A DNA stretch of 46,376 nt, taken from positions 1 through 46,376 of the IMG/VR virus record IMGVR_UViG_3300047369_000592, one strand, 5' to 3'. Positions 1 to 46,376 of the stretch are shown here, piece by piece. Made by a program: the position numbers and the translations under genes. Source of the stretch: a virus. The notes below the pieces were generated by a model. It made no database searches and was not told the DNA's origin. It saw only the letters and a list, made by a program, of their open reading frames with translations. Numbering within the stretch: position 1 is the first letter of the stretch; each line of letters opens with the position of its first letter.

Positions 1-164
1 ATGACTGGTTTAATATTGAACTAGGTGCTATTGTTGATTACCACCCGTTCTTTAATCATACAGGAATTGAACCGTTTACCTGTACTGCGACTGTTAAACA
101 CCTGCGTGTAGCATGGCAAGAAACAGGCCAAGGAACGGTTGACAAAGTAGTATTCAGACTGTAA
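1..164 (+). CDS. 3' end of an unidentified protein (partial)
   Basis: The frame beginning at base 3 is open to a TAA at 162-164 and encodes the last 53 residues of a protein that starts before the window. The fragment is moderately hydrophobic, rich in aromatic and beta-prone residues (for example DWFNIELGAIVDY and KHLRVAWQETGQG), and ends VVFRL. I do not recognise it. It lies directly upstream of the primase on the same strand with a 9-base gap, so it is probably in the same transcription unit. The beta-rich composition would fit a virion component, but that is only an impression. Confidence 0.6.
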   Translation, partial: DWFNIELGAIVDYHPFFNHTGIEPFTCTATVKHLRVAWQETGQGTVDKVVFRL

Positions 165-173
165 TATAATTAT

Positions 174-1190
174 ATGACTATTGTAACAGACTTTGTTAAG
201 ACAGTTCTACCTGTGAACTGGAAGACTACGCCGAGCGGTTGGACTTCTGGAAACTGTCCTATGTGTATACATAACGGACAAACACGTCCAGATACAAAAG
301 GTCGAGGCGGCTTTAGATTTAATGATGATAACTTTCAATACAATTGTTTTAATTGTGGATATACAACAGGTCATAGTCCGGGCAAACGAATTAGTAGTAG
401 GCTAAAAAAGTTACTTAACACTTTTGGTGCTGACGAATCTGACATACAACGTTTGCAACTTGAATTATTAAAAGAAGAAGATATAGCAACCGTTCTTGCG
501 AAACAAGCAAAACGTGCCGAACCTGTTATTATTGACTGGGAGGAATATCCATTACCAGAAGGCACACAGAGTATATGTGATTATAACGGTGAAAGTACTT
601 CTGAATTCATTAAAGCAGTAGAGTATCTATATGAACGTGGCTACGATCCAATGGACAAACGTTTTATGTATAGTCCTAGTAAACTTCCAGGTAGAATGAA
701 GAGTAGATTTATACTGCCTTTTACATATAAAGGAAAAGTAGTAGGATATACTGCTCGTTGGATTGGTAATCCTCCAGAAGGTATGCCCAAGTATTTTAAT
801 CAACAACCTAAAAACAATTTTGTTTATGGTTTAGATAGGCAAACTCATAATAAAAATATAGTAATAGTAACTGAAGGACCTCTAGATGCCATTGTAACTG
901 ACGGTGTTGCAATAGGAAGTAATAATATTAATGATGACCAAGCAAATATTATTGATAATTTAAATAAACGTGTTATACTACTAGCAGATGCAGACAAAGC
1001 AGGTTTGAAAGCAATAAGCACAGCCGTCGATAGAGGTTGGAGCGTAGCATTTCCTGAATGGGAAGATTGTAAAGATGCAAGCGATGCTCTATTAAAGTAT
1101 GGTAGATTGTTTACAGTGCGAAGTATTTTAGATAGTGCAGTGAGTAATCCAACAAAGATAAAAGTATTAGCGAAAGGTTATTGTAAGTAA
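174..1190 (+). CDS. 61: DNA primase (T4 gp61-like, zinc finger + TOPRIM)
   Basis: This 338-residue protein probably makes RNA primers at the replication fork with the adjacent helicase. An N-terminal zinc-binding module is visible as C28-x2-C31 and C58-x2-C61, with aromatic residues between the pairs as in primase zinc ribbons. A TOPRIM domain follows: the glutamate motif TEGPLDA at 233-239 and the metal-binding LLADADKAG around 269-277, then DCKDASDAL near 298-306, typical of phage TOPRIM primases. The family assignment rests on these motifs and on position. The stop codon overlaps the helicase start by one base, so the two are translationally coupled, which mirrors the functional pairing of T4 gp61 and gp41. 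Confidence 0.88.
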   Translation: MTIVTDFVKTVLPVNWKTTPSGWTSGNCPMCIHNGQTRPDTKGRGGFRFNDDNFQYNCFNCGYTTGHSPGKRISSRLKKLLNTFGADESDIQRLQLELLKEEDIATVLAKQAKRAEPVIIDWEEYPLPEGTQSICDYNGESTSEFIKAVEYLYERGYDPMDKRFMYSPSKLPGRMKSRFILPFTYKGKVVGYTARWIGNPPEGMPKYFNQQPKNNFVYGLDRQTHNKNIVIVTEGPLDAIVTDGVAIGSNNINDDQANIIDNLNKRVILLADADKAGLKAISTAVDRGWSVAFPEWEDCKDASDALLKYGRLFTVRSILDSAVSNPTKIKVLAKGYCK

Positions 1191-2587
1191 TGGCAACAGA
1201 ATATAATTTAGAACTACAAAAGTTATTTGTAGAGTTCTTAGCACAAGATCAAGATTTGTTTGTGCGTGTTAATGGTATCCTCAATGAAGAATACTTTGAT
1301 AGAACACTGCGAAAAACTGTTGGTTTTATTAGAGAACATGCAACAGAGTATGGTGCGTTGCCAACAAAAGAACAAATCATAGCAACAACTGGTATGGATT
1401 TAAACGGCATTTCATCAGAGGTTGATGAAAGACATAAGAAGTGGTTTATAGATGAGTTTGAACAGTTTTGTAAACATAAAGCATTAGAAGGTGCAATTCT
1501 AGCAAGTACAGACTTACTAGAAAAAAGCGAGTACGGAGCAGTTGAAAAACTTGTAAAAGATGCAGTTCAACTTGGACTTGCAAAACATATGGGAACAAAC
1601 TATTGGGAAGATCCGGCAGGACGTATTGAAGCGGTTCGTAATACAAGAGGCGGCACAAGTACAGGCTGGGCAGAGATTGATAAAAAATTATATGGTGGTT
1701 TTAATAAAGGCGAACTTAATATCTTTTGTGCGGCATCTGGCGGAGGTAAAAGTCTGTTCTTGCAAAACTTGGCACTAAATTGGGCTTTGGAAGGCATGAA
1801 CGTACTGTATATTAGTTTGGAACTTAGTGAAGAATTATGTAGTATGCGATTGGATAGTATGCTCACAGGTTATAACACAAAAGAAGTTTTCCGTAATACA
1901 GATGATGTAGATTTAAAAGTTCGTATGGCAAGTAAAAAAGCAGGCCGCTTACAAATTGTACAATTACCAAATGGTATTACATGTAATGATTTGAATAGTT
2001 ATATGCGAGAATTTGAGGTTAAAACTGGTGTTAAAGTAGATTGTATGTTGGTTGATTATTTAGATCTAATGATGCCAGCACAACGCAAGGTTCCGCCTAG
2101 CGACTTGTATATTAAAGATAAGTTTGTTTCTGAAGAATTGCGTAACTTTGCAGTGGAACATGATTTACTTTTTGCAACGGCATCACAGTTAAACAGAAGT
2201 GCGGTTGAAGAAATTGAATTTGACCATAGTCATATTAGTGGAGGTATTAGTAAAATTCAGACAGCAGACAACGTTATTGGTATTTTTACAAGCCAAGCAA
2301 TGCGAGAACGTGGCCGTTATCAAATACAATTTATGAAAACTCGTAGTAGTGCTGGTGTTGGAAGTAAGGTAGATTTAGCATTTGACATTGCTGGATTGCG
2401 TATTACTGATCTAGAAGAACAAGAAAGCGAATCAGATATGATTAATAGTAGTTATAATGATAAACTAGATTCGTTACGTAGACAATCAACAGTAAGTAAA
2501 TCTGCTGGTGTGCAAGCGGCAGAAATTGTACAAACGCACACACTGTCACAAGAAAAGTTCAGAAATATTTTAAAAAAGCAAGATTAG
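1190..2587 (+). CDS. 41: Replicative DNA helicase (T4 gp41 / DnaB family)
   Basis: This 465-residue protein is a hexameric DnaB-family helicase. The first 130 or so residues are helical and would form the N-terminal domain. The RecA-like core has Walker A (AASGGGKS, 181-188), the H1a glutamate in YISLEL (about E211), Walker B ending LVDYLDLM (D289), and the H3 glutamine in ATASQLNRSA (Q333). The GGISKIQTADNVIGI stretch resembles the H4 region of DnaB. Length and motif spacing match T4-type gp41. The ATG overlaps the stop of the primase gene. A late promoter octamer overlaps the stop codon, so the next gene can be transcribed independently. Confidence 0.93.
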   Translation: MATEYNLELQKLFVEFLAQDQDLFVRVNGILNEEYFDRTLRKTVGFIREHATEYGALPTKEQIIATTGMDLNGISSEVDERHKKWFIDEFEQFCKHKALEGAILASTDLLEKSEYGAVEKLVKDAVQLGLAKHMGTNYWEDPAGRIEAVRNTRGGTSTGWAEIDKKLYGGFNKGELNIFCAASGGGKSLFLQNLALNWALEGMNVLYISLELSEELCSMRLDSMLTGYNTKEVFRNTDDVDLKVRMASKKAGRLQIVQLPNGITCNDLNSYMREFEVKTGVKVDCMLVDYLDLMMPAQRKVPPSDLYIKDKFVSEELRNFAVEHDLLFATASQLNRSAVEEIEFDHSHISGGISKIQTADNVIGIFTSQAMRERGRYQIQFMKTRSSAGVGSKVDLAFDIAGLRITDLEEQESESDMINSSYNDKLDSLRRQSTVSKSAGVQAAEIVQTHTLSQEKFRNILKKQD

Positions 2588-2594
2588 ATAAATA
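2587..2594 (+). promoter_or_regulatory. T4-type late promoter octamer (GATAAATA)
   Basis: GATAAATAC begins at the last base of the helicase stop codon. It is one base off the T4 late consensus TATAAATA, which is read by a gp55-type sigma factor. An AAAGGATAA ribosome-binding site and the ATG at 2618 follow. Confidence 0.6.
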
Positions 2595-2617
2595 CTTTAT
2601 ATTAAAGGATAACAGCC

Positions 2618-2866
2618 ATGAAAAAGCGTACTAGATCTCTATTAGAAGAAATTAATAGTATTTCTCCGGTTAAGGATAATAAAATTATCCTTGAAAGTAG
2701 AGGAGTGAACGCCATTAGTAGTATTGTTAATCTTTTAGAAATGATAGAAAACCACTATGAACCTGAAGTAGCACAAGACTTAACAAAACGTGTTATGCTT
2801 AGTATTAAAAATAGAGACTCAGACAGATTTCTTAGAGGTGTTAAAAAATTGCGAGGACCAAAGTGA
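2618..2866 (+). CDS. Small conserved-type phage protein, function unknown
   Basis: This 82-residue charged protein is predicted to be mostly helical and has no motif I recognise. The middle (about residues 25-65) reads as two amphipathic helices, and the C-terminus is basic (KKLRGPK). It has its own late promoter and an AAAGGA ribosome-binding site, and its stop overlaps the start of the ligase-like gene by four bases. Its helical pattern (short N-terminal helix, then a D/E-rich hinge before a final helix) resembles the N-terminal part of the product at 5929, but I cannot claim homology. Confidence 0.6.
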   Translation: MKKRTRSLLEEINSISPVKDNKIILESRGVNAISSIVNLLEMIENHYEPEVAQDLTKRVMLSIKNRDSDRFLRGVKKLRGPK

Positions 2867-4068
2867 AGGTAAACGATATTGTTGGACACAAGAAGAGGCG
2901 TCATAGAAGTAGCAGGAAACATCGTAAGATACAACCTGATAATTTATACCATGCAGACGCTAAAAAACTAGACGAAGTCGCAAAACAAAAAGGTAGAGAT
3001 ATTAATCACTTAGAAGATTTAGTTATTTTCTATGGAAGTAGTGGCGCCAAACAAGCCATTGCAGCATTGAGAAAATTAGAATCTAATCCGCAAGAAACTA
3101 CAATTAAATGGGATGGTAGTCCAGCATTAATTTTTGGACGTGATGATCAAGGCGAATTTATATTAACAGATAAATCTGGATTTAGTGCTACGACTTATGA
3201 CGGTCGTGTTAAAAGTGCTGACGAACTACAATCAATGTTTTTAAACAGAAAATTAAAAGATCCAAGTAAAGCAGGTGAACGCAAAAAGTTTGCACAACGT
3301 ATGGCCAGTATGTGGAATACATTTGAATCTGCAACTCCTGAATCGTTCAGAGGCTATGTTCACGGAGACTTATTATATAGTAGCACACCTAATGAAGTAA
3401 AAGGAAAGTTAAACTTTCAACCCAATACAACTTTATACAGTGTAGAGCCTAGTAGTGATATTGGTAAAAAAATTAGTAATAGTAAAATTGGTATCGTAAT
3501 ACATGCTTATATTGATTTAGAAGGAAACAAGAGTAAACCAGATAGTTCAATATTTCAAGGCAGCGAACTACTAGTTATGCCTCCTGTATATATTACAGAC
3601 AGTCCCGAAATAGATGATGCGGCTGTTAAACAAATTGAAGATTTTGTTAGCAGTAATGCACAGGTTATTGATAAATTTTTAAGTATTCCTCCTGAAATGA
3701 AAATGGGAGACTGGGATAATATTTTATACGCATACATAAATGCAAGTACAAAAGCAAATGATTTAGACGACTGGAGCCCTAAAAACTTTTTGAACTGGGT
3801 AGCAGGTAGTAAATTAAGTAATCCTAAAAAACAAAAAGCAACTGACTGGGTTAAAAATAATCCAAATGGATATCAAGCAGTATTCAATACAGTATCAGGT
3901 TTGATGAAGGCTAAGAATGCTATTATTGCACAATTAGACAAACAGCCAGCAGATATTAAGTCATTTACGAATGGCCAAGAGGGTGGTGAAGGTTATGTTA
4001 TTGGTAAAGATATTAAATTAGTTAATAGAGGCGGATTTACCGCGGCAAACTTTGCGAGGCCAAGATAA
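2863..4068 (+). CDS. Nucleotidyltransferase / DNA-RNA ligase-like protein
   Basis: This 401-residue protein carries the motif order of the covalent nucleotidyltransferase (ligase/capping enzyme) superfamily. TIKWDGSPALIFGR at about 80-93 matches motif I (KxDG, lysine K82 as the AMP acceptor). GYVHGDLLYS at 164-173 resembles motif III. EGYVI at 376-380 and KLVNR at 385-389 resemble motifs IV and V. The first 25 residues are very basic (HKKRRHRSSRKHRK), which suggests nucleic-acid binding. A long region between motifs III and IV (about 220-370) is unlike ordinary compact ligases, so it could be a degenerate or specialised member. I recall uncharacterised families of this kind in T4-like marine phages, but the enzymatic role is inferred. 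It is co-transcribed with its neighbours by overlaps. Confidence 0.6.
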   Translation: MKVNDIVGHKKRRHRSSRKHRKIQPDNLYHADAKKLDEVAKQKGRDINHLEDLVIFYGSSGAKQAIAALRKLESNPQETTIKWDGSPALIFGRDDQGEFILTDKSGFSATTYDGRVKSADELQSMFLNRKLKDPSKAGERKKFAQRMASMWNTFESATPESFRGYVHGDLLYSSTPNEVKGKLNFQPNTTLYSVEPSSDIGKKISNSKIGIVIHAYIDLEGNKSKPDSSIFQGSELLVMPPVYITDSPEIDDAAVKQIEDFVSSNAQVIDKFLSIPPEMKMGDWDNILYAYINASTKANDLDDWSPKNFLNWVAGSKLSNPKKQKATDWVKNNPNGYQAVFNTVSGLMKAKNAIIAQLDKQPADIKSFTNGQEGGEGYVIGKDIKLVNRGGFTAANFARPR

Positions 4069-4835
4069 TGCAAAAGAAATATACACCAAGTGAGTATGCA
4101 GTTATGTATGGCGGTCATGATTTGGAAGATATTGATAAAGCAACAAAAGAATTATCATTTATACAATCATTAGGCGAAGCAAGAATGTTCCGTTCAAAAG
4201 AACAAATTGCCGGCGCCGGCGCCAGAGCTATTACAGATCATATTTTTGTTAACCTATTATCATTATATGCAATGAGTCAAGATTATAATTATGCGCCTGT
4301 AGCAAAAGAGTATGCAAAGCGTACAAGAGCTCCAGGATCAAGTTTTGGTAGAGCTGCGCCTGGCGGAACAGATCTATATCAAAGTATTTTTAGTGCATTG
4401 CGTAGTGATTCATTATTAAACAAAGAAAAAGATGCAATGCTAATGGGCAAGGTTAATATTGATAAACCACGTATTAACAGATTTTTGCAACAGATACAAC
4501 AAGGAACTGTAACAGATGCCCAAGCAATGCAATTCTTTTATAAGTTGGAAAGAGATTTAAAGATACAAGACCCAAAGTTGAGAGCATCACGTAGACTTAT
4601 TTCAAATTGGAATGGATTAACTACACAACAACAGCAATTATCAGGAACTCAACTAATGCGTTATTATAGATTAAACGGGCGTAGAAGTGATATTATGCCA
4701 CTATATTCTAAATTTACTAAAGATAATGATTTAATACTAGATAAAGGCGAGAAGCGTTCTATTGCAGGACGTATAGCAAGAGGTGCGGGTGCATTTGCGG
4801 CAGGTTATGCAATTGGTAAGGCCTTGCCATCCTAA
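4068..4835 (+). CDS. Hypothetical protein with C-terminal Gly/Ala-rich helix
   Basis: This 255-residue protein has no recognised family. It is rich in Q, R and S and predicted to be largely helical. The C-terminal 25 residues (RIARGAGAFAAGYAIGKA) form a small-residue helix that could insert in a membrane or pack in an oligomer. The ATG overlaps the stop of the ligase-like gene by one base, which implies coupled translation. Position between replication genes and small virion-type genes does not reveal its job. Confidence 0.6.
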   Translation: MQKKYTPSEYAVMYGGHDLEDIDKATKELSFIQSLGEARMFRSKEQIAGAGARAITDHIFVNLLSLYAMSQDYNYAPVAKEYAKRTRAPGSSFGRAAPGGTDLYQSIFSALRSDSLLNKEKDAMLMGKVNIDKPRINRFLQQIQQGTVTDAQAMQFFYKLERDLKIQDPKLRASRRLISNWNGLTTQQQQLSGTQLMRYYRLNGRRSDIMPLYSKFTKDNDLILDKGEKRSIAGRIARGAGAFAAGYAIGKALPS

Positions 4836-4838
4836 GTT

Positions 4839-5312
4839 ATGACAACTTCTCCTAGAGCAACATATAGGCCAACAGAAGTATTAACCGGTGATACAGATTT
4901 TTTCCAAGCATATAGTTTGGTAGATATAACTGACACTGGCTTTTATGACCCTAAAAATTCAACAAATCCATATAAACAAGCCCAAAACTTAAACAGCCTC
5001 ATACAGGCGTTAAGTCTAAGAACACAACTTGTTTTAAGTAGTGTAACTATTTTAACCAATCAAGACTTAGCAGATTATAATTTTGGTACAGATTATACCG
5101 GATTAAATACTATATGGTTGTTTAAATTTGCCAGTGAGAAAGTAGATAGTTGGCAAAAAGGATTAGATAATGTTTATTTTGCAACAGATGATGTTGATAA
5201 AGTTCCTATATTCACAGGTCTTGATGAGACAGCAACAATTAGCAATGCAAGAATAGATACAAAGTCTGTAAATAGTAAAAATTTGTACTTTATAGGAAGT
5301 AAGAATCTATAA
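4839..5312 (+). CDS. Hypothetical, possibly virion-associated protein
   Basis: This 157-residue protein has a Thr/Asn/Asp-rich, beta-prone composition and no catalytic motif. Features such as YRPTEVLTGDTDFFQAY near the N-terminus and the aromatic-rich middle are typical in style of minor structural proteins, but I do not recognise the family. It starts three bases after the preceding stop. Its own TAA lies inside the TATAAATA late octamer that serves the next gene. Confidence 0.55.
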   Translation: MTTSPRATYRPTEVLTGDTDFFQAYSLVDITDTGFYDPKNSTNPYKQAQNLNSLIQALSLRTQLVLSSVTILTNQDLADYNFGTDYTGLNTIWLFKFASEKVDSWQKGLDNVYFATDDVDKVPIFTGLDETATISNARIDTKSVNSKNLYFIGSKNL

Positions 5313-5315
5313 ATA
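5308..5315 (+). promoter_or_regulatory. T4-type late promoter octamer (TATAAATA)
   Basis: Perfect TATAAATA followed by C, overlapping the TAA stop at 5310-5312. It precedes a leader of about 60 bases and the coiled-coil membrane protein at 5376. Confidence 0.7.
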
Positions 5316-5375
5316 CATATAGTGCAAGAAGTACAACGATTGAAAATCAGCTCTGAATAAGGCAACGCAAAACCA

Positions 5376-5645
5376 ATGGCAATGCAACAGTCAAGACTAG
5401 AGCGTGAAAATCTCGAGGCCCATGTAGATTTATGTGCAGAGAGATATCGCGTATTGGAAGAAAAATTAGACAAACTTGATGAAAAGTTTGACAGATTAGA
5501 AACGGCTATGGATTCTCTAGTAGAGAAACAAGTTCAAGATAAAGCAAGTAGTAATAAACTTCTTATTGGTGCTGCTGCTACGGTTATTGCGGGTTTGTTG
5601 TCAACAGTAGTATTGTTATTGTTGAATCTACAAGGATTAAATTGA
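5376..5645 (+). CDS. Coiled-coil protein with C-terminal membrane anchor (XhlA/holin-like layout)
   Basis: This 89-residue protein has a clear two-part design. Residues 5-55 form a heptad-patterned coiled coil (EEKLDKLDEKFDRLETAMDS), and residues 63-86 form one hydrophobic helix (LLIGAAATVIAGLLSTVVLL). That layout is shared by XhlA-type haemolysins and holin-associated phage proteins, so a role in membrane attachment or lysis is possible, but layout alone does not prove it. It is under a perfect late octamer, consistent with late expression. Its stop overlaps the next start. A second ATG lies two codons downstream. Confidence 0.6.
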   Translation: MAMQQSRLERENLEAHVDLCAERYRVLEEKLDKLDEKFDRLETAMDSLVEKQVQDKASSNKLLIGAAATVIAGLLSTVVLLLLNLQGLN

Positions 5646-5932
5646 TGTTTTTAATGGAAGGTTATCAGACGGTTGTTGCCGAGGCCAAAGTAGTTTATGG
5701 GCGTCGAGGGAATAAAGTTGTCAAGATGTTTCGTTGTACAGTAGGTAAACGTAAAGGACGCAAAGTGTCAAACCCAGCACAATGCGCCGCACCAATTGAT
5801 TTAAAGAAACGTTACACTCTACGAAAAGTAAAAAATAAAATGGGTTCGCGTTTGGCAAAAAAGGCACAACGTACAAAGCGTTTAAATCCTGCAAGTAAGA
5901 TTGCAGCAAAATTGAATAAGGCAAGAAGATGA
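5645..5932 (+). CDS. Very basic small protein, probable nucleic-acid binder
   Basis: This 95-residue protein is strongly Lys/Arg-rich from about residue 20 onward (GKRKGRKVS, KKRYTLRKVKNKMG, KKAQRTKRLNP). A pair of cysteines (FRC and AQC) is separated by about 16 residues. The charge suggests DNA or RNA binding, or packing with acidic head-core partners. The ATG at 5645 overlaps the previous TGA and is preceded by AAGGA. A second ATG three codons in is possible. Family not recognised. Confidence 0.6.
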   Translation: MFLMEGYQTVVAEAKVVYGRRGNKVVKMFRCTVGKRKGRKVSNPAQCAAPIDLKKRYTLRKVKNKMGSRLAKKAQRTKRLNPASKIAAKLNKARR

Positions 5933-6420
5933 AGATTAAAGATAACAGTATAGTAGATACAATTATTGATTTTGCTAACGTCAAGTTTGGTGTAGAAATG
6001 AAAGTAGATCAAGTAAGTGATCAATTAAAAAATATGTCGTTTTCAGAAACACTTAAACTTGTAGATGCAATTAAAAATGATGATAATGATGCATTTTTAA
6101 ACTACGTTGATTTAAGTGCAGTACAAGAAGCATACGGAACTGGCACAACAGCATCACCAAGTAGAGCAACAACTAGACAAGCATCTGGTGTAGTACAAAA
6201 TCGTAGAGCAAATATTTCGGCACAGGATCAGGCAAGAGACTCAGTAGTTTCACAGAGATCAGTCGCAGGTGGAAATAAACAAGCAACTGGTCAGGGAAGT
6301 AATAGCAGTCGTGTAGGAGCAGACCCTGATGATGTACAACGTGATCAAAACTCTCAAGCCGTGCAAAATAATGCCGCTGAGATTGAACGTTTAAAACAAT
6401 TAGCAATGGGTAAGAAATAA
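5929..6420 (+). CDS. Hypothetical protein, helical N-terminus and disordered Q/N/S-rich tail
   Basis: This 163-residue protein has an ordered, helical first 65 residues (VDTIIDFANVKFGVEMKVD, then SETLKLVDAIKND). A long low-complexity linker follows, rich in Ala, Thr, Gln, Ser and Asn, and a short final helix ends MGKK. Such a helical-domain-plus-tail design occurs in scaffolding and adaptor proteins, but I do not recognise it. It overlaps both neighbours by one to four bases, within a run of coupled genes. Confidence 0.6.
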   Translation: MKIKDNSIVDTIIDFANVKFGVEMKVDQVSDQLKNMSFSETLKLVDAIKNDDNDAFLNYVDLSAVQEAYGTGTTASPSRATTRQASGVVQNRRANISAQDQARDSVVSQRSVAGGNKQATGQGSNSSRVGADPDDVQRDQNSQAVQNNAAEIERLKQLAMGKK

Positions 6421-6632
6421 TGCGTACTATTGAAATGCCCGGTGGCATCCCTGTCTTTATTAGTAACTTAGAAAGCAAAGTATACGAGTGTATGAAAGAA
6501 GAAGTATGCAAAGAAGATCTAAGTGAACGTGACCAAGCAATTGCACAAAATTTAGTAAACAAAGGCCTTTGTTCTCGTGTTAGAAAAGAAGGCAAAATGT
6601 ATTTTAAAAGATCTCAAAATAGTTTAAAATGA
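6420..6632 (+). CDS. Small hypothetical protein, winged-helix-like pattern
   Basis: This 70-residue protein has a helix (ESKVYECMKEEVC), a second helix (ERDQAIAQNLVNKG) and a terminal basic hairpin (CSRVRKEGKMYFKRS). That order resembles a small winged-helix fold, which would suggest DNA binding, but no diagnostic motif is present. It is coupled by overlapping stop and start codons to the genes on both sides. Confidence 0.55.
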   Translation: MRTIEMPGGIPVFISNLESKVYECMKEEVCKEDLSERDQAIAQNLVNKGLCSRVRKEGKMYFKRSQNSLK

Positions 6633-7315
6633 TAATAAACACATATGGTTGTAGTTGGACAAGTGGTGTGAGTCTACAATATGGAAACTGGCCACTATAT
6701 TGTTCAATCAAGCGTCCTGATATTCATTGGAATAATTATGGTAGAGCAGGATCAAGTTTAACTTGGTCTACTTTCATTTCACAACTTGGTTTAAATAACG
6801 CAGATATTAATATAGTACAAGTAACTACACCTTGGCGATTAACCACATGGAACACAAATATTTCCAAAACACCACATAAATTTTTTAGAAACTGTAATGA
6901 TAAAAAATTTGAGAACCAGGGGGAAAACTATACGCAGTATAGAGTAACTTCAGACGTCAACGTATTAAACACTACTCCGGGAGATTTGAAAAAAGCGGTG
7001 AACAATACTAACGGTTTATTTAGAACACAAGAAAAAAATTTTCCGGAAATGTATTATGAGAGAGTAAATGAAGAATTACAATATTTTGAATGGATGACAA
7101 GTTTGCATTATCTAATAGAGAATGTTGATTTTGTTTTTTTATACGATTCTGTTCTACACGAAAGATATAGGTTCCTAGATACAAAAAATGTGCCATGTTT
7201 TTTCGAAAGTGAATTCTTTAATAAATACTGTATAGACGAAGGTAATCACTTTAACAGCGAGGGTAATCAATTACTGGCTGATTGGGTGTTACATAAAATT
7301 AGGAGATTGATATGA
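6629..7315 (+). CDS. SGNH-hydrolase-like protein, copy 1
   Basis: This 228-residue protein starts with the block I pattern of SGNH/GDSL esterases: IINTYGCSWTSG places Ser9 after GC, with a central NYGRAGSS segment that resembles block II. Near the C-terminus IDEGNHFNSEGNQLLADWV resembles block V, which supplies catalytic Asp and His (D203, H207). The block V spacing (DxxxH) is one residue longer than the canonical DxxH. Two other genes here share the GCS start and H-(x)n-G-(x)QLL ending, so this is a dispersed family. In bacteria such enzymes deacylate glycans or lipids. The substrate here is unknown. Confidence 0.6.
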   Translation: MIINTYGCSWTSGVSLQYGNWPLYCSIKRPDIHWNNYGRAGSSLTWSTFISQLGLNNADINIVQVTTPWRLTTWNTNISKTPHKFFRNCNDKKFENQGENYTQYRVTSDVNVLNTTPGDLKKAVNNTNGLFRTQEKNFPEMYYERVNEELQYFEWMTSLHYLIENVDFVFLYDSVLHERYRFLDTKNVPCFFESEFFNKYCIDEGNHFNSEGNQLLADWVLHKIRRLI

Positions 7316-7881
7316 CAATAGATCCAGAAATGTTAAAGATTTTACAGAATCTGGAGGATGCCCACACTAATGTTGAAGAGACTAAAGCAAAAAGAGCTTC
7401 TGGACAACATGTAGTTAAGGAAGATACTCAAGAAATGTATAACATTCTTAAAAAGATGGAAGACGCAACAACAAAAGCGGCTACTAAAGTTATTAAAAAT
7501 GGTGAACCTATTACTACACAAAATTCTGTAAGTATGGGCAAGTATACTATTGTTATGGAAAAGCGTACCTTAGTACAAGGTGTTAATAAAGTATACTATG
7601 ATATTAAAGATAATAATGGTAAAATAATTTATCCAGATATTGCTTTATTTGAAAGTGCAATGGCAGTCCTTAAAGGATTATGTACTGATTCAAAGAATAA
7701 CTCAAAGAAAATTATTGAACTTGATGAAAAATATAATATGTATCTGCAAGAAGCGGCATCACATAAACGTAGAATACGCAAGTTGAATGAAGGTTATAAA
7801 AAAGATGTAGGTTTAGCGAAGCAATCTTCTGCTATGGATAAAGCCTCTACTACTAAAAAGCAAATTAAGGCCCTAATTTAA
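7312..7881 (+). CDS. Hypothetical lysine-rich coiled-coil protein
   Basis: This 189-residue protein is highly charged. Helices at about 5-30 and 40-60 flank a central beta-rich segment (SMGKYTIVMEKRTLVQG, then VYYDIKDNNGKIIYPD), with a long helix at 120-165. I do not recognise it. It is preceded by a good AGGAG ribosome-binding site, and its start overlaps the end of the SGNH-like gene by four bases. The late octamer for the following gene overlaps its stop codon. Confidence 0.6.
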   Translation: MTIDPEMLKILQNLEDAHTNVEETKAKRASGQHVVKEDTQEMYNILKKMEDATTKAATKVIKNGEPITTQNSVSMGKYTIVMEKRTLVQGVNKVYYDIKDNNGKIIYPDIALFESAMAVLKGLCTDSKNNSKKIIELDEKYNMYLQEAASHKRRIRKLNEGYKKDVGLAKQSSAMDKASTTKKQIKALI

Positions 7882-7887
7882 TAAATA
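7880..7887 (+). promoter_or_regulatory. T4-type late promoter octamer (AATAAATA)
   Basis: AATAAATAC overlaps the end of the preceding stop codon and precedes a GCGAGG ribosome-binding site and the ATG at 7918. Confidence 0.55.
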
Positions 7888-7917
7888 CATTATAGAACAA
7901 ATAAAGCGAGGTTTATT

Positions 7918-8718
7918 ATGAATTTACACGATTTGCAAGAAAATAAGTTTGCTAAATTACGTCGTGCAATGTCAGAAGTTTTCGGAGTTGACTTTAACTT
8001 CGATGCTCCTACTGAGAAGTTACAAAAGGTGCAAGAAGCAACCTCTGACAAGATTGCAAGTATGCGTTCATCCGGCGTTGATGCAACTTCAAAAGATTAT
8101 CAAAAATTACTTTTAATCGCAGAAGGATTAAAAGTTTTTATTAGCGAAATAGCACCTGCTAGAGTAGGCAAAAAAGTTAAAGTTAAAGAAAGTGCTGACT
8201 TAGATCAAGCAGAAGTTTTACTAGCTGCAAAACAAATGGCAGACGACCTACAAAAAATGGCTGAAAACTTAGCCAGTATGCAGGTTGAAGAACTAATGAG
8301 TATTACTAATGCAATGAAAGAAGAAGTCGGTGTTGCAGAAGCAGAAGCATTTGAACAAGCAACTGAAGCGGCTCTGGGTAGTGCGTTAGAAGCAGTTAAG
8401 GCAGCCAATGAAGGTGTTAATAATGCAGTATTAGCGGCACAAGGCCAAGCACCTGCTCCAACAGACATGGATATGGAACCGGCAATGGATCCTACAGCAC
8501 CTGATATGGATGGCGCTGACCTAGATCAAGCAATGGATGTTGACAGCCCGGCTGACGAGTTCGGCGGCGCGGATGCAGCGGCAGACATTGATGACGGAGA
8601 GCGTGAAATGAAAGAAGACGCTTATCTTGCGGCACTAAAAATGGTTAAAGAAGCACAAAAAGACGGAATGGTTAGTAAAGACGTATTGAAACAAGCATTT
8701 TCATTAATGAGAAAGTAA
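7918..8718 (+). CDS. Acidic coiled-coil protein, possible virion or scaffold component
   Basis: This 266-residue protein is Ala/Glu/Asp/Met-rich. Long helices run from about residue 60 to 180. A highly acidic, Pro/Met/Asp-rich linker follows (MDMEPAMDPTAPDMDGADLD and onward to about 225), and the last 40 residues form a basic helix pair ending FSLMRK. The design of acidic linker plus helical ends is typical of scaffold-type phage proteins, but no family is certain. It has its own late octamer and ribosome-binding site, which suggests high late expression. The next gene begins after only three bases. Confidence 0.55.
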   Translation: MNLHDLQENKFAKLRRAMSEVFGVDFNFDAPTEKLQKVQEATSDKIASMRSSGVDATSKDYQKLLLIAEGLKVFISEIAPARVGKKVKVKESADLDQAEVLLAAKQMADDLQKMAENLASMQVEELMSITNAMKEEVGVAEAEAFEQATEAALGSALEAVKAANEGVNNAVLAAQGQAPAPTDMDMEPAMDPTAPDMDGADLDQAMDVDSPADEFGGADAAADIDDGEREMKEDAYLAALKMVKEAQKDGMVSKDVLKQAFSLMRK

Positions 8719-8721
8719 GTT

Positions 8722-9051
8722 ATGCGTTATTCTGATCTGATTGTAGAAAACACCACAGTACAAGATGCAACCCTAGACCTACTAACAGTCATGGCAGGAG
8801 AAGGTGTATCAAGTATACCACTAGATACTATATCACAAGAGTTACAAAATCAAGATATAGATGTGGATAGTACAGCGTTATTTGATGTTTTAAATAACCT
8901 CGCAATTGTAAAAAACATTAAGGACAATGTAGTGTTTTTCAATACAGATAGTGATGCAAGTAGGGGAGATGCAGAACCAGATCCTGAAAAGCAAGATAAA
9001 ACAATTGATAAACTTGCTAGAAAACAAACCAAAAAGGCGATGGATAAATGA
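8722..9051 (+). CDS. Hypothetical protein, winged-helix-like
   Basis: This 109-residue protein has a helical first half in which TLDLLTVMAGEGVSSIPLD, then an ALFDVLNNLAIV helix and a KDNVVFFN strand, give the helix-helix-strand order of a winged-helix domain. The C-terminal 35 residues are charged and probably disordered, ending KQTKKAMDK. DNA binding is possible but not shown. It is coupled to the next gene by an overlapping ATGA. Confidence 0.55.
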   Translation: MRYSDLIVENTTVQDATLDLLTVMAGEGVSSIPLDTISQELQNQDIDVDSTALFDVLNNLAIVKNIKDNVVFFNTDSDASRGDAEPDPEKQDKTIDKLARKQTKKAMDK

Positions 9052-9668
9052 GTGTAGGACTAAACGCATCACAAGCAAGAGCAAAAGCAAATCAGGACAT
9101 GGTAATTTATAATGAAGTGCAAACTATTATGTCTGAGATTATTAAAGAGAGTGCTCTTGGCTCGTTTGCCGCTATAGTTAGCGATGGAACTACAATGACA
9201 GAATCCTCTCCGCAAACACAGGTTGTTGGTGTAGTATCAACTCCAACTGTTGTTCCTGGAGCAACAATTATTATTAACGGTAACACTATTACGTTAGGTA
9301 CAACTGGTACTAATTTAAACAGTATCATTGCTGATATAAACGATGCGGCTATAGCAGGTATAACAGCAAGTAAAGACTCTACAAACAATCTAGTTATTAC
9401 CATTACACAACAACCATCGAATGTTTGGCAATATATTATTGGCGCAGGTTCTGCTAATACTGCAATTGGTATTACTGCTGGCACTTATGTACCAACGATG
9501 CCAACAAGTATTAATTACCATGATACTTGGAGGGGTACTCGTACTAACAGAGGCGAAAATCAACAAATGAACTCTATTATTAGATACTTTGAAAATATGG
9601 GTTATAAGATTGAGAGATCGGCAAACGTTACGAGTCAAAATACTTTTCAATGGAATGTATATTGGTAA
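9048..9668 (+). CDS. Probable virion structural protein
   Basis: This 206-residue protein has a helical N-terminus (ASQARAKANQDMVIYNEV, residues 7-24), then a Thr/Ile/Asn-rich beta section from about 50 to 150. The aromatic C-terminus contains YHDTWRGTRTNRGENQQM and ends FQWNVYW. The composition and the absence of catalytic motifs fit a tail, neck or decoration protein of T4-like marine phages, but I cannot name it. It overlaps the preceding gene and is followed after four bases by an SGNH-like gene. Confidence 0.55.
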   Translation: MSVGLNASQARAKANQDMVIYNEVQTIMSEIIKESALGSFAAIVSDGTTMTESSPQTQVVGVVSTPTVVPGATIIINGNTITLGTTGTNLNSIIADINDAAIAGITASKDSTNNLVITITQQPSNVWQYIIGAGSANTAIGITAGTYVPTMPTSINYHDTWRGTRTNRGENQQMNSIIRYFENMGYKIERSANVTSQNTFQWNVYW

Positions 9669-9672
9669 TCTA

Positions 9673-10368
9673 ATGAAGATTGCTATAATAGGATGTAGTT
9701 ATTCTTCAATTAAACAAGATAATGTAGGAACAAATTGTTGGACCTATCAATTATCACAATTATACCCACAACATGATTTTTTAAGTTATGCTATTCCTGG
9801 CTCAAGCCCAGAATATCACAAATTGTGTTATTATCATTGTTGTAATGAATCTAAGCCTGATATTGTTTTATTATCAACGACCCATAAAGGCAGAAGAACA
9901 CTTTTTAGAGGCGATAACGCACCAACTCTTCTACAAGATTATTCAGTTAATTATGAAAACTTAAAAGGCTTTACATTTCCATCAGGCGATATCGAACACT
10001 GGACAGGAACCAATGAAAGTTCTAATTCAAAATTTATTTCTGAATTTAGGGATTATTATATTACAACGGAATCATATGACAAGTATTATACTATGTGGTA
10101 TAAGTCACTTATTGAATATCCGCAAATTAAAACATTTATTTTAGACTTCAGTAAGTCAAGTCCTCCGCTTTATTACCATAACTCCTACACTGTTTGGGAA
10201 ATGTTAGAAAAAAAGTTTGGTAATACAAATGCAGTAAGAAATCCTGATAATGGAATATCATTAGGCTGGTTTGATGATCATTGGACTTATGAAGGGAACA
10301 AACTAGTTTTAAATGAGTATATTTTAAAGAACAATGGTCTTAAAAATCTACTTGACTTTACTAACTAA
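9673..10368 (+). CDS. SGNH-hydrolase-like protein, copy 2
   Basis: This 231-residue protein begins KIAIIGCSYSS, so Ser9 occupies the block I position. A segment SYAIPGSSPEYH resembles block II, and ADADI-type strands are replaced here by KPDIVLLS near residue 80. The C-terminal GWFDDHWTYEGNKLVLNEYI supplies the Asp/His pair of block V. The ATG at 9673 is chosen because upstream in-frame starts lie inside the preceding gene and the homologous copies start at the same point. It belongs to the same family as the genes at 6629 and 31749. Substrate unknown. Confidence 0.6.
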   Translation: MKIAIIGCSYSSIKQDNVGTNCWTYQLSQLYPQHDFLSYAIPGSSPEYHKLCYYHCCNESKPDIVLLSTTHKGRRTLFRGDNAPTLLQDYSVNYENLKGFTFPSGDIEHWTGTNESSNSKFISEFRDYYITTESYDKYYTMWYKSLIEYPQIKTFILDFSKSSPPLYYHNSYTVWEMLEKKFGNTNAVRNPDNGISLGWFDDHWTYEGNKLVLNEYILKNNGLKNLLDFTN

Positions 10369-10385
10369 TAGTGTATACTGTAATT

Positions 10386-11063
10386 ATGATAAATCTAAAA
10401 ACACCCTACCCGTATCAAGAACTCAAACGTAAAAAGATAGACGGTAAGCGTCTATATGAAAACCCTTGGGGCGAACCAGTTCCAAGTGTAACTACAATTC
10501 TTGATAAAACTAAACCACAAAAAGCACGACAGGCTCTCAATAATTGGAAAAAACGTGTTGGTGAAAAACAAGCACAGAAAATTACAACAGAAGCCGCAAA
10601 TGTTGGCACTATTATGCATGGAATACTTGAAAGTTGGGTAAAAAATGAAGAATATTCCGGCACAAAAATTATACAAGCACAGTTAATGGCTGATACAGTT
10701 ATGAAAAATGTAGAACCAGATCTTGATGAAGTATGGGGAAGCGAGGTAAACCTTTGTTATCCTAATATGTATGCTGGTACAACAGATTTAGTTGGGGTAT
10801 ACAAAGGTAAACCAACTATCATGGATTTTAAACAAACTAATAAGCCTAAGAAACGTGAGTGGATTGATGATTATTTTATGCAAGGCGCCGCTTATGCTCT
10901 TGCACATAATGAAATGTATGAGACTAAAATAGAAAACATTGCTATCTTTATGTGTAGTCGAGATTGCAACTGGCAGTTATTTGAAGTAAATGAGTCAGAA
11001 TTTCCTGAATGGGAACAAAGATGGACTGAACGTTTAGGACAGTTTTACGGTGTATTAGGATAA
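10386..11063 (+). CDS. RecB/Cas4-family PD-(D/E)XK nuclease
   Basis: This 225-residue protein has the full motif set of RecB-like exonucleases. GTIMHGILE (H78 and E82) is motif I, TTDLVG (D134) is the metal-binding aspartate, IMDFKQT (D147, K149) is the DxK core, and MQGAAYALA (Q166, Y170) is the QxxxY helix. It has no helicase or iron-sulfur cysteine cluster, so it is a stand-alone nuclease, likely acting in recombination or in processing of DNA ends. I chose the ATG at 10386 over a GTG five codons upstream; neither has a strong ribosome-binding site. A late octamer overlaps its stop. Confidence 0.82.
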   Translation: MINLKTPYPYQELKRKKIDGKRLYENPWGEPVPSVTTILDKTKPQKARQALNNWKKRVGEKQAQKITTEAANVGTIMHGILESWVKNEEYSGTKIIQAQLMADTVMKNVEPDLDEVWGSEVNLCYPNMYAGTTDLVGVYKGKPTIMDFKQTNKPKKREWIDDYFMQGAAYALAHNEMYETKIENIAIFMCSRDCNWQLFEVNESEFPEWEQRWTERLGQFYGVLG

Positions 11064-11066
11064 ATA
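11059..11066 (+). promoter_or_regulatory. T4-type late promoter octamer (GATAAATA)
   Basis: GATAAATAC overlaps the stop of the nuclease gene. It precedes a CGGAGAAAA ribosome-binding site and the fibre gene at 11088, which is the usual arrangement for a late virion gene. Confidence 0.65.
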
Positions 11067-11087
11067 CACTATACGGAGAAAAATAAA

Positions 11088-11810
11088 ATGCCCACAGTAA
11101 CACAAATTAAAGTAAGAAATGGAAATTTAGCAGACCTTCCTGTCCTTGAAAAAGGAGAGTTTGGATATGCTACAGACTATCAGCGTCTTTTTATTGGAAA
11201 TGATCCAATTTTAGCATCAGGTGCAATCATCGGCGGCGTCCCTAAAACTACATTTACATTCAATACTTTAGATTTAGATCCAGATGACACAAGTGTGAGT
11301 AATAGTACTTTGCAGTTTGGTACGAATTTGGTATATGCATTATATGTGGACGGAATACTCCAACAACCAACAGTTGATTATACGGTTGATCACAGTGTGG
11401 TTACTTTTACATCTGCTCCAGCAGATGGCGCACAAATTGAACTAAAGTATAATACTGAAGTAATTACGCAAAGTCCTGAGTCAGGAAATGATGTATTTGT
11501 TAATAAACTTGCACTGGCTTCTGCATCCTCGGTGACTGCAACTGGACTAAGTATTGACTCTGATATCTATAACTATATTGATATAGATTATAAACTAACT
11601 AATTCTAGTGGACAACGTAAAGGTACTATTAGTGTAAGTATTGATACGAGCGGATCAATAATGGATGATAATTACATTACTAATGGTTCGGGCACAGATT
11701 TAGATCATGCATTTAGTGGCTCTATAGCAGGAAGTACTTTTAATCTAAACTATACCGGTACTGACGCCGCTGATTTTAGTTATACAATCACTAACTGGAA
11801 ATCGGTATAA
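11088..11810 (+). CDS. Short tail fibre / adhesin with Mtd-like N-terminal domain
   Basis: This 240-residue protein begins with a segment (VRNGNLADLPVLEKGEFGY, then TDYQRLFIGND) that matches the N-terminal domain seen in phage major tropism determinant and fibre proteins, where a sequence like LxxGExxxxTDxxxLxIGDG is typical. A beta-rich segment follows (LYVDGILQQPTVDYTVDHS at about 85-105), and the C-terminal half is Thr/Ser/Asp/Gly-rich. It is probably part of the tail tip or a fibre that contacts the host surface. It has a late octamer and a good ribosome-binding site. The long fibre at 15779 begins with a related segment. Confidence 0.65.
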   Translation: MPTVTQIKVRNGNLADLPVLEKGEFGYATDYQRLFIGNDPILASGAIIGGVPKTTFTFNTLDLDPDDTSVSNSTLQFGTNLVYALYVDGILQQPTVDYTVDHSVVTFTSAPADGAQIELKYNTEVITQSPESGNDVFVNKLALASASSVTATGLSIDSDIYNYIDIDYKLTNSSGQRKGTISVSIDTSGSIMDDNYITNGSGTDLDHAFSGSIAGSTFNLNYTGTDAADFSYTITNWKSV

Positions 11811-11818
11811 ACTCTTAA

Positions 11819-12253
11819 ATGGAAACGTTTTGGCAATTAGCACCAGAGAAACGTCTTAAAGAGTGGAGACATTTCCGGGGGCGTATAGATAAAAAAAATT
11901 TAGAAACTAGTTTAAACGAACTAGTAGACTGGTGGAAGATGACCCCTATTAGTAGTAGAGTCATTGACACATTTGATAATTCCTTATGGCCAGACCCATG
12001 GGAATTAATTTACGACGGAAACTTTGATGAGAATGCCCTTGCTTTGGGTATGGCATACTCTTTAAATTTGTCTGGAATAAACACAGAACTTTTGCATGTA
12101 CAATGTACAGAAAAAAGTTTTTTAGGACTGGTAGTTTTAGTTGACAACAAGTATATTTTAAACTATAATTACGGAGTTGTTGATAATAAGTCAGTTCTTG
12201 ATAACTGTGAAATAATTGAAAAATGGCAAGTTGATGAAATAACTAATAGTTAA
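11819..12253 (+). CDS. Hypothetical tryptophan-rich protein
   Basis: This 144-residue protein has many tryptophans, including WRHFRGRI, WWKMTPIS and WPDPWELIYDG. It reads as an alpha/beta globular protein, with strands such as ELLHVQCT and FLGLVVLVDNKYILNYN. I have seen comparable short proteins in T4-like marine phages but know no function. It starts eight bases after the fibre gene and is followed by about 55 bases before nrdA that include a degenerate late-type box. Confidence 0.55.
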   Translation: METFWQLAPEKRLKEWRHFRGRIDKKNLETSLNELVDWWKMTPISSRVIDTFDNSLWPDPWELIYDGNFDENALALGMAYSLNLSGINTELLHVQCTEKSFLGLVVLVDNKYILNYNYGVVDNKSVLDNCEIIEKWQVDEITNS

Positions 12254-12307
12254 CTCTCAACCACAACGCTTAAATAAACAATAACATGAATGATAGGTAA
12301 AATATAA

Positions 12308-14617
12308 ATGAGAAACGAAATAACGATACTCAAGCGTACTGGTGACAAAGAACAACTAGATCTTGAAAAAATGCACAAAGTAGTATTTTATGCATGTGAA
12401 GGAATAACTGGCGTAAGTGCAAGTGAAGTAGAGATTCGTAGTCATTTACAGTTTTACGATGGTATTCAGTCAAGCAATATACAAGAAACATTAATTAAGG
12501 CCGCCGCTGATCTAATTAATGAAGATACACCAGGATATCAATGGGTAGCAGGCCGCTTAATTAATTACCATTTGCGTAAGAATGTATATGGTGACTTTAC
12601 TCCTTGGCATTTAAAAGATATTGTATCTAAGAACATTGAACTTGGATATTATGATGCTTCTTTTGTTGAAAAGTATACAGAAGATGAGATTGAAGAACTA
12701 AACAGTTATATTAAACACGACCGTGATGAAAATATTGCTTATGTTGGTATGGAACAATTTCGTGGAAAGTACTTAGTACAAAATCGTGTCACTGGTCAAA
12801 TATTTGAAACTCCACAGATTTGTTATATTATGGTAGCGGCAACATTGTTTATTGATTATCCAAAAGAACAACGTATGCAGTGGGTTAAAGAATATTATGA
12901 CGCAATTAGTACATTTGATATCTCACTACCTACACCTGTTATGGCAGGAGTGCGTACTCCACAGAGACAGTTTTCTTCTTGCGTTCTAATTGAAACTGAT
13001 GATAGTCTAGATAGTATTAATGCTACATCAAGTGCTATTGTTAAATATGTTTCACAAAAAGCAGGCATTGGTGTAGGCGCAGGAAGTATTCGTGCTATTG
13101 GTAGTCCTGTACGCAATGGTGATACAAGTCATACAGGTGTTATTCCTTTCTATAAATTGTTTCAAGCAAGCGTCAAAAGTTGCTCGCAAGGTGGTGTTCG
13201 TGGCGGCGCCGCTACACTTTACTATCCTATTTGGCACCTGGAAGTTGAAGACCTGTTAGTACTTAAAAACAATAAAGGCACAGATGACAACAGAGTTAGA
13301 CACCTTGACTATGGCGTACAGTTTAACAAACTAATGTATGAGCGTCTACTCACCGGTGGTGATATTACATTGTTTAGTCCTAGTGATGTTCCTGGTTTAT
13401 ATGAATCATTTTTTAATGATCAAGATAAGTTTAAAGAACTATACGAAGAAGCAGAAAATAATACTAGCATTCGTAAAAAGACTATTTCAGCTCAGGAACT
13501 TTTTTCTTCGTTTATGGAAGAAAGAAAAAATACTGGGCGTGTATATCTAATGAATGTGGATCATGCAAATAGTCATGGCGCATTTGATGAAAAGGTTGCT
13601 CCTGTTCATCAAAGTAACTTGTGTTGTGAGATCGATTTGCCAACTAAACCACTACAACATATTGGTGATCCAGAAGGTGAAATTAGTCTATGTACATTAA
13701 GTGCAATTAATTGGGGCAATTTAAAAAAACCAGAAGATTTTAAAAAGCCTTGTGAACTTGCAGTACGTGGATTAGATGCATTATTAGATTATCAAAATTA
13801 TCCAGTGTTAGCGGCACAATTATCTACAATGAAACGCCGTCCTATTGGCATTGGGATTGTTAACTTTGCCTATTGGCTCGCTAAAAATGATTCAACATAT
13901 CAAGATCCTAACTTAGAACTTGTTGATGAATGGGCAGAGGCTTGGAGTTATTATTTAACTAAGGCAAGTGCAGATCTTGCAAAAGAAAAAGGTGCACCAG
14001 CAGGCATATGTGAGACAAAATATGCGAACGGTATTACACCAAATATGACATACAAGAAAGAAGTAGATGAACTTATTCCTCACGTTGAACGTCAGGATTG
14101 GGAAGGTCTAAGAAAGCAGTTAAAGGAAACTGGTATAAGAAATAGTACGTTAATGGCACTTATGCCTGCTGAAACATCAGCACAGATTAGTAATAGTACA
14201 AATGGTATTGAACCTCCTAGGGCATTTGTTAGTATTAAGCAAAGTAAACATGGTGTATTAAAACAAGTTGTACCTGGTTATCCTAGACTAAAAAATAAGT
14301 ATGACCTATTGTGGGAACAAAAATCTCCAGATGGTTATTTAAAGATTATGGCAGTATTACAAAAATACATTGACCAAGGAATTAGTGTCAATACAAGTTA
14401 TAATCCAGAGTTCTTCGATGATGAAAAAATCCCAATGAGTGTAATGCTTCAACATCTTGTAATGTTCTACAAGTATGGCGGAAAACAATTATATTACTTT
14501 AACACTTATGATGGACAAGGCGAAATAGAATTTAAGGAAGAGCAAGTAGACAAGTCTAGAGAAGACTTTGATACAGACGCAGAATATGATGATTACTGTG
14601 AGAGTTGTGTAATTTAA
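12308..14617 (+). CDS. nrdA: Ribonucleoside-diphosphate reductase class Ia, large subunit
   Basis: NrdA reduces ribonucleotides to deoxyribonucleotides with NrdB. The 769-residue protein has an N-terminal ATP-cone-like region (about 4-92) and then the ten-stranded barrel. Active-site residues fall at the same numbers as in E. coli: C225 (QFSSCVL), N437, C439 and E441 (SNLCCEI), and C462 (SLCTLSA). A YY pair near the end (KQLYYFNT) would carry the radical path. The C-terminus ends CESCVI, the CxxC that shuttles electrons to thioredoxin or glutaredoxin. It is followed at 12 bases by nrdB, and a glutaredoxin lies downstream at 19556. Phages use this set to make dNTPs from host nucleotides. Confidence 0.97.
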   Translation: MRNEITILKRTGDKEQLDLEKMHKVVFYACEGITGVSASEVEIRSHLQFYDGIQSSNIQETLIKAAADLINEDTPGYQWVAGRLINYHLRKNVYGDFTPWHLKDIVSKNIELGYYDASFVEKYTEDEIEELNSYIKHDRDENIAYVGMEQFRGKYLVQNRVTGQIFETPQICYIMVAATLFIDYPKEQRMQWVKEYYDAISTFDISLPTPVMAGVRTPQRQFSSCVLIETDDSLDSINATSSAIVKYVSQKAGIGVGAGSIRAIGSPVRNGDTSHTGVIPFYKLFQASVKSCSQGGVRGGAATLYYPIWHLEVEDLLVLKNNKGTDDNRVRHLDYGVQFNKLMYERLLTGGDITLFSPSDVPGLYESFFNDQDKFKELYEEAENNTSIRKKTISAQELFSSFMEERKNTGRVYLMNVDHANSHGAFDEKVAPVHQSNLCCEIDLPTKPLQHIGDPEGEISLCTLSAINWGNLKKPEDFKKPCELAVRGLDALLDYQNYPVLAAQLSTMKRRPIGIGIVNFAYWLAKNDSTYQDPNLELVDEWAEAWSYYLTKASADLAKEKGAPAGICETKYANGITPNMTYKKEVDELIPHVERQDWEGLRKQLKETGIRNSTLMALMPAETSAQISNSTNGIEPPRAFVSIKQSKHGVLKQVVPGYPRLKNKYDLLWEQKSPDGYLKIMAVLQKYIDQGISVNTSYNPEFFDDEKIPMSVMLQHLVMFYKYGGKQLYYFNTYDGQGEIEFKEEQVDKSREDFDTDAEYDDYCESCVI

Positions 14618-14628
14618 AAGGAAAGATA

Positions 14629-15753
14629 ATGGCTGTACTAAATGTTAACCAAGTAGAACACACGAAAAAGAATGCGTTCCTAGATGGAGAATTAGGAATG
14701 CAACGTTATGATACGTTGAAATATAAACAATTTGACAAATTAACTGACAAACAGTTAGGTTTTTTCTGGCGACCAGAAGAAGTAGATGTAAGTAAGGATT
14801 CAAAAGATTTTAAAGATCTTACTGCTCATGAACAACATATTTTTACAAGTAATCTAAAACGTCAGATTCTTTTAGATACAGTACAGGGTAGAGCACCTGC
14901 TGAGAGTTTTAATCCTATTGTTAGTTTGCCAGAAATAGAAAACTGGATTACAACATGGACATTTAGTGAAACTATTCACAGCCGTAGTTACACACATATT
15001 ATTCGAAATATCTATCCTAATCCTAGTAAAATATTTGATGAGATGATGGACAGTAAAGAGATTACTGACTGTGCTGATGATATTACCAAATATTACGATG
15101 ATCTTATCGAAACATCAATGTATTATCAATTACTTGGTGAAGGCACACATACAGTAAATGGTAAGAAAATTAAGATTGATCTTTATGAACTAAAGAAGAA
15201 GATCTGGCTTACACTCAATTCAGTTAATGTACTAGAAGGTATTCGTTTTTATGTTTCGTTTGCTTGTAGTTGGGCGTTTGCTGAACTTAAGAAAATGGAA
15301 GGTAATGCTAAGATTATTAAGTTTATTGCTCGCGATGAGAATGTACACTTAGCAAGTACACAATATATGTTGTCTAAAGTACTAACGAAAGAAGACAAAG
15401 ATTTTGCTTCAATTGCAGAAGAGTGTAAAGAAGAAGTTACACAAATGTTTGTAGATGCGGTTGAACAGGAAAAGGAATGGGCTAACTATCTATTCAAGGA
15501 TGGTTCAATGATTGGTCTTAATTCAAAATTACTGCATGATTATATTGAATGGATATGTTGTAAACGAATGGTTGCATTAGGTATGAAATGCCCATATACA
15601 ACTACACAAGCAAATCCACTTCCATGGACACAGAAATGGATCAGTGGTTCAGAAGTACAAGTGGCACCTCAAGAAACTGAAATTAGTTCTTATGTTATTG
15701 GCGGCGTTAAACAAGACGTAAAAGAAGACACCTTTGCAGGTATGTCTCTTTAA
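14629..15753 (+). CDS. nrdB: Ribonucleoside-diphosphate reductase class Ia, small subunit
   Basis: NrdB houses the di-iron tyrosyl radical cofactor. Metal ligands and radical tyrosine are all visible: D83 (LLDTVQGR), E114, H117 and Y121 (SETIHSRSY), a glutamate in VLEGIRF near 203, and E and H in ARDENVHLAS near 240. The C-terminal tail ends DTFAGMSL, the peptide that docks on NrdA. The ATG at 14629 is chosen over an upstream ATG at 14605 because it follows an AAAGGAAAG ribosome-binding site and gives the usual N-terminus. Length (374 residues) is normal. The stop is overlapped by a late octamer for the fibre gene. Confidence 0.97.
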   Translation: MAVLNVNQVEHTKKNAFLDGELGMQRYDTLKYKQFDKLTDKQLGFFWRPEEVDVSKDSKDFKDLTAHEQHIFTSNLKRQILLDTVQGRAPAESFNPIVSLPEIENWITTWTFSETIHSRSYTHIIRNIYPNPSKIFDEMMDSKEITDCADDITKYYDDLIETSMYYQLLGEGTHTVNGKKIKIDLYELKKKIWLTLNSVNVLEGIRFYVSFACSWAFAELKKMEGNAKIIKFIARDENVHLASTQYMLSKVLTKEDKDFASIAEECKEEVTQMFVDAVEQEKEWANYLFKDGSMIGLNSKLLHDYIEWICCKRMVALGMKCPYTTTQANPLPWTQKWISGSEVQVAPQETEISSYVIGGVKQDVKEDTFAGMSL

Positions 15754-15759
15754 TAAATA
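15752..15759 (+). promoter_or_regulatory. T4-type late promoter octamer (AATAAATA)
   Basis: AATAAATAC overlaps the nrdB stop and precedes the AGGGAG ribosome-binding site of the long fibre gene at 15779. Confidence 0.65.
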
Positions 15760-15778
15760 CATGTAGGGAGAACTATCA

Positions 15779-18691
15779 ATGGCTACATACGTTTATAAAT
15801 TAGAACTGGGAGGGTTATATCTGGATCCGTCAGTTATCGCTTCCACCTATGTAGGTGATATAACAGATATATGGGCAGACGCTTCTAATCCAGCAATATT
15901 AAGGCGCGGAGATGGATCAACACCGGGAGGCCACGTAATTGGCGGTTCTGGTTTTTCGGGAAGTTATAACGATTTAGTTAACTTACCAACAATTCCAACA
16001 GATATACAACAACTAACCGATGTTAATAATCTATTAGGTAATGGAGTATCTGGATTTGATGGAAGTTTTGGATCATTAACTGGTATACCAAGTACTACAG
16101 CCGGATACAATATTACAGATGTGTTTAGCGGTGATTATAACGATTTAACAAATAAGCCAGTAATACCTACAATACCTACAACTAATAGTTCTTTTACCAA
16201 TGATTCGGGTTATATTACGAGTGCAGATTTAAATAACCTTAGCATAGATTTATTACAAGATGTAGATACAACGACACCTCCAACAAATGGCCAGGTACTC
16301 GTATGGAATAGTACAACAAATGTTTGGGAACCAGGAACAGTAAGCTCTAGTTCGGGCCCGGAAAATTTAGATGACTTAAATGATGTTACTTATGGTGTTG
16401 TAACATTAGATGGTAGTAATGGTGGTGGACTATTTTTAGGTTGGAGTCAGTTTGACAATGCTTGGCGACCATTAGATGTTACAATTGATTGGAATTTAGT
16501 AACCAATAAACCTTCGTTACTTACTAGTGAAACAGTGACCACACTTAGCCTTGCTGCCAACACATTAAGTTATGTAGATGAGAATGGCGCACAAACAGAT
16601 TTAGATTTGTCTCTATATTTAGATGACACAAACGCCGCTAGAATTACACAAGGTGTATACGATAATAATACTGGACTAGCAACATTTACAAGAGATGACA
16701 CAACAACATTTACAGTAGACTTTAATAGTCTACTTGCTGGCGCTGGTATTAGTTTAAGTGATATAAGTGGTACAGGTGATATTGCATTTAACCAAACAAC
16801 TGGTGAAATAAGTTTTAATAACACCAGTGGGTATAGTACATTTGATGGTGATTACAATAGTCTAACAAACACGCCAACTATACCAAGTGATGTTAGCGAC
16901 CTAACAGATACAACTAATTTATTAAGTGGTGGAGGTGGCGATGCCTCTACATTAGACAGCCAAGCACCTAGTTATTATTTAGACTACAACAACTTTACTA
17001 ATACTCCAACTATCCCAACTGATTATGGTGATCATAGTACACAAGGATATCTAACAAGTTATACTGAAACAGATACATTACAAAGTGTTATAGACAGAGG
17101 AAACACTAGCACAACAACAGCAGTTATTCCTTTCCTTTACGCAGACCAGACTGCTTTTCCAAATGCTAGTACATATCATGGAGCAATAGCACACAGTCAT
17201 AGTGATGGTGCTATGTATTTTGCTCATGGTGGAGTATGGAATAAACTAGCAAACGACAGTCAATTAAGCGCCTACTTAACAAGTTATACTGTAACCGAAT
17301 CAGATGTTACGGCACATGAAGCGGCACTTACGATTACAGAATCACAGATAAGTGATCTAGGAAGTTACAGTACATTTGATGGTGATTATAACAGCCTAAC
17401 AAACATACCAACATTATTTGATGGACAATATAGTTCATTAACTGGTACACCAACTATTCCAGCAGATGTAAGTGACTTAACAGACACTACTAATTTGTTA
17501 AGTGGTGGCGGCAGTGGTATTGCTCTTACAGATTTAAGTGTTACACAGGCGGCGGCTAGTGGCAGTGGTACATTAGCATACAACAGTACAACAGGAGTGT
17601 TTACTTATACTCCACCAGATCTGGGTAATGCTATTGTAGATCAAGCCCAATACACAACTACTGTAACATCAAATGCCGCAGATACTAGCGATACTAGTGC
17701 TTATATTATGGGCAACACAGGATCGGCAAGTGCAACAGGAACTTCTACAGGTTGGGTTTTTGCTGATGTTGTACAAGATCCAGATAACCCAGGCACAACT
17801 ACTATTTTAGATGTCGACTCTGCTATCTTTACAGGAAGCGTAGTAGGTGATATCACAACAGGCTCAGGTACACAAACAATTCAAGGCACGGTAGATTTTA
17901 CTAATGCTACCAGCGTAGACTTTACAGGTGTTACTATAAGTGGGTTAACAAACGGTATTGATTTAACAGATTTAAGTGTTACAACAGCCGCAAATGGTGT
18001 AGCAGGATTAAGTTATGATAATACAAGTGGTGTGTTTACATTTACTCCACCAGATTTAAGTGGATACTTGGTGTCAGGCGGTACTATTAATGTTAGTAGT
18101 ATAGAGCCAACTGCTACTACATCAGGCGATGGCGATGACTTAACAATTACAGGTGGCGACGCAACTGACCTAAACAGTCAAGGTGGCGACACAATTATTA
18201 CAGGTGGTAGTGGTGCGTTAACAAGCGGTAGTGTAGACATTGGTACTACACAAACTGACGCCATTACAATAGGTGCTACTGGTATAGGCACAACAATAGG
18301 TGATACACTTACTGTTAATGGAAATGCTACATTTGAAAGTGGAACGTTCGAAGCATTCAGTACAATCACCGGAGCAAGTGGTACAGTAACACACGATTGT
18401 GATAATGGACATATATTTTATCATACAAGCCCAAGTGCTAACTTTACAGCAAACTTTACAAATCTTGGACTAAGCACAAACTATGGTACTGGCATGACAC
18501 TAGTAATTGACCAAGGCGCCACTGCTAGAATACCTAGTGCGGTACAAACTGACGGTGTAAGTAGAACAATAGTATGGCAAGGTGGATCAGCACCAAGTGG
18601 TACAAACAATGGTGTAGATGTTGTTAGTTTTAGTATACTAAGAACAAGCGGTAGTTATATAGTGCTTGGACAATTAGTGGACTTCGCATAA
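15779..18691 (+). CDS. Long tail fibre protein
   Basis: This 970-residue protein is rich in Thr, Ser, Asp, Gly and Asn, and has no catalytic motif. The first 50 residues (KLELGGLYLDPSVIAS to RRGDGSTPGG) resemble the N-terminal attachment domain of phage fibres. A recurrent element, YNSLTNTPTIPSDVSDL with variants, occurs at least five times, followed by TDTTNLL in three of them. The C-terminal third (about 600-850) is a second beta-repeat style zone, and the last 110 residues (NGHIFYHTSPSANFTANF onward) look like a distinct tip domain. It overlaps the lectin-like gene by one base. Probably a receptor-binding or fibre-shaft protein, made late. Confidence 0.85.
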   Translation: MATYVYKLELGGLYLDPSVIASTYVGDITDIWADASNPAILRRGDGSTPGGHVIGGSGFSGSYNDLVNLPTIPTDIQQLTDVNNLLGNGVSGFDGSFGSLTGIPSTTAGYNITDVFSGDYNDLTNKPVIPTIPTTNSSFTNDSGYITSADLNNLSIDLLQDVDTTTPPTNGQVLVWNSTTNVWEPGTVSSSSGPENLDDLNDVTYGVVTLDGSNGGGLFLGWSQFDNAWRPLDVTIDWNLVTNKPSLLTSETVTTLSLAANTLSYVDENGAQTDLDLSLYLDDTNAARITQGVYDNNTGLATFTRDDTTTFTVDFNSLLAGAGISLSDISGTGDIAFNQTTGEISFNNTSGYSTFDGDYNSLTNTPTIPSDVSDLTDTTNLLSGGGGDASTLDSQAPSYYLDYNNFTNTPTIPTDYGDHSTQGYLTSYTETDTLQSVIDRGNTSTTTAVIPFLYADQTAFPNASTYHGAIAHSHSDGAMYFAHGGVWNKLANDSQLSAYLTSYTVTESDVTAHEAALTITESQISDLGSYSTFDGDYNSLTNIPTLFDGQYSSLTGTPTIPADVSDLTDTTNLLSGGGSGIALTDLSVTQAAASGSGTLAYNSTTGVFTYTPPDLGNAIVDQAQYTTTVTSNAADTSDTSAYIMGNTGSASATGTSTGWVFADVVQDPDNPGTTTILDVDSAIFTGSVVGDITTGSGTQTIQGTVDFTNATSVDFTGVTISGLTNGIDLTDLSVTTAANGVAGLSYDNTSGVFTFTPPDLSGYLVSGGTINVSSIEPTATTSGDGDDLTITGGDATDLNSQGGDTIITGGSGALTSGSVDIGTTQTDAITIGATGIGTTIGDTLTVNGNATFESGTFEAFSTITGASGTVTHDCDNGHIFYHTSPSANFTANFTNLGLSTNYGTGMTLVIDQGATARIPSAVQTDGVSRTIVWQGGSAPSGTNNGVDVVSFSILRTSGSYIVLGQLVDFA
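16836..17508 (+). repeat. In-frame fibre repeats
   Basis: A DNA unit encoding FDGDYNSLTN-TPTIPSDVSDLTD is present at 16836-16935. It recurs in two pieces at 17367-17402 and 17444-17508, with mostly synonymous differences. Shorter related units occur near 15960-16030 and 16130-16170. These are protein repeats rather than a mobile element. Confidence 0.75.
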
Positions 18692-19530
18692 TGCCTTTTA
18701 TTAGTGCTTTTACCCACAGTTTTAGAGCAGGACGTAGAGCGACGGCATTTAGATCTGCCGCACCATGGGATCCTAGTACAGACATAACACCAGTACTTTG
18801 GTATGATGCCAGCGATACAAGTAGTTATACACTAAGTAGTTCAACACTCAATACAGTTAGTGACAAAGCAGGTAACTTTTCACCCACTATAACTGGTACA
18901 CCTACTAGAGTTACTGGTGGATTAAATGGTTTAAATGTTTGGGACTTTAGTACTTCTGGTAGTAACGAAAACATTACAACTGGATCAGGTCCATACGCTA
19001 GTGGTGGTAATCACTGGGCAATAGGTGTGTTTCAATGGCATAGTGTAGATCAAACTAAAGACAGTTTCTGGAGTGCTGATGGCAATAGAACGTATGCTGT
19101 AAGTGCTAGTCAAAGTAACAACACCTGGACTGGTGAGATTGATTATGATGGTAATAATAGTATTGTTTCTGGTACTGCTAGGAATACATTTCAAACAAAT
19201 ATATCACAAAACACATGGACTATTGTAAGTATTGTGTTTAACAAAACTGGCAATCAGATATTTGGTAGATTAAACGGTACGACAAGAACAAGTATAGATC
19301 CATACAACTTATCAATGGACACAACCTGTTCGGATCATCGTATAATGCGAAACAGATCAGGTGTACATCTGGATGGGCGTATGGCAGAATATTTTCATAT
19401 AGCAGGTGTGCCAGGCACAGGCGGTACTAACATTTCAGATGTAGAAGCGGCAGAAGGTTACCTTGCTCACAAATGGGGTTTAACTGGAAATTTACCTAGT
19501 AGTCACCCATATAAGACAAAGGCACCCTAA
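18691..19530 (+). CDS. Lectin-like (ConA/LamG-type) fibre tip or adhesin
   Basis: This 279-residue protein starts its domain with LWYDASDTSSYT at about 36-47, the opening typical of LamG/concanavalin-like beta-sandwich domains in phage and bacterial surface proteins. It ends EAAEGYLAHKWGLTGNLPSS followed by HPYK, the characteristic closing sequence of that family. It probably binds host surface glycan. The gene overlaps the long fibre gene by one base, so the two are likely partners, with this protein at the fibre end. Late expression is inherited from the promoter at 15752. Confidence 0.8.
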   Translation: MPFISAFTHSFRAGRRATAFRSAAPWDPSTDITPVLWYDASDTSSYTLSSSTLNTVSDKAGNFSPTITGTPTRVTGGLNGLNVWDFSTSGSNENITTGSGPYASGGNHWAIGVFQWHSVDQTKDSFWSADGNRTYAVSASQSNNTWTGEIDYDGNNSIVSGTARNTFQTNISQNTWTIVSIVFNKTGNQIFGRLNGTTRTSIDPYNLSMDTTCSDHRIMRNRSGVHLDGRMAEYFHIAGVPGTGGTNISDVEAAEGYLAHKWGLTGNLPSSHPYKTKAP

Positions 19531-19536
19531 TAAATA
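19529..19536 (+). promoter_or_regulatory. T4-type late promoter octamer (AATAAATA)
   Basis: AATAAATATT overlaps the stop of the lectin-like gene and precedes an AAGGAGAAAA ribosome-binding site for glutaredoxin. Confidence 0.55.
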
Positions 19537-19555
19537 TTAAAATAAGGAGAAAATA

Positions 19556-19813
19556 ATGGACGTAGTAGTTTACAGTAAGGATTTCTGTCCTTATTGCACA
19601 AAAGCAACTCATTTACTTGATTCATTAGAAATTAAATATGAGGTAAAAAAGATCGGCGTAGATGTTACTCGAGAACAATTACTTGAAGTAGCACCTAATG
19701 CAAGAACAGCACCACAGATTGTTATTGGCAACAATGTGATTGGTGGTTATGAACAACTTGTTTCCTATATTGAGGATACAGGTTTTAATGGTACAGGAAA
19801 TTCATTATCATGA
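19556..19813 (+). CDS. Glutaredoxin
   Basis: This 85-residue protein is a dithiol glutaredoxin. It has the CPYC active site at 11-14, the cis-proline motif TAPQ (T51-Q54) and the GGYEQL glutathione-binding loop near 63-69. It probably re-reduces the C-terminal CxxC of NrdA, as T4 NrdC does for its reductase. Length is normal for phage glutaredoxins. A strong AAGGAG site precedes the ATG. The stop overlaps the next gene by four bases, and the gene sits about 4 kb from nrdAB, separated by fibre genes. Confidence 0.95.
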   Translation: MDVVVYSKDFCPYCTKATHLLDSLEIKYEVKKIGVDVTREQLLEVAPNARTAPQIVIGNNVIGGYEQLVSYIEDTGFNGTGNSLS

Positions 19814-20106
19814 TAATAGAAACCCCTTACAAGGTTGGCGACATTGTTAGTATTAAACTAACTTCTGGTGAAGAAATGGTTGCTACACTTGAAAAAGAAA
19901 ATAAAGAAGATGTAATATTAAAGAAACCCTTAATGTTAGTAGCAGGTAAAGGTGGAGAAGCAGGACTTGCTCCATTTATGTTTACTGTAGATAATAATGC
20001 TAAGTTTACTGTTAAACTAAATAGTATTATATGTATTGTAAAAACTGCGAAGGACGCGGCAAATACTTATACACAAAGTACAACAAGTTTAGCAGTATTA
20101 AATTAA
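19810..20106 (+). CDS. Small beta-barrel protein, Sm/SH3-like pattern
   Basis: This 98-residue protein opens with VGDIVSIKLTSGEEMVATL and continues EDVILKKPLMLV, an Sm1-like order of strands (V.V.L..G.....L) seen in LSm and Hfq-type folds. The rest is beta-rich, with a KFTVKLNSIICIVKTA strand near 70-85. RNA binding would be a reasonable guess for an Sm-like fold, but SH3-like barrels have many roles. It overlaps glutaredoxin by four bases and the PAAR gene by one. Confidence 0.55.
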   Translation: MIIETPYKVGDIVSIKLTSGEEMVATLEKENKEDVILKKPLMLVAGKGGEAGLAPFMFTVDNNAKFTVKLNSIICIVKTAKDAANTYTQSTTSLAVLN

Positions 20107-20390
20107 TGCCACAAGTTCATAGAGATACAGATTCAAGATCGTGCGGTGCTAAAACAGTAGCCGCCAATCCAAATGTATATACAAACAACTTATTAACCGC
20201 TGTAGATGGAAACCCTAATACACATGGCGGTGGCGCCTTAAAAGCGGCTAATCCAAATGTATATATAGGTGGTGTATTGGTAGTTATTAATGCACCAAAT
20301 GATGCGTCTCCAGATACATTTTGTCCTATCCCGCCACACTGTAATCCAAAAACAGCAGGCGGCAGTAATAACGTTTATATAGGAGGTTAA
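20106..20390 (+). CDS. PAAR-type spike tip protein (T4 gp5.4-like)
   Basis: This 94-residue protein has PAAR-like spacing: an N-terminal RDTDSRSCGAK segment, repeated PNVY elements followed by a small hydrophobic strand (NPNVYTNNLL, NPNVYIGGVL, NNVYIGG), a central DGNPNTHGGG turn and C-terminal Cys/His residues (FCPIPPHCNP) that could bind a metal at the apex. Such proteins cap the central tail spike. The ATG at 20106 is chosen because the longer in-frame form begins inside the upstream gene. The stop codon overlaps the AGGAGG ribosome-binding site of the next gene. Confidence 0.68.
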   Translation: MPQVHRDTDSRSCGAKTVAANPNVYTNNLLTAVDGNPNTHGGGALKAANPNVYIGGVLVVINAPNDASPDTFCPIPPHCNPKTAGGSNNVYIGG

Positions 20391-20391
20391 A

Positions 20392-21633
20392 TTGGCAAAT
20401 GCAGATTTCCCAAATGGTTTAGCAAATGCTAATGAATATCTTAATAGAACAGTTGAAGTACCAACCAGTACTACTATTGATCCTGTTGACGGTACGGTAT
20501 CAACGACAACAACAAGTTATACATTACGAGAGATTATTTGTAGTATATTAGCAGGCAATGGTTTCAAACTTCCCAATGTACAAATTTGCTTAAAAGTTAA
20601 TTTAGGTAGATTACTTAATAACGCAGGCGTAAATTGGCAGGGTGCGTTAAGTGATCTATATGATGACTTAGCAGAAGCAGAACAAGCATTAGAAGAATTT
20701 ATAGCACATACTGATATTGAAAATGTATTAGGTAGACTTAATGCCGGTATAGCAGAGTTTGCGGCTATCGCTAACATGATTAATTTTTGTGGTACACCAG
20801 TTGAACCTCGTGCTATACCAAATGTGTTACGGGATATGTTTGGTAGTTTTACTGGAGAGGGCAAAAAACTACTTGATAACTTAGGAACAATGGCTGATAG
20901 TGATATCGGCGGATGTATTGACAGTAACGGTAACTTTAAACCAATCTTTAATGGTGGGGTATTAGGCAATATACAAAACAATTTAAGTAATCTTGCTAAC
21001 TTACCACAGTCAACAATTAATGGTTTTAGAAATGACCTAAAAGCGTTTTCAAATGATATGAAAGACTTAATTAAGTTTGAAAACAAATTTGGAAGCGGAA
21101 GTACTACAGATAAAGGAGGCAGTAACTTTGCCCCAACTAACAGAATTAATAACCAGGTTGGTGTTGGTATTGATCCTAATAATATGGATCTTGCAGCTGC
21201 CCAACGTTTAGGAAACGGATTAAAAGGTTCATATGATGCGTTAAAGAGTTATGAAGTAGATGGTCAAGGAAACAATATTTTTCATTATATTTTAGAACCA
21301 GAAATGATTTCTAGACTTGAACAAGAAAATGATCCTATTTCAGGTGTAGAGAACAGAGTACCTACATATGACTATTGTGGACGTATTACTGGATATACTG
21401 ATATACCTACACAAAGTGAAGTTCCTGTTAGTTCTGGACAAGTAGCATCTATTCCGTCACAACCAGGCATCGAAGGACTTAATACTTCTGGAACAGTTAT
21501 TCACTCTACACCGTCTGCTACAACAAACCTTTCAGAACCAACAGGCGGTTTTATAAGTATAGAAACATTAAAAGATCTAGCCGCATCAAGTACAAGTTTT
21601 GCAGATTTTCAAAACCGTATCTCATTATTATAA
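20392..21633 (+). CDS. Large structural-type protein, probable tail/baseplate
   Basis: This 413-residue protein begins at a TTG codon that follows a strong AGGAGG site six bases upstream. Its N-terminal half is helical, with conserved-looking CGTPVEPRAIPNV near 130-145 and Asn/Leu-rich helices. The middle (about 215-300) has GGSNFAPTNRINNQVG, and the C-terminus is Ser/Thr/Pro-rich. Position next to the PAAR tip suggests a baseplate or tail component. I do not recognise the family, and no lysozyme motif is visible. It is the last gene before an early-type promoter. Confidence 0.6.
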   Translation: MANADFPNGLANANEYLNRTVEVPTSTTIDPVDGTVSTTTTSYTLREIICSILAGNGFKLPNVQICLKVNLGRLLNNAGVNWQGALSDLYDDLAEAEQALEEFIAHTDIENVLGRLNAGIAEFAAIANMINFCGTPVEPRAIPNVLRDMFGSFTGEGKKLLDNLGTMADSDIGGCIDSNGNFKPIFNGGVLGNIQNNLSNLANLPQSTINGFRNDLKAFSNDMKDLIKFENKFGSGSTTDKGGSNFAPTNRINNQVGVGIDPNNMDLAAAQRLGNGLKGSYDALKSYEVDGQGNNIFHYILEPEMISRLEQENDPISGVENRVPTYDYCGRITGYTDIPTQSEVPVSSGQVASIPSQPGIEGLNTSGTVIHSTPSATTNLSEPTGGFISIETLKDLAASSTSFADFQNRISLL

Positions 21634-21643
21634 GAAAAAAATA

Positions 21644-21660
21644 AAAAAGTAATACTTTTT
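21644..21660 (+). terminator. Possible weak terminator hairpin
   Basis: AAAAAGT-AAT-ACTTTTT forms a 7-bp A/T-rich stem with its own T-run, just after the preceding stop. It could end late transcription before the early promoter, but the stem has one G-C pair only. Confidence 0.3.
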
Positions 21661-21662
21661 AC

Positions 21663-21690
21663 TTGACACAATGTATATTGGTGTTAATAT
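21663..21690 (+). promoter_or_regulatory. Sigma70-type promoter
   Basis: TTGACA at 21663-21668 and TAATAT at 21685-21690 are separated by 16 bases. There is no late octamer nearby. It would drive the small-gene and tRNA block from 21737 with host polymerase. Confidence 0.7.
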
Positions 21691-21736
21691 AGTTATATCG
21701 GTAAAGTAAAACAATCTTATTAGACAAGGAATAATT

Positions 21737-22024
21737 ATGAGAGCGCAGATATATCCTGATGGTATAAAGCGGATCAATGCAAAAATTGAGATTCCTATGA
21801 CACATGAGGATGTTGCCGCTTATGTTTTAAGTGCTATTGCAAGTGATCACATTGATTTGAATCAAGTGCAGAAATTGAACAAGCGAGAACTTCTACGTGT
21901 TGCCAAAGGCGAAATATTTTGTATGGGCGTAGAAGCACCTAAAAATCAGGTAAGTTTAGTAGATCATGAAACTACTATTATAGTTAAAAACTATGTAAAG
22001 CAAATGTTTCCAGAGCTTGCGTAA
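21737..22024 (+). CDS. Small hypothetical protein, early-type
   Basis: This 95-residue protein has a beta-rich start (QIYPDGIKRINAKIEIPM), a helix from about 22-37 and another at 75-93. No known motif is visible. The region KLNKRELLRVAKGEIFCMG is basic and may bind nucleic acid or protein. It follows a sigma70-type promoter and an AAGGAATAA site, so it is likely made early. The stop overlaps the next ATG by one base. Confidence 0.6.
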   Translation: MRAQIYPDGIKRINAKIEIPMTHEDVAAYVLSAIASDHIDLNQVQKLNKRELLRVAKGEIFCMGVEAPKNQVSLVDHETTIIVKNYVKQMFPELA

Positions 22025-22248
22025 TGGGTAAAGTTAAAGATCAGTTATGGGACGAAATGCTCTCTGAACAAAAATACAGCGAGTTCATGGATGATGTCTT
22101 AGATCTAGAAGAATTGTTACCAGACAACGAACAACTGGAAATGGACTTAGGTCCAAAAAATCTTGGTTATGATATACAATTAAAGGTTGACAAACTAGCA
22201 AAAGAATTGTATATTAATAATGAAGATATTGATGAAATCCCATTTTAA
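22024..22248 (+). CDS. Small acidic hypothetical protein, early-type
   Basis: This 74-residue protein is strongly acidic (EELLPDNEQLEMDLG; ends NEDIDEIPF) and mostly helical. Small acidic early phage proteins often bind and inhibit host enzymes or mimic DNA, but nothing here proves that. It is coupled to the preceding gene by a one-base overlap and followed by an AAGGAGG site for the exported protein downstream. Confidence 0.6.
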   Translation: MGKVKDQLWDEMLSEQKYSEFMDDVLDLEELLPDNEQLEMDLGPKNLGYDIQLKVDKLAKELYINNEDIDEIPF

Positions 22249-22259
22249 GGAGGTTTATT

Positions 22260-22784
22260 ATGAACTACTGGGAAAAACTTTTTCACACTTTCGCTATTGT
22301 TAGCGGTACCGCATTTGTTCTTGGCTTTACAGGCATTGCTCATGCGGCACAGAAAACTTCAGCAGTGTTTACAGTTACGTCAGTAACACCAATGTATGAT
22401 ACTGTTATTCAACAAAAGCCAGTACAAAGTTGTTCTGTTGTAGATATTCCAATTTACAGTAAAAAAGATAAAACTGGCGACATCATTGGTGGTGCTATTA
22501 TTGGCGGCATTCTTGGTAATAACGTAGTTAAAGGCGATGGCGCTGGCGCCGCTGGCGCGGTAATTGGTGGCCTACTTGGTGCAAATAAAAGCAATAATAG
22601 CCAGGAAATTATTGGTTATAGGCAACAAAATAGATGCACCACTAGTTATACACAACAGAGTGTAGAACGCCTTAACGGGTATAAGGTAGTCGCTGAAGGT
22701 CAGGGACTGACTTATGAAACCATTACTAACCAAAACTTTAAAGTTGGTGATGGAATGGTAGTGTACATTACTATCCAGAGATAA
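22260..22784 (+). CDS. Exported glycine-zipper (2TM) protein
   Basis: This 174-residue protein has a signal peptide: a charged start, a hydrophobic core at about 12-26 (IVSGTAFVLGFTGIAHAA) and a likely cleavage after AHA-A near 29-30. Residues about 74-105 form a glycine-zipper repeat (GGAIIGGILGNNVV, then GAAGAVIGGLLGA). This is typical of the bacterial outer-membrane 17-kDa surface-antigen/glycine-zipper family. Two cysteines (QSC and NRC) flank the zipper. The strong AAGGAGG site suggests good translation. It may alter the host envelope, for example in lysis or exclusion; that role is inference. The gene looks host-derived. Confidence 0.8.
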   Translation: MNYWEKLFHTFAIVSGTAFVLGFTGIAHAAQKTSAVFTVTSVTPMYDTVIQQKPVQSCSVVDIPIYSKKDKTGDIIGGAIIGGILGNNVVKGDGAGAAGAVIGGLLGANKSNNSQEIIGYRQQNRCTTSYTQQSVERLNGYKVVAEGQGLTYETITNQNFKVGDGMVVYITIQR

Positions 22785-22788
22785 ATAA
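22781..22788 (+). promoter_or_regulatory. Possible late octamer (GATAAATA) before tRNA-Thr
   Basis: GATAAATAAT overlaps the stop of the glycine-zipper gene, 24 bases before tRNA-Thr. It lacks the C usually found after the octamer, so this is a weaker candidate. Confidence 0.4.
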
Positions 22789-22811
22789 TAATGTACACTG
22801 TTAATGGATAT

Positions 22812-22887
<76 letters not shown>

Positions 22888-22915
22888 TTCATTACACAAT
22901 TAGTGGAGAAAGAAG

Positions 22916-23140
22916 ATGAAAGCAGGAGACGCATTGCTACTAGCCGCTCAAAAACAAGCGGAAGGAGAAATGGCAGTACATAAGGCAAACATCGAAGTTT
23001 ATAGAACTATGCCAGCCGGTATTGGTGAACACGGTGATATTGTAGAAGCCGTCATATCAGAACTTAATAAAATGGCTGAAGCCGCTGATCGTTTAGAAAT
23101 GCTTAAACATTTCGACTATGATTCAAACGGTAGAGTCTAA
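22916..23140 (+). CDS. Small helical hypothetical protein
   Basis: This 74-residue protein is alanine- and glutamate-rich and predicted to be a helical hairpin: helix 1 at about 2-30 and helix 2 at about 42-66, with the turn GIGEHGD between them. It has a GGAGAAAGA ribosome-binding site and lies between tRNA-Thr and tRNA-Leu. Function unknown. Confidence 0.6.
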   Translation: MKAGDALLLAAQKQAEGEMAVHKANIEVYRTMPAGIGEHGDIVEAVISELNKMAEAADRLEMLKHFDYDSNGRV

Positions 23141-23208
23141 ATAAAGAATAGGGTTGCTACTTAATAAGCACGAACACGGGCCACGGTTAGCCCTTAAGGA
23201 CAAACTAA

Positions 23209-23293
23209 GCGCCTGTGGTGAAATTGGTAGACACGCTAGATTTAGGTTCTAGTGCTTCACGGCGTGGGGGTTCAAGTCCCTCCAGGCGCACCA
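23209..23293 (+). tRNA. tRNA-Leu (anticodon UAG)
   Basis: The acceptor stem GCGCCTG/CAGGCGC is perfect. The anticodon loop is TTTAGGT (anticodon TAG). The long variable arm typical of class II tRNAs (TGCTTCACGGCGT) and T arm GGGGG-TTCAAGT-CCCTC are present, and CCA is encoded. Confidence 0.96.
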
Positions 23294-23310
23294 ACTTTTG
23301 TGAGGATAGT

Positions 23311-23811
23311 ATGTATAAGGTAACTGCATTATTTAAAGACCAAAAGGTAACACAATTATTTTATGATCTTTATGATGCTATCGATTTTAAAGATACGGTG
23401 GACGCACACTATCCTGACAAAGTAACATTAACTAAAGGAGTGTTCTCAATGAGAGAATGGATTTACAACAGTTGGAATGTTGTTATGGATCATGAAAAGA
23501 ATCCATTAAGTAATATTCCAGATTTTAGTACACGGCATTTAATTATGCAGGTCCTTGCATGGATGTGGTGTATTACATTCGCTATGATGGTAGGCAGTTG
23601 GACAGTGTTCGGCATTAGTGCTATTGCTCACGTTGTTCTAATTGGTGCTATTGTAGTTACTGTAGCGACATTTAGAGTTGCACAAACAAATCCTAATTCG
23701 TTTTCTATAAAGTCTGGTTATCATACAACAAGTAGAACAAGACAGACTATGTGGATAAACGGACAACAAATTAAACTAGATCCTCGTGATCCAGGTGGGG
23801 AACACGAATAA
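23311..23811 (+). CDS. Membrane protein with two transmembrane helices
   Basis: This 166-residue protein has a soluble N-terminal region of about 80 residues, including VTLTKGVFSMREWIYNSW, then two hydrophobic helices at about 78-99 and 101-124 (LIMQVLAWMWCITFAMMVGS and FGISAIAHVVLIGAIVV). The C-terminal tail is basic and polar (RTRQTMWINGQQIKLDPRD). The ATG at 23311 follows GTGAGGATAG; an in-frame extension upstream would run into tRNA-Leu and is rejected. Family not recognised. Confidence 0.65.
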   Translation: MYKVTALFKDQKVTQLFYDLYDAIDFKDTVDAHYPDKVTLTKGVFSMREWIYNSWNVVMDHEKNPLSNIPDFSTRHLIMQVLAWMWCITFAMMVGSWTVFGISAIAHVVLIGAIVVTVATFRVAQTNPNSFSIKSGYHTTSRTRQTMWINGQQIKLDPRDPGGEHE

Positions 23812-23895
23812 AGGATAACATATGATATTATAAACGGACGGGGGACAACCACAGACACCCCATTTGAGGAAATATTTAAAAACAAGTAGTAAAAG

Positions 23896-23925
23896 GTAGG
23901 CCGTAGAATTAATTCTACGGCTTAC
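23896..23925 (+). other. Perfect palindrome / strong hairpin
   Basis: GCCGTAGAATT and its exact complement AATTCTACGGC abut at 23900-23921. Four more pairs (one G-T) extend the stem to 23896-23925. There is no T-run after it, so it is not a classical terminator. It could be an RNA processing or stability element upstream of the 56-residue gene, or a binding site for a dimeric regulator. Confidence 0.7.
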
Positions 23926-23943
23926 CACTTAAAGGAGAAATTG

Positions 23944-24114
23944 ATGCAACAAGAAAGATATTATGCTTATATGCAACGAAGAATGCGTGAAGAAGATGAA
24001 CGTGAAGGCATCAAGCAGGTAGAAACTAACATACAATTACAAAAAAGACTTGACAAATTGGAAGAGCATGTTAGTATTATAAATGAGAAGTTAGAAAAAT
24101 TAATAGGGGTATAG
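23944..24114 (+). CDS. 56-residue coiled-coil micro-protein
   Basis: A short open frame begins at an ATG six bases after AAAGGAGAAAT. The product is highly charged and helical, with a heptad pattern over its last 35 residues (QLQKRLDKLEEHVSIINEKL). Its first part is Tyr/Met/Arg-rich (ERYYAYMQRRMREEDERE). The last ten bases, including the stop codon, lie inside tRNA-Trp. The strong ribosome-binding site and clean coiled coil make it likely to be real. Function unknown. Confidence 0.7.
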   Translation: MQQERYYAYMQRRMREEDEREGIKQVETNIQLQKRLDKLEEHVSIINEKLEKLIGV

Positions 24115-24181
24115 TGTTAACGGTTTAGCACGACAGTCTCCAAAACTGTAAGTCAGGGTTCGAATCCTTGTACCTCTGCCA
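24105..24181 (+). tRNA. tRNA-Trp (anticodon CCA)
   Basis: The acceptor AGGGGTA pairs with TACCTCT, the anticodon stem ACAGT/ACTGT is perfect with loop CTCCAAA (anticodon CCA), and the T arm is CAGGG-TTCGAAT-CCTTG. The end GCCA encodes CCA. Its first ten bases overlap the 3' end of the upstream micro-gene. Confidence 0.93.
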
Positions 24182-24186
24182 AACTT

Positions 24187-24263
24187 GGGCCTGTAGCTCA
24201 GCCGGATAGAGCGCCAGTCTACGAAACTGGAAGTCAGGAGTTCGAATCTCTTCAGGCCCACCA
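24187..24263 (+). tRNA. tRNA-Arg (anticodon ACG)
   Basis: The acceptor GGGCCTG/CAGGCCC is perfect, the anticodon stem CCAGT/ACTGG is perfect with loop CTACGAA (anticodon ACG), and T arm AGGAG-TTCGAAT-CTCTT and encoded CCA are present. ACG normally needs A34-to-inosine editing by host TadA to read CGC and CGA as well as CGU. Confidence 0.96.
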
Positions 24264-24270
24264 ATAATTA

Positions 24271-24278
24271 TATAAATA
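24271..24278 (+). promoter_or_regulatory. T4-type late promoter octamer (TATAAATA)
   Basis: Perfect TATAAATA with following C. Only four bases (CTTT) separate it from the ATG at 24283, so the transcript would start at or next to the start codon. Confidence 0.65.
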
Positions 24279-24282
24279 CTTT

Positions 24283-24477
24283 ATGCCAACAATAAAAGAA
24301 GCCGCACGATTATTTTGGTCTATCAAGGGCCATCTTAATGTTACTGACAAAACTATTCTTGATTGTTATAACGGTTATTTTAAACGTGCTTGGTATAACG
24401 AAGAAATGTATATGCACGAGGAAGGTTTTGAAGAAGAATGGCAAAAAAGAAAAATAAAGATTCAAAAGCATGGATGA
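24283..24477 (+). CDS. Small hypothetical protein, probably leaderless
   Basis: This 64-residue protein is predicted to be helical, with an aromatic-rich centre (ARLFWSIKGHLNVTDKTILD) and an acidic to basic tail (EEGFEEEWQKRKIKIQKHG). It starts four bases after a perfect late octamer and has no ribosome-binding site, so a leaderless mRNA is predicted. Its last 40 bases overlap the bL33-like gene in another frame. Function unknown. Confidence 0.6.
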   Translation: MPTIKEAARLFWSIKGHLNVTDKTILDCYNGYFKRAWYNEEMYMHEEGFEEEWQKRKIKIQKHG

Positions 24478-24641
24478 TTCCTGAGGGAGAGCAACGTAGT
24501 AATGCTAGTTTTCATTTTGTTGCTCGTAAAAGTTTAAGTATGTTACGAGAAGGCAAAAAATTACGTTTGCGTAAATATCATCCAGGCCAACAGAAACATG
24601 TTTGGTTTATTGAGGCAAAAATGCCTCCGCACAGTAAATAA
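24438..24641 (+). CDS. bL33-like small basic protein
   Basis: This 67-residue protein resembles ribosomal protein bL33. The segment KKLRLRKYHPGQQKHVWFIE with AK after it (about 40-61) aligns well with the bL33 pattern LELKKFDPxxRxHVxYKEAK. The upstream SFHFVARKS (24-32) fits the bL33 strand GHFYTTTKN. Length is close to bL33 (about 50-55) with a short N-terminal extension (MAKKKNKDSKAW). No zinc cysteines are present, as in the C-minus form. Viruses that encode ribosomal proteins, including bL33, have been described. The alternative is a chance match in a small basic protein. It sits within the tRNA cluster. Confidence 0.5.
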   Translation: MAKKKNKDSKAWMIPEGEQRSNASFHFVARKSLSMLREGKKLRLRKYHPGQQKHVWFIEAKMPPHSK

Positions 24642-24647
24642 AAATAT

Positions 24648-24722
24648 GCGGGTGTAGCTCAGTGGTAGAGCATCTCGTTGCCAACGAGAATGTCGAGAGT
24701 TCGAATCTCTTCACCCGCTCCA
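24648..24722 (+). tRNA. tRNA-Gly (anticodon GCC)
   Basis: The acceptor GCGGGTG pairs with CACCCGC, the anticodon stem TCTCG/CGAGA encloses TTGCCAA (anticodon GCC), T arm GAGAG-TTCGAAT-CTCTT is clear, and TCCA ends the gene with encoded CCA. The CCA overlaps the CATAAATA late octamer of the next gene. Confidence 0.95.
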
Positions 24723-24728
24723 TAAATA
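24721..24728 (+). promoter_or_regulatory. T4-type late promoter octamer (CATAAATA)
   Basis: CATAAATAC shares its first two bases with the CCA end of tRNA-Gly and lies four bases before the ATG at 24733. Confidence 0.55.
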
Positions 24729-24732
24729 CGTT

Positions 24733-24906
24733 ATGTTTAAAGCAGTCAAAGAAACAATTTGGCATCTAACATGTGTAAAATGTTATGGTTGGTTCACATA
24801 CGCAACTATGGAAAACGAACTGATAATTGAGCGCCTCAGCCTGTATTGTCCACATTGTGGCATTAAAGGAAAAGCAAAAATAGATGATAGCAATATACGG
24901 AAATAA
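24733..24906 (+). CDS. 57-residue zinc-ribbon micro-protein
   Basis: The short open frame encodes a zinc-ribbon: CVKC at about 14-17 and CPHC at about 39-42, with aromatic and hydrophobic residues between. The rest is basic at the end (GIKGKAKIDDS). It starts four bases after a late octamer and has no ribosome-binding site. Its last 23 bases overlap the next gene in another frame. Such ribbons bind RNA, DNA or protein; the target is not known. Confidence 0.65.
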   Translation: MFKAVKETIWHLTCVKCYGWFTYATMENELIIERLSLYCPHCGIKGKAKIDDSNIRK

Positions 24907-25756
24907 AAACGGAACACAGGATAGCATTGCTTGGTGGTTATGTGAGGAAGAAGATATAGGCCCACAAATCTACAATGTGCCGTGGCGTAGCGGAAAAATA
25001 CAAGCAGAATTTGAACATCCTTTACTAGGTACTCTAGTAGAGGATATTCGTACCTATGATGAACATGACGAAACGATGCGTCTTATGGAAAACGTACCAG
25101 GAGACTTTTTACAGCCTTGGAGAAAGTTTGACAAGCAGGATTACAAACTTGTTTGGAGTAATTACTTTGGTGAAATGTGTGAACCTTCACAAAACATTAT
25201 AGCAGACAAGTTAATACTATGCAATCAAACACGAGAGGAAGATTGCTTCCATTATATCATCAGTCATGCATTTAAAAAATTAACAAAAGATAAAGTTGAT
25301 GATGACACCGAAGTATGGTGGAAAGATCATGTTTATGTTGATGGTAAAGATATTGGTATGTGGAAAGATATATGGTATGGAAAGTATCATGAATCAATGC
25401 ACAAGGCATTTGATGAAGGTAAATTAAAGTACATGTGGCAATTAAATTTTGCACATTGGGATTTATACCATGCACTACAAGATAATAAAGTTGACGTAAC
25501 TTTAGAAGATCCAGATAATTATACTCGTTTGTTTGAAGATAAGTTAAAAAAAGAATATGATAGTATTGAAGATACTATTATGCACAATGATGGACTTATA
25601 ATTGTAGACCCAAATTGGTTTGTACAAGCAGATCAAATATTAGAATATTTAGAAATCCCGTGGACAGATAATTTAAAAACTAATTTAAATGATTATATGG
25701 AAGTGTATAAGCGTAAACGTATGTGGTACGAAACTAATTTTGCAGACTATCTCTAA
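24884..25756 (+). CDS. Hypothetical protein, distant sulfotransferase-like tail
   Basis: This 290-residue protein is aromatic- and acid-rich. Its first residues (MIAIYGNKNGTQDSIAW) are a strand followed by a turn, in the position of a nucleotide-binding loop but not a Walker motif. Near the end, VDPNWFVQADQILEYLEIP resembles the sulfotransferase pattern in which a strand is followed by a DPExxLxxLxLP helix. The product at 30618 has a similar end (WCQFENISRIYQYLGITPP). The similarity is weak. It ends by overlapping a converging minus-strand gene by 23 bases. Confidence 0.5.
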   Translation: MIAIYGNKNGTQDSIAWWLCEEEDIGPQIYNVPWRSGKIQAEFEHPLLGTLVEDIRTYDEHDETMRLMENVPGDFLQPWRKFDKQDYKLVWSNYFGEMCEPSQNIIADKLILCNQTREEDCFHYIISHAFKKLTKDKVDDDTEVWWKDHVYVDGKDIGMWKDIWYGKYHESMHKAFDEGKLKYMWQLNFAHWDLYHALQDNKVDVTLEDPDNYTRLFEDKLKKEYDSIEDTIMHNDGLIIVDPNWFVQADQILEYLEIPWTDNLKTNLNDYMEVYKRKRMWYETNFADYL

Positions 25757-26504
25757 GCATTTCATATGATTCAATTACAAGTTTTGCCATTCTTGGATGA
25801 TCTTCTTTTCCATGTATAATCATATGTACTCTCGGTTCAGTACTTGTATTTAGAACGGTATGCTTTCTTCCAATATCAATAGCTCGGCAATCTCCAACCT
25901 CCCACGGTATTTCTCCAGCATCTTCCATAGCAAATTTTACACCGGGAGGGTTTGTGATAGCGACATTAAATGCTTCCATTCCTCGTTTATCATTATCTTG
26001 GTGTGGACGTATATAACCTCCTGGACGTAACATCATAAAACGTACCCGGTCGTATTCAGCATTTGGCCAAACATCATTTAACCATTCCACTGTGCGAGGA
26101 CATTTTCCTGCAATAGTTGTCCATGTGTGTAGTGGTTTTTCTGTATAATTTTTATGTTCATAAACACGACTACGCCAGTCATCTGTTTGATCAACACTAA
26201 CACCATGTAAACACATACTTTCCCAGCCAGGATGAATGCTACCTCTATGCTTAACAAAATGTTCTTCTATTGTAGCAAGTTCATCACTAATATCTTTTGA
26301 TGGCATTTCAATATTTAATTTTAGACTAGGTAAGTTCGCCTCGTATTTTATCCACTTATAGTAAGTAAGAACGCTATGACTATTTTCCCGCCAACCTAAC
26401 AACCTTTCTGGAGGATTAAAATTTGAATGTTCATAATGCGAATGCTTTGAACAATCATTTATAAACTCTTGTACTATTTTTAAATTTTTTTCATATAATG
26501 TCAT
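25734..26504 (-). CDS. Aspartyl/asparaginyl beta-hydroxylase-like Fe(II)/2OG oxygenase
   Basis: This 256-residue protein is a 2-oxoglutarate-dependent oxygenase. The iron ligands are H168 and D170 in GGYIRPHQDN and H215 in GRKHTVLN, and R225 in EPRVHMIIHG would bind 2-oxoglutarate, the order of the Asp/Asn beta-hydroxylase family. The preceding RFMMLRPG strand and VGDCRAIDIG fit the same fold. The enzyme would hydroxylate a peptide or other substrate, which is unknown here. It is on the minus strand, downstream of and coupled to the 493-residue gene by a one-base ATG/stop overlap. Confidence 0.85.
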   Translation of the reverse strand: MTLYEKNLKIVQEFINDCSKHSHYEHSNFNPPERLLGWRENSHSVLTYYKWIKYEANLPSLKLNIEMPSKDISDELATIEEHFVKHRGSIHPGWESMCLHGVSVDQTDDWRSRVYEHKNYTEKPLHTWTTIAGKCPRTVEWLNDVWPNAEYDRVRFMMLRPGGYIRPHQDNDKRGMEAFNVAITNPPGVKFAMEDAGEIPWEVGDCRAIDIGRKHTVLNTSTEPRVHMIIHGKEDHPRMAKLVIESYEMLRDSLQN

Positions 26505-27985
26505 TATAAACCATACTTTCTAACTTCGTCCCAGTTGATTCCATTTTCATTAAACCAGGGTAAAACATTTAAGAAACGTTCTTGAGAACTTCCCATTAAT
26601 ATTTTATTCTGTTTAGAAAAGGTTACATTCGGATACATATTTTCAATTTCATGTATAATTTGAATTATTTGTCCTCTAAACCAAACCCTGTCCTCAAAAT
26701 TCCAAAAGAACGCGGTAGGATAGTATTGTAATATATTACTAAAGTTAAAATGTACAATGATTTTTCTATCCGGATCTCTCTTTACTGACTCTTTAATGTA
26801 TTTAATAAACATGCGTTTAAAACGTCGTGTGTCAAATAAATCACATGTCTCAAAGTTAATTTTAAACCTTTTATAAACTGTAGTATACCAATTTTTAAAA
26901 GCATTATGATTTTCGATATATTCTGAAAACTCTTTTTTGTTTCCTAATCCTCTGCAAAATTCACGTAGAATACCTTCTGCATCTCCTCGAGGAAATATAC
27001 GGTCTTGATATTGCTCCATTGTTTCTACATTGGGATTCCAATTCCTGTGTAGCAAGTATTGATACTTAACAGCCACTGTGCTTTTATCATATATAATAAT
27101 TTGACCGTATTTTCTTATGTCTGGTTGGAGAGCATAACCCCATGATTCCTGTACTACAGGATAACCTATTATTCTATAAGCGTCAAATGAGGCTGATAGA
27201 CCGCCGGCAGGTGCAAATATAATATGTTTATATTCTTCTGTATTGCGCCGTGCTTCTTGTAATTTAATATCTTCTGTATTTGTGATATAAATTACTTCTT
27301 GATTCATAGCACGATTCATCAAGTCAATTATTTTTTCTCTATACTCGTCTACTTCTGGATACAAGTATTCATACTGTTGTCTAATCTCTGGAGGCCATAC
27401 TCCAATACCTGTTGGCGTTTTTAGTGCTTCGTTTACTAAGTTCCAACCATAACGTTTATTTTTAAATGTAACATTTTCCGTTCCTGGTTTAACCCAATGA
27501 GGTGTATAGTCATCATGGAAGTTTTCATCTGAACGTAAAGGGGCAACTTGTGTATGAGATCCAGATTCATCTTCTCCTACTGTTTTGCCATGAAACCAAT
27601 TTACATCTATTAATGCTAATTGTGGATGTATATAATAGTAGTCGTCTTTTCCGTCTAGTACATGCCCGACAAAGACTTCACCATTATATTTCTCCTCAAA
27701 CCAAGAAGGAAATTTATAAAAGAACTTTTTAAGGTCCATGCCTACTTTAAAAATTAATAAATGAGAAACATTTCCATGTGCTTGCTCAATTAATTCTTCA
27801 ATTGTATCAGCATAATAAAATATTTCATATCCGATAATGGATATATCAGTAACATAAAACTCAGTAATATTTTTACAATATTCACGAACTAAGTTACCTT
27901 TCATTCTGTTGTTTGATAGTATACCGATACCAACAGTTTTGTTCTGATGAACGGCGGATCCATCTGTAACAACATTGTATTCCAT
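26504..27985 (-). CDS. Hypothetical protein, glycosyltransferase-like features
   Basis: This 493-residue protein is not securely recognised. Residues about 100-130 (VGHVLDGKDDYYYIHPQLAL, then IDVNWF) resemble a segment of glycosyltransferase-like proteins in which a DxxYY turn is followed by a HPQ strand. The middle (HIIFAPAGGLSASFDAYRII, about 245-265) looks like a Rossmann-type strand-loop-helix, and the C-terminal half is helical with VHFNFSNIL. It has an AGGAG ribosome-binding site upstream of its ATG and a late octamer on the minus strand at 28024-28017. It is paired with the Asp/Asn hydroxylase-like gene. Confidence 0.5.
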   Translation of the reverse strand: MEYNVVTDGSAVHQNKTVGIGILSNNRMKGNLVREYCKNITEFYVTDISIIGYEIFYYADTIEELIEQAHGNVSHLLIFKVGMDLKKFFYKFPSWFEEKYNGEVFVGHVLDGKDDYYYIHPQLALIDVNWFHGKTVGEDESGSHTQVAPLRSDENFHDDYTPHWVKPGTENVTFKNKRYGWNLVNEALKTPTGIGVWPPEIRQQYEYLYPEVDEYREKIIDLMNRAMNQEVIYITNTEDIKLQEARRNTEEYKHIIFAPAGGLSASFDAYRIIGYPVVQESWGYALQPDIRKYGQIIIYDKSTVAVKYQYLLHRNWNPNVETMEQYQDRIFPRGDAEGILREFCRGLGNKKEFSEYIENHNAFKNWYTTVYKRFKINFETCDLFDTRRFKRMFIKYIKESVKRDPDRKIIVHFNFSNILQYYPTAFFWNFEDRVWFRGQIIQIIHEIENMYPNVTFSKQNKILMGSSQERFLNVLPWFNENGINWDEVRKYGL

Positions 27986-28008
27986 TCTAGACTCCTAGGA
28001 TAATTAAG

Positions 28009-28024
28009 TATAAATATATTTATG
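28009..28024. promoter_or_regulatory. Divergent, overlapping late promoters
   Basis: TATAAATA on the plus strand (28009-28016) and CATAAATA on the minus strand (28024-28017) are back to back. Together they form a perfect 14-base palindrome, ATAAATATATTTAT (28010-28023). The plus copy lies five bases before the ATG at 28022. The minus copy leads, after about 30 bases and a CTAGGAG site, to the ATG of the minus-strand gene at 27985. Confidence 0.7.
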
Positions 28025-28738
28025 CTAAGAAATAATGAAACTAAACAGGAAATACTTAGCAGGCTTGAGCCCACTAAAGTAATTCAAAACTGTTTACCTA
28101 AAACGCTACATCATAAATTATTAGATGCCTATTGGACTGGTGATAAAAATCAAAAGAACACAGGACCAATAACTGTTGATTATTTTCCTAATAAAATGGA
28201 ACATACTGATTGGTGGTTAGAGGTCAATGAATTTATAACAGACTACATAGGCGATCATGGATGCTTTGCTAGTAACTTCTATCATGTTAAGCACCCACAT
28301 GTATTACACAATGATGATAGTATTCGTTGGGTTCCGAGATTACATAAAACTGTTGTAATACCATTGGAAATATCTGCACCAACAAATTTTGCAGTATTTG
28401 ACCAATGTTATCTAGATGGGCCAGTAAAGTTAAGACATGGCGGCGATCCTGATAAGAATGCTGAAATGCGAAATACCTACTATAATCAAAATTTACTTGA
28501 CAATAATGTACTAATAAACTATACTGGAGTAGAATTTGATAAAGATACATGGACGAAATACTTCACACACCTTCCCTATGAACGTTTTTATGGGTTAAGT
28601 GTAGAAAGCATTGTTACATGGAATCCTGGAGATATTATTATTTTTGATACGGCCCGTATTCATTGTGCCTCAAACTTTTTACAACATGGCATTACTGAAA
28701 AAATTGGTTATAGCATATTCACAAACTTGAAAGTATAA
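28022..28738 (+). CDS. Fe(II)/2OG-type oxygenase, member A
   Basis: This 238-residue protein has a jelly-roll oxygenase arrangement. H96 and D98 in HVLHNDD form the HxD pair, and H214 in GDIIIFDTARIHCASN is the distal histidine in the typical GDxxxFxxxxxH context. The arginine that binds 2-oxoglutarate is not obvious. The family would be phytanoyl-CoA-dioxygenase- or prolyl-hydroxylase-like. The ATG lies five bases after a perfect late octamer, so the mRNA may be leaderless. The stop overlaps the next, related oxygenase. Substrate unknown. Confidence 0.7.
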   Translation: MLRNNETKQEILSRLEPTKVIQNCLPKTLHHKLLDAYWTGDKNQKNTGPITVDYFPNKMEHTDWWLEVNEFITDYIGDHGCFASNFYHVKHPHVLHNDDSIRWVPRLHKTVVIPLEISAPTNFAVFDQCYLDGPVKLRHGGDPDKNAEMRNTYYNQNLLDNNVLINYTGVEFDKDTWTKYFTHLPYERFYGLSVESIVTWNPGDIIIFDTARIHCASNFLQHGITEKIGYSIFTNLKV

Positions 28739-29514
28739 TGACATATATAGATAATTGTAAAACTTACCTAAGGGAAATTACTGGTGCCTTTGAACCAGCA
28801 CAGTCTATACCCGACTTCTTTACAGAAAAAGAAATCAATGACCTATTATTGTTACAATTCCAACTAGCAGATAGGTTAAAGTATACGGCTACATCTAATA
28901 ATATACAACCTGTGTGTAATATTGATAGTTTATTTGAAAAATTACCTTGGTTAGCAGATAAATTTAAAGCCGTGATAGGCGATTTTATGGATAATCATTC
29001 TGGTAATTATTATATTACTACGCAATTGCATGATGCACACGTTGATTTATTAAGTGAGGAAGAAACATTACGTCCTGAATTTGCTTGGAGTAAACGGGTA
29101 ATACCCTATAAAAGTTGTGTAATACCTCTTATTATTACTCCTGGAGCAGAAGCACAAACGGCTTTCTTTCATCAACGACATGTTGGTTATAGTGTTACAC
29201 TGGATCGTGCAAACGTCAGCAGTCAAGATAACAGCGATTACACATTAGCACGGATGTACCCAACGATGTATAATATAGATGGAAGTGAAAGTGGTCATTA
29301 TGAACCATATGAACGTAAGAAGTTTATCTTGTTCCCTCAAATACCACTTGCTAATTTAACTGGACTAAGTGTAGAGACTGTTTTAGATTATGATATTGGT
29401 AGTGTTATGATATTTGATGCATGTCAAATACATGCAAGTTGTGTAAAAAGAAATAAACCTAATTACCGCTGGTTAAAAAGCGGAATTAATATACAATTTT
29501 ATAAGGAAATTTAA
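28738..29514 (+). CDS. Fe(II)/2OG-type oxygenase, member B
   Basis: This 258-residue protein is a likely paralogue of the preceding gene. HxD is at H101 and D103 (LHDAHVDLL), and the distal histidine H232 lies in GSVMIFDACQIHASC, aligned with the equivalent segment upstream. The phrase GLSVExxxxxxxG is shared before the distal motif in both (GLSVESIVTWNPGD and GLSVETVLDYDIGS), which supports duplication. It overlaps both neighbours by one base, so the three-gene set with FNR is one translation-coupled operon. Substrate unknown. Confidence 0.7.
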   Translation: MTYIDNCKTYLREITGAFEPAQSIPDFFTEKEINDLLLLQFQLADRLKYTATSNNIQPVCNIDSLFEKLPWLADKFKAVIGDFMDNHSGNYYITTQLHDAHVDLLSEEETLRPEFAWSKRVIPYKSCVIPLIITPGAEAQTAFFHQRHVGYSVTLDRANVSSQDNSDYTLARMYPTMYNIDGSESGHYEPYERKKFILFPQIPLANLTGLSVETVLDYDIGSVMIFDACQIHASCVKRNKPNYRWLKSGINIQFYKEI

Positions 29515-30278
29515 TGCAAAACTTAGAAACTGTTCTTGATATAGAACATTATACTGAAGATTTGTTTTGGTTTAGAACAACCAAAAATGGAGAATGGAAA
29601 CGTAACTTTATGCCTGGTGAATTTACCATGATAGGTATGGGCGACGATGATATTTCTCGTGCATATAGTATTGCTAATAGTCCAGATGATGATTATTTGG
29701 AGTTTTTAAGCATTAAGGTACCAGATGGGCCTTTGACAAGCCGTCTACAACATATAAAAATAGGTGATGAACTAGAAGTGACCACACGTCCAGTTGGTAC
29801 ATTATTACTACGAAATCTAAATATGTATAATTTAGATCACGATAAACCAAGATTATGGTTAATTAGTACTGGCACCGGACTTGCTCCATTTTTAAGCATT
29901 GCTAGACATCCGGAGGCATATGAATATTATGATGAAGTTATTGTTACCCATACCTGTCGCACTAATGATGAGCTCGTGTTCGGTGATGAACTCAGAGCCG
30001 CCGGTGCTAAAGTGTACCAGAGTGTTACAAGAGAAGACCCTTTACCGGGAAGACATCGGGGGAGAATTACTGACCTACTCAGAAACGGTGACTTGTTCAG
30101 GAGTATTGGAGGACGTGATGAATGGTTTGACCATAGTAGAGATCGGATTATGATTTGCGGCGGCCCAAGTTTTAATAATGAACTACGAGATATTCTTGAG
30201 AAAGATGGAATGGTGCATGGTACTATGAAATCACCAGGTCACTTTGTACAAGAAAGAGCATTTGTCCAAACACTATAA
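29514..30278 (+). CDS. Ferredoxin/flavodoxin-NADP+ reductase (Fpr type)
   Basis: This 254-residue protein moves electrons between NADPH and a one-electron carrier. RAYSIANSP (about 50-58) is the FAD-binding motif, GPLTSRLQH follows in the usual place, and STGTGLAPF (about 118-126) is the NADP-binding loop. CGGPSFNNELRDIL is the second nucleotide segment, and the C-terminus HFVQERAFV matches the bacterial Fpr ending with an aromatic/acidic tail. No ferredoxin or flavodoxin gene is visible in this window, so the partner may be from the host. Coupling to two oxygenase genes suggests that it supports that pathway or nucleotide reduction. Confidence 0.9.
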   Translation: MQNLETVLDIEHYTEDLFWFRTTKNGEWKRNFMPGEFTMIGMGDDDISRAYSIANSPDDDYLEFLSIKVPDGPLTSRLQHIKIGDELEVTTRPVGTLLLRNLNMYNLDHDKPRLWLISTGTGLAPFLSIARHPEAYEYYDEVIVTHTCRTNDELVFGDELRAAGAKVYQSVTREDPLPGRHRGRITDLLRNGDLFRSIGGRDEWFDHSRDRIMICGGPSFNNELRDILEKDGMVHGTMKSPGHFVQERAFVQTL

Positions 30279-30281
30279 ATA
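30274..30281 (+). promoter_or_regulatory. T4-type late promoter octamer (TATAAATA)
   Basis: Perfect TATAAATAC overlapping the FNR stop codon. The expected start of transcription, about six bases after the last A, falls at 30287-30288, exactly at the start of the inverted repeat. Confidence 0.75.
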
Positions 30282-30287
30282 CCTATA

Positions 30288-30362
30288 CAGTAGGGTATAT
30301 AATGTGGCCATGCCTTTGAAAGCATATAAGAAAACAGCCCGATGGACAAGTATACCCTACTG
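30288..30362 (+). ncRNA. Structured RNA element with a 12-bp closing stem
   Basis: CAGTAGGGTATA at 30288-30299 is the exact reverse complement of TATACCCTACTG at 30351-30362. Inside, TGT(GG)CCAT near 30303-30311 can pair with ATGGACA near 30342-30348, and CTT-TGA-AAG can form a small loop. The element starts where a late transcript should begin. There is no T-loop, anticodon arm or CCA, so it is not a tRNA. It could be a 5' leader of the gene at 30384 or a stand-alone small RNA. I do not know a matching family. Confidence 0.6.
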
Positions 30363-30383
30363 ATTTTATAAAGGGTATGACAA

Positions 30384-30617
30384 ATGATAAAACCAAATAC
30401 AAAAGGCTTAATTGTAGATATTACTGAGGTATATGAAATTCGCGATAGAAAAGAACGTGAACTAGCATATTATACCAAACAACTTGAAGAACTATATACT
30501 AAGATGGGTTTTATACAACAAGAAATAAAAGTCACGAATACCATTATTGATATGATTGAAGATGAACGTGTCTTAGATATTAAAGAACATATGATGAAAA
30601 GGCACAATCAATTATAA
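30384..30617 (+). CDS. Small coiled-coil protein
   Basis: This 77-residue protein is helical with a heptad pattern over about residues 18-60 (RKERELAYYTKQLEELYTKM, then FIQQEIKV). The C-terminus is basic. It begins 22 bases after the structured RNA, preceded by AAAGGGTATG. Its stop is directly followed by the ATG of the next gene. Function unknown. Confidence 0.6.
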   Translation: MIKPNTKGLIVDITEVYEIRDRKERELAYYTKQLEELYTKMGFIQQEIKVTNTIIDMIEDERVLDIKEHMMKRHNQL

Positions 30618-31397
30618 ATGTTATATTTAATCCTAAGCCCTAGTTGTTTAAGTCAAATGGAAGTTCCATATCTAATTAATAATTCTCCTGATTTTATGGG
30701 TGAACAACCACACGACTTACATTGGGCATCATACGAAATAAATGGAAATACTGTAGACGGAGAGTACGGACATTTTGGTACTGTCCGTGTTCATGATGAC
30801 TATTGGAATATTGATGACGAAGATAAACAATTTTATAATTTTAATATTCGTAATAGTATGGAATTATCTTATGAAGATTACATAGCATTAGAGAAACATT
30901 TCACAAACAAATATAATAATATTTCTCTGTTACTACACGCAGATAATATTGAAGAAATATATGCCTGGTGTAATAATACCAAGGTAACAATCATTGGCGC
31001 CGCAATGGGAAGTTGGCTTAATGATTTAGAGTATTGGGCAATGCGAGAGTTTAACACTGTTATGGAAGATAATCGTAATGCCAATTATAGTGACAACAAT
31101 CATGTATTCATTAATAATGATGATGTGCTAGATAGATTCTGGCATCGTAAAGAAGCAGATTTGTCATGGAGGAATCGTATTAGTTCTTTTGCAGATATAA
31201 CTCTATGGCAAAGCGATTGGTGTCAATTTGAAAACATTAGTCGTATATATCAATATTTAGGTATTACACCGCCAAGTCGTAAATGGATTAAGACTTACTA
31301 TACTGTATTTCAAGATAAACAAGATTATGCAGTAGAAAACTTGGCCGCATTACGAAAAAGTTATAATATCAGGGAGTCATATTATGGAAGATGTTGA
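30618..31397 (+). CDS. Hypothetical protein, distant sulfotransferase-like
   Basis: This 259-residue protein begins with a hydrophobic strand and a polar turn (LYLILSPSCLSQMEVPYL). It has a middle strand NTKVTIIGAAMGSWLNDLEY (about 123-142). The C-terminal LWQSDWCQFENISRIYQYLG (about 196-216) resembles the sulfotransferase 3' region where a strand and D/E precede an xxLxxLG helix. No full PAPS-binding motif is visible, so this is tentative. It immediately follows the coiled-coil gene and overlaps the next by 14 bases. Confidence 0.5.
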   Translation: MLYLILSPSCLSQMEVPYLINNSPDFMGEQPHDLHWASYEINGNTVDGEYGHFGTVRVHDDYWNIDDEDKQFYNFNIRNSMELSYEDYIALEKHFTNKYNNISLLLHADNIEEIYAWCNNTKVTIIGAAMGSWLNDLEYWAMREFNTVMEDNRNANYSDNNHVFINNDDVLDRFWHRKEADLSWRNRISSFADITLWQSDWCQFENISRIYQYLGITPPSRKWIKTYYTVFQDKQDYAVENLAALRKSYNIRESYYGRC

Positions 31398-31746
31398 AGG
31401 CGTCTATTTAATGGATAAGCCTATAAAAATTTATGTATTCAAAGATGAAGATGAAGTGAAATTAAGTTTAAAATTATCTGATTATGCTAATATAGGAAAG
31501 CGTATGAGTATTAAAGACTTTCAATATATATGCGATAATTGGCGTGAAGGAGTAGATGGTTTAGAAACAAAAGGTGGAAAATTTTATTGGTATTACAGTG
31601 ATTGTGGCCCTCGCCCTGAATGTCCACCTAGTAAACATGTACAAATCAATGTCAGTTCGTTTAGTTTTCGTATAAGTGTACCTACTATGGAAGCACTAGT
31701 TGAAGAATTTAATTACCAACTTAATAATAAAATGCATTGGGATTAA
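31384..31746 (+). CDS. Hypothetical protein
   Basis: This 120-residue protein reads as an alpha/beta fold. Strands KIYVFKDEDEVKLSLKL and HVQINVSSFSFRISVP flank a helical stretch, and a Cys pair lies in SDCGPRPECPPS. The ATG at 31384 follows GGGAG and overlaps the end of the preceding gene by 14 bases. An ATG at 31411 is an alternative start. It is followed after two bases by an SGNH-like gene. Function unknown. Confidence 0.5.
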   Translation: MEDVEGVYLMDKPIKIYVFKDEDEVKLSLKLSDYANIGKRMSIKDFQYICDNWREGVDGLETKGGKFYWYYSDCGPRPECPPSKHVQINVSSFSFRISVPTMEALVEEFNYQLNNKMHWD

Positions 31747-31748
31747 AT

Positions 31749-32396
31749 ATGCGAGTTGCAATTATTGGATGTAGCCATACATTTGTAGATGATATACAAC
31801 CAAGTTGGACACGTTTTTATGCGGAACAAAATCCAAGAATACAAATAGATAATTATGCACACTTTGGTCATGGACATTTATATATGGACATGGTACTAAA
31901 ATATTTGTTATATGAAAATAAATCGTATGATAGAATTGTAGTACAAATGACTGGAGATAAACGTTGGCACGCTGCAATAGAAGCAGATATTGGTTATAAT
32001 TGGATAGCACAAAAGATTACAGATAATTTAAACCGTATATACTTAGATACGCCACGCATAGTTTATAATACAGTTGATAAAAAGAATCATGTTAAGATAC
32101 CTGGTTCGATCCATCAAAATGGTTCTATAATACCACAAAACAAATTAAATCAATACAAACCAGGCCCGTGGAATTTAGCACAATACTATAGTCAACTGTT
32201 TGAAAAACAAATACAGACTATAGATAACTTATCTTACTTTCATTTTAAAGATGTCAAAGTTGCATTCATTGAAAAATACGGTGAAGAATATTTATTGACA
32301 CATTTAATGGATGAGACACTACACTTTAACAAGTATGGGCATCAATTATTTTATGAATACTTAGTAAAAAGTAATATTTTACCCCTTATTCAATAA
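31749..32396 (+). CDS. SGNH-hydrolase-like protein, copy 3
   Basis: This 215-residue protein begins RVAIIGCSHTF (Ser9 as in the other two copies), has a central NYAHFGHGHLYMD segment that could supply the block II glycine, and SYDRIVVQMTG as a following strand. The end MDETLHFNKYGHQLFYEYL supplies an Asp/His pair in block V position with DxxxH spacing. The ATG at 31749 is chosen over an upstream TTG. It lies beside sulfotransferase-like and oxygenase genes, so it may act on the same polymer. Its stop is followed by AATAAATA. Confidence 0.62.
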   Translation: MRVAIIGCSHTFVDDIQPSWTRFYAEQNPRIQIDNYAHFGHGHLYMDMVLKYLLYENKSYDRIVVQMTGDKRWHAAIEADIGYNWIAQKITDNLNRIYLDTPRIVYNTVDKKNHVKIPGSIHQNGSIIPQNKLNQYKPGPWNLAQYYSQLFEKQIQTIDNLSYFHFKDVKVAFIEKYGEEYLLTHLMDETLHFNKYGHQLFYEYLVKSNILPLIQ

Positions 32397-32399
32397 ATA
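32392..32399 (+). promoter_or_regulatory. Possible late octamer (AATAAATA)
   Basis: AATAAATAG overlaps the stop of the SGNH-like gene and precedes GGGGGAAT and the ATG at 32418. The base after it is G, not the usual C. Confidence 0.45.
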
Positions 32400-32417
32400 G
32401 TATTGCGGGGGAATATA

Positions 32418-32909
32418 ATGCTAAAGAAATTAAAACCGACTACCTTTGATTGGTTATTGTTAGGAATAATAGTCGCAGTATTCCTATTTGTTGGTTGCCT
32501 TTTTACTACTTTTTTAAAAGTACAACAAGCAAAACCCCTAGAAAACATAAAAGCCTGGACTGTTGAACCAATTTATGAAGATTCATTTGAATTAGTTTGG
32601 GAAGGTCATTATGACCGAGATATTCCTTGTAAACTTTACGATTATAAATTGTTTTTTACAAATATTGCTACAAACGATATACTAGTTGTAGGTAAAGATC
32701 ATTTAACTCGTGAACCAAGTATGAATATTGCTCCAGGAAAAAATATTCCAATTAATTTTGCTATTAAAAAACCTTCAGGCATGTATCAAGGTAAATGGAA
32801 AACGATGTTTGAAGGTTATTATATGTGTAAAAAAGGAATTTTTATGTCTGAAGTACATGTATATGAGCCAGTAAATCCATTTACTGTGTTACCAGCCAAA
32901 GAGAAATGA
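32418..32909 (+). CDS. Single-pass membrane protein with extracytoplasmic beta domain
   Basis: This 163-residue protein has one N-terminal transmembrane helix at about 11-37 (FDWLLLGIIVAVFLFVGCLF) preceded by lysines, so the rest is predicted to lie outside the cytoplasm. The soluble part is beta-rich with two cysteines (IPCKLYD and YMCKKG) that could form a disulfide. It may be an envelope or superinfection-type protein; no family is recognised. The ATG at 32418 is favoured by GGGGGAA. It overlaps the next micro-gene by four bases. Confidence 0.6.
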   Translation: MLKKLKPTTFDWLLLGIIVAVFLFVGCLFTTFLKVQQAKPLENIKAWTVEPIYEDSFELVWEGHYDRDIPCKLYDYKLFFTNIATNDILVVGKDHLTREPSMNIAPGKNIPINFAIKKPSGMYQGKWKTMFEGYYMCKKGIFMSEVHVYEPVNPFTVLPAKEK

Positions 32910-33064
32910 AGATAGTTGAACGTAAATACAACCAGTTTGTAGTATACGATAACAACGGAAAAGTCTTACTTATGACAACAAATAAACTAATGGCCATGCA
33001 TGTATATAAGACAGGCAAAGTTAAATATGCAAAAAATCCTCCAAAACCTAAAAAAACTTTATAA
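32906..33064 (+). CDS. 52-residue basic micro-protein
   Basis: The short open frame begins at an ATG that overlaps the preceding TGA. The product has strands KYNQFVVYDNNGKVLLMTTN and a Lys/Pro-rich tail (KTGKVKYAKNPPKPKKTL). It is followed by an early-type promoter. Function unknown; the overlap coupling is the main reason to believe it. Confidence 0.5.
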   Translation: MKIVERKYNQFVVYDNNGKVLLMTTNKLMAMHVYKTGKVKYAKNPPKPKKTL

Positions 33065-33070
33065 AAAAGG

Positions 33071-33099
33071 TTGACAAGTAAGGCATCTTACTATATAGT
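33071..33099 (+). promoter_or_regulatory. Sigma70-type promoter with operator-like spacer palindrome
   Basis: TTGACA at 33071-33076 and TATAGT at 33094-33099 are separated by 17 bases. The spacer contains the inverted repeat AGTAAG-GCAT-CTTACT at 33077-33092, placed where a repressor could block polymerase. It drives the gene at 33133. Confidence 0.75.
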
Positions 33100-33132
33100 A
33101 TAAGTATAGTTAGAAACAAACAGGAGTTGCAA

Positions 33133-33549
33133 ATGGCTTATATTTCCGCAGATGACGTAAAACATATTCGTGTAGCACTTAAAGAAGAATTTGGCAATAC
33201 ATATAAGTTTAGTGTGAGGCGTGATCATAGTTCAGGTGTACGGGTTACATTTAAACAAGGTCCTGCATTTGAGATTACTAAGCGATTTGATCCTTATAAG
33301 CATGAAGAAATTGAAGTTGATATCAACGAATATGAACAGATTAACCATTATCATGCAGAGAAATTGTATGGTGAGAATAATGCTAAAATTATTGAGAAAG
33401 TAAGTGAAATTGTCCATACTGCTCCAGCAAAAGCAGGTGGTAGGTCTTATTATTGTAATGATGATATCCAAAGTGATTACTTTGACCGTGCTTATTACGT
33501 TAACATTCATGTTGGTGCTTGGGACAAACCTTATGAGGTTACTGCTTAA
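33133..33549 (+). CDS. LPD29-like domain protein
   Basis: This 138-residue protein resembles the LPD29 domain found in phage and mobile-element polyvalent proteins: VKHIRVALKEEFGNTYKFSV (about 9-28), HSSGVRVTFKQGPAF (32-46) and a C-terminal YYVNIHVGAWDKPYE strand. The family has no known function. The ATG at 33133 follows CAGGAG. It sits behind a strong sigma70-type promoter, so it is probably made early and may act against the host. The next gene starts immediately at a TTG. Confidence 0.6.
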   Translation: MAYISADDVKHIRVALKEEFGNTYKFSVRRDHSSGVRVTFKQGPAFEITKRFDPYKHEEIEVDINEYEQINHYHAEKLYGENNAKIIEKVSEIVHTAPAKAGGRSYYCNDDIQSDYFDRAYYVNIHVGAWDKPYEVTA

Positions 33550-34293
33550 TTGGAAAAACGTCCTTTAGAACATAAGGCTTTTGATCGTCCGTACCAGGTA
33601 TTTTTCGTACCTGGTTCTGGCGGCCACTTCATTTCAAATCTTATATATATGATGTTACATGGAAATGTAGAGTGGGGTAAACTGAATAATCAAGTTAATG
33701 AGTATGATAATATAGGTGAGGTTGACAATTCTATTAACTGTTGTCACCATGAAATGATATTTTTAGTTGATAAAGCAGGCGGGCATGTAGATAATTGGGT
33801 ATTTGAACGTACTAAAAGCCGTGCAATAGATATGATAGACATTTTAGCAGGTAAAAAAGTTTTATTTGTTGATTGTTTTAATTGTTGGCCATATATAATG
33901 GGCCTAGCTCGTATTAAAAATAATAATAAAGCAAATCGTCCTGTAGAATGGATAGAACAGTATTTTAATGGATACTTTGATAAAACACGACCTAATATTG
34001 GAAAACTTCCTAAAAGACAAGAAAATGCTATAAGACATTTAAAATGGGGACAAAACTATTACCAACGTAATCACCCTTGTCATGTAATAAATTATAAACG
34101 TTTGTTTATAGAACTAGAAACAGATGAATTAATTAATTTATATAAGTTTGTAACAAATAGAATACCTACAAGCTCAGAAGTTGAACTATTAATGCAGGAG
34201 ATACATGATTATCATTGGCGTAATGTATTACTAGTACAAAAATACATACCTCAAGGGTCTACGATAAATGATATGTTTGCGTATAAATACTAA
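33550..34293 (+). CDS. Sulfotransferase-like P-loop protein
   Basis: This 247-residue protein has FFVPGSGGHFISNLIYMML near residues 18-36, in the style of the 5' phosphosulfate-binding loop of sulfotransferases (a GSGGH/N turn then helix). CHVINYKRLFIELETDELIN near 175-194 resembles the 3' element in which a strand and YxxL are followed by a helix. It is therefore likely to have a sulfotransferase-type fold, although the catalytic residue is not clear. It starts at a TTG directly after the preceding stop, with no good ribosome-binding site. It may modify a host or virion glycan. Confidence 0.55.
   Translation: MEKRPLEHKAFDRPYQVFFVPGSGGHFISNLIYMMLHGNVEWGKLNNQVNEYDNIGEVDNSINCCHHEMIFLVDKAGGHVDNWVFERTKSRAIDMIDILAGKKVLFVDCFNCWPYIMGLARIKNNNKANRPVEWIEQYFNGYFDKTRPNIGKLPKRQENAIRHLKWGQNYYQRNHPCHVINYKRLFIELETDELINLYKFVTNRIPTSSEVELLMQEIHDYHWRNVLLVQKYIPQGSTINDMFAYKY
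34282..34289 (+). promoter_or_regulatory. T4-type late promoter octamer (TATAAATA)
   Basis: Perfect TATAAATAC inside the last codons of the sulfotransferase-like gene. It lies five bases before the ATG at 34295, which predicts a leaderless transcript. Confidence 0.7.
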
Positions 34294-34294
34294 T

Positions 34295-34483
34295 ATGACG
34301 ATAATAGAGCAAAAGACTGCTGAGATAAAACGTCGGATCGCCGAACTAAAACAGCGATTTTCTTATCTATATGAATCAGACAATCAACACTTGACAACTA
34401 TTGAAAAACAAAGTAATATAAAAGATAGTAAAAGAGATGAAGAACTAAATTCAATCAAAGCCAAACTGATGAGGAAAAGATAA
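34295..34483 (+). CDS. Small coiled-coil protein, probably leaderless
   Basis: This 62-residue protein is highly charged and helical (IIEQKTAEIKRRIAELKQRF), with a basic end (SIKAKLMRKR). The ATG at 34295 fits a transcription start predicted by the perfect late octamer. An ATG nine codons upstream, inside the preceding gene, is less likely. It is coupled to the next micro-gene by a one-base overlap. Function unknown. Confidence 0.55.
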   Translation: MTIIEQKTAEIKRRIAELKQRFSYLYESDNQHLTTIEKQSNIKDSKRDEELNSIKAKLMRKR

Positions 34484-34656
34484 TGACTATACTTAATATT
34501 AATTCTTTTGAAACATGGGCTAGTAATAAGTGGTTTGAACATAAGAAAGAAGTTCTAGTTTGGAATGGAAAACCCGTAACAGAGTATACATTTGAGGAAT
34601 GGTTAGCAAAAAACCTTTCTTTTTTGAAGCAATTATATCTAGAGGAGACTAACTAA
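34483..34656 (+). CDS. 57-residue hypothetical protein
   Basis: The short open frame begins at an ATG that overlaps the previous TAA and follows GAGGAAAAG. The product is Trp/Phe/Glu-rich (SFETWASNKWFEHKKEVLVW) and ends in an amphipathic helix (EEWLAKNLSFLKQLYLEE). Its TAA overlaps the next ATG. The two overlaps make it likely to be a real member of a coupled series. Function unknown. Confidence 0.6.
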   Translation: MTILNINSFETWASNKWFEHKKEVLVWNGKPVTEYTFEEWLAKNLSFLKQLYLEETN

Positions 34657-34868
34657 TGTTTGGAATTGATAACGGTATTATTGCCGTATTGTGCGGTATT
34701 GCTCTTGCTTACTGTGGTTACCGACTTGGTAAGGATAGTGGTGTAAAATCAGGAATTGATCTCACACTTCAGCATTTGGCTGACCAAAAGTTTATTAGAG
34801 TTGTAGAGCATAATGGCGAACACCATATTATGGCTGGACAACCCGAAGTTGAAAATGAGACAACATAA
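34656..34868 (+). CDS. Small membrane-anchored protein
   Basis: This 70-residue protein has one N-terminal hydrophobic helix (about 6-24, GIIAVLCGIALAYCGYRLG) with a short cytoplasmic-type tail that contains HLADQKFIRVVEHNGEHHI, a possible strand pair. It follows a GAGGAG site within the preceding gene. It overlaps the oxygenase-like gene by 14 bases. Function unknown. Confidence 0.6.
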   Translation: MFGIDNGIIAVLCGIALAYCGYRLGKDSGVKSGIDLTLQHLADQKFIRVVEHNGEHHIMAGQPEVENETT

Positions 34869-35709
34869 ATTATCTACAAAATTTAATCATAGTAATGAAG
34901 CTCTGGAAGCAAATGATGAAGGAATTCCGTGGACTATTAATAAAGCGGACTATCCTTTGCCTTCAGATGTGTGGAATAAGTGTGAAGATTTATTCAGTAC
35001 ACTGACTACTGAACAGTTTATATTGACTAATGTGATTGATGACCATGAACCAACATGTAACAGGTGGCAAGATGAAGACTTACCTAATAAGATATGGAGT
35101 CTAAACCACAGTGGACCTGTTTATGGATTAGATGTAGACTATATGGCAGGATTGCATGATTGGTATAAAGATGAGGATACATTACCAAAAGATGATTGGG
35201 TAAAGCGCCGCAAAGTATATCTATATAACTGGTCTCGAAGTAAATTGCTTATGCCGTATCCAGAATTAGAATATTTTATGGATATATATGATAAGTTTTT
35301 ACCTGTTATGGAACATTGCGAAGGTTTATACTCTGAACAAACACCAGAAATTGAAAAATATATCCATAAATTAATGATTATTGAATATAGTACTCCTAAT
35401 TGTACAGATGCAGAAGAAGTATTTTATAGAAAGCATTGTACAGAACGCTTTGGAGATTCGCATTGCGATGAGACAATGGCAGGATTACATTTAGGTGAAA
35501 ACTATAGTGAGTTTGAGTATTATAATCATAAATCTAAAGAATGGGCAAAATTTGACTTTACTAACGATTATATTTGGATGAATGGATTATATTCTAAATT
35601 TTCTGGATATAAACCTACCTATCATAGGATGGTACATAATCCTAATCCAAAGTATAGTACAAGATATTCAATAATATTTGACCTACAACCAAGATACAAG
35701 GAGAATTAG
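34855..35709 (+). CDS. Fe(II)/2OG-type oxygenase-like protein, member C
   Basis: This 284-residue protein has a C-terminal oxygenase-like core: H203 and D205 in GDSHCDETMAGLHLG as the HxD pair, then SGYKPTYHRMVHN with H257 (or H261) in the position of the distal histidine, and R270 in STRYSIIFDLQP as a candidate 2-oxoglutarate-binding arginine. The order SGYxPTxHRV-(x)n-RYSIxF is like that of non-haem hydroxylases. The N-terminal 180 residues are acidic and aromatic. The ATG at 34855 is an estimate. It ends one base before clpP, whose ribosome-binding site overlaps its last codons. Confidence 0.6.
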   Translation: MRQHKLSTKFNHSNEALEANDEGIPWTINKADYPLPSDVWNKCEDLFSTLTTEQFILTNVIDDHEPTCNRWQDEDLPNKIWSLNHSGPVYGLDVDYMAGLHDWYKDEDTLPKDDWVKRRKVYLYNWSRSKLLMPYPELEYFMDIYDKFLPVMEHCEGLYSEQTPEIEKYIHKLMIIEYSTPNCTDAEEVFYRKHCTERFGDSHCDETMAGLHLGENYSEFEYYNHKSKEWAKFDFTNDYIWMNGLYSKFSGYKPTYHRMVHNPNPKYSTRYSIIFDLQPRYKEN

Positions 35710-36300
35710 ATGCTAATACCAATGGTGGTTGAGCAAACCGGCAGAGGCGAACGTAGTTATGATATCTATAGTCGACTGCTTAAAGATAGAATCGTTATTT
35801 TAAATGGCGAAGTACACGATGGCAGTGCTAATCTAGTAGTAGCACAATTACTATTTTTAGAAAGCCAGAATAGTACAGAAGAAATTAATTTTTATATTAA
35901 TAGTCCAGGCGGCGTAATTACTGCTGGAATGGCAATTTATGACACTATGCAGTTCATTAATGCTCCAGTATCAACTATTGTAATTGGACAGGCTTGTAGT
36001 ATGGGAAGTTTCCTAGCACAAGCAGGCGCACCTGGGAAAAGATTTGTGTTACCTTACAGTCGTACAATGATTCACCAACCAAGCGGCGGCGCTGGCGGTA
36101 AACAAAGTGATATTGAAATACAGTACAAAGAGATCACTAAAATGAAAAAAATGTTAACAGAACTATATGTTAAACATAATACCGCAGGAAAAACATACGA
36201 ACAGCTCGAAAAAGATATGGATAGAGATACATTTATGTCGGCACAAGAAGCATTAGAGTATGGCTTGGCAGATAAGGTTGTAGAACGTAAACCAGCATAA
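35710..36300 (+). CDS. clpP: ATP-dependent Clp protease proteolytic subunit
   Basis: ClpP forms the tetradecameric proteolytic chamber used with ClpX or ClpA. The catalytic triad is complete: S97 in [10 protein letters not shown]122 in TMIHQPSGG and D171 in MDRDTFMSA, at the same numbers as in mature E. coli ClpP. The N-terminus ([20 protein letters not shown]) is the usual pore and handle start, and YINSPGG is intact. Length (196 residues) is normal. An AAGGAG site precedes the ATG. clpX lies downstream at 40210 and clpS at 42559, so the phage carries its own protease set. Confidence 0.96.
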
Positions 36301-36303
36301 ATA
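36296..36303 (+). promoter_or_regulatory. T4-type late promoter octamer (CATAAATA)
   Basis: CATAAATAC overlaps the clpP stop codon and lies five bases before the ATG at 36309. Confidence 0.6.
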
Positions 36304-36308
36304 CATAT

Positions 36309-37166
36309 ATGAAGATTGAAGATATTGTAACAGAAAAATGTTGGCCAGGCTACCGTAAAGATGGTATGAAAACCCATTACGGCAAACGTGTTCCTAATTG
36401 TGTAAAAAATGAAGATGGGAAATTAGTTAAACTAGATCCTAAAGGACCTGATAACCTTAAGAAACTTAAAAAGTTAAGCAAATATCAACGAATGAAGGCA
36501 ATTCTACAACGCCAAGATGATATAAATGAAGGGCCAAATGATCCTGCAATTTTTAAAGCAATCTTTACTGCTGGCGGCCCCGGAAGTGGAAAGTCATATG
36601 TTGTAAGAAATAGTGGCTTTCAATCAATGGGATTCAAAGTTGTTAATAGTGATATTGCATTTGAAAAAATGTTAAAAGCAATGGATATGACAGCAGATCC
36701 AGAAACTATATATAGCCCTGCAGGACAAGAAGTTAGGGATAAAGCAAAAAATGTTACAAAGAAACGCCAGGAACTATTCACACAACAGGGCAGATTAGGT
36801 CTTGTAATGGATGGTACTGGTAAAGACTATGTAAAGATCATCACGTTTAGTGAAAAACTTAAAAAATTAGGTTACGAAACTGCAATGGTATTTGTTAATA
36901 CTGATTTAGAAACTGCATTAAAACGTAATACTGAACGTGACAGAACACTACCAGAAGACGTGGTTAAAGAAATGTGGAAACAAGTTCAAAATAATATTGG
37001 AAAATTCCAAAGATATTTTAAACAAGATATGATTATTATTGATAATAGTGAAGATCATGATGTACAAGGCGATTTAACAACCGCATACAAACAAATAGGT
37101 GATTGGGCTAAAAGTTTCCCTCAAAATAAAATAGCACAAACGTGGCTTGCCCAACAAAAGCAATGA
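36309..37166 (+). CDS. P-loop kinase (zeta-toxin / polynucleotide-kinase-like)
   Basis: This 285-residue protein has Walker A GGPGSGKS at 89-96, followed by helix SYVVRNSGF and KVVNSDIAFEKML, where the aspartate occupies the position of the zeta-toxin/PNK phosphate-acceptor region. LGLVMDGTGKD near 160 and AMVFVNTDLETALKRNTERD near 193-212 (lid arginines) complete the kinase core. The N-terminus contains a separate module (CWPGYRKDGMKTHYGKRVPN, then C). Related proteins are known in T4-like marine phages. The substrate may be nucleic-acid ends or a nucleotide sugar; the motif does not decide. The gene may be leaderless. Confidence 0.75.
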   Translation: MKIEDIVTEKCWPGYRKDGMKTHYGKRVPNCVKNEDGKLVKLDPKGPDNLKKLKKLSKYQRMKAILQRQDDINEGPNDPAIFKAIFTAGGPGSGKSYVVRNSGFQSMGFKVVNSDIAFEKMLKAMDMTADPETIYSPAGQEVRDKAKNVTKKRQELFTQQGRLGLVMDGTGKDYVKIITFSEKLKKLGYETAMVFVNTDLETALKRNTERDRTLPEDVVKEMWKQVQNNIGKFQRYFKQDMIIIDNSEDHDVQGDLTTAYKQIGDWAKSFPQNKIAQTWLAQQKQ

Positions 37167-37167
37167 T

Positions 37168-37368
37168 ATGACAAACGAACAACTAGAACAATGGGCTAAA
37201 GAAGTTAGGTTTGAAAACACAGACGATTTGGCTAAAAAGATTTTCAGAGAGATTATGATGAAAAATCCAAACATCAATCCTAAGTTTGGTCCTACCGAAG
37301 ATCGTTCACAGTTTTACATCACCATAAATGATTTTACAGTACATATCCCTTTAGAAACTGGTAAATAG
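37168..37368 (+). CDS. Small hypothetical protein
   Basis: This 66-residue protein has a helix (TNEQLEQWAKEV) followed by a D/E/K-rich middle and a C-terminal beta pair (FYITINDFTVHIPLETG). The ATG at 37168 is chosen because the longer in-frame form starts inside the kinase gene. It is followed by a GGGGAAAT ribosome-binding site for the nuclease gene. Function unknown. Confidence 0.55.
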   Translation: MTNEQLEQWAKEVRFENTDDLAKKIFREIMMKNPNINPKFGPTEDRSQFYITINDFTVHIPLETGK

Positions 37369-37389
37369 TATATAACAAAGGGGAAATAA

Positions 37390-37749
37390 ATGTATACTTA
37401 TAAAGCAAAATTACTGAGAGTAATTGATGGTGACACAGTTGATGCAGAAATCGATTTAGGTTTCGGAGTATATATGAAACAACGAGTAAGAATGTTTGGA
37501 ATCAATACGCCTGATAGTAGGAGTAAAGATACAGATGAAAAAGAAAAAGGACTTGCATCAAAGCAACGTCTCACAGAACTACTTACTAGGGAGTTTGTAA
37601 TCGAAACTATATTAAACAAACGTAGTAAGTTTGGTAGAGTGTTAGGTATTCTATACATTGAAAACGCAGATTCAAAAATAAATGTAAACGAACAAATGGT
37701 AGCAGATGGCTTCGCTGTAGAATATAACCTAACTGCAAAGGACTATTAA
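37390..37749 (+). CDS. Thermonuclease-like (SNase) protein
   Basis: This 119-residue protein matches the staphylococcal nuclease fold: VIDGDTVDAEIDLGF at about 11-25, QRVRMFGINTPD at 31-42 with the catalytic-type arginine R34, and KFGRVLGIL near 80-88 with the second arginine. EQMVADGFAVEY is the typical C-terminal helix. The usual TPE acidic residue after the loop is TPD here, which may retune or reduce activity. No signal peptide is visible, so it would act in the cytoplasm, perhaps on host DNA or RNA. Confidence 0.85.
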   Translation: MYTYKAKLLRVIDGDTVDAEIDLGFGVYMKQRVRMFGINTPDSRSKDTDEKEKGLASKQRLTELLTREFVIETILNKRSKFGRVLGILYIENADSKINVNEQMVADGFAVEYNLTAKDY

Positions 37750-39770
37750 TGAAATTATTTGGAATATGGACAATGTTAGTCGCTCTGATTATATCAGGAG
37801 TAGCGGCTTACTATTCAATTATCGGACTAGTGGCAATTTTCGCCGCCGCAATGCTTCCTATCATTATTATGGGAGCCGCACTAGAGGTTGGTAAACTTAC
37901 AACAGCGATATGGTTACACACCTATTGGAAAAAAGCAACTTGGTGGATGAAAAGTTACCTAAGTTTCGCACTAATTATTCTAATGTTTATCACAAGCATG
38001 GGTATATTTGGTTTTCTATCTAAGGCACATATTGAACAGACAAGTGCTAGTGAGGAAACCGTAGCCAAAATTACTCAGTACGAAACAGAAGTTGGAAGAT
38101 TAAATGGTGTAATTGAAAGAGCTGAAACTAGTATTAAAAAATATGAGACTACTGGTACTGGTGCTGATAGTAATATACAAGCACAGATTGATAAAGAACA
38201 GGCTCGTATTGATAAAGCGTTTGAGCGTATACAACCTGCTATTGCACAACAGAATAAAATTATTGCAGACTCAAGAGCAAATGATAATAACCGTACTAAA
38301 CCTTACGAAGACCAACTTACTAACATACAAAAAGAGATTACTCGCTTAGAACAGACAGCGAGAGATTATGAAGAAAAAATTACTAAGTTGAAAGCAGATG
38401 AAGGTGTTGTTGCTCCTCTATTAAAACAAATTGATGGTATTGAACAGGAAATCATTCGTGTTACTAACCAATTAAACAGTAAAGAACAAGCACAAATCCG
38501 TGCCGCTCAAGCAATTATTGGTGTAACTAATGATGGATTATTTGGCAACAATACAAGGTCTGCTCTTGCTAAGTGGGTACAAGGACAACGTGATTTAATT
38601 AATAACCTACAAGGCGAAGTTTCCAAGGCAAGACGGGGGGAAAAAGATACAGTTAATGCAGAACGTACTAGACTTGCTGGCGTAGTTAAAGATATTAGAG
38701 AAAGACAAATTCCTGCTTTAAAAGAACGCGAACTTACTATGTTAGGTAAAATAGATGACGTTCGTGCTACAGAATCACCCGCTATTAAGACAGCAAGAGA
38801 TGAAATACAACGTTTGCGTGAAAGTGCAGAAAACAGCGTCAAACAAAGTCAAGACTTAATTAAAAGATTGCAAGCACAATTAGCAGATAATTCTGGTGAT
38901 GCAGAGATACAAAAACTAATTGATGAACAGCAAGTTCGTATAAGAAATGCTACTAAAGAAATAGACGTATTAACTGAAAAGAAATATGAATTACAAGCAG
39001 AGTATCGTAAACTTGAAGCGGAAGTAGGACCTGTTAAATATATCGCTGAATTTGTTTATGGTGATAAAGCAGATAGTACAATGCTTGAGGAAGCAGTACG
39101 TTGGGTTATTGTTTTACTTGTTATCGTGTTTGATCCACTTGCAGTGGTATTAGTTATTGCAGGACTTACTTTAATAGAAAGTGCTAGACCTAGAAAAAAG
39201 CCTGAACCTGTAGTTGAACCTGAAGAAGAGGAAGAACAACAGGAAGAACAACAGGAAGAAGAATTAGCGTTCATGAAAGATAATGAAGAAGAAAATCCTG
39301 AATATAATATTGAAGATCCAACTGATGAGTTTATAACTTCAGGTTATGAGCCTGAGGAAATTGTAGAAGAGCCAGTAACAGAACCTGTAGAGGACACAGA
39401 ACAGGACACCACAGAAGTAATTGCTGACGGAACATTGCATGAAGACGCAGGTGGATTCTACATCTTAGATAATCTAGGTGAAAAAAATTATGTACAAAAT
39501 CCAGAACAAATCGCGGCAAATAATGCTAGACGTGCTGAACGTGCAGAAACAAAAGAACAAATTGAAAAAACAATTAATCGTATGAAACAAGAGGGCCGAT
39601 GGCCTAACTCTCCAACACAGGCATGGGATAATAATGCTGATGTTATTAGAGAAGTAATGGAAAAGGATAATGATGGTGAACTTGCTACTGCATTAGAAAA
39701 GGCAGATGAGGCGACACTTCAACAAGTGTATAAAGCAATTTTAACTGATCTAACACCTAAGAATAATTAA
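37749..39770 (+). CDS. Membrane coiled-coil protein with peptidoglycan-binding-like segment
   Basis: This 673-residue protein starts with three hydrophobic helices (about 7-27, 25-47 and 70-90). A long coiled coil follows (about 100-430, including QKEITRLEQTARDYEEKITK). Inside it, about 248-280 (RAAQAIIGVTNDGLFGNNTR, then SALAKWV) resembles a peptidoglycan-binding motif of the form Q..L....DG.FG..T..AL. Another hydrophobic stretch (VRWVIVLLVIVFDPLAVVLV) lies near 445-470. The C-terminus is very acidic, ending in a short helical domain. It may link membrane and cell wall during infection, but this is inference. Confidence 0.6.
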   Translation: MKLFGIWTMLVALIISGVAAYYSIIGLVAIFAAAMLPIIIMGAALEVGKLTTAIWLHTYWKKATWWMKSYLSFALIILMFITSMGIFGFLSKAHIEQTSASEETVAKITQYETEVGRLNGVIERAETSIKKYETTGTGADSNIQAQIDKEQARIDKAFERIQPAIAQQNKIIADSRANDNNRTKPYEDQLTNIQKEITRLEQTARDYEEKITKLKADEGVVAPLLKQIDGIEQEIIRVTNQLNSKEQAQIRAAQAIIGVTNDGLFGNNTRSALAKWVQGQRDLINNLQGEVSKARRGEKDTVNAERTRLAGVVKDIRERQIPALKERELTMLGKIDDVRATESPAIKTARDEIQRLRESAENSVKQSQDLIKRLQAQLADNSGDAEIQKLIDEQQVRIRNATKEIDVLTEKKYELQAEYRKLEAEVGPVKYIAEFVYGDKADSTMLEEAVRWVIVLLVIVFDPLAVVLVIAGLTLIESARPRKKPEPVVEPEEEEEQQEEQQEEELAFMKDNEEENPEYNIEDPTDEFITSGYEPEEIVEEPVTEPVEDTEQDTTEVIADGTLHEDAGGFYILDNLGEKNYVQNPEQIAANNARRAERAETKEQIEKTINRMKQEGRWPNSPTQAWDNNADVIREVMEKDNDGELATALEKADEATLQQVYKAILTDLTPKNN

Positions 39771-40210
39771 TGGAAGATAATAGTAGTTATACCGTAACCT
39801 ATCCCGACCTTATGCTAACAGATAACTCGTTTACTCTGTTAGTAATCAGCACAAATGAATCTTTAATACAGACTATAAAATCAAAATTTGAACATGTTGT
39901 GCGGTCTAGTGTAATTTTTTATGTACATAATCAACCAACTACACAGAATAATATTGCGTGGCCGTTTCATATATTTCAAACATGTGATGTTGTTATTGTA
40001 GATTTAGATACATGTTCATATGAAGATGCGTTCTTTATTACAGAAAAGACAGTAGATGACCATCATTGGGGTGTCTTTATTAATCAAAATAACACAAAGC
40101 GAACTCTATGTAGACTACTGAACGCCCAGGGTAAATACACTATGCTTAACAATTTACAACATGAATTAGACGAATGGATTAATACTGAATTAATTGGAGA
40201 TTCTATTTAA
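39770..40210 (+). CDS. Hypothetical protein upstream of clpX
   Basis: This 146-residue protein has an alpha/beta pattern (FTLLVISTNESLIQTIKSKF near 20-40, then CDVVIVDLDTCS near 75-88). The VVIVDLD strand and the order of strands recall a receiver-like Rossmann fold, but conserved receiver residues are not clear. It overlaps the preceding membrane protein and clpX by one base each, so the three are translationally coupled. It might be an adaptor for ClpX, but only the coupling suggests this. Confidence 0.55.
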   Translation: MEDNSSYTVTYPDLMLTDNSFTLLVISTNESLIQTIKSKFEHVVRSSVIFYVHNQPTTQNNIAWPFHIFQTCDVVIVDLDTCSYEDAFFITEKTVDDHHWGVFINQNNTKRTLCRLLNAQGKYTMLNNLQHELDEWINTELIGDSI

Positions 40211-41424
40211 TGCTCATTTGTAACTTCTGCGGGAAGAATCAAAAAGAAGTTCGTAAGTTGTTACAGGGTGCAGATAATGTACACATATGCGACAGGTGTG
40301 TAAGTTTAAGTAATAATTTACTTGAAAAAGAATTAAATGCACAGGGCAAAAAACTTTCAAAGCAAGAACTCAAATCACAGTATAAAACATTATATCCAAA
40401 ACAAATACATCATGAACTTAATTTACATGTAATAGGCCAAGAACAGGCTAAAAAAGGTATTAGTGTAGCGATATATAATCATTGTAAACGTGTATTAAAT
40501 GAAACAAAAGTTCCTGTTCAAAAGAGTAACTTATTATTTGTTGGACCTACGGGTGTAGGAAAAACACTTATAGCACAAACAATTGCAAATCTATTAGATG
40601 TTCCTTTTATAATTAGCGATGCAACAACGCTAACTGAAAGCGGATATGCTGGTGATGATACAGAGGTTTTAATACAACGATTAGCACAGAAAGCAGACTA
40701 TAATATCTCAAAAACTGAAATAGGTATTATATATGTTGATGAGATTGATAAAAAAGCAAAACGCAATGATTATGTAAATTTAAGTAGAGATGTATCGGGC
40801 GAAGGTGTGCAACAAAGTCTACTTAAATTAATGGAGGGTACCGTTGTTAATATACCTGATCCTGCCGCTGGCCCTAATGCTAAAAATTCTACAATAGAAG
40901 TAGATACTACAAATATTCTATTCATATTAAGTGGCGCTTTTGTAGGATTAAAAGAAATAGTAGAACAACGTGTAGGAACTAGACGTATTGGATTTAGTGA
41001 GGCAAAGATACAAGAGAATGATATAGAATGGGCAAATCTATTAGAACCACAAGATTTAATAAAGTATGGATTAATCCCTGAATTTGTAGGACGTATACCA
41101 AGTGTGCATTTACTACACGATCTTGATATAGATCAAATGAAACAAATTTTAACAGAACCCAAGCATAGTATTACAAAACAATTCCAAGCGTTATTTGAAC
41201 TTGATGGTATTGAGTTGGGTTTCAATATTAATAGTATACAAGCAATAGTTGAACGTGCTTACGAGCAAGATCTGGGCGCCAGAGGACTTAGGAAAATATT
41301 AGAAGACGTATTGTTAGAAGCACAATACAATATAGAAGATTACAAAAAAGAAGGAGTTAGTAAAATAGTAGTCACAGAAGATACTGTGAGAAAAAGCTCT
41401 CCAGTATGGACACTAAAAGGATAA
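40210..41424 (+). CDS. clpX: ATP-dependent Clp protease ATP-binding subunit
   Basis: ClpX unfolds substrates and feeds them to ClpP. The zinc-binding domain is intact (C4, C7, C27, C30). The AAA+ core has Walker A GPTGVGKT (112-119), pore loop SGYAGDDTE (about 144-152; GYVG in E. coli), Walker B IIYVDEID (173-180), the VSGEGVQQ loop (about 195-202), and the IGF tripeptide (260-262) that docks on ClpP. EFVGRIP (291-297) and GARGLRKI near 375 provide the arginine and sensor-2 elements. The RKH pore-entry loop seen in bacterial ClpX is missing, being replaced by GPNAKNST near 221-228. That suggests changed substrate choice. It is followed by an IF3-like gene. Confidence 0.96.
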   Translation: MLICNFCGKNQKEVRKLLQGADNVHICDRCVSLSNNLLEKELNAQGKKLSKQELKSQYKTLYPKQIHHELNLHVIGQEQAKKGISVAIYNHCKRVLNETKVPVQKSNLLFVGPTGVGKTLIAQTIANLLDVPFIISDATTLTESGYAGDDTEVLIQRLAQKADYNISKTEIGIIYVDEIDKKAKRNDYVNLSRDVSGEGVQQSLLKLMEGTVVNIPDPAAGPNAKNSTIEVDTTNILFILSGAFVGLKEIVEQRVGTRRIGFSEAKIQENDIEWANLLEPQDLIKYGLIPEFVGRIPSVHLLHDLDIDQMKQILTEPKHSITKQFQALFELDGIELGFNINSIQAIVERAYEQDLGARGLRKILEDVLLEAQYNIEDYKKEGVSKIVVTEDTVRKSSPVWTLKG

Positions 41425-41425
41425 A

Positions 41426-41947
41426 ATGAAAAATAACAGATTTAAAAGAGAACAGCCGTTGCAAGTAATATGCAATGAAAAAATTAATTACGACACAGTT
41501 AGAGTAAATGATATTGATGGTGAAAGTAGAATTATAGATACAAAAACCGCAATCAGATTAGCAAAAAGTAAAGAGTTAGATTTAATTCTAATAGCAGAAA
41601 ATGCAAATCCTCCTGTGTGTAAAGTTACAAGTTTAAATAAGTTTCTATATGAAAAGAAACAAAAAGAAAAAGAACAAAAGAAAAAACAACGTGAAAACTT
41701 TATAGAGACAAAAGAAATAAGAATGTCTTTAAATATTGATAGTCACGACTTAGAAACAAAGACACGAAATGCACGAAAGTTTTTAGATAAAGGCGCTAGT
41801 GTGCAGATTACTGTTACTTTAAAAGGAAGAGAGCGTGGTAGAGGCGATGCTGCCAGACAATTACTTGCCAAGTTTGCTGAAATGTGCGAAGCAACATTAA
41901 ATACAGTAAACTTTGCTGGAAATCGTATTTCAGCAAAAATTAAATAA
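41426..41947 (+). CDS. infC: Translation initiation factor IF-3-like protein
   Basis: This 173-residue protein has both IF3 domains. The N-domain contains CNEKINYDTVRVNDIDGES (16-34) and ends ENANPPVCKVTSLNKFLYE (58-76), very close to bacterial IF3 (NxxPPVCKxxDxxKFxYE). A lysine-rich linker follows (about 78-90). The C-domain has KEIRMSLNIDSHDLETKTRN (96-115), ARKFLDKG, and VTLKGRERGR. It is about the normal length. IF3 binds the 30S subunit and controls start-codon choice. A phage copy could favour phage mRNAs such as leaderless or TTG-start messages; that part is inference. It lies two bases after clpX, so they are co-expressed. Confidence 0.93.
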   Translation: MKNNRFKREQPLQVICNEKINYDTVRVNDIDGESRIIDTKTAIRLAKSKELDLILIAENANPPVCKVTSLNKFLYEKKQKEKEQKKKQRENFIETKEIRMSLNIDSHDLETKTRNARKFLDKGASVQITVTLKGRERGRGDAARQLLAKFAEMCEATLNTVNFAGNRISAKIK

Positions 41948-41952
41948 AAATT

Positions 41953-41960
41953 AATAAATA
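41953..41960 (+). promoter_or_regulatory. T4-type late promoter octamer (AATAAATA)
   Basis: AATAAATAC lies immediately after the IF3-like stop and just upstream of a sigma70-type promoter, so the following Hsp20 gene could be used both early and late. Confidence 0.55.
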
Positions 41961-41963
41961 CTC

Positions 41964-41992
41964 TTGACAAACGAAGAGTTTGTTATTATATT
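41964..41992 (+). promoter_or_regulatory. Sigma70-type promoter for Hsp20-ClpS
   Basis: TTGACA at 41964-41969 and TATATT at 41987-41992, spaced by 17 bases. A leader of about 50 bases containing a direct repeat follows. Confidence 0.75.
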
Positions 41993-42003
41993 ATATATAT
42001 GGA

Positions 42004-42042
42004 TGCTTATAAAGGTCCATAGTTTAATCTTGCTTATAAAGG
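42004..42042 (+). repeat. Direct repeat in the Hsp20 leader
   Basis: TGCTTATAAAGG occurs at 42004-42015 and again at 42031-42042. The second copy contains part of the AAAGGAG ribosome-binding site, and the first could act as a decoy or regulatory copy. Confidence 0.6.
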
Positions 42043-42052
42043 AGATATTAAA

Positions 42053-42511
42053 ATGACAAGACTAACAACCCTAAACATACCTGAATTTCGTAGAGCCACT
42101 ATTGGTTTTGATAGAATGTTTGATGAGATGGAACGAACATTTCAAAATAGTGCCAATGGCGGGTATCCTCCATACAATATTGTAGAGCTAAATGATAATG
42201 AATTTGTTATCAGTGTGGCTGTTGCAGGTTTTGCAATGGAAGATCTTACAGTATCACAAGAGCAAAACACTCTTACAATTACTGGAGTGGCTCCAAAGAC
42301 CGAAGATGAGGTTGTATATTTACACAAAGGAATCGGTGGTAGAAACTTTAAAAGAGAATTCGCATTAGCAGAGCATGTACATGTACATGACGCAGGACTT
42401 GAGAATGGACTATTAAATATTCACATTGTTCGCGAAGTTCCAGAAGCTCTGAAACCACGTACCATTAAAATTGGTAAAGGTGCCACAAAAGCACTAGGCC
42501 AAGTCAAGTAA
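42053..42511 (+). CDS. Small heat-shock protein (Hsp20 / IbpA family)
   Basis: This 152-residue protein has an alpha-crystallin domain: PPYNIVELNDNEFVISVAVA at about 39-58, AGFAMEDLTVSQEQNTLTIT, the loop VVYLHKGIGGRNFKREFALA and GLENGLLNIHIVREVPE before the C-terminal RTIKI element that binds neighbouring subunits. It is an ATP-independent holdase. Hsp20 genes are known in T4-like marine phages. Here it is followed by clpS with only a strong hairpin between, and is driven by an early promoter, so chaperoning starts early. Confidence 0.94.
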   Translation: MTRLTTLNIPEFRRATIGFDRMFDEMERTFQNSANGGYPPYNIVELNDNEFVISVAVAGFAMEDLTVSQEQNTLTITGVAPKTEDEVVYLHKGIGGRNFKREFALAEHVHVHDAGLENGLLNIHIVREVPEALKPRTIKIGKGATKALGQVK

Positions 42512-42517
42512 ATAAGT

Positions 42518-42542
42518 TTAGGGGGAGATTATCTCCCCCTAA
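42518..42542 (+). terminator. Strong intergenic hairpin between Hsp20 and ClpS
   Basis: TTAGGGGGAGA and TCTCCCCCTAA form a perfect 11-bp stem with loop TTA. No T-run follows, so it may act as an attenuator or RNA stability element rather than as a complete Rho-independent terminator. Confidence 0.6.
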
Positions 42543-42558
42543 CACAAAGGTAAAAAAA

Positions 42559-42861
42559 ATGACTGATGCAGAATTACAAGAAGAAATACTTAAAGTTACA
42601 AAATTAAAAGCACCACCTAAATATCATGTTATTATGCTTAATGATGATGTAACACCAATGGACTTTGTAATACAGGTTCTTGTTAATGTTTTTAATAAGG
42701 ATAATAATTCTGCAAAGAATATCATGTTAGAAATACATGAAAAAGGACGCAGTATTGTCGGAACCTATAGTTATGAGGTTGCTGAACAAAAGTGTATCGA
42801 AGCAATACAAGAGAGTAGAAACGCTGGGTTTCCTTTAGATGTATTGATAGAAGAAACATAA
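42559..42861 (+). CDS. clpS: ClpS-like adaptor protein
   Basis: This 100-residue protein matches ClpS: APPKYHVIMLNDDVTPMDFV at about 18-37, where NDDVTPM carries the N-degron pocket residues, then helix QVLVNVF, IMLEIHEKGRSIVGTYSYEV with the EIHEKG loop (H replaces none of the pocket acids), and AEQKCIEA. In bacteria ClpS delivers N-degron substrates to ClpA. No clpA is seen here, so it either uses host ClpA or works with the phage ClpX, which would be unusual. It follows Hsp20 on the same strand. Confidence 0.9.
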   Translation: MTDAELQEEILKVTKLKAPPKYHVIMLNDDVTPMDFVIQVLVNVFNKDNNSAKNIMLEIHEKGRSIVGTYSYEVAEQKCIEAIQESRNAGFPLDVLIEET

Positions 42862-42867
42862 TTAAAA

Positions 42868-43437
42868 ATGAAAATTGCAATCACACAACGAGTGATTGAC
42901 TTTCGCAACGGACCATATGATTCTATTGACCACGGCTTTTATAGCATGTTTGACGGTCATGAATTGATCCCAATCCCTAACAATATAAAACACTTTAAAA
43001 GCAATATCATTCAAGAAGCAGATTTGGTTGTTTTTTCTGGAGGGAACAGTATGGTATATAGCGATTGGCAATATAATGAAACTCGTATTAAAATAGAAAA
43101 ACACACATTAGACTTAGCATTATTGCACAATAAACCTATATTAGGAATTAGTAGAGGTACGCAATTTTTGACTATAAGTTATGGCGGCGATATTTCTCCC
43201 CATGAAGACCACAAAAAGGATCATTTTGTTGAATATAAAGGCGAAAAATATAACGTCTGTAGTAGACATAATGAGGTTTTAACTAGCATTCCATCAGGTG
43301 CTACTATATTAGCAACTGATGAAACAGGCAATGTTGAGAGTTGGAAACTTGACAATATTGCTTGTGTGTTATGGCACCCTGAACGCATGGCGGATCACTG
43401 GATGCCAGAAGAAGTTTTGACTGTAACAAAACTGTAA
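42868..43437 (+). CDS. Class I glutamine-amidotransferase-like protein with Ser at the nucleophile
   Basis: This 189-residue protein has the class I amidotransferase / peptidase C26 fold. ADLVVFSGGNSMVY (51-64) is the oxyanion region, ILGISRGTQFLTISYGG (91-107) is the nucleophile elbow, and VLWHPERMAD (168-177) carries His170 and Glu172. The normal elbow is GxCRGxQ, but Cys is replaced by Ser95, so thiol chemistry is lost. It may be an inactive binder, a serine hydrolase variant, or a regulator. The HPER ending is common in polysaccharide-linked members. It begins six bases after clpS. Confidence 0.75.
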   Translation: MKIAITQRVIDFRNGPYDSIDHGFYSMFDGHELIPIPNNIKHFKSNIIQEADLVVFSGGNSMVYSDWQYNETRIKIEKHTLDLALLHNKPILGISRGTQFLTISYGGDISPHEDHKKDHFVEYKGEKYNVCSRHNEVLTSIPSGATILATDETGNVESWKLDNIACVLWHPERMADHWMPEEVLTVTKL

Positions 43438-43472
43438 TATTAAAATATTACGGATTTATTAAATAAAGATGA

Positions 43473-43521
43473 TGGGCAACGTCGAGCCCACTAACAATGT
43501 GAGAGCCGTGGTAAAAGCGGC
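43473..43521 (+). promoter_or_regulatory. Two-hairpin leader upstream of the transporter
   Basis: TGGGC-AACGTCGA-GCCCA at 43473-43490 and GCCG-TGGTAAAAG-CGGC at 43505-43521 form two compact hairpins immediately before the AGGAAAT ribosome-binding site and ATG at 43540. I do not recognise a riboswitch class. A regulatory leader is possible. Confidence 0.45.
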
Positions 43522-43539
43522 AAGCAAATGGAGGAAATC

Positions 43540-44499
43540 ATGGACGCACTCACCCTATGGATGGCAGTTGGCTTTTTATTTGCCGGCTATGCCGTAATCG
43601 CAAACGATAGTGTACAAACTCTCGGTACATGGATTGCATCAAACAATGAGAGATTTAGTTGGAAAGTTATGTGGGGAGCGGCGTCAGCAGTTCTCCTTTA
43701 TACTCTCTGGTATGGTTGGTACATGAATGGTGGAGACATCAGTTATGGACGACTAAACAAAATTCCTTTTCAGGAAATACAATGGTACCACGCAATGGCA
43801 CCAGCATTATTGTTACTTTTAACTAGGATAGGCGTACCCGTAAGTACGTCATTTTTGGTTCTGAGTGCGTTTGCTAGTACATTTATATTGGAAAAAATGC
43901 TTGTAAAATCTATGATGGGTTACGCAGTGGCGGCAGTCGCGGCTTATGCTATCTGGATTATAGTAAGCAAAATACTTGATGAAGCGAAACCCGTCAAGGA
44001 AGAACATAAAAATTATTGGCGCATTGGACAATGGGTAACTACAGGATTCTTGTGGTTTACTTGGTTGTCACACGACATGGCAAACATTGCCGTATTCTTA
44101 CCACGTGAGATTCCTTGGGATCTAATGGTATTGATTTCAGTCGTGTTTGTTGTTGGCCTTGCTTTTATGTTCCGTGAAGGCGGCGGCAAGATCCAACAGA
44201 TTGTATTAGAGAAACATAACACACGTTATGTACGTTCTGCTACAATTATTGATGGTGTCTATTGGCTTATCTTGTTCTTCTTTAAAGAACTTAATGATAT
44301 TCCAATGTCGACAACATGGGTGTTCGTAGGCTTGCTATGTGGTAGAGAACTAGCAATGGCTACTATGACAGGTAAGGAAAAGTTTAAAACTGTATTCCCA
44401 CTTGTTACGAAGGATTTTATTAAGATGATGATTGGACTTGGCGCATCAGTAGGTGTTGTACTTGCCATTCATTATGTTATTGTTCCTAACGGACTATAA
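43540..44499 (+). CDS. Inorganic phosphate transporter-like (PiT/PHO4) membrane protein
   Basis: This 319-residue protein has about eight hydrophobic helices. Two segments resemble the paired PiT signature. IANDSVQTLGTWIASN (about 20-35) corresponds to the first GND motif, and GIPVSTS-like GVPVSTSFLVLSAFAS (about 94-109) and LSHDMANIAVFLP (about 175-187) correspond to the second. It is therefore a probable phosphate (or sulfate) permease, although somewhat short. The ATG at 43540 is preferred to one four codons upstream because GGAGG lies between them. It is followed by a good terminator. A phage transporter would raise phosphate uptake during infection. Confidence 0.65.
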   Translation: MDALTLWMAVGFLFAGYAVIANDSVQTLGTWIASNNERFSWKVMWGAASAVLLYTLWYGWYMNGGDISYGRLNKIPFQEIQWYHAMAPALLLLLTRIGVPVSTSFLVLSAFASTFILEKMLVKSMMGYAVAAVAAYAIWIIVSKILDEAKPVKEEHKNYWRIGQWVTTGFLWFTWLSHDMANIAVFLPREIPWDLMVLISVVFVVGLAFMFREGGGKIQQIVLEKHNTRYVRSATIIDGVYWLILFFFKELNDIPMSTTWVFVGLLCGRELAMATMTGKEKFKTVFPLVTKDFIKMMIGLGASVGVVLAIHYVIVPNGL

Positions 44500-44507
44500 G
44501 AAAACAC

Positions 44508-44537
44508 AAAGTGACGCATCGACGGCGTCACTTTTTT
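44508..44537 (+). terminator. Rho-independent terminator after the transporter
   Basis: GTGACGC (44511-44517) pairs with GCGTCAC (44525-44531), extendable by A/T pairs, and is followed by TTTTTT at 44532-44537. It is a canonical intrinsic terminator. Confidence 0.88.
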
Positions 44538-44538
44538 C

Positions 44539-44566
44539 TTGACAAAACAATAGTTTATAGTATACT
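44539..44566 (+). promoter_or_regulatory. Sigma70-type promoter for guaC
   Basis: TTGACA at 44539-44544 and TATACT at 44561-44566, spaced by 16 bases, start right at the end of the terminator T-run. The transcript would start near 44573. Confidence 0.78.
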
Positions 44567-44572
44567 ACATAC

Positions 44573-44617
44573 ATGGCTGAAGAAAACTATGAACAGATTG
44601 AACCCATTTTAAGGTAG
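44573..44617 (+). CDS. Possible 14-residue leader peptide
   Basis: An ATG at the predicted transcription start opens a 14-codon frame (MAEENYEQIEPILR) that ends eight bases before guaC. It could be a leaderless upstream peptide that tunes guaC translation, or chance. No ribosome-binding site is present. Confidence 0.3.
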   Translation: MAEENYEQIEPILR

Positions 44618-44625
44618 TTAGCAGG

Positions 44626-45789
44626 ATGAGAATTGAACCAGATATTAAACTAGACTATAGTAATGTATTGTTACGCCCAAAACGTAGCACATTAGGTAGT
44701 CGTAAAGAAGTGCGTCTAGAAAGACGCTATGAGTTTCGTAACTATACTCCAACAGATATGAGTATGGAAACATTAAGACCTGAAAGTAATCCGCACTATG
44801 AGGGTATTCCAATTATGGCGGCAAACATGGATGGTGTTGCTACATTTGAAATGGCTGATAAATTGGGCGAACTAGGCTTGTTTACTTGTTTGGTAAAAAC
44901 ATATACAGTAAACGAACTGGTAACGTTCTTTGACACTGTAGATGCTAATATGAGAGCAAAACGATGTGATTATACGGCATACAGTATGGGTATTACCGAT
45001 GAGGATCATATTAAGTTCCGTAGAGTATATGAAGAAGCATCAGGGATTAAATACGTTTGTATTGACGTAGCAAATGGTTACAGTGTTCGCTTTACTGATT
45101 TTATAAAAGAATTTAGGCAATTATATCCTAACATTGTAATAATCGCTGGTAATGTTGTTACGGCAGATCAAACACAGGAGTTGATATTAAATGGTGCTGA
45201 TATTGTTAAAGTTGGTATTGGACCTGGTAGCGTTTGTACTACTCGCATCCAAACGGGTGTCGGATATCCCCAACTTTCCGCTGTCATTGAGTGTGCTGAT
45301 GCTGCTCATGGGCTTGGTGGACATATTATTGCTGATGGTGGTTGTACTTGCCCAGGTGACGTTGCCAAGGCATTTGCAGGAGGTGCTGACTTTGTTATGC
45401 TCGGGGGTATGTTAGCCGGACACGATGAAGGCGGTGGCGAAGTAATTACCAAATTGTATAAAACAGACGAGTATGTTTTGATTTCAAATGAAGAACCAAA
45501 CGATGTTGAATGCATTTATAAAGAAAAAAAGTTTGTACAATTCTACGGAATGAGTTCACAGGCCGCGAACGACAAACACTTTGGCGGACTTAAGGAGTAT
45601 AGAAGCAGTGAAGGAAGAGAAGTTCTTGTACCTTACCGAGGAGCAGTGGGCGATACTATTCAAGATATCTTGGGTGGTTTGCGTTCTACTCTCACTTACG
45701 TTGGCGCAATGAAACTCAAACAGTTGAGTAAATGTGCTACATTTATACAGGTATGGGACACTCATAACAGAGTATATGAAAACAACTGA
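44626..45789 (+). CDS. guaC: GMP reductase
   Basis: GuaC reduces GMP to IMP with NADPH and so recycles guanine nucleotides. The protein begins [20 protein letters not shown], very close to bacterial Gua[12 protein letters not shown] (about 146-156), [18 protein letters not shown] (190-207, catalytic C204) and [19 protein letters not shown] (211-229) are diagnostic, as is FYGMSSQAA. The 387-residue length exceeds the usual 347 by two insertions, at about 41-59 and 275-300. IMPDH is excluded by the lack of CBS domains and by the GuaC-type N-terminus. It has its own early promoter and probably tunes purine pools with NrdAB. Confidence 0.95.
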
Positions 45790-46009
45790 TGATTATACTG
45801 CAGGATTTGGGAAATCCTATGGGCATGATGTACACCTAAATAAAAAAGGTGTAGACGCAACTGAACTAAAATGGTGTCAGGAAAATTGTACTGATGATTT
45901 TGGTTGGCATTTTGTAAATGATTTAGCAGTTTTATCTTTTGTTAATGAACGTGATGCTTTTATTTTTAAATTAGCAAATCTGCTACATAATAACGCAGTT
46001 ATAGAATAA
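45776..46009 (+). CDS. Small hypothetical protein
   Basis: This 77-residue protein contains TELKWCQENCTDDFGWHFVN (about 29-48), with two cysteines, then strand LAVLSFVNERDAFIFKLAN. That order (aromatic strand followed by FVNERDAFIF) recalls short phage proteins that follow a W/H-F-V-pattern, but I do not know the family. The ATG overlaps the end of guaC by 14 bases. Function unknown. Confidence 0.55.
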   Translation: MKTTDDYTAGFGKSYGHDVHLNKKGVDATELKWCQENCTDDFGWHFVNDLAVLSFVNERDAFIFKLANLLHNNAVIE

Positions 46010-46144
46010 CAATAAAGATTTGTAATTTTTAAAAAAGTTATGAATCTTGTATGTTTTATTTTACGAATATTATAAGAAAAATACTGTTGCAAGATCAGCA
46101 TGGCAGAGTTTACAAAATTAGTACAGTAATACTGCTCTTTCTAA

Positions 46145-46310
46145 CATAAATAAATATGTTGCAGGGCAACACAGAGCGACCTCAGCTCAGAAAAAATGAG
46201 TGGCACTGGGAAAGACTAGAGCATAACCCATGCTTTACAAGTGGCACTGAAAATAGGTGTCGTGGTAGCGCCGGGAGAGACCGGGGTTGAAGATGTTTTT
46301 CCAAAAAACA
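46145..46310 (+). ncRNA. Hairpin-rich leader or small RNA candidate
   Basis: The 332 bases from 46010 to 46341 have no convincing gene. After late-type octamers at 46145-46156, several hairpins follow: TGTTGC-AGG-GCAACA (46157-46171), AGCAT-AACCC-ATGCT (46220-46234), CCGG-GAGAGA-CCGG (46271-46284) and TGTTTTT/AAAAACA (46294-46310). AGTGGCACTG is repeated directly at 46199-46208 and 46240-46249. The region is also more G/C-rich than its neighbours. It may be a structured 5' leader of the gene at 46342 or a separate RNA. Confidence 0.5.
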
Positions 46311-46341
46311 CACATATACATATACACAAGGAGATAGCAGA

Positions 46342-46376
46342 ATGACTGCATTAGTAATGAACGCGGCTGACAAAAT
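46342..46376 (+). CDS. Start of an unidentified gene (partial)
   Basis: An ATG follows the strong AAGGAGATAGC ribosome-binding site by six bases. The frame stays open to the window end and encodes MTALVMNAADK. Too short to identify. The good site and the structured leader suggest a highly expressed gene. Confidence 0.6.
   Translation, partial: MTALVMNAADK

Follow-up and report, generated by a model that had tools for sequence, protein, structure and literature searches.

What might a phage with T4-like features do with several Fe(II)/2-oxoglutarate (Fe/2OG) oxygenases and an NADPH-dependent reductase set close together in one stretch of its genome? The question arises in the window, a 46-kb virus record (46,376 nucleotides) that carries T4-like genes for primase/DnaB helicase, class I ribonucleotide reductase (RNR), glutaredoxin (Grx), ClpP and ClpX. 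A sequence-only reading had singled out a block holding four such oxygenases, the reductase, and glycosyltransferase (GT)-like, sulfotransferase-like and SGNH-like genes. The genes that it named all exist as full open reading frames (ORFs) in the ORF list of the window, and the block does contain four Fe/2OG-type proteins (25734, 28022, 28738 and 34813, each named here by its lowest coordinate), recognized by a Pfam match, a fold model and invariant motifs, with motif conservation the basis for 34813. That last gene is real; 34855, first taken as its start, is an ATG inside the full ORF, 34813-35709. The solid unit of the block is 28022-28738-29514; 34813 and 25734 belong to families of their own, and they were not observed alongside the reductase-oxygenase pair in every relative.

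The two plus-strand oxygenases of this unit (28022-28738 and 28738-29514) are tandem paralogues, as had been proposed: a single family profile matches both (E 1.8e-74 and 6.6e-111). In an alignment of 33 homologues the HxD...H triad (H101, D103 and H232) is invariant, as are K125 and D227; two basic residues, K125 (invariant in the 33 sequences) and K247 (in the first nine), are candidate ligands of the 2OG carboxylate. The AlphaFold model of 28738, the paralogue that was modelled, is confident (pLDDT 92.6, pTM 0.90), and its top Foldseek matches in the PDB are the Fe/2OG enzymes SnoN, EctD (ectoine hydroxylase), proline hydroxylase H11 and KanJ (E ~1e-5, probability 1.0), joined by viral 2OG oxygenases in BFVD. 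Model and matches support a double-stranded beta-helix fold and, with the invariant site, bear out the predicted assignment of 28738 as an Fe(II)/2OG oxygenase. With TM-scores of only about 0.4, the relation to known Fe/2OG enzymes is distant: EctD, trans-proline hydroxylase H11, KanJ and SnoN (PhyH-like and related) have the fold and triad in common with the 28738 family but only 8-16% identity. Neither paralogue was identified by sequence searches of Pfam, PHROG and the PDB, no Pfam model was significant for the family, and one scan of bacterial genomes, by a method that reaches close relatives only, found none. Among 50,697 phage records there were zero matches to 28738, 25734, 34813 or 26504, and the oxygenase families were not found among cultured phages. 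Both paralogues fall in a previously unclassified oxygenase family with at least 33 viral members.

The third member of the unit (29514-30278, plus strand) is, by homology, the NADPH-dependent reductase that had been named, and clearly a ferredoxin/flavodoxin-NADP(+) reductase (FNR) of the bacterial Fpr type. It matches bacterial FNRs of the PDB over its full length (phmmer, 1e-59) and carries the Pfam domains FAD_binding_6 and NAD_binding_1; the FAD motif (RAYS; RxYS), the NADP motif (GTG.AP; GTGxxP) and an ICG motif are invariant among seven aligned phage FNR homologues. FNR matches were also returned from INPHARED, and, to judge by the names and sizes of the records and by their gene names, they appear to be bacterial fpr genes on host-derived contigs, not phage relatives. 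A TAATG stop/start overlap joins 28022 to 28738 and again 28738 to 29514, and from this arrangement the three genes are a translationally coupled redox cassette. A box resembling a T4 late promoter, TATAAATA (28009-28016, plus strand), lies 13 nt before the ATG of 28022, and L001 has a similar box at -16, L009 one at -11. The box is not enriched across the window (5 observed, 10 expected) so that we claim for it no more than a conserved position in three phages; it is possibly, and weakly, compatible with late expression of the cassette.

Does this pairing extend beyond one genome? Scans of viral contigs gave 37 oxygenase and 80 FNR locus entries, on overlapping sets of contigs, and the FNRs fell into 42 clusters at 90% identity. 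An oxygenase of the 28022/28738 family is adjacent to the FNR, on the same strand and within 150 nt, in 13 of the 42 clusters, and lies within 3 kb in 16. The oxygenase precedes the FNR in seven clusters (the window, L001, L002, L014, L039, L043 and L049) and follows it in nine, and start/stop overlaps (gaps of -4 or -1 nt) are present in both orders. The two orders sit on separate branches of the FNR tree, split at 100/100 (root arbitrary), each group also including FNRs without an adjacent oxygenase. Where a locus has one paralogue, it may be of the 28738 or the 28022 type; the latter is the sole oxygenase adjoining the FNR in many of L074-L103. The neighbourhood expected in other marine phages is thus present in them, because the pairing recurs across FNR clusters, orders and branches.

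Beside the FNR in L053, L090, L107 and L115, and one gene off in L105, there is a homologue of the window's glutaredoxin gene 19556, with no adjacent oxygenase. This adjacency, the class I RNR and Grx of the window, and the hypothesis of 2OG modulation raised for cyanomyoviruses (PMC3037559) would fit a reading in which modular exchange holds together unrelated accessory metabolic genes. The FNR would then act in redox balance, in Fe-S repair or in the reduction of ribonucleotides, and the oxygenases would use up 2-oxoglutarate or modify unrelated targets. We consider this improbable. Repeated start/stop-overlapped pairing of the FNR with one oxygenase family, in both orders, is hard to obtain by chance, and the family occurs in 29 of 48 FNR-positive contigs (a set partly gathered via the oxygenase) versus none of 23 controls, which are contigs that lack an FNR but have a helicase of the window's family.

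The sequence-only reading overlooked a third recurrent partner, for there are radical-SAM (rSAM) genes in or beside the same operons. Profile libraries identify as radical SAM the genes of 320-390 aa beside FNR and oxygenase, in the orders oxygenase-FNR-rSAM (L002), rSAM-FNR-oxygenase (L013/L093) and FNR-rSAM-oxygenase (L083, L097); FNR-rSAM without an adjacent oxygenase occurs in L086 and in L048, which is cut at its 5' end. The FNR overlaps or abuts the rSAM gene in L002, L093/L013, L083, L086 and L048. Across contigs, which are not phylogenetically independent, rSAM was found in 36 of 48 FNR-positive records versus 6 of the 23 controls (Fisher p 2e-4), and among contigs of 30-70 kb, likewise not independent, in 17 of 23 with FNR versus 3 of 18 without (p 4e-4). 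These counts are lower bounds, since the rSAM of G007 escaped the genome search yet was found directly. The 46-kb window yielded no rSAM gene; in G001 (135 kb), the relative closest to it, rSAM and SPASM-like genes occur as a split pair. At some loci a split radical-SAM ORF (~210-235 aa) stands beside an ORF of ~105-140 aa with a PCC-type motif, and two adjacent ORFs of this kind, an rSAM domain and a PCC-motif SPASM-like segment, are seen in L083 (4450-5501), L086 (5009-5967) and L197 (1444-2419). Matches to rSAM reach 25 in G033 (L094, 183,842 bases), 20 in G035 (L096) and 18 in G041 (L103). Cysteine desulfurase-like and IscU-like ORFs were recognized by eye in several rSAM neighbourhoods, and a family search found IscU in 15 of 50 records. 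In L019 (1-12756; also L020-L025) several rSAM ORFs and, by eye, an amidinotransferase-like ORF accompany an oxygenase of the 28022/28738 family; no FNR was found in the L019-L025 contigs.

Which partner, then, would the reductase serve? The FNR might act for the two oxygenases, re-reducing via a host shuttle the Fe(III) left by uncoupled turnover in a self-sufficient hydroxylase system to which rSAM proximity is incidental. The tightest coupling is indeed that of oxygenase and FNR, in two opposite orders, and some contigs with both show no detected rSAM (for example G020, 124 kb), in a search that missed at least one real rSAM, that of G007. Yet the oxygenase stands without an FNR in seven contigs above 80 kb, and the FNR of L086 and of 5'-truncated L048 abuts rSAM with no oxygenase adjacent. 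Moreover, Fe(II), 2OG and O2 suffice for Fe/2OG oxygenases, with no reductase required, so the FNR probably serves the rSAM/Fe-S side at least partly. We regard exclusive service to the oxygenases as rather unlikely.

The reading that we prefer, to which we give about even credence, is that the cassette FNR feeds radical-SAM enzymes of the virus while the two oxygenases contribute to the same modification pathway. Of its components, the oxygenase fold and active site, the FNR, the gene overlaps and the adjacency in two FNR lineages come from sequence or structure prediction. Several observations tell against this reading: the window yielded no rSAM, some contigs with both FNR and oxygenase showed none, the oxygenase is present in rSAM-rich contigs that lack an FNR, some FNRs lie beside glutaredoxin instead, and shuttle proteins encoded by phages are scarce. 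The FNR would take electrons from NADPH, and a host flavodoxin or ferredoxin would carry them on to radical-SAM enzymes encoded by the virus, a supply route for such enzymes that is established biochemistry for FNR/Fpr with flavodoxin or ferredoxin (PMC10470005). A host shuttle is implied because phage-encoded ones are rare (Fer2 in 1 and flavodoxin in 2 of 50 records, 3/50 in total). The radical-SAM partners would be those encoded in or beside the operon in relatives and, in the nearest relative, the split rSAM and SPASM-like pair elsewhere in the genome. With 2-oxoglutarate from the host and O2, both oxygenases would hydroxylate or oxidize the same presumed class of substrate. Our guess is that this would most likely be a peptide or glycan of the virion or envelope, a choice favoured because a hydroxylase and GT-like pair lies divergently next door.

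That pair, on the minus strand, overlaps in a manner akin to the TAATG junctions of the cassette, and its members are also neighbours in L001, L002, L009 and L012. The hydroxylase, 25734 (25734-26504), is of the Asp/Asn Fe/2OG type: it matches Asp_Arg_Hydrox (PF05118) at 8.8e-12 and 45.6 bits, above the curated cut-off of 22.6, and in its family the HxD (H168, D170) and a distal His are invariant. Profile comparison with the 28738 family left only a short distal-His stretch as the shared part. For the GT-like gene, 26504 (26504-27985), the first assignment stood in part. The AlphaFold model (pLDDT 77) is of a two-domain protein, and its N-terminal part is GT-A-like, with a partial Foldseek match to the PBCV-1 capsid glycosyltransferase 2p73 (129 columns, E 3e-3, probability 0.98); the rest is without GT support, its C-terminal half appearing Rossmann-like from predicted secondary structure. 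The likeness to this enzyme, A064R, covers about 130 of 493 residues and is one of fold only. No Pfam match and no PDB or PHROG sequence identity was obtained for 26504; an LDxxD motif is present in the longer homologues only, and shorter ones lie downstream of FNR-oxygenase operons in L074-L102.

An oxygenase combined with a GT-like protein in a phage also brings to mind hypermodification of DNA bases, in which a TET/JBP-like oxygenase would act first and a GT after it. A P-loop kinase in the window (36309-37166) matches a 5-hmdU DNA kinase model weakly (E 0.013) but scores better as AAA_33 or zeta-toxin. The top structural matches of 28738 are hydroxylases of small molecules and amino acids (EctD, proline hydroxylase, KanJ), not TET/JBP or AlkB, and no modified-nucleotide biosynthesis gene was found among the window genes scanned. 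Such a pathway is very improbable in our judgement, and direct DNA modification is unlikely.

The rest of the block is more varied. The fourth oxygenase, 34813 (34813-35709, plus strand), has H217, D219, H271, R284 and S286 invariant among 12 homologues, an HxD...H...RxS pattern which we take to be typical of IPNS-like oxygenases; on these residues it is probably an IPNS-like Fe/2OG enzyme. It had no Pfam or PDB match, and profile comparison gave no link between its family and that of 28738. Tandem paralogues of the 34813 family occur in L001 (13041-14568) and L049 (11057-12677). Immediately downstream of the cassette, on the plus strand, come a small conserved ORF (30384-30617; 20 distinct homologues, mostly in the same place), a syntenic protein of no known family (30618-31397; aligned in 18 sequences, no Pfam match above cut-off) and a small syntenic protein (31384-31746; 23 distinct homologues in the same order). 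The sulfotransferase-like label was not upheld: 24884, 30618 and 33550 had no Pfam match, nor did the 24884 and 30618 families, and the 24884 family had none in the PDB. Single-gene sequence searches, which covered Pfam, PHROG and the PDB, left 24884, 30618 and 34813 without an identity. For 31737, tentatively labelled SGNH-like, GCSHT and DETLHFN motifs are visible, and a Pfam match was not obtained. A GCS-type N-terminal motif, SGNH hydrolase-like, occurs in three window ORFs (6629-7315, 9589-10368 and 31737-32396), none of them with a Pfam match. Elsewhere in the window, a tRNA-Leu (23209-23293) overlaps the 5' part of ORF 23215-23811, whose true start is for that reason probably downstream.

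How does the module compare with what is known of such phages? Cyanomyoviruses, which are T4-like and marine, have several Fe/2OG oxygenases, and the available part of PMC3037559 does not mention coupling of these to FNR or radical SAM. Their 2OG-Fe(II) and phytanoyl-CoA dioxygenase-like proteins match 28738 structurally (BFVD), with no sequence match to its family in the phage collection. Campylobacter phages CP220 and CPt10 encode 11-12 radical-SAM proteins and an amidinotransferase in interchangeable cassettes (PMC2853527); the likeness lies in rSAM, and loci of the L019 type combine rSAM with an amidinotransferase-like ORF (by eye), but that paper mentions no oxygenase. T4-like viral genomes from the environment that carry 12 rSAM genes, ATC/IscU and Grx (PMC5332604) and pelagimyophages with rSAM cassettes and a core Asp/Asn hydroxylase (PMC7029224) are rSAM-rich, Fe-S-equipped marine myoviruses of the same kind as the cassette phages; these two papers mention no ferredoxin and no ferredoxin reductase, and the relevant passages contain no FNR-oxygenase-rSAM operon. 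No description of such an operon was found in the literature searched, a scope outside which most subscription journals fall.

Fe/2OG oxygenases are numerous in marine myoviruses, and so, as a separate observation, are radical-SAM genes; the literature cited here gives no demonstrated function for either set. Pairing of one FNR with both predicts that the two sets share their electron supply and their substrate, and coupling of all three would explain the IscU-like genes in many of these viruses. In its widest and more doubtful form, which we put forward tentatively, the proposal is of a mobile, virus-specific system for post-translational or glycan modification, comparable on the phage side to the RiPP or sugar-tailoring clusters of bacteria. 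In it a dedicated NADPH reductase may power rSAM/SPASM maturases, some of them split over two ORFs, which would act together with a new family of Fe/2OG oxygenases on molecules of the virion or of the host envelope in marine bacteria. Across related ocean phages the oxygenase-FNR module is rebuilt in differing gene orders with radical-SAM enzymes, and this recurrent module points to an oxidative modification pathway run by the phage.
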